A stretch of 64,000 nucleotides of DNA from Fructobacillus durionis. Its GTDB lineage: Bacteria; Bacillota; Bacilli; Lactobacillales; Lactobacillaceae. The position numbers and the translations under genes are program-made. The notes under the pieces are model-generated. The model searched no databases. It was not told the origin of the DNA and saw only the letters and a list, made by a program, of their open reading frames with translations. Shown in pieces: positions 1 to 64,000 of this stretch. The stretch covers positions 62,001 to 126,000 of the forward strand of contig NZ_FOLI01000001.1 of assembly GCF_900112405.1 (NCBI RefSeq), written 5' to 3'. How positions within the stretch are numbered: position 1 is the stretch's first letter; each line of letters begins with the position of its first letter.

Positions 1-3000
1 CTTCATAAAATTTTGGTAATCGGTTCTGGACCAATTGTGATTGGACAGGCCGCGGAGTTTGATTACTCGGGTTCACAGGCCTGCTTGGCCTTGAAGGAAG
101 AGGGCTATGAAGTTATTCTAGTCAATTCCAACCCAGCCACTATCATGACCGACGAAGAGGTCGCGGACAAAGTTTACATGGAGCCGCTGACCAAGGAATT
201 TTTAAAGAAGATTATTTTAGAAGAAGAGCCCGACGCGATTTTGCCAACCTTAGGTGGGCAAACGGGGCTGAACCTGGCCAAAGAACTGGCCGACTCTTCG
301 CTCTTAAAGGAGAAAGGGATTGAGTTACTCGGAACAAAGCTGAAGGCCATTGAACAGGCCGAAGACCGACAGCTCTTTAAGGACCTCATGGACGAATTGC
401 AGGAACCAGTTCCTGCATCGGCCATCGCCACAACGGTGGAAGAGGCGCAGGCGATTGCTAAACAGATTGGCTTTCCTTTGGTTGTTCGACCAGCCTACAC
501 GCTGGGTGGTTCTGGCGGTGGCTTTGTCGACAACGAAGCGGAGTTACAAAGCATCGCGACCCACGGCTTGGACCTCTCACCAGTTAACCAGGTTTTGATT
601 GAGCAGTCGATAGCCGGCTTTAAGGAAATCGAGTTCGAGGTGATGCGCGATTCATCTGATAACGCGTTAATCGTGGCCAGCATGGAAAACGTGGATCCAG
701 TTGGTATCCACACGGGGGACTCAATTGTCGTTTCGCCAACACAGACTTTGGCCGACCGGGAATACCAAATGATGCGTGACGCGGCCCTAAAGATTATCCG
801 CGCCTTGAAAATCGAGGGTGGTGTGAACATCCAAATGGCGTTGGATCCAAACTCCTTTGACTACTACATCATCGAAGTGAATCCACGAGTTTCCCGCTCA
901 TCGGCATTGGCTTCCAAGGCGACGGGTTATCCTATTGCTAAGATGGCGGCCAAGATTGCTACTGGTCTGACTTTGGATGAAATTAAAAACCCAATTACGC
1001 AGACAACCTGGGCGGTCTTTGAACCAGCCTTGGACTACGTGGTCACCAAGATTCCACGCTTTCCATTCGATAAGTTCAAGGAAGCAAACCGAGCGCTGGG
1101 TACCCAGATGAAGGCGACCGGAGAGGTAATGGCCATCGGGCGTACCTTTGAAGAATCCTTGCAAAAGGCAATTCGTTCCTTGGAAATCGACCAGAAGGAT
1201 TTGACCGGAGTGGGTTACCATGACCGTTCGGTTGAAGACATGCTGGCGGATTTGATGCCTGGAAAGGAAGACCGAATCTTTGTCCTAGCGGAGTTAATCC
1301 GGCGGGGTGTCACGGTGGAAAAAATCCATGACATTACTAAAATCGATTTCTTCTACCTGGACAAGATTCAGCACATTGTTGAAATCGAGCAGGCCTTTAA
1401 AAAGAATCCAGCCGATGCCAAAGTCTTGAAAGAAGCCAAGGTTTACGGCTTCTCGGATGCAACGCTAGCAGCACTGTCCGGTAAGGATGAAATGGTCGTT
1501 CGCTCAGATCGACTCGCCGATGGGATTTGCCCAGTCTACAAGATGGTGGATACAGCCGCCGGGGAGTTTGAGTCGAAGACGCCTTACTACTACGGGACTT
1601 ACGAAGACGAAAACGAATCAATTCGCACGAAGCGCCCATCAGTTTTGGTACTGGGTTCTGGTCCCATCCGAATTGGCCAGGGAGTCGAGTTCGACTACGC
1701 CACGGTGCACGCGGTGAAGGCCTTACAGGCCGCTGGCTATGAAGCCATTATTCAGAACTCGAATCCGGAAACGGTTTCAACCGACTTTGCCATCTCGGAT
1801 AAGCTCTACTTTGAACCATTGACGCTGGAAGACGTGTTGAACGTCGTTGATTTAGAGCAACCACTAGGTGTGCTTGTGCAGTTCGGTGGTCAGACGGCTA
1901 TCAATCTGGCGGAAGGTTTGGTCAAGGCAGGTGTAAACCTGCTTGGAACCAACCTTGAAACCATTGACGAAGCCGAGGACCGGGATAAGTTCAACAAGGT
2001 CATGGACGAATTGAACCTAATTCAAGCCGACGGGGCATCGGCTACGACCGAAGAAGAGGCCGAAGAGGCTGCCAATAAGATTGGCTATCCACTTCTGATT
2101 CGTCCATCTTACGTCATTGGTGGCCGAGGGATGGAAGTCCTCGATAATTCCGCGGAACTCAAGCGCTACATGACGGAGGCTGTCAAAGTCTCCCGCGACC
2201 ATCCGGTCTTGCTAGACTCCTACCTAACTGGTCAGGAAGCCGAGCTGGACTTGATTTCGGATGGTAAGGATGTGGTTATCCCCGGCATCATGGAGCACGT
2301 TGAACGGGCTGGAATTCACTCTGGTGATTCCATGTCGGTCTATCCACCACAGGCGCTCTCATCTGACATTCAGGAGAAAATGATTTTGGCTGCGACAAAG
2401 TTGGCCCGCCGCCTAAAGGTGGTTGGCTTGATGAACGTGCAGTTTGTTATTCACAACAACGAGGCCTACGTGATTGAAGTGAACCCACGGGCTTCACGAA
2501 CGGTGCCTTTCCTATCAAAGGTAACCAAGGTGCCAATGGCACAGTTGGCAACCTTGGTATCACTGGGCCATTCACTGAAGGACTTGGGCTACAGCTCTGG
2601 ATTGGCCGAACAGTCCAAGCGGGTGCACGTCAAAGCACCGGTTTTCTCCTTCGAGAAGTTGCCAGATGTGAACCAAACGCTGGGCCCTGAAATGAAGTCA
2701 ACCGGGGAGGCGATTGGTTCTGCCGATACCTACCCAGAAGCCTTGAAGAAGGCCTTCTTATCAGCTAAGTTGCCTGACTTAGCAGCCAATGCCAAGGTTT
2801 ACCTGAGCTTTTCTGCAAAGGAAGAAGATGAGGCGCTGCCACTTGTGCAGCAGCTGATTGAATCTGGCAAGCAGCTCTTAGCTTCTGGTCAGACGGCCGA
2901 TTTCTTAGAAAAGTCAGGCTTCCCCGTTCAACGAGTGGAGAGTGACCAGGAACTTGTTGAACGCTTTGCTTCAGCAGACGTTGACTTGGTGGTTGATACC

Positions 3001-3165
3001 ATCGACTTGTTAGAAGAGGAAGCGCCACTGCAGGCTCGCGTCCGTGAACTAGCAACGGATGATGGCCGACCAATTTTAACGGCAATCGATACCTTTGCAG
3101 CCTTCTGCCAGGCCATGGCAGTCGCAAGCAAAACGCTATCCGTACAAGCATTAGGAGATGAATAA
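1..3165 (+). CDS. carB: Carbamoyl-phosphate synthase large subunit, 5' partial
   Basis: Makes carbamoyl phosphate from ammonia (delivered by CarA), bicarbonate and two ATP, the first step of pyrimidine and arginine synthesis. The reading frame is open from base 1 ([15 protein letters not shown]), so the true start, normally about seven or eight codons earlier, lies outside the window. The two homologous halves are both visible: each opens with a GSGP(I/V)-IGQ nucleotide loop (near residues 8 and 555), followed by an ATP-grasp domain with the EVNPR motif (near residues 290 and 825), and a C-terminal MGS-like regulatory domain after about residue 930. Length is normal for the family. The stop overlaps the ribosome-binding region of pyrD, so translation is probably coupled. 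This is the upstream member of the visible pyr operon; carA and any PyrR sites lie to the left. Confidence 0.97.
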
Positions 3166-3166
3166 G

Positions 3167-4102
3167 ATGACAGAAAAGAATTTAAAGACGCAACTTGCCC
3201 ACGTAGCCTTTGATGGTCCTTTGTTGAATGCCTCAGGTATTCACTGCCAAACGGCGGACGAATTGGCTGATCTTGCCGCAACGGCCAACTTGGGCGGGAT
3301 TGTGACTAAGTCAGCGACGCTTCTTCCCCGCCAGGGAAATGAGAATCCCCGTTACTACGACTTGGCTTACGGATCGATTAACTCAATGGGCTTGCCAAAC
3401 TTGGGCTATCCCTTCTACTTGGACTACGTGCAAAAGGAAGAGGCTAAGCCAACCATCCTTTCAGTAGCCGGATTGTCAGCTGACGATGTGATTGAAGTGC
3501 TCCGGGATGTCCAAAATTCTGATTACCAGGGGTTAACGGAATTAAATCTCTCTTGCCCCAACGTGATTGGGAAGCCCCAAACGGCCTACGACTTTGTCGC
3601 CACTCGCAAGGTTTTGGAACGTATCTTTGAATTCTTCACCAAGCCAATCGGTGTGAAGCTACCACCTTACTTTGACTTAGTGCACTTTGACCAAATCGCA
3701 GCGGTCCTAAACGACTTTCCATTGACCCACGTCAACACGGTCAACTCGGTCGGAAATGGATTAGTTGTCGATATTGAGAAGGAACAGGTGGTGACCAAGG
3801 CCAAGGGTGGATTCGGTGGCCTTGGTGGAGCAATGATTTTGCCAACGGCGCTGGCCAACGTTCGCGCCCTGCGTCAGCGCTTGAATGACAACATTGCCAT
3901 CATTGGAACCGGGGGTGTCACGACCGGTGCTGACGTCTTCGCCCATATTCTCTGTGGGGCCGACATGGTTTCTGTTGGAACGCAGGTAATTAAGGAAGGT
4001 TTGGGGGTCTATGACCGTTTGACCCAAGAACTGCAAGACATTATGGATGAAAAGGGCTATACAAGTTTGGCAGACTTCCGTGGTAAGTTGCAGGAACTAT
4101 AA
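3167..4102 (+). CDS. pyrD: Dihydroorotate dehydrogenase, class 1A
   Basis: Oxidises dihydroorotate to orotate in the cytoplasm, using FMN; class 1A enzymes pass electrons to fumarate. The 311-residue protein closely follows the Lactococcus PyrDA pattern: NASGIHC near the N-terminus, [12 protein letters not shown], the catalytic cysteine in ELNLSCPNV, and GTGGVTTG for FMN phosphate binding. Two in-frame ATGs exist (3158 and 3167); I chose 3167 because AGGAG at 3153-3157 then sits 9 bases upstream, whereas it would abut the earlier ATG. No PyrK partner is present next door, as expected for class 1A. Second gene of the pyr cluster. Confidence 0.95.
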
Positions 4103-4113
4103 GGGGAGAGAAG

Positions 4114-4842
4114 ATGAGCCAATCACTGATGGTGGCCTTTGATGTGCCAGATAAAAAAGCAGCCTTAAAACTGGCTGAAGAGCTGGGCGGTGGACAAGGT
4201 AAGACTGCCAAAGTCGGAATGGAACTCTACTATAAAGAGGGTGCTGCTGTTGTGCAGGATTTGCAGGAACAGGGTTTTGCGATTTTCTTGGATTTGAAAC
4301 TCTTTGATATTCCGAACACCGTCCAAAAGGCCATGTTACAGTTAGCCCGTTTAGGCGTCGACTTCGTGACCGTCCATGCCATGGGTGGTAAAAAGATGTT
4401 ACAGGCTGCCAAGCGTGGGCTGGAACAGGGCGCTCTTGAAAGTGGTCTGCCAGCGCCTAAGCTCCTGGCTGTGACGGAATTGACATCGATTTCCGAAGCC
4501 ATTCTAAAGGATGAACAAAACTGTCGCTTAAACCTAAAGGAGCAAGTGGAGCAGCTGGCCTTGCTGGCAAAGGCAGCCGGCTGTGACGGCGTGGTCTGTT
4601 CGGCCTTGGAAGTGGCTGATTTACATCAAGTGGTTGGGGATGACTTCTTCTACTTGGTACCTGGTATCCGGATGGCCAATGATCAAGTCGGCGATCAGGT
4701 CCGAGTGGCCACACCTGCCAAGGCCAAGGCCTGGGGAGCCTCAGCCATTGTCGTCGGCCGGCCAATTAACCAGAGTACTGATGTTAAAACGGCCTATCAG
4801 GCCTACCTAGCTGACTGGCAAGGTAGCGAGCAAGAAAAGTAA
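4114..4842 (+). CDS. pyrF: Orotidine 5'-phosphate decarboxylase
   Basis: Decarboxylates OMP to UMP, the last step of de novo UMP synthesis. The 242-residue protein carries the signature FLDLKLFDIPNTV around residues 58-70 (the Asp-x-Lys-x-x-Asp catalytic set) and the phosphate-binding loop near VPGIR and VVGRPI toward the C-terminus, as in the TIM-barrel OMPDC family. AAGGGGAGAG precedes the ATG. It lies 11 bases after pyrD and just before pyrE, so all four pyr genes form one transcription unit that ends at the terminator after pyrE. Confidence 0.96.
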   Translation: MSQSLMVAFDVPDKKAALKLAEELGGGQGKTAKVGMELYYKEGAAVVQDLQEQGFAIFLDLKLFDIPNTVQKAMLQLARLGVDFVTVHAMGGKKMLQAAKRGLEQGALESGLPAPKLLAVTELTSISEAILKDEQNCRLNLKEQVEQLALLAKAAGCDGVVCSALEVADLHQVVGDDFFYLVPGIRMANDQVGDQVRVATPAKAKAWGASAIVVGRPINQSTDVKTAYQAYLADWQGSEQEK

Positions 4843-4857
4843 GAAGTGGAGCGGACG

Positions 4858-5487
4858 ATGACTTTACAAACAGAAATTATGAACCAGTTGATTGATGAAC
4901 AAATCGTCAAATTCAAGGAAGAGGGGCATTTCACCTTTGCCTCCGGTATTCACTCACCCATCTACACAGATCTGCGCCAGACGATTTCTTATCCAAAAAC
5001 GCGCAAGGACATCACGAAGGCGTTGGCTGCACTGGTGAAAGAGCATTATCCTGATACAACGGTGATTGCCGGTGTGGCGACAGCCGGGATTCCACAGGCG
5101 GCCCTGGTAGCTGACGAACTAGACTTGCCAATGGTCTATGTTCGCTCGAAACCAAAGGACCATGGAACCAAGAGCCAGATTGAGGGTGTGATTCGTGAAG
5201 ATGACAAGGTGCTCTTAATTGACGACTTGATTTCAACCGGTGGCTCCGTTTTGAAGGCGGCCAAGGCCGTACAGGCTGCGAACTACCAGGTGAGCGGCGT
5301 GCTCAGCATTTTCTCCTACGGTTTCCCAGATGCTATGCAGAACTTTGAGGATGCTGGTCTGACTTTTGAACCAGTCATCACTTATTCTGATTTGTTGCTT
5401 CGTTACCAGGAGCGGGCGGGGATGCCGGCTGATAAAGTCGCTTCCTACCAATCCTGGCATGAAGACCCATGGAACTGGGAAAAGTAA
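4858..5487 (+). CDS. pyrE: Orotate phosphoribosyltransferase
   Basis: Joins orotate to PRPP to give OMP. The 209-residue protein shows the type I phosphoribosyltransferase PRPP loop VLLIDDLISTGGS near residues 120-132 and the IAGVATAGIPQAA substrate region. A GTG at 4846 is also in frame, but GTGGAG at 4846-4851 is positioned as a ribosome site six bases before the ATG at 4858, so I chose the ATG. Last gene of the pyrimidine cluster; a strong terminator follows about 30 bases downstream. Confidence 0.95.
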   Translation: MTLQTEIMNQLIDEQIVKFKEEGHFTFASGIHSPIYTDLRQTISYPKTRKDITKALAALVKEHYPDTTVIAGVATAGIPQAALVADELDLPMVYVRSKPKDHGTKSQIEGVIREDDKVLLIDDLISTGGSVLKAAKAVQAANYQVSGVLSIFSYGFPDAMQNFEDAGLTFEPVITYSDLLLRYQERAGMPADKVASYQSWHEDPWNWEK

Positions 5488-5520
5488 TCTCTAATAGACA
5501 CTCCAAATAAAATCGTATAA

Positions 5521-5553
5521 AAAGGCTCTGCATCAACTGCAGAGCCTTTTTAT
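5521..5553 (+). terminator. Intrinsic terminator after pyrE
   Basis: Perfect 12-bp stem AAAGGCTCTGCA / TGCAGAGCCTTT with a 5-base loop, followed by T-rich sequence. Closes the pyr operon. Confidence 0.9.
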
Positions 5554-5577
5554 TGAACATTTTTATTTTGACTTTTT

Positions 5578-5586
5578 TGTTATAAT
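5578..5586 (+). promoter_or_regulatory. Extended -10 promoter of toxin locus
   Basis: TGTTATAAT is a consensus extended -10 element (TG-N-TATAAT). No clear -35 is seen at the proper distance. It would start the toxin transcript near 5593, giving a leader of about 50 bases before the first ribosome-binding site. Confidence 0.55.
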
Positions 5587-5644
5587 TTTGGCATAGAAAC
5601 AAGTGAAGATGGTAGCTATCCTTTCAATTAAGGAGGTGATGTAT

Positions 5645-5701
5645 ATGGTTGTCAAAACCAATGCTCAAATCCGAAGAAAGGAGATGCCTAGGTGCCGGTG
5701 A
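5645..5701 (+). CDS. Putative 18-aa leader peptide overlapping the toxin start
   Basis: ATG at 5645 opens a short frame encoding MVVKTNAQIRRKEMPRCR. It is preceded by AAGGAGGTGAT (5630-5640), which matches the anti-Shine-Dalgarno end of 16S rRNA over 11 bases, the strongest ribosome site in the region. Its TGA stop (5699-5701) overlaps a GTG codon (5698) of the toxin frame. I infer that translation of this leader controls or couples to toxin translation. The peptide is short and basic and I do not recognise it; it may matter only as a translated leader. Confidence 0.45.
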   Translation: MVVKTNAQIRRKEMPRCR

Positions 5702-5796
5702 CGGACGTCTTACAGCTGATGCTAGTTTTTGGGATTCTTATTCTGAATTTACTAGCACTCGTTGTTGAGCTTATTAAATTAGGCCAAAAAAAATAA
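5692..5796 (+). CDS. Holin-like toxin peptide, type I TA system
   Basis: Encodes a 34-residue peptide that begins (M/V)PVTDVLQLMLVFG and ends LIKLGQKK: one hydrophobic transmembrane helix flanked by an acidic N-side and a lysine tail. This matches the putative holin-like toxin (Hol_Tox) family seen in Lactobacillales. Start is GTG at 5692, eight bases after AGGAG (5679-5683); a second GTG at 5698 is possible and overlaps the leader ORF stop. Its last codons and whole 3' untranslated region lie opposite a predicted antisense RNA with its own promoter. Such peptides are thought to damage the membrane when expressed. Too short for routine gene calling. Confidence 0.75.
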   Translation: MPVTDVLQLMLVFGILILNLLALVVELIKLGQKK

Positions 5797-5907
5797 CTAT
5801 CTTTTGCTTTGCTGGCCTGAGATAGTTATTCATAACTAATAAAGGGTAGTCACCGTTAAACGGGTTTCTAGGAGCAATCGAGTTGCTGCTCGGTTGCTCT
5901 TCTTTAT
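5786..5907 (-). ncRNA. Predicted antisense antitoxin RNA
   Basis: A minus-strand transcript of about 120 bases is supported by both ends. The promoter on the minus strand has TTGCAG (5942-5937), a 17-base spacer and TATAAT (5919-5914), giving a start near 5907. The 3' end is a minus-strand intrinsic terminator: an 11-bp perfect stem (5820-5830 with 5792-5802) followed by eight U from the A-run 5786-5793. The RNA covers the last codons and entire 3' untranslated region of the toxin mRNA. Its 5' hairpin mirrors the toxin mRNA terminator, suiting a kissing or duplex interaction as in the Fst/RNAII paradigm. The RNA itself is inferred, not observed. Confidence 0.7.
5872..5907 (+). terminator. Terminator of toxin mRNA / 5' hairpin of antisense RNA
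   Basis: GAGCAATCGAG (5872-5882) pairs with CTCGGTTGCTC (5889-5899), one wobble, loop of six, then TTCTTTAT. On the plus strand it would end the toxin mRNA; on the minus strand it is the first hairpin of the antisense RNA. Confidence 0.65.
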
Positions 5908-5913
5908 GTCTAT

Positions 5914-5942
5914 ATTATATGCCCGCTAGAATATCACTGCAA
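5914..5942 (-). promoter_or_regulatory. Promoter of antisense RNA
   Basis: Minus-strand TTGCAG, 17-base spacer, perfect TATAAT. This is one of the best promoter matches in the window and no protein-coding gene follows it on that strand. Confidence 0.7.
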
Positions 5943-6030
5943 GCATATCAATCGTTAAGTGATGAATAATTGTGATGATTTCGGGCAATTTTTATTCTTA
6001 TATGGAGTCAATCTTAAATTTAAAAATTTC

Positions 6031-7823
<1,793 letters not shown>

Positions 7824-7851
7824 TCTGGGCATTTTAATTCAAAATGTATCA

Positions 7852-7881
7852 AAAAAAGACCGCTGTCCAGGCGGTTTTTTT
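7852..7881 (+). terminator. Terminator after pyrG
   Basis: A-run, ACCGC / GCGGT stem with seven-base loop, then seven T. Confidence 0.85.
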
Positions 7882-7907
7882 GATACGAAAAAGGATATAA
7901 TGGACCT

Positions 7908-9707
7908 ATGCTAGCTAATCCCTCAAAACATATTGAAGATAAACTATCACTTTTACCAAGTGAACCAGGTTCTTACCAAATGAAGGACTACACCGGCAAA
8001 ATTATCTATGTCGGGAAGGCCAAAAACTTAAAGAACCGTGTCCGTTCATACTTTAAGCAGGACCACGATGGTAAGACGGCCGAATTGGTTGCCAACATCG
8101 TCGACTTTGACTTCATTGTGACGAACTCCGATAAAGAGGCCTTTTTGCTCGAAAACGAGCTGATTAAAAAGTATAAGCCTTACTACAACATTCGTTTGAA
8201 GTACGGAACCGGCTATCCCTACATCAAGATTACCCAGGAACGGAATCCCCGTTTGGCTTTGGTGTCTGAAGTGAAGAAGGATGGCGCCTTTTACTTTGGC
8301 CCATACCCCAACGTCTATGCGGCCCAGGAAACCCTGCACTTCTTGGAAAAGAACTATCCCTTGCGCCGTTGCAAGGGCCGGCAGGGACGTCCTTGTTTGT
8401 ACTATTCAATGGGCCAGTGCCTAGGGGCCTGCTTTAAGTCCGTGCCAATGGCTGAATACGATGCCCAGGTCGACCGTATTAAGCGCTTTTTATCTGGTGA
8501 TACCAAAGTCGTGAAGAAGCGTTTGGCCAAAGAGATGGAAGAGGCAGCCGAGAAGATGGAGTTCGAACGGGCTGCTGACCTGCGTGACCAGCTGAAGTAC
8601 ATCGACGAAACCGTCGAAAGTCAGCGAGTGCTGTCCAAGGATTCAACGCCGCGAGACCTCTTCAACTACCACATGGACAAGGGTTGGATGACCGTTTCCG
8701 TCTTCTTCCTGCGTCAGGCACGTTTGATTCGGCAGATGAAGCAGACTTTTGCAGTCGTGTCAGACGGGGTGGACGAGTTGACGACCTTCATTCAACAGTT
8801 TTATCTGCAGAAGAACATTCAGAAACCAAGGGAAGTGCTGGTGCCAAAGGTTGTCGACGCCGACTTGATGTCCCAAGCCCTGGACTTACCGGTGCGAACA
8901 CCAGTCCGTGGTGAAAAGAAGGATTTGTTAGACCTTGCCGAAAAGAACGCCCGGATTGCGCTAGAAGAAAAGTTCCGTTTGATGGAACTGAACGAACAAA
9001 AGACGACCCAGGCGATGAAAGAAGTGACCGACGCCCTTGGTATTTCCATGGGCCACCGAATCGAAGCTTTTGATCATTCGCACACGCAGGGGGATGAGAT
9101 TGTTTCGGCCATGGTGGTTTTTGAAGACGGGCGTCCAAACAAGGATTTGTATCGTAAGTACAAGATTCACTCAACCAATCATGCCGATGAATGGCTGGAA
9201 ACCCAAGAGGTCATTCGCCGCCGGTACTCCCGTTTGCTTAAAGAGCACGAAGATATGCCGGATTTGATCCTGATGGACGGTGGGATTGCTCAACTGCACG
9301 CTGCCAAAGAAGTTTTGGAAGATGAGCTTGGCTTGGACATTCCAATTGCGGGGATGGTCAAGAACGATAAGCACAAGACAGCCGATTTGATTTCTGGTGA
9401 AACGGAAGAAATCGTGCCGCTTGACCATCACTCCCAGGGATTTTTCCTGATCCAACGTGTCCAGGACGAAGTGCACCGTTTTGTTATCACATTCCACCGG
9501 AAGTCCCGTTCGAAGAAGTCGCTGGCTTCCCGCCTGGATGCCATTTCTGGCGTCGGACCAAAGACCCGTCAGAAGCTATTGACTAACTTTGGTTCTCTAA
9601 CCAAGATTGAGGAAGCCTCTCCAGAAGAATTGCAAGAGTTGGGTCTGTCGAAGAAGACGGCTCAATTGATTCATTGGACGTTATCGCAGTCCAAGGTTGA
9701 AAAATAA
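7908..9707 (+). CDS. uvrC: Excinuclease ABC subunit C
   Basis: Makes both incisions around DNA lesions bound by UvrAB. The 599-residue protein has the GIY-YIG nuclease domain (GSYQMKDYTGKIIYVGKAKNLK, split over residues 21-42), a cysteine cluster typical of UvrC near residues 152-172, the UVR (UvrB-binding) helix near 205-235, an RNase H-like endonuclease domain (FDHSHTQGD and LILMDGG), and C-terminal helix-hairpin-helix motifs (ISGVGPKTRQKLL). ATG 7908 is the only sensible start: an ATG at 7900 stops at once. There is no well-placed Shine-Dalgarno (AAGGA is 13 bases away) and a TATAAT lies at 7896-7901, so the mRNA may be leaderless. Confidence 0.96.
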   Translation: MLANPSKHIEDKLSLLPSEPGSYQMKDYTGKIIYVGKAKNLKNRVRSYFKQDHDGKTAELVANIVDFDFIVTNSDKEAFLLENELIKKYKPYYNIRLKYGTGYPYIKITQERNPRLALVSEVKKDGAFYFGPYPNVYAAQETLHFLEKNYPLRRCKGRQGRPCLYYSMGQCLGACFKSVPMAEYDAQVDRIKRFLSGDTKVVKKRLAKEMEEAAEKMEFERAADLRDQLKYIDETVESQRVLSKDSTPRDLFNYHMDKGWMTVSVFFLRQARLIRQMKQTFAVVSDGVDELTTFIQQFYLQKNIQKPREVLVPKVVDADLMSQALDLPVRTPVRGEKKDLLDLAEKNARIALEEKFRLMELNEQKTTQAMKEVTDALGISMGHRIEAFDHSHTQGDEIVSAMVVFEDGRPNKDLYRKYKIHSTNHADEWLETQEVIRRRYSRLLKEHEDMPDLILMDGGIAQLHAAKEVLEDELGLDIPIAGMVKNDKHKTADLISGETEEIVPLDHHSQGFFLIQRVQDEVHRFVITFHRKSRSKKSLASRLDAISGVGPKTRQKLLTNFGSLTKIEEASPEELQELGLSKKTAQLIHWTLSQSKVEK

Positions 9708-9718
9708 TATTTAAGTGA

Positions 9719-9747
9719 AGTCAGTGAGTAAAGCTCGCTGACTTTTT
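9719..9747 (+). terminator. Terminator after uvrC
   Basis: AGTCAGTGAG / CTCGCTGACT stem followed by five T. Confidence 0.85.
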
Positions 9748-9826
9748 CTTTGGAGTTAATTTGAAAAAAGTATAAGATTACTTGTTTATTCCCCTTAAAC
9801 CTGCAATTTTATAAGGAAAAATCGTG

Positions 9827-9832
9827 TATAAT
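9827..9832 (+). promoter_or_regulatory. -10 element of pnuC
   Basis: Perfect TATAAT preceded by TG; no convincing -35. Predicts a transcript start near 9839 and an 80-base leader. Confidence 0.5.
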
Positions 9833-9838
9833 ATCCTT

Positions 9839-9915
9839 AATTTACCCTTGGGGTAAATGAAAATCACGAGCGTTGCTTCCGACACGGCTCGTATAAAAAA
9901 CAAGAGGAGATGAAC
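9839..9915 (+). promoter_or_regulatory. Structured leader of pnuC, possible riboswitch
   Basis: Two hairpins fill the leader. The first is a perfect 8-bp stem ATTTACCC / GGGTAAAT with loop TTG (9840-9858). The second pairs ACGAGC (9866-9871) with GCTCGT (9887-9892), and inside it GTTG with CGAC around CTTC. No U-tract follows, so control, if any, would be at translation. NAD+-II riboswitches are known upstream of pnuC in Lactobacillales; I cannot confirm that this leader fits their consensus. Confidence 0.4.
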
Positions 9916-9919
9916 AGAT

Positions 9920-10657
9920 ATGTTCACAAAAATAAATAAGCTGCTGCACAAGACCTTTTTTAAGGGGATGGTTGACCTATTCGACCTTCTTGGTGTCGTG
10001 ATGGTGTTGGCGGTTGCCTGGTATATGCACTTTTTGACAACACCACTGTCTGCTTTGCATTTCTTCCACGGTGCACAGGGTTATTGGATGACGACTTTTC
10101 CAGCGGTTGGGATTATCTCAACGCTATCAGCCGTTGCCTCCATCACGTCAACGCGTTTCATTGCCAAGCAATACAACCTGGGTAACTGGATTTCATGGAT
10201 TAACGTGATTTTTGCCGGATTGCTCGATTTCGGATTTGGTAACATGGGAGCTTGGTTAACCTATCCGATCTCTGTGGTGACCAACTATCTACCAACCCGC
10301 ATGACGGAATGGACGGAGAATAAGACGCCGAAGAAGGCGAAGTGGTACGTTGTCTGTCTTTTGATTGTGACGGCATTTTTGCTTTCGTTTGGCTTGAACT
10401 ACCTTGGCTATGGTCTATGCCATTGGCCGGTCAATGCGGTTTACTACTTGGCGTCAATCACCTTTGGCTTAGCGCTAACGGCTGATGTTTTGAATATCTT
10501 TAAGGTACAAGAGCAGTGGTACTTCTGGGGAATCTATAACATCGCCAACTTTGGGAAGGCCCTAACTCAGCGCAACTTTGCCAATGTTGGTAAGTATTCC
10601 TACTATATTGTGAACTCGCTTTGGGCAATGGTTACTTGGGCGAAGAAGTCAAAGTAG
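9920..10657 (+). CDS. pnuC: Nicotinamide riboside transporter, PnuC family
   Basis: Imports nicotinamide riboside (or related vitamin) by facilitated diffusion for NAD synthesis. The 245-residue protein has about seven membrane helices and the family's C-terminal pattern, EQWYFWGIYNIANFGKALTQ (one tryptophan-rich helix), then a final helix ending VNSLWAMVTW. GAGGAG lies eight bases upstream of ATG 9920. It stands alone between two terminators behind a structured leader. The substrate could instead be another B vitamin handled by Pnu proteins (thiamine, riboflavin). Confidence 0.82.
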   Translation: MFTKINKLLHKTFFKGMVDLFDLLGVVMVLAVAWYMHFLTTPLSALHFFHGAQGYWMTTFPAVGIISTLSAVASITSTRFIAKQYNLGNWISWINVIFAGLLDFGFGNMGAWLTYPISVVTNYLPTRMTEWTENKTPKKAKWYVVCLLIVTAFLLSFGLNYLGYGLCHWPVNAVYYLASITFGLALTADVLNIFKVQEQWYFWGIYNIANFGKALTQRNFANVGKYSYYIVNSLWAMVTWAKKSK

Positions 10658-10702
10658 GGATTAGAAACGATCAAAGTGAAAGATGAAAAGTAAATAATTG
10701 TA

Positions 10703-10735
10703 AAAGTCAGTGGGCGGAAGCTTGCTGACTTTTTT
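10703..10735 (+). terminator. Terminator after pnuC
   Basis: AAGTCAGT / GCTGACTT stem with large loop, six T. Confidence 0.8.
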
Positions 10736-10898
10736 GGTGGAAATATGATATTGTCTTCTCTTCGAAAAGACTTTTTTATAGAAGAAAAGAAAGGTATAAT
10801 TAAATTTATATTGCACTTTTACCGCTATACAGTCCCGTTGTTCCATGATATACTTAAATGTCTGTTACACGATTGAATAAAAGGAGAGAGACCGGTTC

Positions 10899-12218
10899 AT
10901 GGCATTTGTTGATCAAGCACAAGTTGAATTAAAAGCCGGCAAGGGTGGCGATGGAATCGTCTCCTTCCGACATGAAAAGTTCGTCGCCATGGGCGGTCCC
11001 TTTGGTGGGGACGGCGGCCATGGTGGTTCGATTATCCTAAAGGTAGACGAAGGTCTACGTACTTTGATGGATTTCCGTTATAACCGTCACTTTAAGGCAC
11101 AGTCTGGTGGAAAAGGTGGTACGAAGGGGATGACAGGGGCTTCTGCGGAAGACCGTATCATTTCTGTTCCGCAAGGAACCATCGTTTCGGATGCCGATAC
11201 CGGTGAAGTTTTGGGTGACATGGTGCACGAAGGGCAAACCCTTTTGGTTGCCCGCGGTGGCCGTGGTGGCCGTGGAAACATTCACTTTGCCACACCTGCC
11301 AACCCAGCTCCTGAATTGTCTGAAAACGGTGAGCCTGGTCAAGTCCGTCGCATCAAGTTGGAATTGCGTGTTCTTGCTGATGTTGGATTGGTTGGATTCC
11401 CATCGGCTGGTAAGTCAACTTTGCTTTCCGTTGTTTCAAACGCTAAGCCAAAGATTGCCGCTTACCACTTTACGACGATTAACCCAAACATCGGAATGGT
11501 TCGCCTTTCAGACGACCGCGACTTTGTTATGGCCGATTTGCCAGGGTTGATTGAAGGAGCTTCTGAAGGTGTTGGACTTGGATTCCAATTCTTGCGCCAC
11601 GTTGAACGTACCCGTGTTATCTTGCACCTTGTCGATATGTCAGGTATCGAAGGGCAGGATCCTTACACGCAGTATCGTAAGATTTTGACTGAATTAGAGC
11701 AGTATGACCCAACAATCTTGGAACGTCCACAAATCGTTGTGGGTACCAAGATGGACATGCCTGATTCACAAGAGAACTACGAAAAGTTTGTTTCTGAAGT
11801 GAAGGCCGATTCTGGATTGAAGTTTGAACCAGAAATTATGGCGATTTCAGCGGTTACACACAAGGGTGTTGATGACTTGCTTCGCGCAACGGCCGACATG
11901 CTTGATAAGGCACCGGTTCCTGAATCATACAAGGTTGAGGAAGAAACGGACGCTGAAGCAAAGCTTTATAAGTTCGAAGAAGAACAGGCTGAAGTATCCG
12001 TTGATTGGGATGCTGAACTTGATTGCTGGATTATTTCTGGCCCTGAAGTTGAAAAGCTTGCCGCAATGACAAACTTGCAGCGTGAAGCAACGATTATGCG
12101 TTTTGCACGCCAGTTGCGTCATATGGGTGTTGATGACAAGCTCCGCGAAGCGGGTGCTAAGGACGGCGATGACGTTCGTATTAATAACTCAAACTTTATT
12201 TTCGAATATTCTGATTAA
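10899..12218 (+). CDS. obg: GTPase Obg (ribosome assembly)
   Basis: Essential GTPase that binds the 50S subunit during maturation and links growth to GTP/ppGpp. The 439-residue protein has three parts: the glycine-rich Obg fold (residues 1-158, many GGxGG repeats), the G domain with P-loop GFPSAGKST near 168 and switch DLPGLIEGA near 214, and the Gram-positive OCT domain at about 360-435. AGGAGAG precedes ATG 10899. Monocistronic with its own terminator. Confidence 0.96.
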
Positions 12219-12246
12219 AAAAGACCTGGGCGACCAGGTCTTTTTC
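12219..12246 (+). terminator. Terminator after obg
   Basis: AAGACCTGG, loop, CCAGGTCTT, then T-run. Confidence 0.88.
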
Positions 12247-12350
12247 ATCAGGGTGAGTGTCAAAAGGAATCGATTGATTTGTTATTCGATAAGCCAATAT
12301 CACCTGCTATAATAAATATTAGATAACTAGACCAACTAGTGGAGAAACAT

Positions 12351-13694
12351 ATGATTTTACCTGAATTACAAGAAGAATTTGATAAGCATTTTCAAGAAAA
12401 AACGGCTATCCAAGCGGCACTCTTTGACCGCTTAGCTGATGGTGAATCCGTCTTTGGTTTGGCGCCAACGGGTTCTGGAAAGACCTTGGCCTTTGCCTTG
12501 CCATTGCTATCCCGTCTTGATTTAGCAAAGAAGGGGCACCAACTCTTAATCCTGGCTCCTTCACAGGAATTAGGGGCCCAATTAGCACAAGTGATTCGTC
12601 CTTATGCTGCCTTGATTGGTGTCAAAGTCGCGGCCCTAATCGGCGGCGCAAACGGAAAGCGCCAAGCTGACAAGTTGAAGAAGGAAAAGCCAGCCGTTGT
12701 GGTTGGAACTTTGGGCCGTATCCAGACCATGATTGATGGGAAGGCCTTGAAGACGAATCACTTCACGATGTTGGTTGTCGATGAGGCGGATGCGACTTTG
12801 ACAGAGGAACACGCGGCGGAGTTGGAGAAACTAGCGGATAACTTACCAAACTTGCAGCAGGTTTCTTTGTTCTCAGCTACCTCCGGGGTTGATTTAGCCT
12901 GGGTTGAACGACTCTTTGGGCAATCGGTTAAGCCAGTTTCTGTTGGCCAGCGTTCACCAGAAACCATTGATCACACTTTCCTTCACGTGGATGGCCGTGC
13001 CAATCATAAGGTCTTGATTGAATTGGCTCGTCGTCACGTGCAAGCTTTGGTCTTCTTTAACTCGATTAACGCCTTGGTTGCTGCACAGGCTGCCTTGCGC
13101 CATGAGCACGCTTCTGTGATGTCGGTTGGAAACAACGAGAAGTCCCATTTGAAGCGGGCAGATGCCTTGCAGGCCTTTAAGAAGGGTAAGTTGGACTTGC
13201 TCTTGGCAACGGACGTTGCTGGCCGTGGATTGGATATTACGGGATTGCCACTGGTGGTTAACGCTCAGGTTCCACGGAACTTAACGACATACTTGCACCG
13301 TTCTGGCCGTACCGGTCGTGCTGGTCAACGTGGCCAGGTCTTGACGCTTGGAAACGATCATGATATTCGAATGCTGAAGCAGTATTTGCCGGATGAATTG
13401 GAATTGAAGAAGTTTTCATGGGAATCGGTTGCCGATAAGAAAAGGTCAGTTGCGCCAGTCGTTTCTGATGAACCGGCTGCTGTGTCCATTGCGTCGACAA
13501 AACGAGTGAAGTCAGCTACGCCTAAAGCCGCTGACTCGGACTCTGTTAAGAAGCCTGGACAGGGTTATGCAGCTCGAAAGGCAGCGCAACGCAAGCAAGA
13601 AGACCCAAAGACTTTGAAAAAGGCGAAGCAAAAGCACCAGGCTCGTAAAAAGAAGAATAAGGGAAAGCCAAAGTGGGCTCAGAAACGAGATTAA
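12351..13694 (+). CDS. DEAD-box ATP-dependent RNA helicase
   Basis: Unwinds structured RNA, probably in ribosome assembly or mRNA turnover. The 447-residue protein shows APTGSGKT (motif I, near 41), VVDEAD (motif II), SAT (motif III) and HRSGRTGRAGQRG (motif VI), then a long lysine/arginine-rich, low-complexity tail from about residue 355 that likely binds RNA. ATG 12351 is chosen over an in-frame GTG at 12339 because GTGGAGAA is the ribosome site. It is shorter in the Q-motif region than CshA, so I do not assign a symbol; it may be a CshB- or YfmL-like paralogue. Confidence 0.88.
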   Translation: MILPELQEEFDKHFQEKTAIQAALFDRLADGESVFGLAPTGSGKTLAFALPLLSRLDLAKKGHQLLILAPSQELGAQLAQVIRPYAALIGVKVAALIGGANGKRQADKLKKEKPAVVVGTLGRIQTMIDGKALKTNHFTMLVVDEADATLTEEHAAELEKLADNLPNLQQVSLFSATSGVDLAWVERLFGQSVKPVSVGQRSPETIDHTFLHVDGRANHKVLIELARRHVQALVFFNSINALVAAQAALRHEHASVMSVGNNEKSHLKRADALQAFKKGKLDLLLATDVAGRGLDITGLPLVVNAQVPRNLTTYLHRSGRTGRAGQRGQVLTLGNDHDIRMLKQYLPDELELKKFSWESVADKKRSVAPVVSDEPAAVSIASTKRVKSATPKAADSDSVKKPGQGYAARKAAQRKQEDPKTLKKAKQKHQARKKKNKGKPKWAQKRD

Positions 13695-13727
13695 TTTTTT
13701 CTGATTGTTCATTTGGAGAGGCTAATA

Positions 13728-14021
13728 ATGAATAATAAATTACACGATCGTATTAAAAAAGATTATGAAGGCGGCCTCTATAGTCGTAACTATGACTACA
13801 AAACGGAATCAAATGTCTATGGCCAAAACACTCTAAAGGAGTTACGTGCTGACTATGCTTCTGGTGCACAGAAATTCCGGGAGGATTTACGGAACGGCCA
13901 TGTCCGCCATTGGCATACCTTTCCATTATTACGTGTGGCTAACCGTTTGATTGGTGGTCGTATGCAAGAAACGATTGATTTTATTCGTGGTTATAAGGAT
14001 GAGGCGAAGAAACCTCATTAA
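13728..14021 (+). CDS. Conserved small protein of unknown function
   Basis: A 97-residue, soluble, basic protein rich in Tyr, Arg and Asp (KDYEGGLYSRNYDY near the start, IDFIRGYKDEAKK at the end). No domain recognised. ATG 13728 follows TTGGAGAGG by eight bases; the longer frame from 13713 would start inside that site. It lies 33 bases after the helicase and shares the terminator downstream, so it may be co-transcribed with it. Confidence 0.7.
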   Translation: MNNKLHDRIKKDYEGGLYSRNYDYKTESNVYGQNTLKELRADYASGAQKFREDLRNGHVRHWHTFPLLRVANRLIGGRMQETIDFIRGYKDEAKKPH

Positions 14022-14023
14022 TA

Positions 14024-14055
14024 AAAAAGCAGCAACCAAAAGGTTGCTGCTTTTT
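14024..14055. terminator. Bidirectional terminator
   Basis: AAAAAAGCAGCAACC / GGTTGCTGCTTTTT with loop AAAA. Serves the 13728 gene on plus and the 14063 permease on minus. Confidence 0.9.
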
Positions 14056-14062
14056 GTGTGCA

Positions 14063-15355
14063 TTATTGTTTTGCTTGATGCTTTGTTAAGAAGTAGAAAG
14101 GAACGGCTAGAATGAGTGCGCCTAATCCCCAAATGAGGTTCTTGCTTTCGACGTGGAAGAGTAACCAGAAAGAGGCAAGAAGTGCCAAAATTGGAATGAC
14201 AGGACCGAATGGGATGCGGAATGCTTTATCAGAGCGGGCCATCGTTTTACGAAAGACGAGTACGGCAATGATAGTTGGAATGAATTGCGCAAAACGGGAA
14301 ACGGCAGAAATTTGTGCTAGGACTGCAAATGACCCTGAGTAGGCAATCAATAGTGAAATGCTTGATGAAACGAGAATCGCTGCAAAGGGAGCATTGCGAC
14401 GGTTACGCTTTGCTAGAAAGGATGGCATCATCTTGTTTTCGGCAAGTGCCAGCCCTGAGCGAGGGGAAACGAAGGAAGAGGCTAAGCAGATTCCTCCAAT
14501 CGAAACGATTGTTCCGAAGGAAATGATATTGGCCCCAAAGTTTCCAGCTACAGCCTGGAAGGTATCCTTTAGTGGAACGGTTGATGTGGCTAGCTTATCA
14601 CCCAGCACACCAATCGATGTCACCATGACTAAGATATAGACGACAACGACGGTACCAAGAGAAATGAGAAGGGCTTTTGGTAGGTTCTTTTGAACGTCCT
14701 TCATGTCTCCGGCGGTAATTACCACACGTTCAAAACCAGAGAAGATGTAGAAGAGGGTAATGGCCGCTGTGGCAAAGTTTGGAATCGTGGTGAGTTTTTC
14801 AACAAAGAATGGATCGAAGTGAGTTGGCTTGATGAAGAATAGTCCGACAATAATCACCAAGAAGATGGGTACTAGTTTTCCAACGGTAACCACGTTTGAA
14901 ATGATGGTGGTTAAACGTACACCCGAAAGGTTTAAGCAGACTAGGCAGAGGTATAGAACCGTAATGATAATGTTTTTACTAGTACTGTCCGCTAAAGCAG
15001 GAAAGATACCACCAAGTGCTGTTGCAAAGGCCGTGTACATCGTTGCTTCAGCGATAATCCAAATTGCCCATGTAACGAAGCCAACTTCATAGCCGACAAA
15101 GTGGCCAAAGGCCTCACGGGCGTATACATAGGCACCGCCAGTTTCCTTGAAGTAGGAAGCACATTCGGCAAAACACATGGCGATGAAGAAGGCTAAGCAG
15201 CCGTCAAAGAGTAAGACTAAAATACTGGCCGGTCCGAAAAGGCGCATCCCAGTGGAAGGAAGTAAAAAGATACCTGATCCAATAATAGCGTTAATTCCAA
15301 AGAGTATGAGGCTGATGAAGCCCATTTTTTGTGTGCTTTTCTTTAGTTTTGGCAT
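14063..15355 (-). CDS. APC-family amino acid permease
   Basis: A 430-residue, 12-helix transporter. The first helix carries the APC glycine motif INAIIGSGIFLLPS (about residues 20-33) and helix 3 has YVYAREAFGHFVGYE. It likely exchanges or imports an amino acid by proton symport; substrate unknown. It is about 80 percent alike by eye to the frameshifted permease just upstream on the same strand, so the two arose by tandem duplication. It has its own strong promoter (15428-15456) and its own terminator, so it is independent of the neighbouring broken copy and could supply its function. Confidence 0.88.
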   Translation of the reverse strand: MPKLKKSTQKMGFISLILFGINAIIGSGIFLLPSTGMRLFGPASILVLLFDGCLAFFIAMCFAECASYFKETGGAYVYAREAFGHFVGYEVGFVTWAIWIIAEATMYTAFATALGGIFPALADSTSKNIIITVLYLCLVCLNLSGVRLTTIISNVVTVGKLVPIFLVIIVGLFFIKPTHFDPFFVEKLTTIPNFATAAITLFYIFSGFERVVITAGDMKDVQKNLPKALLISLGTVVVVYILVMVTSIGVLGDKLATSTVPLKDTFQAVAGNFGANIISFGTIVSIGGICLASSFVSPRSGLALAENKMMPSFLAKRNRRNAPFAAILVSSSISLLIAYSGSFAVLAQISAVSRFAQFIPTIIAVLVFRKTMARSDKAFRIPFGPVIPILALLASFWLLFHVESKNLIWGLGALILAVPFYFLTKHQAKQ

Positions 15356-15427
15356 GAAATGAACTTTCTGTGGTTGGGCCTTTGGACTCCAGGCAGTTTA
15401 AAGTAAATAATGTATTAGACTTTTCTA

Positions 15428-15456
15428 ATGATACGAGTCGAAAGCCCTACTGTCAA
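15428..15456 (-). promoter_or_regulatory. Promoter of the 14063-15355 permease
   Basis: Minus-strand TTGACA, 17-base spacer, TATCAT. Leader of about 65 bases to the start codon. Confidence 0.75.
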
Positions 15457-15496
15457 TGAATTTTATTAATATTTTTATTCTTTTTAAATATTTAAA

Positions 15497-15536
15497 CAAA
15501 AAGTCCTGTAAGCACTTTGACTTACAGGACTAAAAA
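15497..15536 (-). terminator. Terminator after the frameshifted permease
   Basis: AGTCCTGTAAG / CTTACAGGACT, 11-bp perfect stem; T5 on the minus strand. Confidence 0.88.
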
Positions 15537-15541
15537 TTAAA

Positions 15542-16835
15542 TTATGCTTCATGATGATGCTTTGTAAGGAAGTAGAATGGGACAGCGACAACAAGTGCGC
15601 CTAGACCCCATGCTAAGCTTTTTACGTCGACGTGCCAAAGCAACCAGCCTGAAACAACGAGAGCTAGAAGCGGGATGGCTGGACCAAAGGGTACGTGGAA
15701 TGAGTGCTCCACGCCCTTCTTGGTCTTACGAAAAACCAAGACGGCAATGATGGTTGGAATAAATTGGGCGAAGCGGGAAACGGCAGAAATCTGTGCCAAA
15801 ACCGCAAATGAACCAGAGAAAGCAATGAACAGAGAGACCGTTGATGAAGCGATGATGGCCACAACCGGTGCATCGTGCTTGTTCTTCTTAGCCAAAATGG
15901 CGGGCATCATTTTACTTTCAGCCAGGGCAACACCGGAACGTGGTGTGATAAAGGAAGAGGCCACACAGATACCACCAATGGAAAGGAGGGTACCAAATGA
16001 AATGAGGTTAGCACCGAAGTTTCCAGCAATCACTTGGAAAGTGTCTTTCAGTGGAACCGTTGATGTTGCTAGCTTATCGCCAAGGACACCAATGGAAACG
16101 GTCATTACTAATGCGTAGATGACAACGACGGTACCAAGCGAAATGAGAAGGGCCCGTGGTAAGTTTTTCTTTACGTTTTCCATTTCACCGGCGGTAATGA
16201 CAATGGCCTCAAAGCCGGTAAAAATGTAGAAGAGCGTAATGGCCGCAGCGGCAAAGTGTGGTGTTGTCGTTAACTTTTCGACAAAGAATGGATCAAAGTG
16301 GCTGGGTTTGATGAAGAACAATCCGCAGATAATAATTAAGAAGATTGGTACGAGCTTTCCAACGGTTACAATGTTTGACACCATTGTGGTTAGGCGAACA
16401 CCGGCAATGTTTAACAGAGCCAGGCTAACAAAGAGGATGGTGATAATAATGTTTTTGGCAAGTGGTGTTGCTAAGGAGGGGAAGGTACCGCCTAAGGCCG
16501 TAGCAAAAGCGACATACATTGTTGCTTCAGCAATGATACGAATGGCCCAGGTAACAAAACCGACCTCGTAACCAATGAAGTTACCAAAAGCTTCCTTGGC
16601 ATAAATATAGGGCGCCACCCGTTTGCTTAAAGTAAGAGGCACATTCGGCAAAACACATGGCAATTAAGAAGGCTAAGGCACCGTCAAACAGTAAGACGAG
16701 GATACTTGCCGGGCCAAATAGCTTCATACCAGATGATGGTAGTAAGAAAATACCCGATCCAATAATAGCGTTGATTCCGAAGAGAATCAGGCTAAAAAAG
16801 CCCATCTTTTGAACAGTTGTGGTCTTATTTTGCAT
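15542..16835 (-). pseudogene. APC-family permease, +1 frameshift
   Basis: Two overlapping frames make one 12-helix permease matching its downstream paralogue end to end. The N-terminal part (from 16835) reads through MGFFSLILFGINAIIGSGIF to ECASYFKQTGGA, then goes out of frame; the rest (YIYAKEAFGNFIGYE onward to 15542) is in another frame. Comparison with the intact copy puts the fault at one extra C on the coding strand, in the GGG run at 16610-16612. It overlaps the upstream amidotransferase stop by 11 bases, so the pair were translationally coupled. Either a recent pseudogene or an assembly/sequencing error; no further damage is seen, which argues for recency. Confidence 0.85.
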
Positions 16836-17553
16836 TCATTTTCTCCTGGACAATTTCGAAGAAGTGTTCAAAAAGGTTCTTTTCCTCTGGCATTGATTCC
16901 CAGAGATTTTCAGGGTGCCACTGAACGGCAAAAACACCGTCTTCTTGGCTTTCAATGGCTTCTGGAATACCGTCTTTGGCCTTTGCGACAACGCGTAGCC
17001 CCTTGCCAATCCTTTTCAAGCCCTGGTGGTGGCGGGAATTGACTTTGGCTTCTTTACCGAAAACTGGAGCCAAGAATGAGTCATCCTCGATTGCTACGGT
17101 ATGAACGGGTAAGAACCCGCGGGCAGCTTGGCTATGCTGCAAAGGCTCTTGTTCGTATTGGCTGGTGAGGTCTTGGTAGACGTTTCCACCGTAGTAAATG
17201 TTAATCAGCTGAGCGCCACGGCAAATGCCAAGAACGGGCTTGCCCGCCTTCCTTGCTTCGTCAATGATAGCGTATTCGAAGTCATCACGGGCGGGGTAGG
17301 TCGTTCCAATTTTAGCATGGGGTTCTTCACCGTAAAGTAGCGGTGAAACGTCTGGGCCGCCAGGGATGATGACTGCATCAACCATGTCGACGTAGTCCTT
17401 GGCCATTTTCTTTTTGGCAATGGGGAAGGCAACGGGAACGTGGTTAAAGTCCATCATCACATCGACCAATGGCTTAGGTACGAAGCTGGCCAACTGTAGG
17501 TTGATAATGTCAGTTTCTAAAAGGTTAACGTCACAGGTAATACCGATTTTCAT
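16825..17553 (-). CDS. Class I glutamine amidotransferase, gamma-glutamyl-GABA hydrolase-like (peptidase C26)
   Basis: A 242-residue cytoplasmic hydrolase of the PuuD/C26 family, which cleaves gamma-glutamyl amides. The catalytic triad is visible: nucleophile Cys111 in GICRGAQ, His213 and Glu215 in QWHPE; GGPDVSP near residue 66 forms the oxyanion region. The gene overlaps the following amino acid permease by 11 bases, suggesting the permease brings in a substrate or removes a product. In this strain that permease is frameshifted. The Shine-Dalgarno is weak (GAGAAAA). Exact substrate is unknown. Confidence 0.88.
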   Translation of the reverse strand: MKIGITCDVNLLETDIINLQLASFVPKPLVDVMMDFNHVPVAFPIAKKKMAKDYVDMVDAVIIPGGPDVSPLLYGEEPHAKIGTTYPARDDFEYAIIDEARKAGKPVLGICRGAQLINIYYGGNVYQDLTSQYEQEPLQHSQAARGFLPVHTVAIEDDSFLAPVFGKEAKVNSRHHQGLKRIGKGLRVVAKAKDGIPEAIESQEDGVFAVQWHPENLWESMPEEKNLFEHFFEIVQEKMNAK

Positions 17554-17824
17554 AGGGTTTTCTCAACTTATCTTTTTATTTCGTTTCATTAAATGAATTA
17601 CTGAAGCGATAAATTATTAGTATTTTTAGTATAGAACAAACTTGGTTGTTTCAAAATATTAATTAAAAGAATATCTGGAAAAGGGGAGAAATGCCGCATT
17701 CTTTATTAATAGATTAAAAATAAGGTGTTGTCTTCTTTCTAATACGAAAAGCAGCCGGAATCCTATGATAAAATGGAAGAGATATCCTTTATAATGGGTC
17801 CATTAAAAGGTGAAGGAGAGGAAC

Positions 17825-18658
17825 ATGCCAGAGCTACCCGAAGTTGAAACGGTCCGTCGTGGGCTGACTAATTTAGTAAAGGGTGCCATCATCCGCAAGG
17901 TTGAGGTTCCATATCCAAAAGTGGTGACATCTGATTTGACTGAATTTAAATCAGACCTCGTCGGTCGGACAATTGAAAAGATTGACCGTCGCGGAAAGTA
18001 CTTGCTCTTCCGCTTTTCAAATAACCTTACAATGGTGTCACACCTTCGAATGGAAGGACAATATTCAGTGGAACCTGAGGGCGCCCCTCTTCGCAAGCAT
18101 ACCGAGGTTGTTTTTCACCTCGAGGACGAGCGACAGCTCTTTTATAACGATACCCGCCGCTTTGGCCGCATGACGCTGGTTAAGACGGGGGATGAGTTGG
18201 TAACTGTGTCCGGCTTGAAGGATTTAGGGCCTGAACCAACGGAAGAAGATTTAAAGCTTTCTTATTTGAAAGAAATCTTTAACCGGAGTCATCGTATGGT
18301 GAAAACTTTCTTGTTGGACCAGTCAAACATTGCTGGATTAGGAAACATTTACTGTGACGAGGTTCTCTGGATGTCTAAGATTCATCCAGAAACGACGACA
18401 GATAAGTTATCGGACCGTAAGTTGTCTGAATTACGCAAGAATATTATTGCTGAAATTAACCGGGCGACTGCCCACCACGGAACAACGGTCCATTCTTTCT
18501 CCAATATTTTTGGTGAAACGGGCCAGTTCCAAAACGAACTACAAGTATATGGCCGGGCAAAGTTACCCTGTCTACGCTGTGGCACGACTTTGGAAAAAAT
18601 CAAAGTCGGCCAGCGAGGCACGACTTTTTGCCCCAAGTGCCAGGTAAAAAAAGTATAA
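17825..18658 (+). CDS. mutM: Formamidopyrimidine-DNA glycosylase
   Basis: Excises 8-oxoguanine and formamidopyrimidines and nicks the strand. The 277-residue protein begins MPELPEVETVRRGL, giving the catalytic N-terminal proline and Glu after Met removal; it has the helix-two-turn-helix (NIAGLGNIYCDEVLW) and a C-terminal zinc finger, CLRCG and CPKC. I start at ATG 17825 (GAAGGAGAGG upstream), not the in-frame GTG at 17810, because catalysis needs the proline at position 2. A TATAAT lies at 17789-17794. First gene of a run reaching 24463. Confidence 0.96.
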   Translation: MPELPEVETVRRGLTNLVKGAIIRKVEVPYPKVVTSDLTEFKSDLVGRTIEKIDRRGKYLLFRFSNNLTMVSHLRMEGQYSVEPEGAPLRKHTEVVFHLEDERQLFYNDTRRFGRMTLVKTGDELVTVSGLKDLGPEPTEEDLKLSYLKEIFNRSHRMVKTFLLDQSNIAGLGNIYCDEVLWMSKIHPETTTDKLSDRKLSELRKNIIAEINRATAHHGTTVHSFSNIFGETGQFQNELQVYGRAKLPCLRCGTTLEKIKVGQRGTTFCPKCQVKKV

Positions 18659-18670
18659 ATTAAAGGTACT

Positions 18671-19375
18671 ATGACAGAACTTCCAGTGATTTCACGCCGT
18701 CGTGTCAAAATAACGGCTAAAAAACAATTGAAAGAAAACTTTAGAAACGTCCTCAAGGGGACCTGGCCACTCGTGATTTTGCAGATCATTCAGACCTTGT
18801 TAATCTTGGCGACAGCCTATTTGATGTACGCTGGTTATGTCATTTCGCCATCGAATAGCAAGGATGATTTGTATTTGTCCAAGACATTCTTTTCATCATT
18901 AGGGCTTCTGTTAACTTGGTCAGCCAAGTGGGCGGTGATTGACAGCTTCCAGAAGCCTGAGGTGAAGCGGGGATGGTCTTCTGCTCTGCAAGGATTTGCG
19001 CCAAAGCGCTTTTTCCAAGCCTTCTTATTGGCCTTTGTGCAGAAGATTTTGCTCTTCTTCTGGTCATTAGTCATCCTATTGCCAGCCATTATTAAGCGTT
19101 TCTCTTACTCGCAAACATACTATGCTTATAAGATGGATTTACTCTTTGACCGTTCGCAAAAGTCATTGACGGATTACATCACGATCTCCCGTCGTGTGAT
19201 GTCCGGGCGCAAGCGTGAGTTATTTCTACTAGAGTTGTCTTTCATTGGCTGGCACCTACTTGGCATCTTGACGGCAGGTTTAGCCTATATTTTTGTGACA
19301 CCATACATCAACACCTGTCGGGTAGTATACTCAACACAGGTTTTTGCTCAAGCAATTGAAGGAGTTCGAAAATGA
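18671..19375 (+). CDS. DUF975-family integral membrane protein
   Basis: A 234-residue protein with about five membrane helices. It shows the DUF975 pattern: an FSYSQTYYAYK segment, then SRRVMSGRKRELFLLELSF and a C-terminal GILTAGLAYIFVTPYINTC helix. Function of the family is unknown. It lies 12 bases after mutM and its stop overlaps the coaE start by four bases (ATGA), so it sits inside the mutM-coaE operon, an arrangement I would treat as lineage-specific. Confidence 0.82.
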   Translation: MTELPVISRRRVKITAKKQLKENFRNVLKGTWPLVILQIIQTLLILATAYLMYAGYVISPSNSKDDLYLSKTFFSSLGLLLTWSAKWAVIDSFQKPEVKRGWSSALQGFAPKRFFQAFLLAFVQKILLFFWSLVILLPAIIKRFSYSQTYYAYKMDLLFDRSQKSLTDYITISRRVMSGRKRELFLLELSFIGWHLLGILTAGLAYIFVTPYINTCRVVYSTQVFAQAIEGVRK

Positions 19376-19971
19376 GAGTAATCGCGATTACAGGCGGGAT
19401 TGCCTCGGGTAAATCCGCGGTGACCAATCAAATTAGAATGGCGGGGTATCCGGTGGTCGACGCTGACTTGGTTTCACGACAGGTGGTCGAACCGGGTACG
19501 CACACGCTTGAAGAAATTAAGGAGACTTTTGGAGAAGACATTATTAAAAACGGTGTCTTGGACCGGAAATTATTGGGTCAAAAAGTCTTTGGAAACCAGG
19601 CACTGTTAAAGCAGTTAACCAAAATTACCGCACCAGAAATTCAATCTGCGATTCAAGACCAGTTATCCTTTTATAAAATAAAGGGCAAGTCACTGGTCTT
19701 TTGTGCTATTCCGCTTTTCTTCGAACAGCATTATGAAGAAACGGGGTGGTTTGATCAAGTGGTCGTGGTTAGCTCAAATGAACGCACACAGCTCGACCGT
19801 CTGATGGCTCGCGATCATTTAGATGAATGGGAAGCCCAATCACGTATTAAAGCGCAGCTGCCTTTGAAAACGAAAATGGGAAAGGCAGATGTGGTGATAG
19901 AAAACGACGGGACACCCGAAGAACTTGAAGCAAAAGTTGCTCATTATTTAAAGGAAGTGAAGGAGGGGTAA
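19372..19971 (+). CDS. coaE: Dephospho-CoA kinase
   Basis: Phosphorylates dephospho-CoA to CoA, the last step of the pathway. 199 residues, with P-loop GGIASGKS at 8-15, the substrate motif VVDADLVSRQVVEPG, and the LID region DHLDEWEAQSRIKAQ near 145-160. Starts in a four-base ATGA overlap with the previous gene and is followed immediately by dnaB. mutM-coaE-dnaB-dnaI order is widespread in Firmicutes. Confidence 0.95.
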   Translation: MRVIAITGGIASGKSAVTNQIRMAGYPVVDADLVSRQVVEPGTHTLEEIKETFGEDIIKNGVLDRKLLGQKVFGNQALLKQLTKITAPEIQSAIQDQLSFYKIKGKSLVFCAIPLFFEQHYEETGWFDQVVVVSSNERTQLDRLMARDHLDEWEAQSRIKAQLPLKTKMGKADVVIENDGTPEELEAKVAHYLKEVKEG

Positions 19972-21327
19972 ATGGTTGATTCGGTTGAAAACTTTCAGGC
20001 TGCAAAGCCACTTGTGATTGATCAGTCTTCAAGCATTCAGCCGGAAGATTTATCAGTTCTATTTAATTTATACCTTCCTTTTTTGGGGGCTAAGGCCTAC
20101 GCCCTTTACCAGTTTTTCTACGAAGAAAAGAAGGGGGCGGGCCAGGTACCAGCTTCCTTTCAAAATCACTATTTAATCCTGGATTCACTGTCTTTGTCTG
20201 CTCCAGACTTCGTCCGTGCTCGAAAAGCCTTGGAAGGGCTGGCATTGTTGAAATCCTACCAGGGACAGCAGATGGGCCAGGAAAAGATGCGTTACGTTTT
20301 GCAAAAGCCATTGTCAGCAGCGGCTTTCTTTAAAGAAGACCTGCTTTCCGGCTTGCTCTTTCACTACGTTGGTGAGGAACGTTATTTGGCCCTTGCCAAG
20401 CGCTACCAGCAAAATGCTGGCCCAAGGCTAAATGCTGAACAAGACGTTTCGGCTTCTTTCCTTTCTGTTTTTGATTTGCCAGAGAGCTCTCAGAAACCGA
20501 AAGTTGCCTTGAATGATCAGGCTGCTGAACGTCCTCGAACCGGTTTCAGCCAGTTAAGCTTTGACTTTGACGGGATGGCCGAGCTGGTGCACGGGACAAC
20601 TGTTGATAAGATTCAGAAGGCCCGTGAACTGATTCTTACACAGCAGGTTCTTTATGGTTTGAACGAAGCGGAGATGGCAACGGCCGTAACCCGCTCCATT
20701 AACTTGGATGACCATGAAGTCAACAAGCAAGCCTTCCTAGCCTATCTCGCACAAACTTGGGCTTCAAAGAAGCAGGAAAAGCAGTTAGCAGAGATGGAAA
20801 AGTCGCCGGCGGTAGACAGCAAAGAACAGCCTGTAGCCCAGCCAGCACAGAGGACTGGTAATAAGAAGCTGGCAGGCCTTTATCGGGCGGCCAATGAACT
20901 ATCACCAATTGACTTCATTTGGCAGATTAAGCAGCAAAATTCTGGTTATGTGACCCAAAACGAGCGGCGAATGTTAAACGATTTGGTTGCCAACCGTATC
21001 TTACCGGTACCAGCCATTAACATGTTAACCTACTTAATTTTGGTGGATATGGACCAAGCTGATTTGAAGCGGAACTTACTAGATACCATTGCAAATTCAT
21101 GGGCGAAGGCAGGTGTTCGCACTGCAGAAGATGCTTTTGCAGCGATTATGGCGCATAATAAAAAGAGCAAAGAACGGACCAGCCAACCAAAGAGTGGTTG
21201 GAATCGTCAGCCAGTTAAAAAAGAGCCGGCCTTTACTTCAAACGAAGCGGCTAGCCAGCAGAAGGTTGATTCTGATGCGGTGAAAGACGCTTTGAAATTA
21301 ATGAAAAACTATAAGACAAAGGACTAA
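19972..21327 (+). CDS. dnaB: Replication initiation and membrane attachment protein DnaB
   Basis: Firmicute DnaB (not the helicase) helps DnaD and DnaI load the replicative helicase at origins and stalled forks. The 451-residue protein has the N-terminal winged-helix-like part (LFNLYLPFLGAKAYALYQFF) and a C-terminal DnaD/DnaB2 domain around residues 305-385 (SPIDFIWQIKQQNSGYVTQNERRML), separated by a Gln/Ala/Lys-rich linker. The ATG abuts the coaE stop (TAAATG) with AGGAGGGG upstream. Divergent in sequence, as is usual for this protein. Confidence 0.88.
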   Translation: MVDSVENFQAAKPLVIDQSSSIQPEDLSVLFNLYLPFLGAKAYALYQFFYEEKKGAGQVPASFQNHYLILDSLSLSAPDFVRARKALEGLALLKSYQGQQMGQEKMRYVLQKPLSAAAFFKEDLLSGLLFHYVGEERYLALAKRYQQNAGPRLNAEQDVSASFLSVFDLPESSQKPKVALNDQAAERPRTGFSQLSFDFDGMAELVHGTTVDKIQKARELILTQQVLYGLNEAEMATAVTRSINLDDHEVNKQAFLAYLAQTWASKKQEKQLAEMEKSPAVDSKEQPVAQPAQRTGNKKLAGLYRAANELSPIDFIWQIKQQNSGYVTQNERRMLNDLVANRILPVPAINMLTYLILVDMDQADLKRNLLDTIANSWAKAGVRTAEDAFAAIMAHNKKSKERTSQPKSGWNRQPVKKEPAFTSNEAASQQKVDSDAVKDALKLMKNYKTKD

Positions 21328-21332
21328 GATTT

Positions 21333-22286
21333 ATGCAGGATTTGGCAAGTGTTTTAAAAGAATTTTCGAAGCGCTACCCTGCTATCGGAAATGACAAAGC
21401 GGCAGCAGCCTTTGAAGCGGTTCAGCAGGATCAAGATATCCGTGACTTCTGGACAGAAAACCAGGCAAACTTGAAACCAGATGCCCTGGTTGTTTCCATG
21501 ACGGACTTGTTTGAATTTGTTCGTGAAAAAAAGCGTTCGGCGGATGGAAAGCCGGCCCTTTACCCGGGCTATCGGCCAACTTTGGTTGTTGAAAAGGGCT
21601 ACCCACACGTGGCCTATGAACCAACGGAAGAAACGAAGAAGAGTCTTCGTCAAGCAGCCTTGCTCCGTTCGATTGCGGTTCCAAAGTCGGTTGCGAAAGC
21701 CGATTTGAATCAAATCGTAGAAGAAGTTGGTTCGGATGAAGGACGCGCGCCTGCCGTGGCGGCCGTTGTTTCGACTTTCTCAGCCTTGGTTAATCAGCAC
21801 GAAAACGGTGGCCAAGACTTCGTTCCTGGTGTTTACCTTTCGGGTGACTTTGGCGTTGGAAAGACCTACTTGATGGGGGCCTTTGCAAACGCCTTGGCCT
21901 ACAACGGCATTGGGGTCATGATGGTTCACTGGGCAACTCTAATTGAGCGCTTGAAGGGTTCATTTGGAAACAATGGGGACCAGTCGCTTTTGGATTTGAT
22001 TGACGAAGCGAAGAAGGCGCCGGTTTTGATTTTGGATGACCTTGGTGCGGACACCTTATCATCATGGTCCCGTGACTCCGTTTTGGCTGTGATTCTGGAA
22101 TACCGGATGCAGCACGAATTAACGACCTGCTTTACTTCCAACTTTGATTTGAACTCTTTAGAAAAGTATCTTAGTCAGACCAAGGACGGGCAGGAGCCAG
22201 GTAAGGCCGCTCGTTTGATGCAACGTGTGCTGTACCTTTCAAAGCCGGTCGCTATGGCAGGTAAAAACCGCCGTTTGGACCGCTAA
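21333..22286 (+). CDS. dnaI: Primosomal protein DnaI (helicase loader)
   Basis: AAA+ ATPase that loads the hexameric replicative helicase. The 317-residue protein has an N-terminal helicase-binding domain (1-140) and a DnaC-like ATPase domain with Walker A GDFGVGKTYLMGA near 171, Walker B VLILDDLGADTLSSW near 230, and the sensor segment CFTSNFDL. Five bases after dnaB, so co-transcribed and co-functional with it. Confidence 0.94.
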   Translation: MQDLASVLKEFSKRYPAIGNDKAAAAFEAVQQDQDIRDFWTENQANLKPDALVVSMTDLFEFVREKKRSADGKPALYPGYRPTLVVEKGYPHVAYEPTEETKKSLRQAALLRSIAVPKSVAKADLNQIVEEVGSDEGRAPAVAAVVSTFSALVNQHENGGQDFVPGVYLSGDFGVGKTYLMGAFANALAYNGIGVMMVHWATLIERLKGSFGNNGDQSLLDLIDEAKKAPVLILDDLGADTLSSWSRDSVLAVILEYRMQHELTTCFTSNFDLNSLEKYLSQTKDGQEPGKAARLMQRVLYLSKPVAMAGKNRRLDR

Positions 22287-22318
22287 CTCGAATTTTCTCT
22301 CATAAAGAAGGCTTTATC

Positions 22319-23401
22319 ATGACAAAACATTGGCGAAAAATACTCCTTATTGCAGCGATTACATTGGCCTGCTTTTTTCTGGGTCGTTTGGATAGCTTTT
22401 GCTACAAGCAACCAGTGGGGCAGGTGACCGCTGTTAAGACGGTGGCATCCGATGAATCAACGGATGAACATGAAAATGAAGACCGTTCTTACACACAGAA
22501 GCTGACCGTAAAGCTTCTGAACCGTTCTGGCCAAACCGTTACGATTAAAAACGACTACTACGCCTCGCATGCCGAATCTGATCAATACCATGTTTTTGAT
22601 CAGATTTTGCTACACAAGACCTCCTCTGGCTACCAGGTGGATATGCCGAAGCGGGATTCCTTGCTCTTTGCTTTGTTAGGTTTCTTATTCTCGGGACTCT
22701 ACTTCTCGATGAGTCGACGAAAGTTCTCTTTCTTAGGCCTATCAATCATCGTAAACGCTGGCTTATTCATCCTAACGATTATCTGGGATGCTTCGGCTCG
22801 CGCACTTCCAGTGCTACCGGTCTTTTCGGTTTTGGCTGTGGTCCTTTCTGGCCTAGCGTTGTACTTTGTCTTGGGGCACGGTCTACAGGCTTGGATAACC
22901 TGGTTAGCAACAGTGATTGCCACATTATTGGCACTCTTGGCCATGGCCATCGTGATTGCTTTAACCGGGGCGACCGGTGTGCACTTTGAAACCATGTCCT
23001 ATGTCACCCAGGTACCGCAACCCGTCTTCTATGCCCAAGCTGTGATTGGGGTGCTGGGTGCTGTCATGGATGAATCCGGGGATATTGTTGCCGGACTCTT
23101 CGGATTACAACGTGAATCTGCCGACCGTTCTTTCTCAGACTATTGGCAGGCCGGCCTATCCGTGGGACGTGAAATTTTAGGAACATTGACCAACGTCTTG
23201 TTCATGATTTTCATTGCCGAAACCATTCCGATGGTTGTCTTAATGCTCCGTAACGGTAATAATTGGTCTTACATTTTGGATCAAACGATGAACCTTGGTA
23301 TTCTACAGACCGTGGTTTCTGCTCTTGGAATCGTCTGGGCGGTACCGGTCACGGCCTTCTTAACGGCGACGCTTTTGACGCGAAAGGAGACAGCAAAATG
23401 A
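22319..23401 (+). CDS. YibE/F-family membrane protein, long form
   Basis: A 360-residue integral membrane protein: an N-terminal signal-anchor (IAAITLACFFLGRL), an extracytoplasmic part of about 90 residues rich in charged residues, then seven or eight helices. The family signature appears as YAQAVIGVLGAVMDESGDIVAG and GREILGTLTNVLF. The family's function is unknown; members usually occur in adjacent pairs, as here. The stop overlaps the next start by four bases. Confidence 0.82.
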   Translation: MTKHWRKILLIAAITLACFFLGRLDSFCYKQPVGQVTAVKTVASDESTDEHENEDRSYTQKLTVKLLNRSGQTVTIKNDYYASHAESDQYHVFDQILLHKTSSGYQVDMPKRDSLLFALLGFLFSGLYFSMSRRKFSFLGLSIIVNAGLFILTIIWDASARALPVLPVFSVLAVVLSGLALYFVLGHGLQAWITWLATVIATLLALLAMAIVIALTGATGVHFETMSYVTQVPQPVFYAQAVIGVLGAVMDESGDIVAGLFGLQRESADRSFSDYWQAGLSVGREILGTLTNVLFMIFIAETIPMVVLMLRNGNNWSYILDQTMNLGILQTVVSALGIVWAVPVTAFLTATLLTRKETAK

Positions 23402-24177
23402 ATGGGATTTTTGTTTTAATTCTGCTACTTTTGATTTCGTTGCTGTTCGTTGGTGGTAGGCAGGGTGCCTTAACTTTCTTAGGCCTCTTCTTAAACTGTA
23501 TTTTGATTTTCTTATTGATTACTCTGGTTAACTGGGGCTTTACGCCAATGGTTGTTCTGCCCATTATGGCGGTTCTCATCTTATCGGTGGCTATTTATCT
23601 TTCAGCTGGCCGTCAGAAAGTCCTGGCCATTACTTGGAAGACTTCGGTCCTCGTGCTGCTGCTCATTATGGTCTCAGCCTATTTGGCACAGCATCTGGGA
23701 CATCTACAGGGATACACCTTGGAGAACTCAGATGAGTTGGAGGGATTGTCCTTAGCGGTCGGAATTGACTTTTCAAACCTGGCCATTATCGTCATGGTCA
23801 TTTCAGCCCTTGGAGCGATTGCGGAAGCGGCCATGGCGGTAACTGCCGATCTCTTTGAAGTGGTGGAGCGAACGCCAGACATTACTTTGGATAATTTGAA
23901 AGCTCAGGGTACAACCATTGGTTCACAGATTCTTGGGACGGCGATTAACACCTTGTTCTTTGGAATGTTAGGGGCTAATATTCCACTTCTCGTTTGGTTC
24001 TTCCGTTTGCACTATTCTGCAGCTGAATTCATGAACGGAAAGCTCTTAATCTTTGAAGTCGTCACGATGCTCCTGGGAATGATTGGTATTATGTGCTCAA
24101 TCAAAGTGGCGATTTTCTTTGTTGAACATGCTTTCCATAAGGAAGGAAGAGGTATTTTAAATGAATCAGACCTTTAG
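23398..24177 (+). CDS. YibE/F-family membrane protein, short form
   Basis: 259 residues, about seven helices, starting at ATG 23398 with AAAGGAGA upstream; a longer frame from 23263 runs out of phase inside the preceding gene and is rejected. It shares with its partner the motifs SALGAIAEAAMAVTADLFEV and GSQILGTAINTLFFGMLGAN. The two probably form a complex; function unknown. It overlaps the following small gene by 17 bases. Confidence 0.82.
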   Translation: MNGIFVLILLLLISLLFVGGRQGALTFLGLFLNCILIFLLITLVNWGFTPMVVLPIMAVLILSVAIYLSAGRQKVLAITWKTSVLVLLLIMVSAYLAQHLGHLQGYTLENSDELEGLSLAVGIDFSNLAIIVMVISALGAIAEAAMAVTADLFEVVERTPDITLDNLKAQGTTIGSQILGTAINTLFFGMLGANIPLLVWFFRLHYSAAEFMNGKLLIFEVVTMLLGMIGIMCSIKVAIFFVEHAFHKEGRGILNESDL

Positions 24178-24463
24178 TCTTATTGAAGAAATCACTCGAA
24201 ACGACGGTAGTATCTACTACGAACTAGGTAATGTCACGGAGAACTCCCGCGCCGAGTACGCTGCTGACCACGGCTTTATTAAGATGGTTCGTATTTTAAA
24301 GATGAACGTGCCCCGTTCATCCCACTTGCTAAAGGTGGAAGAATATCTAAACAAAACCTACGAGCAGTTGCCAATTGAAGCCGACCACTTTGATGAATGG
24401 GTGAAGCCGGAAGAGATTCAAAAGGAAATGCAGCAGGTTCTTCTCGACAACAAGCTAGGATAA
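24161..24463 (+). CDS. Small cytoplasmic protein of unknown function linked to YibE/F pair
   Basis: 100 residues, acidic and soluble (YYELGNVTENSRAEYAADHG, then an amphipathic C-terminal half). Not recognised. AAGGAAGAGG lies upstream within the previous gene and the 17-base overlap shows translational coupling, so it is likely a partner of the YibE/F proteins. No terminator follows before the tRNA promoter. Confidence 0.65.
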   Translation: MNQTFSLIEEITRNDGSIYYELGNVTENSRAEYAADHGFIKMVRILKMNVPRSSHLLKVEEYLNKTYEQLPIEADHFDEWVKPEEIQKEMQQVLLDNKLG

Positions 24464-24495
24464 GTGAACCTTTTCATTTATTCGCTTTTAATTGC

Positions 24496-24524
24496 TTGAA
24501 AAAGTCAGAAAATTTCTTTATAAT
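24496..24524 (+). promoter_or_regulatory. Promoter of tRNA-Cys
   Basis: TTGAAA, 17-base spacer, perfect TATAAT, 24 bases before the tRNA. Confidence 0.85.
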
Positions 24525-24548
24525 CATAAGCGTTGTTAAACGCTTGAT

Positions 24549-24619
24549 GGTGGTATAGCCAAGCGGTAAGGCATGGGTCTGCAACACCCTGATCACCGGT
24601 TCGATTCCGGTTACCACCT
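24549..24619 (+). tRNA. tRNA-Cys (GCA)
   Basis: 71-base cloverleaf: acceptor GGTGGTA / TACCACC, D-arm with AGCGGTAAGG, anticodon loop CTGCAAC (anticodon GCA), T-arm CCGG-TTCGATT-CCGG, discriminator T. CCA is not encoded. Own promoter and terminator, solitary. Confidence 0.96.
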
Positions 24620-24623
24620 TTTC

Positions 24624-24661
24624 GGCCATTTTCTAGGATTCCTGGAAGGTGGCCTTTTTTT
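24624..24661 (+). terminator. Terminator after tRNA-Cys
   Basis: GGCCATTTTC / GAAGGTGGCC, 10 bp with two wobbles, then seven T. Confidence 0.88.
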
Positions 24662-24703
24662 GTTCCAATAAAAAAGAGCGCCTCGGTACTCTCAAATACA
24701 TTC

Positions 24704-25392
24704 TTACTTCTTCTTATTAATTTCATCCAACTTTGCATCAATCTTATTTAAACGGTTTCGCAGTTCATCAATGGTTTTATCTTCCTGCTGCTGGGTGAAG
24801 AAGGAGGTTACCGTACTGGAATGGTTCCAATCAGCCCGATGCCCAGAAACATGAGAACAATGGCGATGCTGCGTCCGACTTCGGTCTTAGGAGAGATATC
24901 ACCGTAACCCACTGTTGTCACTGTGACAACGGGCCACCAGAGGGCATTACCAAAGTTCGTATCTTCGGCCAACGCGTAGATGCCGGCTGAAATCATAATC
25001 AATACAAGTGTAAAGGTCATCAAATAGATGAAACCGTTAGTATTGAGGAACTTATCGATGTTCCTTTTGAACTGGACGCTAAAGCCGATAATACGGACGA
25101 AACGTAGTAGTTTCAAAATTTTATTTGCTCGTGAAATACGGAATAGCGTAAAGAAGGCGTCGAAGGGAATAATGGCTAATAAATCGAAGATATTGGCTTT
25201 GAAAAAGGCCCACTTATTTTTGGTTTGTGTGAATCGGACAATGTAGTCAATCCAGAAGAAAAGTAGGATGAGTCGATCAATCAGGAAAAACGGTGCTTAA
25301 TAAATTGAAATCAGACCTGCAATATCCAGTCCCGCTAATGATATTGAGATGAGTGCTAGCAGCCCTACAACTGCGTGATATAACTTTTTCAT
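24704..25392 (-). pseudogene. Potassium channel (six-helix VIC type), inactivated
   Basis: Reading minus from ATG 25392 (AGAGG upstream) gives a voltage-gated-type channel: MKKLYHAVVGLL, an S4-like arginine-rich segment (LRFVRIIG), pore helix and selectivity filter TVGYGD, final helix, and a coiled C-tail ending DAKLDEINKKK. There are two faults: codon 32 is TAA (25297-25299, just after LISIY, the next residues [10 protein letters not shown] continuing in frame), and a one-base loss near 24815-24822 shifts the frame after IGTIP, so the tail is only readable in another frame. Two independent lesions make this a true pseudogene rather than a sequencing error. A fragment of 102 residues with the filter remains open. 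Confidence 0.88.
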
Positions 25393-25506
25393 AAAATGAC
25401 CTCTTAGATGGGTGGTTAAGAAGGCTATGATTTAGTCTTGAAGTTTTGTCTTTTCTTTCATTGTAACGCAATGAGACAAATATGTACGCCCGGTGGGGGC
25501 ATGGTG

Positions 25507-25827
25507 TTAGTTAGCAAAAGTCGTGTTCTTGACTTTCCAATCTTCCAACTTGATGGTCACCCAGAATCCGTAAATACCGATTGTGATAATCATAAAGAAA
25601 AGCCACTTGATCCAGTTACCAAATAGTCCGCTGGCAGTTCCATGGAATCGAAGGCGGCGACCTTCGACAACGGTATGGTTAATCTTCCAACCGTAAATCC
25701 AAACTAAGGCAAGGGGATAAAGAATGCCTAGTGTACAGATAGTGATAATAAAGCCAAGAATTCGCCAACCGATGTAAGAAGCTAATCCACCATCAAAGAA
25801 TGAGTTGCGACCAAATTTACTTTCCAA
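25507..25827 (-). CDS. DUF898-family small membrane protein
   Basis: A 106-residue protein with two or three membrane helices. It has the duplicated-looking YjgN/DUF898 pattern: FDGGLASYIGW, then INHTVVEGRRLRFHGTASGL, then GNWIKWLFFMIITIGIYGFW. Function unknown. The gene stands alone; GGAGAAGT precedes the start. Confidence 0.8.
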   Translation of the reverse strand: MESKFGRNSFFDGGLASYIGWRILGFIITICTLGILYPLALVWIYGWKINHTVVEGRRLRFHGTASGLFGNWIKWLFFMIITIGIYGFWVTIKLEDWKVKNTTFAN

Positions 25828-25914
25828 AATACTTCTCCTAACAGCTTTTAGCGTGGTTCAGACTGCTGCACGTTTTTTGATGCTTCATTCAATGTAACAT
25901 AATCTGACGGTACT

Positions 25915-25946
25915 AAAAAAGAAGGCCATGCGGCCTTCTTAAAATA
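25915..25946 (-). terminator. Terminator after the 25960 small gene
   Basis: GAAGGCC / GGCCTTC around a four-base loop with T6 on the minus strand. Confidence 0.85.
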
Positions 25947-25959
25947 ATAGCGATTCACT

Positions 25960-26136
25960 TTAGTCGTCCAAGTGTTCCAAAGTTTGCTTGTAGGCATCGA
26001 TGTAGGCGAACATGGCACGTTCACCGTCAATGCTTGTGTCACTGTCGTTCTTCTTGGCCATGTCGATACGCGCTTGAACAGCTAGCTTGGTAATCATCAT
26101 TGCAAAGTCGTGTGCTCGTTCTTCTTTACTAATCAT
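25960..26136 (-). CDS. Small acidic protein of unknown function
   Basis: 58 residues starting MISKEERAHDFAMM and ending KQTLEHLDD; helical, soluble, no recognised domain. ATG at 26136 is preceded by AAAAGGAGAAAC at a good distance; the longer frame from 26157 would begin before that ribosome site. Own terminator. Confidence 0.65.
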   Translation of the reverse strand: MISKEERAHDFAMMITKLAVQARIDMAKKNDSDTSIDGERAMFAYIDAYKQTLEHLDD

Positions 26137-26418
26137 AAAAGTTTCTCCTTTTATCAATATAAAATTAATGTTTTATTACTTAAAGGATAACAAAAGTAGA
26201 CGACTTTGTGATAAATATCTGCAGTAAAAAGACACTTTCTTAGAAATAGTGGACTAAATTCTAATGAAAAAGCTTAAATTTATCGTTTTTTAGAATATAA
26301 AATGTTCAAAAAAACACAAAATTGTTAATTATAAGAATACATCGCCTTTATAAAAAGCATTTATCAAGATAAAAAATGCACAAATTCCTTTTGGAAAAAG
26401 TAATAACTCTAATAAGTA
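26137..26418. other. AT-rich intergenic stretch
   Basis: About 280 bases, very AT-rich with several A/T homopolymers. I see no open frame, tRNA or stable hairpin. It must hold the minus-strand promoter of the 25960 gene at its left end and upstream elements of the SemiSWEET promoter at its right end. Confidence 0.6.
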
Positions 26419-26427
26419 TGTTATAAT
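26419..26427 (+). promoter_or_regulatory. Extended -10 promoter of SemiSWEET gene
   Basis: TGTTATAAT, consensus extended -10; no good -35. About 45 bases before the start codon. Confidence 0.6.
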
Positions 26428-26472
26428 ATCTTTAAATTATTCAAGCGAGTAATAGAATAGGAGAATGAATTC

Positions 26473-26793
26473 ATGGGAATGCGTGTTGATAACTACGTTG
26501 ATCCGAAAGATAAGAAACCAGTTGATGCTAAGCGAATCAAGATGTTGAAGCTCTTTTCAAAGGTGGCCACGGCTACTTGTATCTTGATGTACGTTTCTTA
26601 CATTCCACAAATTATGTCAAACTTCTCTGGGAACCCTGTTAACCCTGTGCAGCCTGCCGTTGCGATGATTAACGCGACCCTTTGGACGGGTTATGGTTGG
26701 TTGAAGACTTATAAGGATTGGCCAATCATCATCTCAAATATTCCAGGTGTGTTCTTCGGATTGGTAACGATTGTGACGATTTACGTTCACTAA
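26473..26793 (+). CDS. SemiSWEET-family sugar transporter
   Basis: 106 residues with three membrane helices after a 25-residue charged N-terminus, the size of a SemiSWEET half-transporter, which dimerises to move sugars. The PQ motif is in YVSYIPQIMSNF (helix 1) and NATLWTGYGW and NIPGVFFGL mark helices 2 and 3. ATG 26473 follows AGGAGAATG. Stand-alone gene with promoter and terminator; substrate unknown. Confidence 0.82.
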   Translation: MGMRVDNYVDPKDKKPVDAKRIKMLKLFSKVATATCILMYVSYIPQIMSNFSGNPVNPVQPAVAMINATLWTGYGWLKTYKDWPIIISNIPGVFFGLVTIVTIYVH

Positions 26794-26808
26794 AATTATT
26801 TTTTATTG

Positions 26809-26839
26809 AAAAAGCAGCACGTTTTCGTACTGCTTTTTT
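26809..26839 (+). terminator. Terminator after SemiSWEET gene
   Basis: AAGCAG-ACG / CGT-CTGCTT with one mismatch, loop TTTT, six T. Confidence 0.82.
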
Positions 26840-26904
26840 GTCTGCTTTTCTTTTCAATTAGGCAGGTGGTAAAATAATGCTTATTGAGATGGGAGGAAAG
26901 TAGG

Positions 26905-28938
26905 ATGCCGTTAACATTAACCGATAAAGTCAGTGCCTTATCAGGCGTTGGACCCAAGCGCGAGCAGGCCTTGCAAGACTTAGGTATTTTTACCATTGAT
27001 GATTTGCTGTCCTACTATCCTTACCGTTATGACGATTTAGGCGAGCGCCTGCCATCCGAAACTCTGGATGGGGAAAAGGTCACCTTTAAGGGTGTGATAT
27101 CCACACCAGCCGTTGTCCGCCGTTATGGGAAAAGGTCACAAACGGCGATTGGACTGCTCGTTGACCGTGAAAACGTTCGGGTGACTTTTTTCAACCAACC
27201 TTGGATTGCTAAAAACTTAGAAGTCGGTCAAGAGGTAGCGGTATACGGCACTTATAACGCGGCGAAGGCGGCTTTGACGGCGATTAAATTGGTACCTGCT
27301 TCCATTGACGGTCTTGCGCCAATTTATCCAGTGTCAAAGGCTATTAAGGCTAAGACAATTGCAGAGCTAGTGGAACAAGCTTGGGGACAGCTGCGAGGGA
27401 GCTTGCCTAACCTGGTGCCAACGGCTCTTCGTGAAAAGTACCGCCTGCTCGACAAGAACCAACAAGTTGAGTACTCTCACTTTCCAAAGGATAAAGTCGA
27501 ATCCAAGGCTGGTCGTCGTTCGGCTGCCTTTGAGGAGTTTTTCCTCTTTCAAATGCGTTTGCAACTGATTAAGCAGGCGGATCAGCGCTTTTTAGGGGAA
27601 GCACTGAATTATGATAAAAAACAGGTTGCGGACTTTATTCAGTCCCTACCTTTTCAGTTGACCGGTGCTCAGCAGCGGGTGGTTGATGAAATTTTAGCCG
27701 ACCAGGCAGCGCCCCAGCACATGAACCGCTTGTTGCAGGGAGATGTTGGTTCTGGTAAAACGGTGGTGGCCGCCATTGCCATGTACGCTGCGGTAACCGC
27801 TGGTGCCCAGGGAGCTATCATGGCGCCAACTGAAATTCTGGCTCAGCAGCATGCGAAAGGCTTAGCCAAGTTATTTGAGTCTGCTGGTATCCACCTGCGG
27901 GTGGAACTGCTGACATCGGGCTTGAAGGCGGCGCAACGCCGACAAATTTTAGAGGACCTCGAATCGGGTGATATCGACATTGTTGTTGGAACCCATGCCC
28001 TGGTGCAAGACGGCGTTTACTTCCACCACCTTGGTGTGGCAGTCATTGACGAGCAGCACCGTTTCGGTGTGAAGCAACGTGCCAAACTTCGTGAAGGGGG
28101 TGTGAACCCGGATATCCTAGCGATGACGGCAACGCCAATTCCAAGAACCTTGGCCATTACGGCTTATGGTGAAATGGAAGTTTCCATTATTGATGAATTG
28201 CCAGCCGGCCGTAAGCCAATCATTACCAGCCAACTTTCAAACCGTCAGTATGATCAAGCCATTGATTTATTGAGAGCGGAGTTGGCTAAGGGGGCCCAGG
28301 CCTACGTGGTGACGCCCTTGATTGAAGAGTCCGAAACATTGGATGTGCAAAACGTGACAGCGGTCTACCAAGAGTTACAAGAAGCTTTGCCAGACTATAC
28401 GGTGGGACTTTTGCATGGCCGTTTGCCAAAGGAAGACAAGGACGTCTTAATGGCCGGTTTTGCTAATAACGACGTGCAAGTTTTGGTTGCAACGACCGTG
28501 ATTGAAGTTGGGGTCGATGTGCCAAACGCTTCGATTATGTTAATATTAGATGCTGACCGTTTTGGCCTGGCCCAGCTCCATCAACTCCGTGGACGTGTTG
28601 GTCGAGGAGACCGACAGTCCTACACGGTTCTGCTGGCCGATCCGAAGACCGACTACGGGAAGGAACGCTTGGCCGCCTTGGTGCAAACGACAGATGGTTT
28701 TGAATTAGCCCAACGTGATTTGGAGTTGCGTGGTTCTGGTGATATTTTGGGAACCAAGCAGTCGGGAATGCCGGACTTCAAAGTCGGGGACCCGGTTAAG
28801 GATTTGACCATGTTGACGATTGCCCAGGAAGAAGCGTTGAAACTTGTTCGACAGCCCGACTGGGAACAAGAGGTGGATAATCAGGCCTTGGTCGATAAGT
28901 TATCGACGACAATGGCTGCTTACCGCCATTTTGATTAA
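26905..28938 (+). CDS. recG: ATP-dependent DNA helicase RecG
   Basis: Remodels stalled forks and Holliday junctions. 677 residues: wedge/OB domain (1-190), Walker A GDVGSGKTVVA near 281, DEQHRFG (motif II), TATPIPRT (motif III), and motif VI QLRGRVGRGD with the TRG region after it (ELRGSGDILGTKQSG). ATG 26905 with GGGAGGAAAG upstream. recG-plsX-acpP order is conserved in lactobacilli. Confidence 0.96.
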   Translation: MPLTLTDKVSALSGVGPKREQALQDLGIFTIDDLLSYYPYRYDDLGERLPSETLDGEKVTFKGVISTPAVVRRYGKRSQTAIGLLVDRENVRVTFFNQPWIAKNLEVGQEVAVYGTYNAAKAALTAIKLVPASIDGLAPIYPVSKAIKAKTIAELVEQAWGQLRGSLPNLVPTALREKYRLLDKNQQVEYSHFPKDKVESKAGRRSAAFEEFFLFQMRLQLIKQADQRFLGEALNYDKKQVADFIQSLPFQLTGAQQRVVDEILADQAAPQHMNRLLQGDVGSGKTVVAAIAMYAAVTAGAQGAIMAPTEILAQQHAKGLAKLFESAGIHLRVELLTSGLKAAQRRQILEDLESGDIDIVVGTHALVQDGVYFHHLGVAVIDEQHRFGVKQRAKLREGGVNPDILAMTATPIPRTLAITAYGEMEVSIIDELPAGRKPIITSQLSNRQYDQAIDLLRAELAKGAQAYVVTPLIEESETLDVQNVTAVYQELQEALPDYTVGLLHGRLPKEDKDVLMAGFANNDVQVLVATTVIEVGVDVPNASIMLILDADRFGLAQLHQLRGRVGRGDRQSYTVLLADPKTDYGKERLAALVQTTDGFELAQRDLELRGSGDILGTKQSGMPDFKVGDPVKDLTMLTIAQEEALKLVRQPDWEQEVDNQALVDKLSTTMAAYRHFD

Positions 28939-28955
28939 ATATTGTTATTTAATTG

Positions 28956-28978
28956 AAAAAAGATAGCAAAGTGCTATC
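28956..28978 (-). terminator. Hairpin with U-tract only on minus strand
   Basis: GATAGC AAAGT GCTATC preceded on plus by six A. On minus it is a textbook intrinsic terminator, yet no minus-strand gene lies upstream of it. On plus it lacks a T-tract and so would not terminate recG. Confidence 0.5.
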
Positions 28979-29026
28979 GCTAAAATAATGATTATTGAAC
29001 GTAGATACATTTAAAGGAGAATTGCT

Positions 29027-30058
29027 GTGATTAAGATTGCCATTGATGCCATGGGTGGGGACTTTGCCCCTGATGAAATTGTAAAGGGTGTTGAAATGGC
29101 CCGTGATCGTTACCCAGAATTGGAATTCCAACTCTATGGTACGGAATCAAAGGTTAAGCCTCTTATTCAAAAGTCAGACCGCATCACGTTGATTGCAACG
29201 ACTGATGAAATCGAAATGGGTGAAGAACCCGTGAAGGCAATGAAGAACAAGCCAGATTCTTCAATGGTTCGTGCAGCGACTGCTGTTAAAAATGGGGAAG
29301 CGGATGCTTTCTTTTCTGCTGGAAACACTGGGGCAATCTTGGCTTCAGCCATCTTTATTGTTGGCCGTATGCGTGGTGTAGAGCGTCCAGCCTTGGCCTC
29401 TGCTTTCCCAAGCTTTGGTGGACAACATGATGACTTTGTCTTCATGGACTTGGGCGCCAATGCTGAAAACAAGCCATCTCACTTGTACCAATATGGTATC
29501 TTAGGTTCTTTTTATGCGGAATCCGTTCTTGGTATTTCAAACCCACGTGTTCGTTTGTTGAACAACGGTGGTGAAGAAGATAAGGGTGATGAAGTGCATA
29601 AGGCCGCTCACCAATTGATGAAGGATACGGATGCCTTCAACTTCTTGGGAAACGTTGAAGCACGCGAAATCATGGATGGAACGGCTGACGTGGTTGTTGC
29701 GGACGGATTCTCTGGAAACGCCACTTTGAAGGCTATCGAAGGAACGGCTTTGACCATGTTGGACCAGTTGAAGCAATCGATTAAGTCATCTGGTCTTCGT
29801 GGAATCTTGGGTGCTTTGCTCTTAAAGCCAGCCTTCAAGTCATTGAAGAGCAAGTTGGACTTCAATGAAAAGGGTGGTGCGGTTGTCCTTGGTGTTAAGG
29901 CGCCAGTTGTGAAGACTCACGGTTCTGCTAAGGCTGATGCAGTTGCTAATTCAATGGGCCAGATTCAAACAATGGTTCAAGAAGATTTGGCTGGTAAGAC
30001 GGCTGCTTTCATCAAGGAAAATGCTGATAAGTTGAAGGTTAAGAAATCTGCAAAATAA
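29027..30058 (+). CDS. plsX: Phosphate acyltransferase PlsX
   Basis: Converts acyl-ACP to acyl-phosphate for phosphatidic acid synthesis. 343 residues starting IKIAIDAMGGDFAP, with FSAGNTGAILA and VVADGFSGNATLKA motifs of the PlsX family. Start is GTG 29027; AAAGGAGA lies eight bases upstream. Followed by its substrate carrier acpP. Confidence 0.96.
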   Translation: MIKIAIDAMGGDFAPDEIVKGVEMARDRYPELEFQLYGTESKVKPLIQKSDRITLIATTDEIEMGEEPVKAMKNKPDSSMVRAATAVKNGEADAFFSAGNTGAILASAIFIVGRMRGVERPALASAFPSFGGQHDDFVFMDLGANAENKPSHLYQYGILGSFYAESVLGISNPRVRLLNNGGEEDKGDEVHKAAHQLMKDTDAFNFLGNVEAREIMDGTADVVVADGFSGNATLKAIEGTALTMLDQLKQSIKSSGLRGILGALLLKPAFKSLKSKLDFNEKGGAVVLGVKAPVVKTHGSAKADAVANSMGQIQTMVQEDLAGKTAAFIKENADKLKVKKSAK

Positions 30059-30122
30059 AGTTCGCAAGCTCGGTTTTTTATGGTAGTATAGATTCGATTT
30101 GATTAAGCTTGAGGAGAGAACA

Positions 30123-30374
30123 ATGGCCTTATCGAGGGAACAGATTTACGAGAAACTAGAATGCGAAGTAGCAAAGCGTTTTGAAGTTTCGAAGGACAAA
30201 ATCGAGGGCGACCACGACTTTGTTAAAGAAATCGGTGCCGATTCTATCGACGTCGTTGAACTAGTTGTCGAAGTTGAGGATGAATTTGACATTGAAATTC
30301 CAGACGAAGAGCTGGATTCATTGACAACTCTAAATAAGGTGTCGGATTACGTTTATGAGCATCAGGGTAAGTAA
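30123..30374 (+). CDS. acpP: Acyl carrier protein
   Basis: 83-residue acidic carrier; Ser41 in GADSIDVVELV is the phosphopantetheine site (DSI rather than the usual DSL). ATG 30123 follows GAGGAGAG. The plsX neighbour suggests service in phospholipid acylation; LAB commonly have a second ACP in the fab cluster. Its 3' end overlaps the next gene by 20 bases. Confidence 0.93.
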   Translation: MALSREQIYEKLECEVAKRFEVSKDKIEGDHDFVKEIGADSIDVVELVVEVEDEFDIEIPDEELDSLTTLNKVSDYVYEHQGK

Positions 30375-30885
30375 CTTTTTAAAAAAGTCTACACGGCCTG
30401 TGAAAACAAATACAACCTGGCAAAAGAAAATAGGGGCTCCTGAACAAGTTGCTTTACAAAAGCGGGTTGAGCAGGTGTCCCTTTCTGCCTTTGACCGGCC
30501 CTTTGAGCATCAGGCTGTTTTTAATTCCCGTTTGCAAACAACAGGTGGCCGTTACCACCTCTCTGATCATCATTTGGACTTCAATCCAAAGATGGCGGAC
30601 CGGGACGACTTTGACGCAATTATTAAGCACGAACTCTGTCACTACCACTTGCACCGGGCAGGGCGGGGCTACCAGCATGCTAATCAAGATTTTAAAGGAC
30701 TGTTAGCCCAGGTTGGCGGTAGTCGTTATGCGCCAGATATTGGGGCGGGTCGAACAGTCAAGAAAAAGTACCATTATCTGTGTGAAAATGGCCATGAATT
30801 TGATCGGGTGCGCCGGGTGGACACGAGGCGTTACCGCTGCGGACGCTGTCGTGGGCGTTTGCATTTAGTAAGTCATAGTAATTAG
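30355..30885 (+). CDS. SprT-like zinc metalloprotease-fold protein
   Basis: Up to 176 residues with the SprT active-site motif IIKHELCHYHLHR near residue 86, FNSRLQTTGGRYHLSDH before it, and a C-terminal zinc ribbon (YLCENGHEF, then YRCGRCRGRL). Corresponds to the YdcK/SprT family of Firmicutes; exact role unknown. The start is uncertain: ATG 30355 lies inside acpP with no Shine-Dalgarno, so translation may depend on acpP; family members usually begin close to VSLSAFDRPF, and an in-frame GTG exists there. Confidence 0.78.
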   Translation: MSIRVSNFLKKSTRPVKTNTTWQKKIGAPEQVALQKRVEQVSLSAFDRPFEHQAVFNSRLQTTGGRYHLSDHHLDFNPKMADRDDFDAIIKHELCHYHLHRAGRGYQHANQDFKGLLAQVGGSRYAPDIGAGRTVKKKYHYLCENGHEFDRVRRVDTRRYRCGRCRGRLHLVSHSN

Positions 30886-30900
30886 AAGGATGAAAAGAAC

Positions 30901-31110
30901 ATGTCATACACTTGGCTAAAAATTCTCTGGGCCTTTTTGAACTTATTGGCCTTTCCAAGTCTATTTCTCTGGACGTCACAGATTGATTTATCGATTCGGA
31001 TGACACTTGTCCTAGCGACCGCTTTGTTCATTGTGTCAAACCTTTGCCTCGTTGCTATTTTGTACCTACAGTACAAAAAAGGGGATAAAGCGCAAGTCGA
31101 AGAGAAATGA
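30901..31110 (+). CDS. Small membrane protein of unknown function
   Basis: 69 residues: two membrane helices (about 7-25 and 35-58) and a lysine/glutamate tail. AGAAGGAT precedes ATG 30901, 16 bases after the SprT-like gene, so part of the same transcript. Not recognised. Confidence 0.6.
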   Translation: MSYTWLKILWAFLNLLAFPSLFLWTSQIDLSIRMTLVLATALFIVSNLCLVAILYLQYKKGDKAQVEEK

Positions 31111-31138
31111 AAATCCTTGTGATTGAATAAGAGATTGA

Positions 31139-31171
31139 CAAGACCTAATCGTTTGCGACTAGGTCTTTTAT
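31139..31171 (+). terminator. Terminator before ccpA
   Basis: AGACCTA-TCG / CGA-TAGGTCT with one mismatch, loop TTTG, then TTTATT. It overlaps the -35 region of the ccpA promoter. Confidence 0.8.
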
Positions 31172-31182
31172 TGTGCTATGAT
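31153..31182 (+). promoter_or_regulatory. ccpA promoter
   Basis: TTGCGA, 18-base spacer, TATGAT, with TG one base before the -10 (extended -10). Confidence 0.65.
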
Positions 31183-31192
31183 AAATGGCGGA

Positions 31193-31206
31193 ATTAAGCG
31201 CTTACA
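31193..31206 (+). promoter_or_regulatory. Candidate cre site (CcpA operator)
   Basis: ATTAAGCGCTTACA matches the cre consensus TGWAARCGYTWWCA at 12 of 14 positions including the CG centre. Position is about +5 to +18 from the predicted start, suiting autorepression of ccpA. Confidence 0.55.
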
Positions 31207-31220
31207 AAAGAGGTTTTGAA

Positions 31221-32228
31221 ATGGTTGAAGAAAAGAAGAACGCCACAATTTATGATGTCGCAGCAGCAGTTGGTGTTTCTCTTGCGACCGTTTCACGAGT
31301 GGTCAACGGATCTGAAAACGTTCGGCCAGCAACCCGTGATAAGGTCTTAGCTGCAATCAAGGAATTGGGCTACCGACCAAACGCCGTTGCTCGTGGACTA
31401 GCCTCAAAAAAGACGACTACGGTCGGGGTTGTCATGCCAGATATGACCAACCTCTTTTTCTCGGAGTTGACCCGTGGAATCGATGATGTTGCCCACATGT
31501 ACCAGTACGATGTCTTGTTAACCAATACGGATGATGATCCAGAACGAGCATTAACTGCTATCCGAAATTTGGCTGATAAGCAAATTGACGGATTGATTTT
31601 CATGGGAAGTCAGTTGTCTGACAAAGTGCTGACAGCTATCCGCGCAACAGGCATTCCTGTCGTACTTGCAGGGTCAGTTGATAAGGATCAGCAACTACCA
31701 TCCGTTAATATTGACTATAAGATGGCCTTTTCAGAAGTGACAGCACGCTTTCTTGAATCGGGTTATGACCGGGTTGCGTTAGTAACGGGTTCAGCTGACC
31801 GTGCCATTGATGTTGATTATCGACGCGCAGGCTATGAGGCCGCACTGCTAAAGGCTGGAAAGAAGCTAGATGAGGAGTTAATCTTCCCTGGCGCTCGTTC
31901 ATATCAAGATGGGGTAAGGCTTGCCAAAGTCATTCGCGATGCGGATGCGAACGCCGCACTGGTTTACGATGATGAAGTGGCCTTAGGTGTCTTGAATGGT
32001 TTGCAGGATGAGGGCCTAAAGGTACCGGATGACTTTGAAATTGTATCAGCCAATAACACCACCTTTACGCTAGTTGCTCGTCCAGAACTTTCATCCATTG
32101 ACCAGCCAAAGTATGATATCGGGGCCGTTGCCATGCGAATGTTAACAAAACTAATGGATAAGCAGGACCTCGGCGAGGAGCAAATCTTGCTTCCCTATAC
32201 GATGGTTAACCGTTCTTCAACAAAATAA
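31221..32228 (+). CDS. ccpA: Catabolite control protein A
   Basis: LacI-family master regulator of carbon catabolite control; binds cre sites with HPr-Ser-P. 335 residues: helix-turn-helix TIYDVAAAVGVSLATVSRVVNG (residues 9-30, here split), hinge helix RPNAVARGLASKKT, and a periplasmic-binding-protein-like core. ATG 31221 with AAAGAGG upstream; an earlier in-frame ATG at 31185 would add 12 residues that overlap the candidate cre and lack a ribosome site. Confidence 0.92.
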   Translation: MVEEKKNATIYDVAAAVGVSLATVSRVVNGSENVRPATRDKVLAAIKELGYRPNAVARGLASKKTTTVGVVMPDMTNLFFSELTRGIDDVAHMYQYDVLLTNTDDDPERALTAIRNLADKQIDGLIFMGSQLSDKVLTAIRATGIPVVLAGSVDKDQQLPSVNIDYKMAFSEVTARFLESGYDRVALVTGSADRAIDVDYRRAGYEAALLKAGKKLDEELIFPGARSYQDGVRLAKVIRDADANAALVYDDEVALGVLNGLQDEGLKVPDDFEIVSANNTTFTLVARPELSSIDQPKYDIGAVAMRMLTKLMDKQDLGEEQILLPYTMVNRSSTK

Positions 32229-32237
32229 ATTATTTTT

Positions 32238-32270
32238 AAAGGTCTGAATCCAATTCAGGCCTTTTTATTT
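32238..32270 (+). terminator. Terminator after ccpA
   Basis: AAAGGTCTGAAT / ATTCAGGCCTTT, loop CCA, T-run. Confidence 0.88.
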
Positions 32271-32347
32271 AGAATGATAACAATTTAATTGCCTTTTGCT
32301 CCTTTGTCGCTTAAAATATTTAAAGGATTAATTTGGAGGAAAGTATT

Positions 32348-33697
32348 TTGAAAAATATTCGTTCACTATCACCATTCTCCTTGATGCTTTTGCTTACGTC
32401 ATTTACGATGTCAATTTCACAGTCGACAATGACAACGGCCTACCCAATTTTGATGAAGCAGTTCGGTATTGATGCCGCTGCGGTTCAGTGGGTAACATCA
32501 GGGTTTATGGTGGCCATGACTTTGGTAATGCCAGTTTCGCCATGGTTGTTAGATAATCTTCATATGAAGAAGTTGTTAAATTTGATTATTGCGGTTTTCC
32601 TAGTGGGAACGGCAATTGCCATGGTAACGCCAAACTTTTTGGGTGTTGTTGTTGGCCGTTTGTTGGAAGGGGTGGCCGTTGGAGCGCTCTTCCCAACTTA
32701 CCAGTCCGTCATCATGGAAAACACGCCTGAAGAACGGCGTGGAATTGCCATGGGTGCGGTTGGACTAGTGATGTCTTCTGCTTTGGCAGTGGGACCAATC
32801 GTTTCTGGAATTGTTTTGCAATTTGGAACCTGGCGTGTACTTTTCGCCTTCTTCTTCATTGTGTTACTTGTCTTGAGCATCTTCATGCAGGGACAAATTG
32901 AAAACACCCACCCAATGAACAAGCGTAACTTTGACTTTTTGTCATCCTTCTTGTTGATTGGATTTGCTGGAATCTTGTACACGGTTTCCATCTTGCCGGC
33001 GAAGGGCTGGTCAGTTGGTTTGGCTGCGACTTTGGCCGTATCGGTTATCCTCTTGGTCATCTTTGTCGTTCGCCAATTGAAGCAGGATAACCCATTCTTG
33101 GACTTGCGTGTCTTTGAGCACCAGGGATACTTGCCAGCCATGCTTTTGACCGGAATGTCTTATTCAGGTTTGATCACTGCCACAGTAATCATGCCTTTGT
33201 ACTTCCAAAAAGTCTTTGGCTTAGCACCATTGTGGTCTGGACTTTTGATGATTCCAGCCGCTGCCTTCCTATCATACTTGAACCCTAAGTCGGGTCGCTT
33301 ACTTGGACAAATCGGTTTGCGTCCTTTGGTTTTGATTGGTTCAACAATGATGTTGGCCGGTTACTTGACGCTCGCCATCTTTGGAACAAAGTTCTTGATT
33401 TTGGCCATTGCTGGCGCCATGTTGCTTGAGGGTGGAAACGCCTTTATCATGATGCCTGCCGTAACGGCCGCTTCAAACGCCTTGCCAAAGAACTTGATTT
33501 CACACGGTACTGCCATTATCACGACTATGCGTCAGTTGATTGGTGCCTTGTCAATTCTTATTGCTGGAATCTTGATTGGATTCTTCCACGGTGATCACAG
33601 CTATGGTAATTCATTGAACTTGACTGCTGCTTGGTTTGTATTGGTACCTTTGACTGGTTACCTTTTGGCAAGCCGTATTAAGACAACAAAAGAATAA
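32348..33697 (+). CDS. MFS transporter, DHA2 (EmrB/QacA) family
   Basis: Proton-driven multidrug efflux pump, 449 residues, 14 predicted helices. Shows the early-helix DHA2 pattern (TMTTAYPILMKQFGIDAAAVQW), motif A-like loop LLDNLHMKKL, and motif C (ALAVGPIVSG). Start is TTG 32348 with GGAGGA eight bases before it; the earlier TTG at 32333 is inside the ribosome site. Monocistronic. Substrate unknown. Confidence 0.86.
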   Translation: MKNIRSLSPFSLMLLLTSFTMSISQSTMTTAYPILMKQFGIDAAAVQWVTSGFMVAMTLVMPVSPWLLDNLHMKKLLNLIIAVFLVGTAIAMVTPNFLGVVVGRLLEGVAVGALFPTYQSVIMENTPEERRGIAMGAVGLVMSSALAVGPIVSGIVLQFGTWRVLFAFFFIVLLVLSIFMQGQIENTHPMNKRNFDFLSSFLLIGFAGILYTVSILPAKGWSVGLAATLAVSVILLVIFVVRQLKQDNPFLDLRVFEHQGYLPAMLLTGMSYSGLITATVIMPLYFQKVFGLAPLWSGLLMIPAAAFLSYLNPKSGRLLGQIGLRPLVLIGSTMMLAGYLTLAIFGTKFLILAIAGAMLLEGGNAFIMMPAVTAASNALPKNLISHGTAIITTMRQLIGALSILIAGILIGFFHGDHSYGNSLNLTAAWFVLVPLTGYLLASRIKTTKE

Positions 33698-33701
33698 ATA
33701 C

Positions 33702-33729
33702 AAAAGTCGGTTTTTGACCGACTTTTTTA
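33702..33729 (+). terminator. Terminator after MFS gene
   Basis: AAAGTCGGT / ACCGACTTT with six T. Confidence 0.88.
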
Positions 33730-33817
33730 CTAGCTTTTGTATTCTTTCTCTCGTAAAATAGTTGGGATAAGAAAAAACAGGCAGGATGCATACATTTAGT
33801 TCATTGTGGAGGCTATT

Positions 33818-34447
33818 TTGGCAAAGAAACCTTTTTTAATTGGAATTACAGGTGGTTCTGGTTCGGGAAAAACCACTGTTTCCAAGGCTTTGATTACTCG
33901 TTTGGCGGATAATAACCCAATTTTGCTTCAGCAGGATGTTTATTATAAGGATCAGTCCGAAAAGCCAATGGAAGAACGGATGAAGACGAATTATGACCAT
34001 CCAGATTCAATTGAAACGGACCTTTTTGTTTCGGATTTGAAGAAGTTGATTCGTCACCAATCCATCGATACGCCGGTTTATGACTATGCAGAACACACGC
34101 GTTCAAAGGAAACCACACACGTGGAACCTGGTGATGTGATTATTGTTGATGGTGTTTTGCTTTTCAACGATGAGCGTGTTCGTGATTTGATGGACTTAAA
34201 AGTCTATGTTGACACTGACGATGACATTCGTTTTATTCGTCGTTTGCAACGTGATACCCATGAACGTGGTCGTACGGTTGAGGGCGTAATCGAACAATAT
34301 ACAGCGACGGTTAAGCCAATGCACAACCAGTTTGTTGAGCCAACCAAGCGTTATGCTGATATCATTGTGCCAGAAGGTGGCGGAAACTACGTTGCCATTG
34401 ACATGTTGATGAACCAGGCCATTGCCATGGTGAAAAAAGAAGATTAA
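33818..34447 (+). CDS. udk: Uridine kinase
   Basis: Phosphorylates uridine and cytidine (salvage to UMP/CMP). 209 residues with P-loop GGSGSGKT at 12-19, QQDVYYKDQ substrate region and IIVDGVLLF Walker B. Start is TTG 33818, five bases after GGAGG; the upstream in-frame GTG 33806 overlaps that site. Confidence 0.93.
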
Positions 34448-34468
34448 TCAGGAATGATTTTTCCTGAA

Positions 34469-34499
34469 AGAACAGCCAACGATGGCTGTTCTTTTTATT
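34469..34499 (+). terminator. Terminator after udk
   Basis: AGAACAGCCA / TGGCTGTTCT, loop ACGA, T5. Confidence 0.88.
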
Positions 34500-34565
34500 T
34501 AGAACGGCTCTTGAATTCTATATAGCGAGTGTTAAGATGAAGATAAAGAAGAAGGGAGTACGAAA

Positions 34566-34754
34566 ATGACAAGCAAACGCGATGGACTAAAAGAAGATCG
34601 TCAATCATTTACGAATGCCCAAGAGAAAGCTGCGTTGAATCATGTGGCTGAGAAGCATGAAAAACACAGTGAGTCGCTTGAACATGCCAAGCATAAAGAT
34701 GCTCGTTATGATAATGAGGCTTTTGAAGCTGAAAAGAAAGAATACGAGGGATAA
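34566..34754 (+). CDS. Small hydrophilic protein, His/Lys/Glu-rich
   Basis: 62 residues, almost no hydrophobic core (HVAEKHEKHSESLEHAKHK central), so probably helical or disordered. AAGGGAG precedes ATG 34566. Looks like a small stress-type protein but is not recognised. Followed six bases later by a second tiny charged gene. Confidence 0.55.
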   Translation: MTSKRDGLKEDRQSFTNAQEKAALNHVAEKHEKHSESLEHAKHKDARYDNEAFEAEKKEYEG

Positions 34755-34759
34755 GACTT

Positions 34760-34903
34760 ATGAATAAGAATCATGAATTTGAAGCAGAAGATGCCAACCA
34801 GGTAGAGGGCGAGAAGCGCCAGGAAGAACGTCTGGAAAAGCAATCAGAATTTGACCTTTCGTCACATGAAGCACGTGAGAAGAAAGCAGAAGATAAGATT
34901 TGA
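34760..34903 (+). CDS. Tiny charged protein, partner of the preceding gene
   Basis: 47 residues, over 40 percent Glu/Lys/Arg/Asp (EGEKRQEERLEKQ), no hydrophobic segment. GAGGG lies ten bases before ATG 34760, within the end of the previous gene. Composition like its neighbour, and the two share one terminator, which supports it being real despite its size. Function unknown. Confidence 0.5.
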   Translation: MNKNHEFEAEDANQVEGEKRQEERLEKQSEFDLSSHEAREKKAEDKI

Positions 34904-34945
34904 TAGTTGATTGAGTCATATAGAATATGTTGTGATTAAGTGAAG

Positions 34946-34989
34946 AGCTCACTAGGGTGTGCGTTGGCATACCGTAGTGGGCTTTTTTT
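34946..34989 (+). terminator. Terminator after the two small genes
   Basis: Long stem from AGCTCACTA / TAGTGGGCT with GTGC / GCAT extension, then seven T. Confidence 0.85.
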
Positions 34990-35147
34990 ATTTCCTAAAG
35001 GTTTCTGTTGCTACCCTTATGAAATAAAGGGTAATGGTAGATTACTCCTTGATTTCGGAAATGATACAAGATGATGAAAGCTCCATTTTGTTTGGAAGGA
35101 AGGGGTATTATGAAAATAAATAATTGTAATTTTAAGGAGGATTAATT

Positions 35148-36729
35148 GTGATTGTTCATAAACAAAAATTACCTGAAAAAAGTCCAACTTTATATATTAT
35201 GGTTGTTGTGGCATGGGGATTTCTACTATTTGTGAGTGTTCCGGCAGTTCTTAGGGATGCCTTACATCAATCAAGATGGTATGCTAGTGTCTTTTTATTA
35301 TTTGATTTAATTGTTATTTCTTATTTCTGGATCAATGGTATGAAGGATTTATTCTATATTTTTTATCGCTATGTCTTTGGAAAAAGTCGAACAGTCTGGG
35401 AATATACAACAATTCATGATTTTTCACACCGGCAGAGACTATTGAAAGAACAACCAAAAGTTGCTTTGATTTATGTAACTTGTAATGATTTTATACCGGA
35501 TGCTTTGGATACCTGTATGAATCAGACCTATCCGAACACCCATACTTATATTTTGGATGATTCAACAGATTTTACTTACCAGCAAAAAATTGATGCTTTT
35601 AGAGAGAAGCATGAAAAAACCGACGTTATTCGGAGAAGTAAACATCTGGGATTTAAAGCTGGGAATATCAATCATTTTTTAAAAAAGTATGATAATTGGG
35701 ATTACTTTGTATTATTGGATAGCGACGAAATTATTCCTAATAATTTCATTGAGGAATCAATTATGTTTTTCATGGAGGATGAAAAGCTGGGCATTTTACA
35801 AGGAAATCACGTTAGTACGAGAAATGAAAACCGTTTTATGAAACGATTTTTTCGAGGTGTTGATGCCCATTGGGCTACCTATCAGAGTGAAAAGGAACTC
35901 TATGGTTTTTTTATCTTTTCTTGGCCATGGTGCCTTAATTAGTAAGGCTTGTTACCGAGCCGCTGATGGCTTTCCAGAGATTGTTTCAGAAGACATAGCT
36001 TTTACAATGGAATCGGTTTTCAAGGGCTATCATGTTCGCTTTGCTAAGAGCATTATTTGTGAAGAGCAGTTTCCTGTTGATTATCCAGCCTTTTTAAAGC
36101 GTCAACATAAATGGGTTGGTGGAAGTCTTGAATTTATCAAGAATTACTTTTGGAAAATATTTAAAAGTACAGAGTTAGATTGGTTTCAAAAATTGGACAT
36201 TCTACTTTTTGTGTTCAACCTACCATTAACATATTTATTTTCTTTATTTTTAGTAACCAATATTTTAATCATGCCATTATTAGGGGTAAGACCTAGCTAT
36301 TCAATTTGGCTGTTAATTCCAACGTTCCTTTTTTATTTTTCGCCAATGTTAAATGATATTATTCATCAGGCGAAATTTGAACCTAGCATTTTAAAACAGT
36401 TCAAGTACTTGTTATCTAGCATGCTACTGTATGGATCAGTCTACTATACGACAGTTGCGGCATCAATGAAGTATTTGTTTACTGGGAAAGCAAAATTTGT
36501 TGTAACACCCAAATTTAATGATAATTATGGATTCTGGCAGAGCTTTTTTATGAATCAAGGGACCTTACTGTTTGTGCTTGCGTTGGTATTGATAAGTTGG
36601 GCTTTGACGGGAGGACTTTCTGGCGTCATTCTTTTGGTTGTTCCAGCAATTTCATCTGTTTATCTAACAGTTATGACAAATCATGAAAATGATTGGTTAG
36701 AGCAAATAGAGGATTATGATCATGACTAA
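35148..36729 (+). pseudogene. GT2 membrane glycosyltransferase, frameshifted at T7 (possibly phase-variable)
   Basis: Together the two frames (35148-35942 and the frame ending 36729) encode one processive GT2 enzyme of the cellulose/hyaluronan synthase type, about 526 residues when joined: two N-terminal helices, DDST and LLDSDE (UDP-sugar and metal), SEDIAF (catalytic Asp), RQHKWVGG (the QxxRW-like acceptor motif), then four to five helices. The frame breaks in ELYGFF at a run of seven T (35906-35912); six T would restore GFLSFLGHGALISK. Start GTG 35148 with AAGGAGG seven bases upstream. The DNA is clearly more AT-rich than its surroundings, suggesting transfer. Likely makes a cell-surface polysaccharide when in frame. 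Confidence 0.82.
35906..35912 (+). repeat. T7 homopolymer at the glycosyltransferase frameshift
   Basis: Seven consecutive T in the coding strand exactly where the frame is lost; loss of one T restores the full protein. Confidence 0.85.
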
Positions 36730-36925
36730 ATTTTTTAAGGATATTTTATATTGGCATTTTGGCTGGGAAACAGGTTTAATACCGGTTCTAGCCATTTTAT
36801 CCGTTTTATTTGTAGTTGTAATGACGACAAATTGTATCGTGCGTTTGCATGTATTGTATCGATATATTTTAGATGATTTGAATCATCATAATCATCATAA
36901 TCATCATGAATCGATGATGTCGTGA
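36722..36925 (+). CDS. Small membrane peptide with histidine-rich tail
   Basis: 67 residues: one strong membrane helix (about 18-40) and a C-terminal tail LNHHNHHNHHESMMS. ATG 36722 follows GAGG (36709-36712) and overlaps the glycosyltransferase stop by eight bases, so it is coupled to it. The histidines are encoded by three perfect 9-bp repeats. May bind metal or act as an accessory subunit of the synthase; not recognised. Confidence 0.6.
   Translation: MTKFFKDILYWHFGWETGLIPVLAILSVLFVVVMTTNCIVRLHVLYRYILDDLNHHNHHNHHESMMS
36881..36907 (+). repeat. Three tandem copies of AATCATCAT
   Basis: Perfect 9-bp unit, three copies, encoding Asn-His-His three times. Copy-number change would lengthen the tail without a frameshift. 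Confidence 0.9.
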
Positions 36926-36937
36926 TTCATGATAAAT

Positions 36938-36972
36938 AAAAAGAGCATTCTAAATGCAGAATGCTCTTTTTA
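36938..36972. terminator. Bidirectional terminator
   Basis: AAAAAGAGCATTCT / AGAATGCTCTTTTT with six-base loop; ends the island on plus and rpiR on minus. Confidence 0.92.
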
Positions 36973-36981
36973 TTTATTAGA

Positions 36982-37848
36982 TTAAGATTGCCGTCGTGTT
37001 CCTTCAATGACATTACGCATTGTATCAACAACTGATTGGGTTGCCTTTGGCAATTTGGATCCGGCAAGAGTGAAAAGCGTGTCGACAATCGTTAGTTGCG
37101 CAATCAATGATGACATTGATTCGGAACGGTAATTGACCTCTTCAGCTAGTGAGAAAAGAGCGATATCGGCCATCTTTGCTAAGGGTGAATCCGGAAAAGA
37201 GGTGATGGCGATGAAAGGAACGTGGTGTTCTTTTAACTTTTGAGCCAGGAAGAGGGTGTCGTCGTTTCGACCTGAATGGGAAATAACAACCGCCGTATCC
37301 TGTGGCGTTAGCTTAACGGCCTGCATCAGTTGAATATCGTAGTCCTGGTGGGAAATGACATCAATTGGGGTACGTAAAAACTTGTGGTAAGCGTTAAAGG
37401 CGACAATCGAAGAACCCCCAATTCCAAAGAAACCAACGCGCTTTGCTGAGATAATCCAATCGAGAGCGTGGTCTAGTTTTGAAACGGATAGGGAATCGAG
37501 TGTCATGGTGAGGGCGTTTTGTGCACCCGAAAAGACTTTACGAGTAATTTCTTTCGTGTTGTCGTCGTCGGTAATTTCTCCGAATAAATCGACGGGGGGC
37601 TTACTGCGTTGGTAAGTGGCGAGGCTGACGGAAAAGTCACGGTAGGAGTCAAAACCAATTTTCTTAACAAAACGTGAAATGGATGCAGTCGAAACGGAGG
37701 ACTTTTCAGCCATTGATTGAATGGTATCCTGTGAAGCCTCGGACATATTACTAATAATGTAGGAAACGAGTTTTTGCTCGGTTTGATTATAGTTGTTTGG
37801 CTCTTGCCCCAAGCGGGTGAAGATGGCCTGTGCTTTGCTTTCTTTCAT
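36982..37848 (-). CDS. RpiR/MurR-family transcriptional regulator of gluconate genes
   Basis: 288 residues: N-terminal RpiR helix-turn-helix (MAEKSSVSTASISRFVKKIG, about 45-64) and a C-terminal SIS domain (GIGGSSIVA near 138, SHSGRNDDT near 184) that binds a sugar phosphate. Divergent from gnd, with two TGAAA-N5-TTTCA palindromes between them, so I infer it controls gnd (and perhaps gntK/gntP) and itself, with 6-phosphogluconate as a plausible effector. Analogous RpiR-type GntR regulators are known in other Firmicutes. Confidence 0.88.
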   Translation of the reverse strand: MKESKAQAIFTRLGQEPNNYNQTEQKLVSYIISNMSEASQDTIQSMAEKSSVSTASISRFVKKIGFDSYRDFSVSLATYQRSKPPVDLFGEITDDDNTKEITRKVFSGAQNALTMTLDSLSVSKLDHALDWIISAKRVGFFGIGGSSIVAFNAYHKFLRTPIDVISHQDYDIQLMQAVKLTPQDTAVVISHSGRNDDTLFLAQKLKEHHVPFIAITSFPDSPLAKMADIALFSLAEEVNYRSESMSSLIAQLTIVDTLFTLAGSKLPKATQSVVDTMRNVIEGTRRQS

Positions 37849-37876
37849 AAATAGTACGGTCCTTTGTTAAACTAAC

Positions 37877-37904
37877 TATACCGAATATGAAACTTATTTT
37901 CAAT
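37877..37904 (-). promoter_or_regulatory. Promoter of the rpiR-type regulator
   Basis: Minus strand TTGAAA, 17-base spacer, TATAGT. Its -35 and spacer overlap the left palindrome. Confidence 0.65.
37888..37902. promoter_or_regulatory. Candidate RpiR operator 1
   Basis: TGAAACTTATTTTCA: TGAAA-N5-TTTCA palindrome, over the regulator's own -35 region. Confidence 0.65.
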
Positions 37905-37910
37905 TATTAC

Positions 37911-37939
37911 TTGTGTTCTGAAAAATATTTTCATATAAT
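37911..37939 (+). promoter_or_regulatory. gnd promoter
   Basis: TTGTGT, 17-base spacer, perfect TATAAT (37934-37939). Confidence 0.75.
37919..37933. promoter_or_regulatory. Candidate RpiR operator 2
   Basis: TGAAAAATATTTTCA: same TGAAA-N5-TTTCA form, filling the gnd promoter spacer. Its centre is 31 bp from that of operator 1, about three helical turns. Confidence 0.65.
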
Positions 37940-37983
37940 AAACTTGTAGTATAAAAGATGAAATTATAAAAGAGGTAATACAC

Positions 37984-38892
37984 ATGAAGTTTGCCATGAT
38001 TGGTCTTGGAAAGATGGGTCTTAACTTGGTTAAGAACGCTGTCGATAACGGCCACGAAGTTGTCGCATTTGACTTGAACAAGGACTTTGTTGCAGAAGCT
38101 GATGCTTACTCAGACAAGGTTGAAGGTGTTAACTCACTTGACGACATGCTTTCAAAGTTGCCATCACCTAAGGTTGTTTGGGTTATGGTTCCAGCTGGAA
38201 AGCCAACTAACTCAACCATCGATACTTTGATTGAAAAGATGGAAAAGGGCGACATCATCATTGATGGTGGAAACTCAAACTACAAGGATAATCTTGAACA
38301 AAACAAGCGTACCACTGCTGCTGGTATCAACTTGTTCGATGCTGGTACATCTGGTGGAATGGCCGGTGCACGTAACGGTGGAAACTTCATGATCGGTGGA
38401 GACAGCGAAGCCGCATGGAAGGAAATCGAACCATTGTTCAAGTCAATCGCCCAAGAAGACGGTTACTTGTACACAGGTCGTTTGGGATCAGGTCACTACT
38501 TGAAGATGGTCCACAACGGTATCGAATACGGTATGATGCAAGCCATCGCCGAAGGTTTCGAAGTTTTGGAAGCCTCACAATTCGATTACGATTACGAAGC
38601 TGTTGCTAAGCTTTGGAACCACGGTTCAGTTGTTCGTTCATGGTTGATGGAATTGATCGAAGAACAATTTGCTAAGGATCCTAAGTTGTCAGCAATTTCT
38701 GGTCGCATGCACTCATCTGGTGAAGGTAAGTGGACTGTTGAAGAATCACTTGATTTGGAAGTTCCAGCACCAGTTATCTACTTGTCACTTGCTATGCGTT
38801 ACCGTTCATTGCAAGAAGACACTTTCTCTGGAAAGGTTGTTTCTGCTTTGCGTAACGGCTTCGGTGGTCACGCAATGGACTCTGCTAAGTAA
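37984..38892 (+). CDS. gnd: 6-phosphogluconate dehydrogenase, decarboxylating, short form
   Basis: Oxidises 6-phosphogluconate to ribulose-5-phosphate and CO2, the entry to the phosphoketolase pathway. 302 residues, the short GndA type rather than the 470-residue form. GLGKMG at 7-12 binds the cofactor; Asp30 at the end of strand 2 (VVAFD) suggests NAD preference (inference). GTSGGMAGARNGG and GHYLKMVHNGIEYG carry substrate-binding and catalytic residues. AGAGG precedes ATG 37984. Codons are strongly biased, as for a highly expressed gene. Confidence 0.95.
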   Translation: MKFAMIGLGKMGLNLVKNAVDNGHEVVAFDLNKDFVAEADAYSDKVEGVNSLDDMLSKLPSPKVVWVMVPAGKPTNSTIDTLIEKMEKGDIIIDGGNSNYKDNLEQNKRTTAAGINLFDAGTSGGMAGARNGGNFMIGGDSEAAWKEIEPLFKSIAQEDGYLYTGRLGSGHYLKMVHNGIEYGMMQAIAEGFEVLEASQFDYDYEAVAKLWNHGSVVRSWLMELIEEQFAKDPKLSAISGRMHSSGEGKWTVEESLDLEVPAPVIYLSLAMRYRSLQEDTFSGKVVSALRNGFGGHAMDSAK

Positions 38893-38912
38893 GCATTCGA
38901 AGAAACCTGCAC

Positions 38913-38939
38913 TAAGCTCCCTAATGCTGGGGGCTTTTT
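38913..38939 (+). terminator. Terminator after gnd
   Basis: AAGCTCCC / GGGGGCTT with T5. Confidence 0.8.
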
Positions 38940-39024
38940 GTGTGGTCGTAACATGTATCACAGTTTAGAATAATATGCTGTACCGACATTTTATCTTATA
39001 GATAAGTAAAGATGGAGACATAAC

Positions 39025-40578
39025 ATGGACTATATGATTGGAATTGACTTGGGGACAACGTCCACTAAGGCAGTTCTGTTCGACGATCAAAACCAAGTCG
39101 CTGCACAAGCTAACTTCGGCTACCCCCTTTACCGGGAAACAACTGATATGGCGGAAGAGGACTTGGACGAAATTTTTGTTGCCTTTACCAATGCGCTGGG
39201 AGAGGTTGTACGAAAGGCTGAATTAAGTAAGGGAAACACGATTAAAGCCGTGTCATTCTCATCAGCTATGCACTCTTTGATTGCTTTTGATAAGGATTGG
39301 CAACCATTAACGCGTGTTATTACTTGGGCAGACACTCGTGCTGTTAAGTATACGGATGAATTGAAGTCATCTGGTTTGGGAAGGGAAATTTACCAAAAGA
39401 CCGGAACACCAATTCACCCAATGGCGCCTTTGTCAAAGATGCTCTGGTTGAAAAACGACCAGACAGCTATCTATGAAAAGGCTGCTCACTACCTTGGAAT
39501 TAAGGAATATTTGTTCCACCGTTTGTTCGGTTCTAACAAGATGGATATTTCCATTGCATCTGGAACCGGCCTCTTTAACATCTTTGAACTCGATTGGGAT
39601 AAGCAGGCCTTGGAAGTGACTGGTTTGACAAAGGATCAGTTGCCTGAACCTGTTTCACCCTATGAATATGAAACTGGCATGAACAAGGAATTAGCCGCAG
39701 TTATTGGCTTGCCTGATGATGTGCCATTTGTCTACGGTGCCGGTGATGGACCATTGTCAAACCTTGGTGTTGACGCGGTTCAACCAGGTGTCGCTGCCAT
39801 CACGATTGGTACTTCTGGTGCCATCCGTGTTGTTTCAGATAAGCCAGTTATCGATCCAAAGGGCCGTACATTTACTTACGCCTTGGATAAGGACCACTGG
39901 GTTGTTGGTGGACCAGTTAACAACGGTGGGGACGTCTTCCGTTGGGCCCGCGACAATCTCTTTGATGCTGAAAAGTCAACGGCTGCCTTGCTTGGTCAAG
40001 ACGCTTACGATTTGATGACTGAAATTGCCTCAAAGATTCCTGCGGGATCTGATGGCTTGCTCTTCCACCCATACTTGGGTGGGGAACGTGCGCCTATTTG
40101 GGACGCGAACGCCCGTGGTTCATTCTTCGGTTTGAACCATTCTCACACCCGTGCAAACATGCTCCGTGCCGTCCTTGAAGGAATTACCTTTAACGTTTAC
40201 ATGGTGTCATTGGCACTGGAAGAAGTGGTTGGTTCCTTGAAGTCAATTCAAGCAACTGGTGGTTTTGCCCGCTCACCACTTTGGCGTCAAATGTTTGCTG
40301 ATATCTTTGAACAACCAGTGACTGTTCCACAAGCCTTTGAATCAGGGGCTTTGGCAGCGGTGATTGTTGCTCAAAAGGCACTCGGCCAAATTGACGATTT
40401 GTACGAAATTTCCAAGTACATCGGTAAGTCCAACACTTACCAACCTGATCCTGAAAACTTCGAAGCCTACCGTGAATTGGCACCTATTTTCATTCGCCTC
40501 TCACGTCAATTGCAGACGGAGTATGATAACATTGCCGACTATCAGCGTAAGCACACGCGTCCGGCTGAAGAGAAATAA
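39025..40578 (+). CDS. gntK: Gluconokinase (FGGY family)
   Basis: Phosphorylates gluconate to 6-phosphogluconate, the substrate of gnd. 517 residues: FGGY_N starting MIGIDLGTTSTKAVLFD, the active-site GAGDGPLSNLG near 237, and FGGY_C with ATGGFARSPLWRQM near 412. GATGGAGA upstream of ATG 39025. The preceding gnd and following gntP support gluconate over other polyols as substrate. A TTATC-N5-GATAA palindrome lies just upstream (38993-39007); its meaning is unknown. Confidence 0.92.
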   Translation: MDYMIGIDLGTTSTKAVLFDDQNQVAAQANFGYPLYRETTDMAEEDLDEIFVAFTNALGEVVRKAELSKGNTIKAVSFSSAMHSLIAFDKDWQPLTRVITWADTRAVKYTDELKSSGLGREIYQKTGTPIHPMAPLSKMLWLKNDQTAIYEKAAHYLGIKEYLFHRLFGSNKMDISIASGTGLFNIFELDWDKQALEVTGLTKDQLPEPVSPYEYETGMNKELAAVIGLPDDVPFVYGAGDGPLSNLGVDAVQPGVAAITIGTSGAIRVVSDKPVIDPKGRTFTYALDKDHWVVGGPVNNGGDVFRWARDNLFDAEKSTAALLGQDAYDLMTEIASKIPAGSDGLLFHPYLGGERAPIWDANARGSFFGLNHSHTRANMLRAVLEGITFNVYMVSLALEEVVGSLKSIQATGGFARSPLWRQMFADIFEQPVTVPQAFESGALAAVIVAQKALGQIDDLYEISKYIGKSNTYQPDPENFEAYRELAPIFIRLSRQLQTEYDNIADYQRKHTRPAEEK

Positions 40579-40584
40579 GGGAGT

Positions 40585-40600
40585 GGGGCTTTTCAGCCCT
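40585..40600 (+). promoter_or_regulatory. Hairpin between gntK stop and gntP start
   Basis: GGGGCT TTTC AGCCCT, 6 bp, no T-tract after it. It separates AAGGGAG from the ATG; folded, the effective gap falls from 28 to 12 bases. Confidence 0.45.
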
Positions 40601-40611
40601 AAACAAATACC

Positions 40612-41994
40612 ATGGAATTTATCATGTTAATTCTGTCCATTTTGCTTTTGTTGGTCTTGATCACCAAATTCAAATTGAACACATTCGTTTCATTGGTCAT
40701 TACAGCGATTGTATTGGCTTTGCTCTTGGGTATGAACCCATCTAAAATCCCAAACGCTGTTTTGGGTAACCAGGGAATGGGAAACATCCTTGGTTCAAAC
40801 GCCGTCATCTTCATCTTCGGAGGAATGATTGGACGTTTGGTTGCTGATGCTGGAGGTTCTTACCGAATCGCCAAGACTTTGATTTCTTGGTTCGGTTTGA
40901 AGCGCTTGCAGTGGGCCGTTTTGTTGGCTTCATTCATCATTGGAATTTCAATGATCTTCGGTGTTGGTATGGTGCTGTTGATTCCAATCGTCTTTGCGGT
41001 TGCTATCGAAGCCGGTGTGCCATTGCTATACTTGGGTATCTCAATGACTGCTGCCTTGTCATCTGCACAAGGTTTCTTGCCCCCACAACCAGCTCCTACA
41101 GCGGTTGCTTCACAGTTGAATGCTAACATTGGTTTGATGCTTTTGGTTGGTCTTTTCGTATCAGTGATTACAGCCGTTGTTGCTGGTCCTGTATTTACTA
41201 AGTTGGCCCAGAAGTACGCACCGGATGCTTTCCAATTTAAGGAACATATCGAAGCGGTTGGGGATGTTAAGGAATATGACTTGGACAAGACGCCATCATT
41301 TGGCTTGTCTGTTTTGACTTCTGTTTTCCCATTGATCTTTATGATTATCGCAACCATCTACAAGTTGGTTGTAACGGGTGGTAAGACCCCTAAGAACCCT
41401 GATTCTGTTTACCAAGTGATTGATTTCTTGGCTAACCCAGCCATTGCCATGACTATTTCTTTGATTTTGGCCATCTTCACAATGGGGATCATGCAAAAGC
41501 GTGATATGAAGACAGTTGGTGCTTCATTGAACGAAGGAATGAACGCCGTTTCAGGAATCTTGTTGATTGTTGGTGGTGGTGGAGCCCTTCGTGGTGTTCT
41601 TGTTACCTCAGGAATGTCAGATAAGATTGCCGATCTCTTCCAGTCATCTGGTTCAATGTCACCAATTGCCATTGTCCTCTTTGCTTGGGCAGTTGCCTCA
41701 TTGCTTCGTATTGCTGTTGGTTCAGCTACAGTTGCCGGTATCACAGCCGTTGGTGTCGTGAACGGTATCTTGCTAGCCAACCCACACGGGGACTTGCTCT
41801 TGGTATTGGTTGCCTTGGCTATCGGTGCCGGCTCATTGATTGCTTCTCACGTTAACGATGCTGGATTCTGGATTTTCAAGGAATTCTTCGACTTATCAGT
41901 GAAGCAGACTTTCCAAATCTGGACGGTTTTGGAGACAGTTATCTCCGTTACTGGTTTGATTGTTATTTTGATTTTAACGGCGGTCTTAGTCTAA
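40612..41994 (+). CDS. gntP: Gluconate permease, GntP family
   Basis: Proton symporter for gluconate; 460 residues and about 12-14 helices. GntP traits include FGGMIGRLVADAGGSYRIA and a helix-break region AQGFLPPQPAPTAV. The start is uncertain: ATG 40612 lacks a near ribosome site, but AAGGGAG at 40577-40583 could serve if the hairpin between them folds; ATG 40624 with weak GGAA upstream would give MLILSILLLL, closer to family N-termini. Last of the gluconate set, 33 bases after gntK. Confidence 0.92.
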   Translation: MEFIMLILSILLLLVLITKFKLNTFVSLVITAIVLALLLGMNPSKIPNAVLGNQGMGNILGSNAVIFIFGGMIGRLVADAGGSYRIAKTLISWFGLKRLQWAVLLASFIIGISMIFGVGMVLLIPIVFAVAIEAGVPLLYLGISMTAALSSAQGFLPPQPAPTAVASQLNANIGLMLLVGLFVSVITAVVAGPVFTKLAQKYAPDAFQFKEHIEAVGDVKEYDLDKTPSFGLSVLTSVFPLIFMIIATIYKLVVTGGKTPKNPDSVYQVIDFLANPAIAMTISLILAIFTMGIMQKRDMKTVGASLNEGMNAVSGILLIVGGGGALRGVLVTSGMSDKIADLFQSSGSMSPIAIVLFAWAVASLLRIAVGSATVAGITAVGVVNGILLANPHGDLLLVLVALAIGAGSLIASHVNDAGFWIFKEFFDLSVKQTFQIWTVLETVISVTGLIVILILTAVLV

Positions 41995-41998
41995 GACC

Positions 41999-42026
41999 AA
42001 AGCCACCGCTAAGGCGGTGGCTTTTT
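41999..42026 (+). terminator. Terminator after gntP
   Basis: AAGCCACCGC / GCGGTGGCTT, loop TAAG, T5. Confidence 0.92.
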
Positions 42027-42141
42027 GCTTGCCGTTAGAAAATGCAAAATGAATTTTGCATTTAAAAATGTTTCTGGTAAAATAGTGACCATCGGATGAT
42101 TACTTACGAGTGGTCACTTTGAAAAGAGACGAAAGGTTATT

Positions 42142-43752
42142 ATGAAATCTAATAAAATTGGTTTATTGCAGCTGGTTCTGCTTGGGTTAGGTTCTTTGAT
42201 TGGTTCCGGATGGTTGTTCGGTTCCTGGGAAGCAACCCGTGTGGCTGGACCAGCGGCTATCATTTCTTGGGTAATTGGTGCCGTGGTTATCGGTGTCATT
42301 GCCTATACGTACGTTGAATTGGGAACGATGTTTCCACAGTCTGGGGGAATGTCAAAGTTCGCTCAGTATACGCACGGTTCACTGCTCGGCTTCATTGCTT
42401 CATGGGCCAACTGGGTGTCTTTGATTACCTTGATTCCTATTGAAGCGGTTGCTGCCGTTCAGTATATGGCAACATGGCCTTGGTCATGGGCGAACTGGAC
42501 ACACCATTTCTTAGAGGGTGGTTCAATCACCACACCTGGTTTGTTGGTTGTCTTTGCCTTCATTGCCATCTTTACATTATTGAACTACTGGTCAGTGACA
42601 TTGCTGACACGCTTTACGTCATTTATCTCCTTCTTCAAGTTGGGGGTACCATTGTTGACGATTATCATGTTGACGATTGCATCGTTCCACCCATCAAACT
42701 ACGGGTCAAACATGCATGAATTCATGCCATACGGTTCAGCCCCAATCTTTGCGGCAACGACTGTTTCTGGTATCATCTTCTCCTTCAACGCCTTCCAGAC
42801 CATCATTAACTTTGGTTCTGAAGTGAAAGATCCTACGAAGGATATCTCACGTGGAATTGTGATTTCACTTGGAATTGCGACAATCTTGTACATCTTGATT
42901 CAGTCGACTTTCATCACGGCTATCGAACCTTCAGAAATTGCAAAGTTCGGTTGGCACGGTATTGATTTCCAATCACCATTCGCTGATTTGGCCATTTTGG
43001 TTGGTTTGAACTGGTTGTCTATCTTGCTTTATACGGATGCTTTTATTTCACCATTTGGAACCGGTGTTTCTTTCGCCGCTTCAACTGGTCGTGTTTTGGC
43101 GGCGATGGCTTCAGACAAGCACATCCCACAATTCATTGGTAAGATTAACAAGAAGTACGGTATCCCACGTATGGCCATGCTAACTGATGCTATTCTTTCA
43201 ATGATCATGGTTTCCTTGTTCCGTTCATGGGCAACTTTGGCCGCTGTTATTTCAACGGCGACATTGATTGCTTACATGACTGGACCAGTTACGGTTATGT
43301 CACTTCGTGAAATGGCACCAAACTTCACGCGTCCATTTAAGTCAAAGTCAATGAAGTGGATGGCACCATTGGCCTTTATCTTGGCATCACTTGCTACGTA
43401 CTGGGCAATGTGGCCAACAACCATTGAAGTTATCTTGATTATCATCCTTGGTTTGCCATTCTACTTCTACTATGAGTGGAAGCAGGGCTTCACTTGGGAA
43501 AAGACGAAGAAGCAATTGAAGGGTTCATTCTGGTTGCTTTCATACCTTATCGTTTTGTCAATTGAATCATACATCGGTTCAGTTGAATTTAACGGTGTTG
43601 GTTGGGTTCACTACCCATGGGACTTCGTGATGGTTGCCTTTGTATCCTTGGCATTCTACGCCTGGGGTAAGGGTTCACATTTGATTACAAAGCACTTCAA
43701 GCGTGCTAAGAAGGTTAACGATACAGTTGACTACGAAGAACCAGCTGAATAA
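42142..43752 (+). CDS. APC-superfamily amino acid permease, long form
   Basis: 536 residues, 12 to 14 helices. Helix 1 has LGSLIGSGWLFGSWEA (the APC glycine break), with VELGTMFPQSGGM and INFGSEVKDPTKDISRG later. Longer than the other permeases here and with an extended C-terminal hydrophobic part plus an acidic tail. AAAGG precedes the ATG. Monocistronic. Substrate unknown. Confidence 0.86.
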   Translation: MKSNKIGLLQLVLLGLGSLIGSGWLFGSWEATRVAGPAAIISWVIGAVVIGVIAYTYVELGTMFPQSGGMSKFAQYTHGSLLGFIASWANWVSLITLIPIEAVAAVQYMATWPWSWANWTHHFLEGGSITTPGLLVVFAFIAIFTLLNYWSVTLLTRFTSFISFFKLGVPLLTIIMLTIASFHPSNYGSNMHEFMPYGSAPIFAATTVSGIIFSFNAFQTIINFGSEVKDPTKDISRGIVISLGIATILYILIQSTFITAIEPSEIAKFGWHGIDFQSPFADLAILVGLNWLSILLYTDAFISPFGTGVSFAASTGRVLAAMASDKHIPQFIGKINKKYGIPRMAMLTDAILSMIMVSLFRSWATLAAVISTATLIAYMTGPVTVMSLREMAPNFTRPFKSKSMKWMAPLAFILASLATYWAMWPTTIEVILIIILGLPFYFYYEWKQGFTWEKTKKQLKGSFWLLSYLIVLSIESYIGSVEFNGVGWVHYPWDFVMVAFVSLAFYAWGKGSHLITKHFKRAKKVNDTVDYEEPAE

Positions 43753-43757
43753 TTTAT

Positions 43758-43790
43758 CAAAAGTCAGATCGAAAGATTTGACTTTTTTTA
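43758..43790 (+). terminator. Terminator after 42142 permease
   Basis: AAAGTCA-ATC / GAT-TGACTTT with one mismatch, loop GAAA, seven T. Confidence 0.85.
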
Positions 43791-43883
43791 TATTTATTAA
43801 AATTTTTACGTGAGAGAAATTGACACCTGCCGGAAATACTGGTAATATTCTAAGAAGTTTATTAGAAAGAACTGAGGGAGATT

Positions 43884-45302
43884 ATGACAGAAGAAAAGCA
43901 AAAGGGTGCTTGGCTAAAAAAAGCTGATCCAAGCGCCTTTGAACAATCAGATAAGCATCTGAATAAGACGCTTGGCGTAAAAGAAATGCTCGCTTTGGGT
44001 GTTGGAACCATTGTTGGTGCCGCCATTTTTACTTTGCCTGGTATTGTTGCCGCAACGCACGCTGGTGCAGCCGTGACGATTTCATTCTTGATTGCAGCCG
44101 TGGTGTCTGGCTTGACGGCCTTTGCCTACGCTGAATTTGCTTCTGTCTTGCCATTTGCAGGTTCTGTTTACTCTTGGGCTTCCGTTGTTTTCGGAAAAGT
44201 CTTTGGTTGGGTTGCCGGTTGGGCACTTTTGGCTGAATACTTTATCGCCGTTGCCTTCGTTGCAGCGGGTTGGTCAGCTAACTTTAAGCTCTTCTTGTCT
44301 TCATTCGGCTGGACTTTGCCAAATGCCTTAGCTAATCCATTGGCTGGTGGTAATGGGGGAATCGTTGACCTCTTTGCTTTGTTAGCCATTTTGACAGTGA
44401 CGACTCTTTTGTTCCGTGGAACGAAGAATACAGCCCGCGTTGAAAATACTTTGGTTGTTTTGAAGGTTGCCGTTATCATCCTCTTCATCATCGTTGGGGC
44501 AACGGCTATCCAGCCAAGCAACTACGCCCACTTTATTCCAGCCCACGTTGAAGGAACAACCTTCGGTGGCTGGCAAGGAATTGCTGCTGGTGCGTCACAA
44601 ATCTTCTTGGCCTACATTGGTTTCGATTCAATTGCTGCTAACTCAGCCGAAGCAAAGAACCCACAAAAGACGATGCCACGTGGAATCATTGGGTCCCTTT
44701 TGATTGCCACAGCACTCTTTGTGACTGTTTCAATGGTTCTTGTTGGTATGTTCCACTACAGCCGTTACGCAAACAATGCGGCGCCTGCTGCCTGGGCCCT
44801 TCTTGAATCTGGTCACACTTGGACTTCACACATCCTGTCAGTAGTTTCACTGGCTGGTATGTTTACCGGTTTGATTGGAATGATGTTGGCCGGTTCACGT
44901 TTGCTTTACGCCTTTGGACGTGATGGTTTGTTGCCAAGCTTCTTGGGTAAGGTTTCTGAAAAGGGACAACCAAGCAACGCTTTGCTGACATTGACTGTCA
45001 TCGCCATCTTGATTGGCTCGGTCTTCTCATTTACTGAATTGGCTGACTTGATCTCTGCTGGAACGTTGATTGCCTTCATGATTGTGTCACTTGGTATCTA
45101 CGCCTTGCGTCCACGTGAAGGAAAGGACTTACCAGTTCCTGGTTTCAAGATGCCTCTTTACCCAGTTTTGCCAGCATTGGCAGCACTTGGTGCAGGATAC
45201 ATCTTCTACACATTGGACACACAAGCACAGATTTACGCTGGTGTTTGGTTCCTTCTTGGCCTTTTGGTTTATGCCTTCTACGGTGCCAAGAACTCAAAGT
45301 AA
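43884..45302 (+). CDS. APC-family permease, YfnA/CAT-like
   Basis: 472 residues, 12 or more helices. The cationic amino acid transporter pattern is clear: LGVKEMLALGVGTIVGAAIFTLPG in the first helix region, AYAEFASVLPFAGSVYSW, then FLAYIGFDSIAANSAEAKNPQKTMPRGI (split) and GSRLLYAFGRDGLLP. GAGGGAG upstream. Likely imports a branched-chain or cationic amino acid; not certain. Confidence 0.87.
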   Translation: MTEEKQKGAWLKKADPSAFEQSDKHLNKTLGVKEMLALGVGTIVGAAIFTLPGIVAATHAGAAVTISFLIAAVVSGLTAFAYAEFASVLPFAGSVYSWASVVFGKVFGWVAGWALLAEYFIAVAFVAAGWSANFKLFLSSFGWTLPNALANPLAGGNGGIVDLFALLAILTVTTLLFRGTKNTARVENTLVVLKVAVIILFIIVGATAIQPSNYAHFIPAHVEGTTFGGWQGIAAGASQIFLAYIGFDSIAANSAEAKNPQKTMPRGIIGSLLIATALFVTVSMVLVGMFHYSRYANNAAPAAWALLESGHTWTSHILSVVSLAGMFTGLIGMMLAGSRLLYAFGRDGLLPSFLGKVSEKGQPSNALLTLTVIAILIGSVFSFTELADLISAGTLIAFMIVSLGIYALRPREGKDLPVPGFKMPLYPVLPALAALGAGYIFYTLDTQAQIYAGVWFLLGLLVYAFYGAKNSK

Positions 45303-45312
45303 TGTATTTATT

Positions 45313-45338
45313 AAAGTCGGCCTCGGCCGACTTTTTTG
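45313..45338 (+). terminator. Terminator after 43884 permease
   Basis: AAAGTCGGCC TC GGCCGACTTT, then T-run. Confidence 0.92.
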
Positions 45339-45351
45339 TTGCTTTAAATGG

Positions 45352-45378
45352 TTGACGTCGGCGCTCTTATGCTATAAT
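45352..45378 (+). promoter_or_regulatory. alaS promoter
   Basis: TTGACG, 15-base spacer, TATAAT with TG at the extended -10 position. Confidence 0.75.
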
Positions 45379-45384
45379 GGCAGT

Positions 45385-45592
45385 ATTGATTGGTCATGCA
45401 GTAATGACAAGCCTTTAAGCGAGACCCTGGTTGGTGAAAAGGGTTAGGCGGCCATTTTCTGTGCTCCCAATTGCAAGCCCGCAAGGGCGCTTTCCTGGCG
45501 TTACAAGGTTTGAGGTAAGACTTTAACAGTCATTACAAACAGCGGTGGTACCACGGTCACGCGTCCGCTCTTTGTGATGGCTTTTTCTATTG
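45385..45592 (+). promoter_or_regulatory. T-box riboswitch of alaS
   Basis: Senses uncharged tRNA-Ala. The T-box core is visible at GGTGGTACC (45544-45552). A long terminator pairs 45529-45545 with 45565-45581 before five T; T-box pairing with the tRNA end would favour the antiterminator. In Stem I, GCCT / AGGC closes an upper arm around ACCCT / AGGGT. The next bases on the 3' side, GCC at 45451-45453 followed by A, are the likely specifier (an Ala codon). Confidence 0.88.
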
Positions 45593-45611
45593 TTTTAAAA
45601 AGGAGCTGTCT

Positions 45612-48290
45612 ATGAAAGAATTATCATCAGCAGAAATCCGACAAATGTTCTTGGATTTCTTCGCATCAAAGGACCACTTGGTGGTCCCTTCTAAGTCACT
45701 AATTCCTGACAACGATCCATCTTTGTTGTGGATTAACTCAGGGGTTGCTACTTTGAAGAAGTACTTTGATGGTTCAGTTGTGCCACCAAAGCCTCGTTTA
45801 ACTAACGCCCAAAAGGCAATCCGTACTAACGATATCGAAAACGTTGGTAAGACGGCCCGCCACCATACATTATTTGAAATGATGGGAAACTTCTCAATCG
45901 GTGATTACTTCAAGGAAGAAGTTATTCCTTGGGCCTGGGAATTGTTAACGTCACCTGAATGGTATGGTTTGGACAAGGAAAAGTTGTATGTGACGGTTTA
46001 CCCTAAGGATCAGGAATCAAAGGCAATCTGGGAAAAGACAGACTTGCCAGATGGTCACATCTACGAAGTGGAAGATAACTTCTGGGATATCGGTGAAGGC
46101 CCTTCAGGTCCCGATTCAGAAATTTTCTACGACCGTGGTGAAGCCTTTGCGGACTTGCCAGCCGATGACCCTGAAATGTATCCAGGTGGTGAAAACGAAC
46201 GTTACTTGGAAATCTGGAACATCGTTTTCTCACAGTTTAACCACTTGCCTGGATTGACGGACAACAGCACTTACCCAGAACTTCCTCATAAAAACATTGA
46301 TACGGGGATGGGGCTCGAACGGTTGGTTTCTGTTTTCCAGAACGGTCGTACGAACTTTGATACAGACCTCTTCTTGCCAATTATCCACGCAATCGAACCA
46401 TTGACTGATGGTAAGAAGTACGATGAAACAAAGGACACGGAAGACAACGTTTCCTTCAAGGTTATTGCCGACCACGTCCGTGCCGTTGCCTTTGCCATCT
46501 CAGATGGTGCTAAGCCTTCTAACGAAGGGCGTGGCTATGTTATCCGACGTTTGCTTCGTCGTGCCGTTTTGCACGGTCAAAAGTTGGGCATCCAAGGAAA
46601 CTTCTTGGCCAAGATTGTTCCTTCTATGGTAGGAACGCTTGACGCCTTCTACCCAGAGTTGAAGGAAAAGGAAAGCTTGATTGAATCCATCATGACGGCC
46701 GAAGAAAAGCGCTTTAACAAGACTTTGAAGGCTGGCTTGGCCATGTTTGATCAGTTCGTTGAAGCAGCTAAGGCTGCTGGCTCAAAGGAAATCTCTGGTG
46801 AAGACGCCTTTAAGTTGTCTGATACCTATGGCTTCCCAGTTGAATTAACGGCCGAACAAGCTGCTGACATGGGTATGACGGTTGATATGGAAGGCTTCAA
46901 GAAAGCCCTCCAAGAGCAAAAGGACCGTGCCCGTGCTGCCCGTGGTAAGGAACACGCCATGGGTGTTCAAAACGCTGCTTTGACTGATTTGACAGTTGAT
47001 TCTAAGTACGTTGGTTGGTCAAAGACGGCCGTTGATGGGGCAAAGATTGTGGCCATCATCGCCCATGACGATTCTGGCGTAGCCGTGAACACGGATTCAG
47101 CTAAAGCCGGCGCTACTGCTTGGTTGGTCTTTGACCAAACACCATTCTATGCAGAAATGGGTGGCCAGGTGGCCGACTTTGGTACGGTGAAGGACGAAAA
47201 CGGTGATATCGTTGCCGAAGTACGTGATGTGCAGGCTGGACCAAACGGTCAAAACATCCACGAAGTGGAATTGGCTGACGATGTTCAAGTTGGACAGGTT
47301 GTTGACCTTGCCGTCGATATGGAACGTCACCACGCCGTTTCATTGAACCACACGGCTACTCACTTGCTTGACCAAGCCTTGCGTAACGTGATTGGTGGGG
47401 ATGTCCACCAGGCTGGTTCGTTGGTTGAACCAGAATACTTGCGCTTTGACTTTAACCACGAAGGACCTGTCGATCAGGCCACTTTGAACCGAGTTCAAGA
47501 CGAAGTAAACCGTCAAATTCAGCGTAACTTGCCAATTACTTGGGAAGAAATGTCCATTGAAGATGCGAAGAAGCTTGGCGCCGTTGCCGTCTTTGATGAT
47601 AAGTATGGTGACACGGTTCGTATCGTTTCAATTGGGGATTACAACCGTGAATTCGATGGTGGTACCCACGCGGCATCCACAGCAGAATTGAACCTCTTCA
47701 AGATTACTTCTGAATCAGGTGTTGCTGCTGGTATTCGCCGTATCGAAGCAATGACATCATTGCCAGCTTTGACGGACTTTGAAGCCGAAGAACAGACTTT
47801 GCAAACCATTGCCAAGAACTTGAAGGTGCCAAACCTCTTGGCTGTTTCAGACCGTGTGGCTGACTTGGCTGCCGAATTGAAGGAAGCTAAGACACAGATG
47901 GGTGCCTTGCAAGCTCAAATGGCTGCCTTGCAGGCCGCTGAACTTTGGCAGAATCCAGCAGATATTAACGGTTTGTCTGTCGTGGCTGCTTCCGTTCAGG
48001 TTGAAAACGCTTCTGGTTTGCGTCAAATGGCAGATGCCTGGCGTGATAAGGGCGCTTCAAACGTCTTGATTTTGGCTGCTGCCATTGGTGAAAAGGTCAA
48101 CTTGTTGGTCGCTGCCGATAAGACAGCAAATGGCGCTGGCGTCAAGGCCGGTGACATCGTCAAGGCCATTGCCCCAATCGTTGGTGGTGGCGGTGGTGGA
48201 CGTCCTGACATGGCGCAAGCCGGTGGTAAGGACCAAGCCCAGATTCCAGCTGCTTTGGATAAGGCCAAGGAATTGATTGCTGAAGCTTAA
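45612..48290 (+). CDS. alaS: Alanyl-tRNA synthetase
   Basis: Charges tRNA-Ala. 892 residues: class II catalytic domain (motif 2 region [21 protein letters not shown], split), tRNA-recognition domain, editing domain with [12 protein letters not shown] (HxxxH zinc ligands), and the C-terminal C-Ala domain ending [15 protein letters not shown]. In the second zinc motif the usual CGGTH reads DGGTH ([10 protein letters not shown] near 690), so one cysteine ligand is an aspartate. AAAGGAG precedes ATG. Expressed from the T-box leader. Confidence 0.96.
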
Positions 48291-48298
48291 AAAGTCGA

Positions 48299-48358
48299 GT
48301 TGGTGCTGATTTGGATGCTAGAATGTTTCTAGATGTCTAGACCGACACCAACTTTTTT
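48299..48358 (+). terminator. Terminator after alaS
   Basis: AGTTGGTG / CACCAACT outer stem with nested CTAGA / TCTAG hairpin, then six T. Unusually long loop. Confidence 0.75.
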
Positions 48359-48445
48359 GATAGTTTAACTGTCCAATAATGGAAATCGTGTTAAACTAGA
48401 GGCAAGAAGAAACCTTAAGATTTGTTAAAGAAAGGAGTGTGTACG

Positions 48446-48697
48446 ATGAGCGTAAGTGATAAGACAGCCATTTTTGATTTTGGCCAACAGGAGCCAAAGG
48501 ATATACATGATACGATGTTTTTGGTTTATGCAGCCTTGGAAGAGAAGGGCTATAATCCAATTAACCAGATTGTTGGTTATTTGATGTCTGGCGACCCAGC
48601 CTATATTCCCCGCTTGCACGATGCCCGTAATTTGATTAAGCGGCATGAACGTGACGAGATTATCGAGGAACTCGTACACGCCTATTTGAAAAAGTAA
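48446..48697 (+). CDS. IreB-family regulatory phosphoprotein (UPF0297)
   Basis: 83 residues; begins [13 protein letters not shown] and contains [20 protein letters not shown] (split), the conserved IreB core. In Enterococcus, IreB is a substrate of the Ser/Thr kinase IreK and modulates cephalosporin resistance. AAAGGAG precedes ATG 48446; the in-frame codon at 48422 lacks one. It shares one base with ruvX; IreB-RuvX-DUF1292 is a conserved Firmicute trio. Confidence 0.94.
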
Positions 48698-49131
48698 TGC
48701 GGATACTCGGATTAGATGTAGGTTCTAGAACAGTTGGTGTGGCGGTTTCCGATCCCATGGGTTGGACGGCTCAAGGCGTTGAAATCATCCGTATCAATGA
48801 GGATGAAAAAGAATTTGGACTGGACCGCCTTGGTGAAATCATCAAGGAAAAGAACGCCCACGCCGTTGTCTTAGGATTACCCAAAAACATGAATAATTCT
48901 GAAGGCCCTCGTGCTGAGGCTTCTAGAGCCTATGCTAAGATGGTAGAAGAGCGTTTTAGCCTACCAACGGACTTTCAGGACGAACGTTTGACGACGGTTC
49001 AAGCGGAGCGGATGCTAATCGAAGAAGCAGATGTTTCTCGTAAAAAGCGTAAGAAGGTCATTGATAAGATTGCCGCAGAGTTTATTTTGCAAAACTATTT
49101 AGATGCAAACGGTAAGTTGACCAAACTATAA
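48697..49131 (+). CDS. ruvX: Holliday junction resolvase-like protein RuvX (YqgF)
   Basis: 144 residues with an RNase H-like fold: [20 protein letters not shown] (first catalytic Asp at 7), [14 protein letters not shown], and [12 protein letters not shown]. In E. coli the homologue processes pre-16S rRNA 5' ends. The start A is the last base of the ireB stop (TAATG). Confidence 0.93.
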
Positions 49132-49152
49132 GATTAAAAAAAGGATAATAGC

Positions 49153-49452
49153 ATGGCAAAACAAAACCCTGAAATTGATAAGATTACCCTTGTGGATGAC
49201 AACGGCGACGAAGCTTTGTACGAAGTGCTCTTCACTTTCCATTCAGAAGAATACGACAAGTCATACATTCTCTTGGTTCCAGATGGTGTTGAAGAAGACG
49301 AACAAGTTGATGTTCAAGCCTACATCTTTAACCCTGAAGAAGACGGTGAGTCAAAGGAAGGCAACTTGATGCCAATCGAAGACGATGCCGAATGGGCAAT
49401 GGTCGAAGAAGTGTTGAACACTTTCTTGGATGATGATTCAAATTTTGAATAA
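49153..49452 (+). CDS. DUF1292-family protein (YrzB-like)
   Basis: 99 residues, highly acidic (about a third Asp/Glu), with the family pattern ITLVDDNGDEALYEVLFTF and EWAMVEEVLNTF. Function unknown; conserved as third gene after ireB-ruvX. AAAGGAT upstream. Confidence 0.9.
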   Translation: MAKQNPEIDKITLVDDNGDEALYEVLFTFHSEEYDKSYILLVPDGVEEDEQVDVQAYIFNPEEDGESKEGNLMPIEDDAEWAMVEEVLNTFLDDDSNFE

Positions 49453-49459
49453 AAAATAG

Positions 49460-49490
49460 AAAAAGCTCCCGTCTATGGGGGCTTTTTTTT
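49460..49490 (+). terminator. Terminator after DUF1292 gene
   Basis: AAAGCTCCC / GGGGGCTTT, eight T. Confidence 0.88.
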
Positions 49491-49574
49491 GACACTTCTC
49501 TCTTGAAGTGTTTAAATGGCCTTGACTTTCTAACTCAGAAGAATAGTCTAGATAGGAAAAGAGGTATTGGAATT

Positions 49575-49973
49575 ATGGCAGAAAAGTCTTCAAAAAAATT
49601 TAGTTTGAAAAACATGTCTAAGAAGAGCAAGTGGATTACGGCAATTGTTGTTTTGCTCGTTGTTATTATTGCTGGAGCCGGCGTTGGCTACAAGGTATAT
49701 GAGAACAGCACCAAGCTTTCCGGACAATACACTTACAAGACAACAGAGGGAACAGCGGTTATTTCATTTACGAAGTCAAACTATTCTTTCTATAACAAGT
49801 CAAACCCAAGCAACAAGGTTGGTGGTAAGTACTACGTAAGCGGTGATACTGTCGTCCTAATGTACGATAAGGATTCAGCGATGGCACAACAAACGGGTAG
49901 CCGTGGCGCCGTCTTCCAATTGTCAAACAAGCACAAGACAATCAACCTACAAGGTGCTGATTTTAAAAAGTAA
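49575..49973 (+). CDS. Membrane-anchored extracytoplasmic protein of unknown function
   Basis: 132 residues: lysine-rich cytoplasmic N-terminus, one helix (about 21-43, ITAIVVLLVVIIAGAGVGY), then about 85 residues outside with many Ser/Thr/Tyr (SGQYTYKTTEGTAVISF), likely a small beta domain. No Cys for a lipobox. GAGGTATTGGA precedes ATG 49575. Monocistronic. Confidence 0.7.
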   Translation: MAEKSSKKFSLKNMSKKSKWITAIVVLLVVIIAGAGVGYKVYENSTKLSGQYTYKTTEGTAVISFTKSNYSFYNKSNPSNKVGGKYYVSGDTVVLMYDKDSAMAQQTGSRGAVFQLSNKHKTINLQGADFKK

Positions 49974-49982
49974 ACGTTAATT

Positions 49983-50008
49983 AAGGCCTAAAATAAGGGC
50001 CTTTTTTT
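49983..50008 (+). terminator. Terminator after 49575 gene
   Basis: AAGGCC / GGCCTT around an eight-base loop, seven T. Confidence 0.82.
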
Positions 50009-50076
50009 ATTGGCATTTTTACTTGGTATTAAAAAGTTGTATAGTATTTAAATGTAGAACGAGTCAGGAGGTCAGC

Positions 50077-50706
50077 ATGGCAAAGAGAAAGCGCCGTAAG
50101 TGGTTGAAAATACCGCGGAATAAAAAAGAACGCCGTCGCTATTTTATCGCTTTGCTAGCCTTGCTAACCTTGGTTGTGGCAGCTGGGGTAATGACTCCGA
50201 AGTTTATCCAGGATCGAAAAGAAGCCCGCTTAGAGGATGAACGTTCGAAACAGTTAAAAGCGTGGGCGCCCTATGCGCAAAAAATTCAACAGCAGTATGG
50301 TATTTTTGCTTCAATTTCTCTGGCCCAGGCTGCCCTTGAATCCGATTTTGGTACATCTGAGCTAGCAACACAAGCGCATAATTTATTTGGTGTGAAGGCT
50401 TCGTCTGGGCAGCCCTCGGTGACGATGGCAACCAAGGAGTATGAAAACGGCTCTTGGGTAACCGTGAATGCCGCCTTTGTTTCTTATTCTTCCTGGCAGG
50501 CTTCGATGTTGGCTCACGCCCAATTGTTAAAGAGTGGTACTTCATGGAATCCGACGCAGTACGCCCATGTTTTGGCAGCAAAGAATTATCAAGATGCTGC
50601 TAAGGGGCTTGTAACGGATGGTTATGCGACTGATCCGGATTACGCCGAAAAATTGATTCAAGTCATTGATAAATACCACTTGCACCGTTTTGATTTAGTC
50701 AGTTGA
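50077..50706 (+). CDS. GH73 glucosaminidase-family peptidoglycan hydrolase
   Basis: 209 residues: very basic N-terminus (KRKRRKWLKIPRNKKERRR), one signal-anchor helix at about 23-39, then a GH73 domain with catalytic Glu in ISLAQAALESDFGTSELA, HNLFGVKA and the YSSWQASMLAHAQLL segment. Cleaves glycan strands, probably for cell separation. AGGAGG lies seven bases before ATG 50077. No cell-wall-binding repeats, so it is likely tethered to the membrane. Confidence 0.9.
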   Translation: MAKRKRRKWLKIPRNKKERRRYFIALLALLTLVVAAGVMTPKFIQDRKEARLEDERSKQLKAWAPYAQKIQQQYGIFASISLAQAALESDFGTSELATQAHNLFGVKASSGQPSVTMATKEYENGSWVTVNAAFVSYSSWQASMLAHAQLLKSGTSWNPTQYAHVLAAKNYQDAAKGLVTDGYATDPDYAEKLIQVIDKYHLHRFDLVS

Positions 50707-50720
50707 TTGACTGTATTTTT

Positions 50721-50743
50721 GTCCGCCTTGGCGGACTTTTTTT
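50721..50743 (+). terminator. Terminator after GH73 gene
   Basis: GTCCGCC TT GGCGGAC, seven T. Confidence 0.9.
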
Positions 50744-50853
50744 GTGGGAAAAGTCCTGGAGTTTGATTCTTTTTCCCCGATAGATATCAGAAGAGAAAGC
50801 GGTCTTTCTATGCTAAAATGGAAGGAGCGATATTAAGACTTTAGGATGGCAAA

Positions 50854-53106
50854 ATGACTGTTGAAGAATTAACCAAGGGGATGAATGATAAGCAAGCCGA
50901 GGCGGTTCGAACGACCGAAGGGCCACTGCTAATTATGGCCGGAGCTGGTTCCGGTAAAACCCGTGTGCTGACACACCGTGTGGCACATTTGATTGAAGAT
51001 TTAGATGTTCGTCCATGGCGAATTCTAGCGATTACCTTTACGAATAAGGCCGCCCGTGAAATGCGCGAGCGTATTGGAAAGCTGGTTGATCCAGAAGTTG
51101 CTCAGTCGGTTTGGGTTTCGACTTTTCACGCCCTGGCCGTACGAATTCTCCGTCGTGATGGGGAACAGATTGGCTTAGGAAAGAACTTTACCATTTTGGA
51201 CTCGTCTGCTCAAAAGACCTTGGTAAAGCGAGTGGTCAATGAGTTGAACTTGGATTCCAATCAGTATGACCCACGAACAATTTTGGGAACCATTTCAAAC
51301 GCTAAGAATGAATTGCTGACGGCAAAGGATTACGCTCAGCAGGCTGGCAACTATTATGAAGAACGGGTTGCTGAGGTCTACCGTGCCTATCAGAAGGCTT
51401 TAGCCCAAGCCCAGTCAGTCGACTTCGACGATTTGATTATGAAGACGATTGAGCTCTTTGAGAAGGCGCCGGAAGTGTTGCAGCGTTACCAAGAGCAGTT
51501 CCGTTACTTGCACGTCGATGAGTACCAGGATACCAATGACGCCCAGTATAAAATTGTTAACATGCTGGCCCAGGGTTCGCGCAACTTAGCCGTTGTTGGG
51601 GATGCCGACCAGTCCATTTACGGCTGGCGTGGTGCCAACATGCAAAACATTTTGAACTTTGAAAAGGACTGGCCCGATGCCAAGTCTGTTTTCTTGGAGC
51701 AGAACTATCGTTCAACACAAAACATTTTGGATGCCGCCAACGATGTTATTAATAATAACAACGAACGTGTGCCAAAGAAGTTGTGGACGGAAAACGGGAA
51801 GGGTGAAAAGCTGACTTACTACCGTGCTCAATCAGCTCAGGACGAGGCTTACTATGTCTTGGGTAAGATTCAAAAGTCGCAGCGGGAAGAGAAGAAGTCC
51901 TTGTCGGACTTTGCCATTCTTTACCGAACCAACGCACAATCCCGTGCGATGGAAGAAGCGCTGGTTAAGGCCAACATTCCTTACACGATTGTCGGGGGAC
52001 ACAAGTTCTACGACCGTAAGGAAATTTTGGACATTATGGCCTACCTGTCTTTGGTCGCCAACCCGGCTGACAATGCTGCTTTAGAACGGATTATCAACGT
52101 GCCAAAGCGTTCCATTGGTCAAACGACCCTGGACCGCCTCTTTACCTTTGCGGATTCCATTAACCTGCCAATGTTGGCCGCCATCGATCAAATCGAAATG
52201 GCACCGGACATTCGTCCAGCGGCTGCAACCAAGTTGCTCGCCTTTGCGGAAATGATTAACAACTTCCGTCAGCAGGCTGAATTCTTGGAAGTGTCTGAAT
52301 TAACAGATTTGATTCTTGACCAATCGGGCTACCGTAAGGAACTTCAGCAAAAGTCCGACCCTGAATCACAGTCCCGTCTTGAAAACTTGGACGAATTTAT
52401 TTCGGTTACCAAGGAATTCGAGACCAAGTATGATAAGGATGCTGAAGATGCGGTTGATCCTTTGACGGACTTCTTGGGTTCAACGGCCTTGATGGCGGAT
52501 TTGGATAACGTGGAAGAGGATTCGGGAGCAGTGACGCTGATGACTCTGCACGCCGCCAAGGGATTGGAATTCCCAGTCGTCTTCTTGATTGGCTTGGAGG
52601 AAGGACTTTTCCCACTCGGACGGGCTGCACAGGACGAGGATTTGCTCGAAGAAGAGCGCCGCTTGGCATACGTTGGGATTACCCGTGCCGAGAAGAAGTT
52701 ATATTTGACCAACGCCTTCTCCCGAATGCTTTACGGGAAGACGCAATCCAACCAACCTTCCCGTTTTATCGATGAAATTTCGGATGACTTGATTGAAAAG
52801 GCCTATCCAGCCGGCTCATCAGCTACTCAACCAGGATTATCATCGAAGTTTCTTCGGGCAACGGCAACGACCTACCAGGGTCGCCCTGTTCAAGCATCTG
52901 CTGTTCAAAAGTCTGAAAGTAAGACGACAGGGGCTGAAGGTGTTTCTTGGCAGGCTGGCGATAAGGTTCAGCACAAGAAGTGGGGTGTCGGAACGGTTGT
53001 TTCAGTCACCGGCTCTGCCGAAGACCAGGAGTTGAAGGTTGCCTTCCCTGAGGATGGTATCAAGCAACTCTTAGCCGCCTTTGCACCAATTACGAAGGCC
53101 AACTAA
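50854..53106 (+). CDS. pcrA: ATP-dependent DNA helicase PcrA (UvrD/Rep)
   Basis: 3'-5' helicase for repair, replication restart and conflict removal. 750 residues with Walker A AGAGSGKTRVLTHR near 29, DEYQDTN (motif II), GDADQSIYGWRGA (motif III), VTLMTLHAAKGLEFPVVF (motif V) and YVGITRAEKKLYL (motif VI). The C-terminus has the RNA-polymerase-interacting Tudor-like domain (GDKVQHKKWGVGTVVSV). pcrA-ligA order is conserved in Firmicutes. Confidence 0.96.
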   Translation: MTVEELTKGMNDKQAEAVRTTEGPLLIMAGAGSGKTRVLTHRVAHLIEDLDVRPWRILAITFTNKAAREMRERIGKLVDPEVAQSVWVSTFHALAVRILRRDGEQIGLGKNFTILDSSAQKTLVKRVVNELNLDSNQYDPRTILGTISNAKNELLTAKDYAQQAGNYYEERVAEVYRAYQKALAQAQSVDFDDLIMKTIELFEKAPEVLQRYQEQFRYLHVDEYQDTNDAQYKIVNMLAQGSRNLAVVGDADQSIYGWRGANMQNILNFEKDWPDAKSVFLEQNYRSTQNILDAANDVINNNNERVPKKLWTENGKGEKLTYYRAQSAQDEAYYVLGKIQKSQREEKKSLSDFAILYRTNAQSRAMEEALVKANIPYTIVGGHKFYDRKEILDIMAYLSLVANPADNAALERIINVPKRSIGQTTLDRLFTFADSINLPMLAAIDQIEMAPDIRPAAATKLLAFAEMINNFRQQAEFLEVSELTDLILDQSGYRKELQQKSDPESQSRLENLDEFISVTKEFETKYDKDAEDAVDPLTDFLGSTALMADLDNVEEDSGAVTLMTLHAAKGLEFPVVFLIGLEEGLFPLGRAAQDEDLLEEERRLAYVGITRAEKKLYLTNAFSRMLYGKTQSNQPSRFIDEISDDLIEKAYPAGSSATQPGLSSKFLRATATTYQGRPVQASAVQKSESKTTGAEGVSWQAGDKVQHKKWGVGTVVSVTGSAEDQELKVAFPEDGIKQLLAAFAPITKAN

Positions 53107-53119
53107 AAATTACCTTAAA

Positions 53120-53150
53120 AGTCCTGTCCGAAACAATCGGACAGGATTTG
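53120..53150 (+). terminator. Weak terminator between pcrA and ligA
   Basis: TCCTGTCCG / CGGACAGGA, seven-base loop, only three T; may allow read-through into ligA. Confidence 0.55.
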
Positions 53151-53173
53151 TACATAAGATTTAAAAAGAATGA

Positions 53174-55225
<2,052 letters not shown>

Positions 55226-55260
55226 GCTTTATTTATTATCTTTCATAAAGAGGAATATTT

Positions 55261-56400
55261 ATGTTAAAACGCATCAAAATGAGGACCTGGATTATTATTG
55301 GACTGATTCTTGTTATCGTCCTAGGAATCTTCTTTTTCGTTGTTAATCTATCGTCACAGGGTCCTTCTACTTCAAAAACAAAGGGTGTTCAGTTAACCCA
55401 AAACGGTGCGGGACAGTACCAGACGGTTATTAAAGACGGGCATTACCTAACTTCTGCTGCTCGTGGTTTGACCGCAACTTCTCAGGGAAATGCGGTTGAT
55501 ACGAAGGACTTCGAGTCCGGTCTGTTGACTTTGGCAAAGAGTCATTTCAAGACTGGTCGCTATATCTTCCAAGAAGGACAGTATTTGTCATCAGATACAG
55601 TTAACAGCCTCTTGGCTCGTCAAACGGACTCGAATACGACTGGTTTGAACCCTAAGGATAACGGAAAGACTGATTCTTCCCGTAATCCAATCTATGTTCA
55701 GAGCTTAACTGAACAAGACTTCATGACTAAAGATGGTTCAAACTTGAAGTTGGCGGGGATGGTCGTCGGTGTGGCAATGAACACGCAGGATACCTACCAA
55801 AAGGAACAATATGGTGCTAATTATTATCAGAACATTTCGGAAGAAGACCGAATTGCTTATGGTAAGAAGATTGCGCCAAAGTTGATTAAGCAGATTCGTG
55901 CTCAAAACGGTGTGGCTAAGAACATTCCAATTGTGATTGCCATGTATGCGAATGCTTCTGAAGACTCACTTGGTTCAGGTAATTTCTATTCAGAAACAAC
56001 TTCTAAGTCGGGAACAAACATTTCATCATGGACTGACATTGATGATAAAACCGTTGTGTTCCCTAAGGAATCTTCTGATTCGTCATCCGTTGGATCTGAT
56101 GAAAACACTGGCTTCACAAACTTTAAGAATGATATTTCCAGCTTCTTCCCAAACATTGCAGGGGCAACAGCTGTTGGAAAGTTTACCAACTCAAAGTTAC
56201 AGTCAATGAAGGTTACGGTAACAACGCAGTTCTTCTCACAGACAGAGATTGAAGCCTTTGCAAACTATGTCGCTTCTGCTGCTGTGAAGTTCTTACCTTC
56301 ATCAGCACCCGTTCAAATTACGATTAAGACTGCTAACGAAACGCAGGCCATCCTGGTTCGTAAGTCAGATGATAAGTCTTATACAACAACCATTATGTAA
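55261..56400 (+). CDS. CamS-family sex pheromone-like protein without lipobox
   Basis: 379 residues with an N-terminal helix (WIIIGLILVIVLGIFFFVV) and a CamS-type extracellular domain; the position after pcrA-ligA and the conserved RNPIYVQSLTEQDF and GVAKNIPIVIAMYA segments support the family. CamS proteins are normally lipoproteins whose signal peptide yields a pheromone; here no cysteine follows the hydrophobic stretch, so the protein should be membrane-anchored and make no lipoprotein-derived peptide. gatCAB, commonly next in related genomes, is absent here. Confidence 0.82.
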   Translation: MLKRIKMRTWIIIGLILVIVLGIFFFVVNLSSQGPSTSKTKGVQLTQNGAGQYQTVIKDGHYLTSAARGLTATSQGNAVDTKDFESGLLTLAKSHFKTGRYIFQEGQYLSSDTVNSLLARQTDSNTTGLNPKDNGKTDSSRNPIYVQSLTEQDFMTKDGSNLKLAGMVVGVAMNTQDTYQKEQYGANYYQNISEEDRIAYGKKIAPKLIKQIRAQNGVAKNIPIVIAMYANASEDSLGSGNFYSETTSKSGTNISSWTDIDDKTVVFPKESSDSSSVGSDENTGFTNFKNDISSFFPNIAGATAVGKFTNSKLQSMKVTVTTQFFSQTEIEAFANYVASAAVKFLPSSAPVQITIKTANETQAILVRKSDDKSYTTTIM

Positions 56401-56414
56401 AGACAAAATGAATA

Positions 56415-56452
56415 AAAAGCAGCGCTATCGATTAAGATAGGCTGCTTTTTTA
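56415..56452 (+). terminator. Terminator after camS-like gene
   Basis: AAAAGCAGC-TATC / GATA-GCTGCTTTT with small bulge, T6. Confidence 0.85.
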
Positions 56453-56464
56453 TTTATCATAAAT

Positions 56465-56491
56465 AAAAAAACGCTAATTCAAAGATTAGCG
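56465..56491 (-). terminator. Terminator of 56530 gene
   Basis: CGCTAAT / ATTAGCG with T7 on minus. Confidence 0.85.
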
Positions 56492-56529
56492 CTTTAAAAT
56501 AGTATTTAATGGAATAACAAAGTCGTTCA

Positions 56530-57387
56530 TTATAAGGCAAGTACCGAAAGTAATAGTGCCAGCATCGCAACCATTGGTTGATAGCGATAAGTTAATGGGC
56601 GAATAAAGGATAGCGTGTAAACACCAGCGGCTAGAATGAGGGCTAAGATGCTTGCTGGTCCAAAGGAATGGAAAACAAGCAAGCGGCCAACATATAGGCC
56701 ACCCGTTAGAAGCCCAAGAAGACGTCCCTGAGACTTCGGTAAGAAGAGGGCGGTCAGATAGAAGAGGCTGGCGTAAAAGAAGGTCCAGGAACCGTTTAAG
56801 AAGGTTTGGTCGACATAGTTGTTAGCTAGAAAGGCCACGCAGACCGGAACGGAAAACGTAACCAGAGAAGCGAGTGCGACTAAACCCAATCCGTTCTGTA
56901 ATTGAACCATCGGGAAGGGAAGAATGGCTAAAACTAAAATCAGTAGTAGTAGCAGCACTAGAATTTCGAAACGGTTTCGCAGTGAGGATGAGAAGAGAAC
57001 AACAAGCGATGCAGCCAAGAAAGCATAGATACGCCAATCCTTTTTTTCAAAACGTTCCACAATTTCTAGTGCGATTGCTGCTGCACAGAACACGGAGTAG
57101 GCTAGCAATGGCCAAACCTGTTCGAAGGTTAGCCTATTTGTTAAGGTTCCGTTCAACATTGGCTTAATCCACCAAATAGCGGTTAAGGCCAGTGTGATAA
57201 CTGGCATCGTGTAGGCTTGTACTGCTGGAAGTTTCGCGTAAGGCTTAACTTCCTTATCTGCAACTTGCTCTTTTTCTTCACGCCGTCGGCTGCGGGAAAA
57301 GAAGTTTTGAGCGGCTACTGGTAGTTTGTTTTCAGCACTTTCAGTGCTTTCAGTACTCTGATTATCCATTTGTGGCTCTTCGTTCAT
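56530..57387 (-). CDS. Polytopic membrane protein of unknown function
   Basis: 285 residues: about 55 hydrophilic N-terminal residues rich in Glu, Ser and Arg (QNFFSRSRRREEKEQV), then eight or nine helices. No recognised domain. CGAGGA lies six bases before the ATG at 57387. Divergent from metK; stands alone with its own terminator. Confidence 0.7.
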   Translation of the reverse strand: MNEEPQMDNQSTESTESAENKLPVAAQNFFSRSRRREEKEQVADKEVKPYAKLPAVQAYTMPVITLALTAIWWIKPMLNGTLTNRLTFEQVWPLLAYSVFCAAAIALEIVERFEKKDWRIYAFLAASLVVLFSSSLRNRFEILVLLLLLILVLAILPFPMVQLQNGLGLVALASLVTFSVPVCVAFLANNYVDQTFLNGSWTFFYASLFYLTALFLPKSQGRLLGLLTGGLYVGRLLVFHSFGPASILALILAAGVYTLSFIRPLTYRYQPMVAMLALLLSVLAL

Positions 57388-57407
57388 GTCATTCCTCGAG
57401 TGTTTTC

Positions 57408-57436
57408 TTGTACTTTCTCATTTTATCATGTAGAAT
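57408..57436 (+). promoter_or_regulatory. metK promoter
   Basis: TTGTAC, 17-base spacer, TAGAAT. Confidence 0.7.
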
Positions 57437-57456
57437 AACAAATATACATTACAACA

Positions 57457-57582
57457 GCTATCAAGAGCAGGGAAGTGATACAGCACGATGATCCTGCACC
57501 AACCGGCATGTGCACGGTGGTAATTCTGTAAGATAGGCAAAGTCATTGCGTCCAAAGGCTTGCTTTGGGCGCTTTTCTTTTG
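57457..57582 (+). promoter_or_regulatory. SAM-I (S-box)-like riboswitch of metK, apparently lacking P4
   Basis: P1 pairs CTATC (57458-57462) with GATAG (57532-57536). AAGAG follows P1. P2 pairs GCAGG with CCTGC and contains the kink-turn GATGA (57487-57491). AACC (57501-57504), a P3 hairpin (CCGGCA / TGC-CGG), and GGTGGTAATTC (57516-57526, compare GGTGCTAATTCC) complete the S-box signature. Only five bases separate that from P1, leaving no room for P4. A terminator follows: 57548-57572 (GCGTCCAAAG / CTTTGGGCGC), then TTTTCTTTT. SAM would favour termination. Confidence 0.8.
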
Positions 57583-57617
57583 CTCTTATGGTTTCTGATA
57601 GTAAGGAGGAATAGGAA

Positions 57618-58778
57618 ATGACAAAGTATTTTACAGCTGAATCGGTGGCCAATGGTCACCCTGATAAAGTCGCAGACCAGATTGCCGATGCCATCTTGGA
57701 TGCGGTCCTAGAACAGGATCCGAAGGCCCGTGCCGCCATTGAAGTGACTACTTCAACTGGTGACGTCTCAATCTTCGGAGAACTTTCAACAACGGCCTAT
57801 GTTAACATTCGCCAAATCGCGGTAGAAACGGTCCGTGCCATCGGTTATGACAAGCCAGAACTTGGTTTCTCAGCCGATTCCATTAACGTATCCAACAAGA
57901 TTGTTGAACAGTCAGCAGATATCGCCCAGGCCGTTGATAACGCCGATGACGATCCAGACCAACTGGGTGCTGGTGACCAAGGAATGGTCTTTGGTTATGC
58001 CACAAACGAAACAGCCGACTACCTTCCATTGGCCTTGGATTTGTCCCACCAATTGATGCGCCAAATTCGTGCCGTTCGTGAAGAAGGACAGGTTGCCTAC
58101 CTCCGTCCAGACGCAAAGGGCGAAGTGACTTTGGCACTGTCAGACGATGGTTCGGTTGAACGAATCGCTGCCGTTGTTTTGTCAACGCAGCACGATGCCG
58201 ATGTATCACTTGAACAGCTACGTGAAGACATGAAGAAGTTGGTCATTGACCAAGTTCTGCCAGCTGATTTGGTTGATGAAGAAACGAAGTACTATATTAA
58301 CCCATCCGGTCGTTTTGTTCTTGGGGGACCACAGGCTGATTCTGGCTTAACCGGTCGTAAGATTATCGTTGATACTTACGGTGGGGCTGCTCATCATGGT
58401 GGGGGCGCTTTCTCTGGTAAGGATTCAACTAAGGTTGACCGTTCTGGTGCTTACTACGCTCGTTACGTTGCGAAGAACTTGGTTGCCGCTGGTTTGGCTG
58501 ATAAGGCTGAATTGCAAGTGGCTTATGCCATTGGGGTTGCTGAGCCAGTTTCATTAAACATCGAAACCTTTGGAACAGCTAAGGTTTCAGAAGACAAGAT
58601 TGAAAAAGTCGTGAAGGAACTCTTTGATTTCCGTCCACTATCCATCATCCGTTCATTGGACTTGCAAAAGCCAATTTATAAGCAAACGGCCGCTTATGGT
58701 CACTTTGGCCGTCCAGACTTGGACTTGCCATGGGAGCGTTTGGACAAGGTAGACGAAATTAAGGCTGCTATTCAATAA
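57618..58778 (+). CDS. metK: S-adenosylmethionine synthetase
   Basis: Makes SAM from methionine and ATP. 386 residues: [35 protein letters not shown] and the P-loop-like [19 protein letters not shown] (where GGAAHH replaces the usual GGxxxH). AAGGAGG is well placed upstream of the ATG. Confidence 0.96.
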
Positions 58779-58783
58779 CCATT

Positions 58784-58819
58784 AAAAAAAGCCAGCATGT
58801 TAGTCATGCTGGCTTTTTT
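58784..58819. terminator. Bidirectional terminator
   Basis: AAAAAAAGCCAGCATG / CATGCTGGCTTTTTT; serves metK and the minus-strand 58822 gene. Confidence 0.93.
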
Positions 58820-58821
58820 GT

Positions 58822-59751
58822 TTACTTTTTCTTTTTATTTTTGGAAAGGTTGACTGCTTCAATTACGGGATAAGTGCCAGCCATTGAGAGGGTAAAGGAG
58901 TAGGCCCCGTTTTCAAGAACGTTGCCATCTAGTTTAATACTCTCCAAATCACGGATGTGGAAGGCGGCATTGTTTCCTAATGGGAAGGAGATGAAGCCAC
59001 GGCGAGAAGGGTTTTGACGGCCCTTCTTTCCCTGTAAGTAGGTTAGTAAAATCTTTGGCCAAGCCACTTGGTTGACAACACGAACTGTAAAAGGCTCCTG
59101 TTCATTATCATTGTTCAGTAGAATCTGAAGACCGAGTGTCTTTGGATTGTGCTGGTATGACGTTCCATGCCGAAGTGTCCAGGCAAAGAAAATCTTGTCC
59201 TGGTTACGAGAGAAGTTACTCCAGAAATTGAGGAACTGTTGACCGGCCTGCTTCCAAATGACTTTTTGGTTAAAGGTTGGGAGAAGGGCGGAGAAGTCTG
59301 AACCAATTTGCAAGTAATTAAAGAAGTAGCGCGCCCCCTTGGTTGGGACATCGCCCTCAATCTTTGCGATTGGACGATTGATAATCGTGTTTTGGTTCAA
59401 TGAAGCGTTAATCTCAGAAAGAATTTCGTGAACCTGGAGTCCCTTTTCTGGCCAGGAGATTAATAAAAGGGGGAGTTTACGTTCCGGATTGATCGCGAGA
59501 AATCCGGAAAGAACCTCGTTAGCCGTTGCTTCGTTTCCGATGACAATGATTGGTAGATCAATGCTTTGGAAGGAGCGGGAACGGGCTACAATTTTGGCTT
59601 GTGCATAGAGGGAGTGGTGCTGTTTTTCAACACGGTAGGAGGCCATAAGACCAGCCTGTGTTAACTCTCCCTGTAATTGGTCGAGTAGTCCCTGCTTATT
59701 CTTATGGCGAATAAGAGAGGCACCGACAAAGATATGAGCTTGCGTGGGCAT
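58822..59751 (-). CDS. DAG-kinase-like protein with degenerate nucleotide motif
   Basis: 309 residues resembling the diacylglycerol/lipid kinase (YegS/DgkB) fold: IIVIGNEATANEVLSGFL lies where lipid kinases have VVGGDGTLNEVVNGL, and ARYFFNYLQIGSDF matches the beta-sandwich start RYFxNVASxGFD. The GGDGT nucleotide motif is GNEAT, the N-terminal NPxSG is VGASLIRHKN, and the later GTGNDFA is missing. It is therefore probably not an active kinase. AGGAGGG sits eight bases before the ATG. Assignment is by pattern only. Confidence 0.6.
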   Translation of the reverse strand: MPTQAHIFVGASLIRHKNKQGLLDQLQGELTQAGLMASYRVEKQHHSLYAQAKIVARSRSFQSIDLPIIVIGNEATANEVLSGFLAINPERKLPLLLISWPEKGLQVHEILSEINASLNQNTIINRPIAKIEGDVPTKGARYFFNYLQIGSDFSALLPTFNQKVIWKQAGQQFLNFWSNFSRNQDKIFFAWTLRHGTSYQHNPKTLGLQILLNNDNEQEPFTVRVVNQVAWPKILLTYLQGKKGRQNPSRRGFISFPLGNNAAFHIRDLESIKLDGNVLENGAYSFTLSMAGTYPVIEAVNLSKNKKKK

Positions 59752-59778
59752 AAAATAGCCCTCCTAAATAATTGGTGT

Positions 59779-59803
59779 AAAAAAGGCATGCTATTCGCAT
59801 GCC
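59779..59803 (-). terminator. Terminator after rnjA
   Basis: GGCATGC / GCATGCC with T6 on minus. Confidence 0.9.
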
Positions 59804-59810
59804 TTCGGCC

Positions 59811-61493
59811 TTAAACCATGATTAACATTGGGAGAATCATTGGCTTTCGGGCAGTTTCTTTATGAAGATACTTGGAAAGGTCATCGATGATGGCCTGTCG
59901 AATATCAGATTCGGAAGCATTCTTTTGAGACATTGCTTTACGAATCGTATTGAAGATGACGTGGCGACCGTCGTTAATCAAGTCACCAGACTCACGCATG
60001 TAAACGAAGCCTCGTGACAAGATATCAGGACCAGAAAGGATTTCTTTCTTCTTCAAGTCGATGGTTGCGGTTACGATAACCAAACCATCTTGTGATAGCT
60101 TGAGTCGATCGTGAAGAACCACTGAACCGATGTCACCAATTCCTGAACCGTCGATGTAAGTATCTTCGGCTGGGAAGTGTCCGGCAAGGCGAGGTGGGTT
60201 AACACCGTCCATTGCCAAAACGTCACCGTTTTCTTGGATGAAAGTGTTCTCTGCAGGTATGTCAAGTTCTTCGGCTAATCCGGCGTGAACCTTCAACATA
60301 CGGAACTCACCGTGGACTGGCATGAAGTACTTAGGCTTCATCAGAGAAATCATCAACTTCTGTTCTTCTTGGCCACCGTGACCAGAAGTGTGAATGTTGT
60401 TTAGTTTTCCATGGATAACGTTGGCGCCGGCTTCTTCCAATTTGTTAATCACAGCGTTAACAGAGGCTGTGTTACCAGGAATTGGAGAAGAGGAGAAGAT
60501 AACGTTATCCTTTGGCTTCAAGCGAACTTGCTTGTGAGTACCGTTGGCGATACGAGCCAAGGCAGCCATTGATTCACCCTGAGAACCAGTTGACATGATT
60601 AAGAGTTCATCATCGGGGATGTTCTTAATCTGTGACTGTTCAACGAGGGCGTCGTCAGGAATGTCCAAATAACCAAGTGCACGTCCGTTTGACATGGCGG
60701 ATTCCATTGAGCGTCCGAAGACGGCAATCTTACGACCATGACGGATGGCAGCGTCCGTTGCCATCTTGATACGGTTCATGTTTGAAGCGAAGGTGGCAAA
60801 GATAATTCGACCGTGCTGCAACTGATTGAAGAGCTTGTCGACTGTCTTTTGAACCCATGCTTCGGATTTAGTCCATTCGGGACGTTCTGCGTTCGTTGAA
60901 TCAGACATCAAAAGCAAAACACCTTCGTGACCAATGCGAGCCATTGACCAGAGGTTTGGCTTTTGCTTAGTGGTTGGTGTTAAATCAAACTTGAAGTCAC
61001 CCGTTTCAACGATTGTTCCAACTGGTGTCTTGATAGCAATACCAAAGACATCGGGGATGGAATGGGTAGTACGGAAGAATTCAGCGGATGTCTTACCGAA
61101 GTTAATCACGGAGCCATCCGTAATTTCGTGGAGTTCCACGCGGTTTAACATTTGCTTTTCTTCTAGTTTGTTACGAATCAGGGCCATAGCAAGAGGACCT
61201 GCGTAAACTGGTACGTTCACAGCCTGCAAGAAGTAGGCGATGGCACCAATGTGGTCTTCGTGTCCGTGGGTAATGACAAGGCCTTTGACCCGGTCAATGT
61301 TTTCGACTAAGTACGAGTAGTCAGGAATGACGTAATCGATTCCTAATAGGGAATCTTCAGGAAACTTGATCCCGGCATCGACGATGACAATTTCATCTTG
61401 GTATTCGATACCATAGGTGTTTTTCCCAATTTCGCCAAGTCCCCCGAGGGCGTAGACCGCAACTTCGTTGGGCTTAATATCAATTTTTTCCAT
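59811..61493 (-). CDS. rnjA: Ribonuclease J
   Basis: 5'-3' exo- and endoribonuclease of the degradosome. 560 residues: metallo-beta-lactamase motif VITHGHEDHIGA near 73, beta-CASP domain, HTSGHGGQEE near 368 and a C-terminal domain. I start at ATG 61493 (MEKIDIKPNEVAVYALGGLGEIGKN, split), two bases past the rpoY stop; the longer frame to 61613 lies antisense-in-phase with rpoY coding and is not supported. No Shine-Dalgarno is seen, so translation probably re-initiates after rpoY. Confidence 0.95.
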   Translation of the reverse strand: MEKIDIKPNEVAVYALGGLGEIGKNTYGIEYQDEIVIVDAGIKFPEDSLLGIDYVIPDYSYLVENIDRVKGLVITHGHEDHIGAIAYFLQAVNVPVYAGPLAMALIRNKLEEKQMLNRVELHEITDGSVINFGKTSAEFFRTTHSIPDVFGIAIKTPVGTIVETGDFKFDLTPTTKQKPNLWSMARIGHEGVLLLMSDSTNAERPEWTKSEAWVQKTVDKLFNQLQHGRIIFATFASNMNRIKMATDAAIRHGRKIAVFGRSMESAMSNGRALGYLDIPDDALVEQSQIKNIPDDELLIMSTGSQGESMAALARIANGTHKQVRLKPKDNVIFSSSPIPGNTASVNAVINKLEEAGANVIHGKLNNIHTSGHGGQEEQKLMISLMKPKYFMPVHGEFRMLKVHAGLAEELDIPAENTFIQENGDVLAMDGVNPPRLAGHFPAEDTYIDGSGIGDIGSVVLHDRLKLSQDGLVIVTATIDLKKKEILSGPDILSRGFVYMRESGDLINDGRHVIFNTIRKAMSQKNASESDIRQAIIDDLSKYLHKETARKPMILPMLIMV

Positions 61494-61497
61494 GAAA

Positions 61498-61713
61498 TTA
61501 GTTGAACTTTGTGAATTTGAATTCTGGATCAGCCTGTTCGTACACCAGTGCTGCGTCAGAGAGTTCTTCAACTGTTTCAATGTTGTAATCAGTGTTCTTT
61601 TGAGCCATTGCATAGGCGTCAGCCTGTGAGTCAGCTTCTAAGTAGAAAGATTGTGTTAGTTCACGCTTTGGGTTGCGTTCCATACTTTCTTGGTAATAAA
61701 CTTTGTAAACCAT
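61498..61713 (-). CDS. rpoY: RNA polymerase epsilon subunit
   Basis: 71 residues, YKVYYQESMERNPKRE and an acidic C-terminal half, matching RpoY (formerly DUF1447), a small Firmicute RNA polymerase subunit. GGAGGAACC precedes the ATG. The rpoY-rnjA pair is conserved. An extended -10 (TGGTAAAAT, minus, 61780-61772) lies upstream. Confidence 0.92.
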   Translation of the reverse strand: MVYKVYYQESMERNPKRELTQSFYLEADSQADAYAMAQKNTDYNIETVEELSDAALVYEQADPEFKFTKFN

Positions 61714-61862
61714 TGTGGTTCCTCCAAAATATTTAATTCTTTTTTGTCACGAATCGAAAACCTTATTTGTCATTTTACCATAGATAGAAGGAAGTGGCGA
61801 CTTTTATTAGAGTAAAATCCTAGATAAAATCGGTCTGTAAACGTGCGAAATGATGATTTATT

Positions 61863-61871
61863 TGTTATAAT
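61863..61871 (+). promoter_or_regulatory. Extended -10 promoter of efp
   Basis: TGTTATAAT, 34 bases before the start codon. Confidence 0.6.
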
Positions 61872-61904
61872 AACACCAATTACGAATAAACGAGGGATAT
61901 GCTC

Positions 61905-62465
61905 ATGGCAATTGGCATGAATGATTTGAAGACAGGTTTGACAATTGAGTACTCAAACTCAATCTGGCGCGTGATTGAATTCCAACACGTGAAGCCTGGT
62001 AAAGGAGCGGCTTTTGTTCGCTCAAAGTTGAAGAACTTGCGTACTGGTGCGGTTAACGAAGTAACGTTCCGTCCTGGTGATAAGTTCGAACAAGCAGAGA
62101 TTACGACACGTCCTATGTCATACTTGTACGCTGAAAACGGTGGACGAGTATTCATGGATACTGAAACATTTGAACAAATCAACATTCCTGATGACCACTT
62201 GAAGGAAGCCTTGAAGTACATGCTTGAAGGTATGGAAGTGAAGATCACAATGTATGGTTCTGAAGTGTTGGGCGCAGAATTGCCTTCTTCAGTTCAATTG
62301 AAGGTTGTTGAAACGCAACCTGGTATCAAGGGCGCAACTGCAACTGGTTCTGGTAAGCCAGCCGTTGTTGAAACAGGCGCAACGATTACGGTTCCTGACT
62401 TTGTTAACGAAGGTGAAACGATCATCGTTAACACTGAAGACGGTTCATACAAGGGTCGCGCTTAA
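61905..62465 (+). CDS. efp: Elongation factor P
   Basis: Rescues ribosomes stalled at polyproline. 186 residues, three beta-barrel domains; the tip loop is [12 protein letters not shown] with Lys33, the lysine modified in other bacteria. ATG 61905 is chosen over 61899 because GAGGG then lies eight bases upstream. Own terminator. Confidence 0.95.
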
Positions 62466-62473
62466 TTATGTCG

Positions 62474-62503
62474 ACTGCTTTGCTCTGGTAAAGCAGTTTT
62501 TTG
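62474..62503 (+). terminator. Terminator after efp
   Basis: ACTGCTTT / AAAGCAGT, T6. Confidence 0.88.
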
Positions 62504-62556
62504 TGTTTTGTTAGACCGTCTCGACGGTTAATTTTGGTCAATCAAGGAGGAAGCCC

Positions 62557-63024
62557 ATGGCAAAGTCAACTGATTTAACGAACAAGAACTTTTTACTGAC
62601 AAAAGAGCAAATGGCTGACGGGCAGATGCTCGTTTCTAAGACTGCTCTTGAGGCGGTTGCTCAGGCAGCTGCGCAAGGCGTTGATGGGGTTGTTGCCATG
62701 CAAGCCAAGGTATATGAGCACTTGCCAAAGTACTTGACTAAGGTTGCTGGTGTGCAGCCAGCCGTTCCTGGTGTCATGATGAAGAAGGACGAACGGGGAA
62801 CAATCTCTTTCGACCTTTCAGTGATTCTTGAATACGGTGCTGTTATTCCTAAGGTTGCCTTTGCTGTTCAACAGGCTGTGAAGTCTGACCTTGCGAACTT
62901 GGCTGGTTTGACAGTTGATTCTGTGAACGTGACCGTTGCTGGTTTGGTACCTGATGAAGACCACCAGACGATTGATCCAGAACACCTTTTTGATGAAAGT
63001 GCGAAGAAGGAGTCAGCAAAATGA
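62557..63024 (+). CDS. Asp23/Gls24-family protein (YqhY-like)
   Basis: 155 residues with the Asp23 pattern (ALEAVAQAAAQGVDGVVAM, then ISFDLSVILEYGAVIPKVAFAVQQAV, split). In Bacillus, YqhY precedes nusB and influences acetyl-CoA carboxylase activity. CAAGGAGG upstream; four-base ATGA overlap with nusB. Confidence 0.88.
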   Translation: MAKSTDLTNKNFLLTKEQMADGQMLVSKTALEAVAQAAAQGVDGVVAMQAKVYEHLPKYLTKVAGVQPAVPGVMMKKDERGTISFDLSVILEYGAVIPKVAFAVQQAVKSDLANLAGLTVDSVNVTVAGLVPDEDHQTIDPEHLFDESAKKESAK

Positions 63025-63434
63025 CCCAGATGTCACGACATGAGGAACGCCGTGCTGCCTTGCAAATTTTATTTGCAGCTGTCAAGGAAGTTCCTGATGA
63101 CAATCAAATGGACTTGAACTACGACTTGGTATTGCGTAACGACGCCTACCAAGCATTCCTTCCACAGCTAGTGAACGGTGTTTTGGCAACATCCAAGGAA
63201 TTGGATGAAAACTTGTCAAAGCACTTGGCCACTGGCTGGAAGTTGGACCGAATTTCACGTATTGATTTAGTTATCTTGCGTATTGCAGCTTACGAATTGA
63301 CTTTGCCAGAACCAACTCCTTATAAGGTTGTTGTGGACGAAGCTGTTGAGCTTGCAAAGGAATTTGCAACCAAGGAAGATGCGCAGTTCGTGAACGGTGT
63401 ATTGAAGAACTATGCACCTGAAAATGTTCAATAA
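63021..63434 (+). CDS. nusB: Transcription antitermination factor NusB
   Basis: 137 residues, all-helical: SRHEERRAALQILFA at the N-terminus, WKLDRISRIDLVILRIAAYEL and VVVDEAVELAKEF near the C-terminus. Works with NusE/S10 at boxA of rRNA operons. Coupled to the asp23-like gene. Confidence 0.94.
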   Translation: MTQMSRHEERRAALQILFAAVKEVPDDNQMDLNYDLVLRNDAYQAFLPQLVNGVLATSKELDENLSKHLATGWKLDRISRIDLVILRIAAYELTLPEPTPYKVVVDEAVELAKEFATKEDAQFVNGVLKNYAPENVQ

Positions 63435-63448
63435 AATTAAATAAGAGG

Positions 63449-63474
63449 GTCGGCTTTCAGGCCGACTTTTTTAT
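63449..63474 (+). terminator. Terminator after nusB
   Basis: GTCGGC / GCCGAC, T6. Confidence 0.88.
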
Positions 63475-63564
63475 TTGTCTTCTAATTGGTAGTTGATTCA
63501 TGCTGGATAAGCGAGAGCAGGGCTATCCTGTGCTAAAATAGGAGAAGATATTTAGGAGGATTCC

Positions 63565-64000
63565 ATGGCAATTTATCACCCAAACGAACAACCTGCACCA
63601 ACTTACGATGCGCACACTCACTTAAACGATGATGCGCTTTACTTTGACGTGCCTGCCTACCTTGGCCGCGCGCATGAATTCCAAGTTTTGGAAATGAACG
63701 TGGTGGGTTATAACAAAGTCGGGAACGCTCGCGCTTTGGAAATCGCTCATGAAAACGATGGCGTCTATGCCGTTTTAGGATACCAGCCGGAAGATACGCC
63801 GGACTTCGATGATGAAGCAGCCGCTGAGTTGGAAGAACAGTTGAAGGACCCATCCGTTGTCGGTGTTGGCGAAACTGGTTTGGATTATCACTGGGACACA
63901 GACCGTGATGTACAAATGAAGTCTTTCCTTGCCCACATTGCCCTTGCAAAGAAGTACGATTTACCAGTAATTATCCACAACCGGGATGCCTTTGATGATG
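63565..64000 (+). CDS. TatD-family metal-dependent hydrolase, 3' partial
   Basis: Open to the window edge; about 145 residues visible. AGGAGG sits eight bases before ATG 63565. Metal ligands are seen in YDAHTHLND (HxH, near 17-19) and the conserved Glu in VGVGETGLDYHWD near 109; VIIHNRDAFDD continues the barrel. Likely a DNase or D-Tyr-tRNA deacylase-type enzyme of the TatD group. The first metal motif follows a 13-residue lead (IYHPNEQPAP) that is longer than usual. Confidence 0.9.
   Translation, partial: MAIYHPNEQPAPTYDAHTHLNDDALYFDVPAYLGRAHEFQVLEMNVVGYNKVGNARALEIAHENDGVYAVLGYQPEDTPDFDDEAAAELEEQLKDPSVVGVGETGLDYHWDTDRDVQMKSFLAHIALAKKYDLPVIIHNRDAFDD

Follow-up and report, generated by a model that had tools for sequence, protein, structure and literature searches.

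The window, which is the whole 64,000-nucleotide stretch of Fructobacillus durionis DNA analyzed (contig NZ_FOLI01000001.1), contains a GT2 synthase gene in two fragments and a small His-rich ORF that overlaps its 3' end. Both are located in an AT-rich island. The features, in window coordinates, are as follows.

34905-36932, no strand: AT-rich island of approximately 2.03 kb, not present in the 12 other genomes of the genus
34943-34989, plus strand: terminator-like hairpin 5' of the GT2 gene, with a T7 tail
35134-35140, plus strand: Shine-Dalgarno sequence AAGGAGG, read from the sequence, 5' of the GTG start
35148-35942, plus strand: GT2 first fragment, an ORF of 264 aa with 255 homologous codons and a GTG start at 35148
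35556, plus strand: DD motif (DDST), first fragment
35718, plus strand: DSD motif (DSDE), first fragment, codon 191
35906-35912, plus strand: T7 tract, the site of the frame change, seen in the sequence
35914-36729, plus strand: GT2 second fragment, 271 codons (listed ORF 35857-36729)
35983, plus strand: xED motif (VSED), second fragment
36100, plus strand: RQHKW (RxxKW), second fragment
36716-36925, plus strand: small ORF of 69 aa, or 67 aa from a second ATG at 36722
36881-36907, plus strand: three exact 9-bp units AATCATCAT (Asn-His-His three times), seen in the sequence
36938-36971, plus strand: downstream terminator-like hairpin, separating the island from rpiR

The first GT2 fragment carries two hydrophobic N-terminal segments and the DD and DSD motifs, while the second carries SED, RxxKW, and hydrophobic segments. 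Both contain a GT2 domain above the Pfam gathering score: PF00535 in fragment 1 (2e-12, 47.8 bits against a cut-off of 23.3) and PF13632 in fragment 2 (8.3e-15, 55.6 bits against 27). No NCBIfam model reached its cut-off for either fragment. The initial annotation described a processive GT2 enzyme with all motifs. DD, DSD, and SED were indeed present; however, RQHKW occupies the position of QxxRW, the form usually given for this motif in BcsA-like GT2 processive synthases, and the window protein is thus of the RxxKW type. The pieces of 255 and 271 aa are flush and gapless on alignment to intact relatives. Therefore, the earlier description of a gene interrupted at T7, with a protein of 526 aa if restored, is correct. 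No second lesion was found in the window GT2. Since the two fragments are flush and approximately equally conserved (49 and 46% identical to the GT2 of Philodulcilactobacillus myokoensis), this is one lesion, and probably a recent one.

The break is located approximately 61 codons after DSD, before SED and RxxKW. An AlphaFold model of the intact P. myokoensis GT2 (pLDDT 87.7) matched BcsA with Z 26.5 over residues 12-507 (454 residues, rmsd 3.9, 14% identity), and BcsA was its best Foldseek match over the whole length (E 8.1e-19). This predicted fold, a BcsA-like GT with a TM channel, is that of the nearest intact relative and not of the window's own protein. The family profile also retrieved BcsA sequences at 1.2e-10. 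In a PDB sequence search, fragment 1 alone matched BcsA chains only, weakly (E 0.0011), and fragment 2 alone matched nothing at E 0.1. In the P. myokoensis model, the channel-side helices (residues 354-504) are all behind the break position. Fragment 1 keeps the donor-binding DD/DxD half and is devoid of xED, RxxKW, and, judging from this model, the later TM helices and channel; fragment 2 is without the donor half and its site. Since the motifs and the channel are split between the fragments, neither should work, and we expect both to be null. As the small ORF starts approximately 770 bases 3' of the stop at 35942, its translational coupling would also be lost.

The GC content is 0.338 in the GT2 gene, 0.310 in the small ORF, and 0.336 in the island (34904-36932), as opposed to 0.425 and 0.453 in the two flanking genes; the GC reported as well below that of flanking core genes was confirmed. 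The flanking genes are udk and rpiR. They are 47-520 bp apart on one contig in all 12 other genomes of the genus, and approximately 2.5 kb apart in the window. G007, the closest species, is approximately 90% identical to the window in the island flanks; blastn matches of the flanks reach 34904 on one side and 36933 on the other, and in G007 these two points are separated by 12 bp. At the DNA level, no copy of the island was detected in the 12 congeners, where the sole match was 25 bp long (G012). Because the udk-rpiR site is empty in 12 of 12 congeners, gain is the simplest reading, and we infer gain rather than repeated loss: the island was probably acquired recently in the F. durionis lineage. 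The terminators said to bound the two genes correspond to strong hairpins on either side. The fold of 34940-34995 has an energy of -32.5 kcal/mol and z -8.69 (upstream hairpin), and that of 36860-36985 has z -6.35 (downstream hairpin); neither was listed by a simple consensus terminator scan. Two small charged ORFs without a Pfam match are located 3' of udk (34566-34903), and by eye this pair is also present in the G007, G011, and G008 stretches.

The nearest relative of the window GT2 is an intact orphan GT2 of P. myokoensis (L090/L045). Among 301 genomes of the family (Lactobacillaceae), the second fragment matched 28 at E 1e-5 and only seven, one of them its own genome, at E values no higher than 2e-35. 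With a model built from the first fragment and the corresponding part of the P. myokoensis protein, 8 of 397 matched at E 1e-25. Plasmid matches were found in 7 of 72,556 records, including pF8801 (Pediococcus damnosus) and pl12112-4 (Levilactobacillus brevis), at 31-32% identity. A scan of named genomes with the second fragment alone gave no match, and a closer one with a two-row alignment gave 29 related loci. Clostridia-type MAGs account for 22 of these; the other seven are from P. myokoensis, Enterococcus, Streptococcus, a Saccharibacterium, Candidatus Ancillula, and two bacterial MAGs. An uninterrupted ORF of at least 507 aa is present in 25 of the 29 loci (two of them, L092 and L094, being identical). 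L098, L117, and L118 are interrupted, and the ORF of L096 continues past the end of its contig; these four are outside the trees, L117 having been dropped because it had no split motif. Of the 25 full-length members of the clade, 24 have KKRxxKW, and L091 was not matched by the pattern. In L098 (Candidatus Saccharibacteria 47-87), an in-frame stop at 6793-6795 replaces a conserved Gly (GGFPHV to VG*FPHV) in a GT2 frame that is open elsewhere; this is a point mutation or, less likely, recoding.

The window and P. myokoensis form a pair in both fragment trees (96/84 and 99/94). In each tree, six Gtf-type proteins fall outside the window clade at 100/100, and the window GT2 consequently did not group within the Gtf clade; these trees are unrooted, with a midpoint root for drawing only, do not include Tts, and contain flagged long branches, the window's among them. 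The RxxKW clade, spanning Bacillota, a Saccharibacterium, and Candidatus Ancillula, is a group of little-described BcsA-like synthases. A literature search on Fructobacillus with glucan synthase and exopolysaccharide found no report. The exopolysaccharide literature on Philodulcilactobacillus, as far as the available part of one article goes, concerns GH70/GH32 enzymes (PMC12849098).

Among congeners, only G006 (L044, 8914-10440) has a close relative, a Gtf-type synthase gene holding in-frame stops. The match begins at query residue 43-44 and carries an in-frame TAA. A break common to the window and G006 was considered and rejected because the G006 DNA has an in-frame TGA, which is a different lesion in a Gtf-type gene. 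By eye, the acetyltransferase-like gene adjoining this copy also looks broken.

The small ORF was annotated as a tiny membrane peptide with three exact 9-bp Asn-His-His units, and we found it as described. It overlaps the 3' end and stop of the GT2 gene, has GAGG upstream, and encodes one hydrophobic segment and a His-rich tail. It had no family match in Pfam or NCBIfam. Homologue searches matched 4 of 13 genomes of the genus at E <= 1 and 39 of 301 family genomes at E <= 0.1 (own genome included in both), none of them credible: matches other than the window itself were 6e-4 or weaker, and those in the family were 23-48% identical, many with internal stops. The best (G005, L041) contains a TGA and lies over another ORF. 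A plasmid search gave one match (E 8), and a phage search gave none. A 49-aa hydrophobic ORF located 3' of the P. myokoensis GT2 resembles the TM segment of the small ORF; however, 47 of 2000 segment-wise shuffles scored equally high and a Shine-Dalgarno sequence is absent, and the likeness may be one of composition only. No convincing counterpart of the small ORF was present 3' of GT2 in the relatives looked at. We rejected a conserved pair of GT2 and His-rich peptide because the genus, family, plasmid, and phage searches yielded no credible homologue. The suggestion that the peptide is an accessory subunit retains circumstantial support from the overlapping start, GAGG, and the hydrophobic segment, but not from partner ORFs in relatives. 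A lineage-specific coupled membrane peptide is possible.

The initial annotation proposed that homopolymer slippage could switch a surface polymer on and off. On this account, slipped-strand mispairing at T7 would toggle the synthase and the coupled small protein. The single lesion is precisely at the longest homopolymer of the gene, T7 being its only run of seven or more. Pneumococcal tts, a kin gene, is reportedly phase variable by sequence duplication, a finding attributed to Waite et al. in 2003 (cited in PMC12231264). A relative in Streptococcus sp. 596553 (L117, 6079-6094) changes frame at (TA)8. The only other TA/AT run of at least four units in this 12.6-kb locus has four units, at 5613, and (TA)8 is a candidate simple-repeat switch. 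However, a T7 run is ordinary for the composition of the window gene. In a first-order Markov simulation without coding constraint, 2.9 A/T runs of at least seven were expected in the gene, with a probability of 0.95 for at least one; 19 such runs are present in the window, and five other places in the genome have T/A runs of at least nine. Seven is also short against the criterion in the available part of a study that counted tracts of at least eight and regarded those longer than 8 bp as likely to vary (PMC11287997). Furthermore, the run is not common to clade members. The motif YGF(L/S)(S/T)xLGHG spans the T7 position in relatives, and the longest run there was five or less in 26 of 26 readable members (30 rows, from which the window, L110, L117, and L118 were dropped as false pattern hits; the L110 site was read in a separate motif listing). 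The differently broken Gtf-type copy in G006, and the one-base breaks in other window genes and in an L. brevis gtf record described below, also argue against a switch. We consider phase variation at T7 unlikely. Still more doubtful is the broader reading in which the RxxKW clade supplies small-genome lactobacilli with a one-gene capsule, switched by short simple repeats (T7 in the window, (TA)8 in a Streptococcus), and a coupled His-rich, single-TM protein serves as a lineage-specific subunit.

Programmed recoding, by ribosomal frameshifting or transcriptional slippage at U7, would yield some full-length enzyme from the gene as recorded. U7 is a possible slippage site. However, a -1 shift reaches a stop within approximately 10 codons, which leaves only +1 or -2 useful; the fold of 35860-35980 (z -0.99) shows no unusually stable structure, and no readable clade member has a comparable run. 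Recoding is accordingly the least probable of the explanations weighed here.

Two other genes in the window have one-base frame breaks and are intact in G007: an amino-acid permease (15545-16835, minus strand), which an intact paralogue adjoins, and a gene labeled by eye as cation-channel-like (24707-25392, minus strand). Neither break is in a long homopolymer. At least three window genes, including GT2, are thus one base away from an open frame. An automatic break finder, using 79 G007 proteins with an orthologue, flagged one gene in the window, and the permease was added by eye and confirmed; the reverse comparison flagged 0 of 79 in G007. The finder missed the permease, probably via its paralogue, and the broken-gene counts are a minimum on both sides. 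In a plasmid of L. brevis TMW 1.2113 (L089, 755-2457), gtf is split into two ORFs. It differs from the TMW 1.2112 gtf by three one-base homopolymer changes within approximately 100 bp; sequencing noise left in the record, or decay, may account for them. These records bear on an assembly or sequencing indel, in which the synthase of the living strain is intact and the recorded tract length is wrong. The excess of one-base breaks over G007, where cases can be missed, and the clustered changes in TMW 1.2113 are consistent with such an error, and the latter show how records of this kind can come about by error or decay. However, the other two window breaks are outside long homopolymers. We regard an indel of this type as a possible but secondary explanation; it ranks next after a fresh loss-of-function frameshift.

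On balance, we favor a single-gene synthase locus that was recently gained and then suffered this fresh frameshift, i.e., a young pseudogene. The single flush lesion, the empty sites in congeners, the expected T7, the other one-base breaks, and the broken G006 copy argue for it. Against it, T7 is the gene's only run of seven, as slippage would predict, and a phase-variable or mis-sequenced gene without a second lesion would look identical. The product of the intact gene would be a membrane GT2 like BcsA, polymerizing a UDP-sugar and exporting the chain via a TM channel of its own. A gene for UDP-glucose pyrophosphorylase is present. A parallel may be drawn with the Tts/Gtf beta-glucan synthases, for which one gene suffices to make a capsule; by analogy, the product would be a polysaccharide, forming a sugar coat. 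In the sequenced clone, an ordinary T7 tract would then have changed in length by one base and broken the gene. This small-genome lactobacillus has thus probably gained a polysaccharide synthase that needs one gene only and, it appears, has freshly lost it again. When the same assembly has other single-base breaks, a frame that is broken at a T7 in an AT-rich gene says little in favor of phase variation.

Three known systems are comparable. BcsA shares the predicted fold of the nearest intact relative. It differs in having QxxRW where the window has RxxKW, and the island holds no other bcs-like gene. BcsA also carries a regulatory PilZ part, which has no counterpart in the 507-aa P. myokoensis relative. 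The P. myokoensis GT2 is closest to the window GT2 and is intact; it differs in having no T7 at the site, no convincing small-ORF counterpart, and other neighbors. The third system is the plasmid-borne Gtf of P. damnosus pF8801, P. claussenii pPECL-7, and L. brevis pl12112-4. Members of the Gtf/Tts class make a 2-substituted (1,3)-beta-D-glucan. In the available part of one article, the Gtf beta-glucan synthases of lactic acid bacteria are kin of pneumococcal Tts, and the pl12112-4 gene AZI09_12770 is described in a capsular beta-glucan producer (PMC8951740). The window has RQHKW and VGGSLEF where Gtf has RSSKF and CSANFEF; an insertion that precedes LGHG in the 567-aa Gtf is missing from it, as is most of the Gtf C-terminal tail. 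However, both are single membrane GT2 genes, with DD-or-DN, DSD, and AED motifs in Gtf and DD, DSD, and SED in the window, and the second window fragment is 31-32% identical to the three plasmid-encoded proteins. The window GT2 is placed in a separate but related clade, beside the Gtf beta-glucan synthases.
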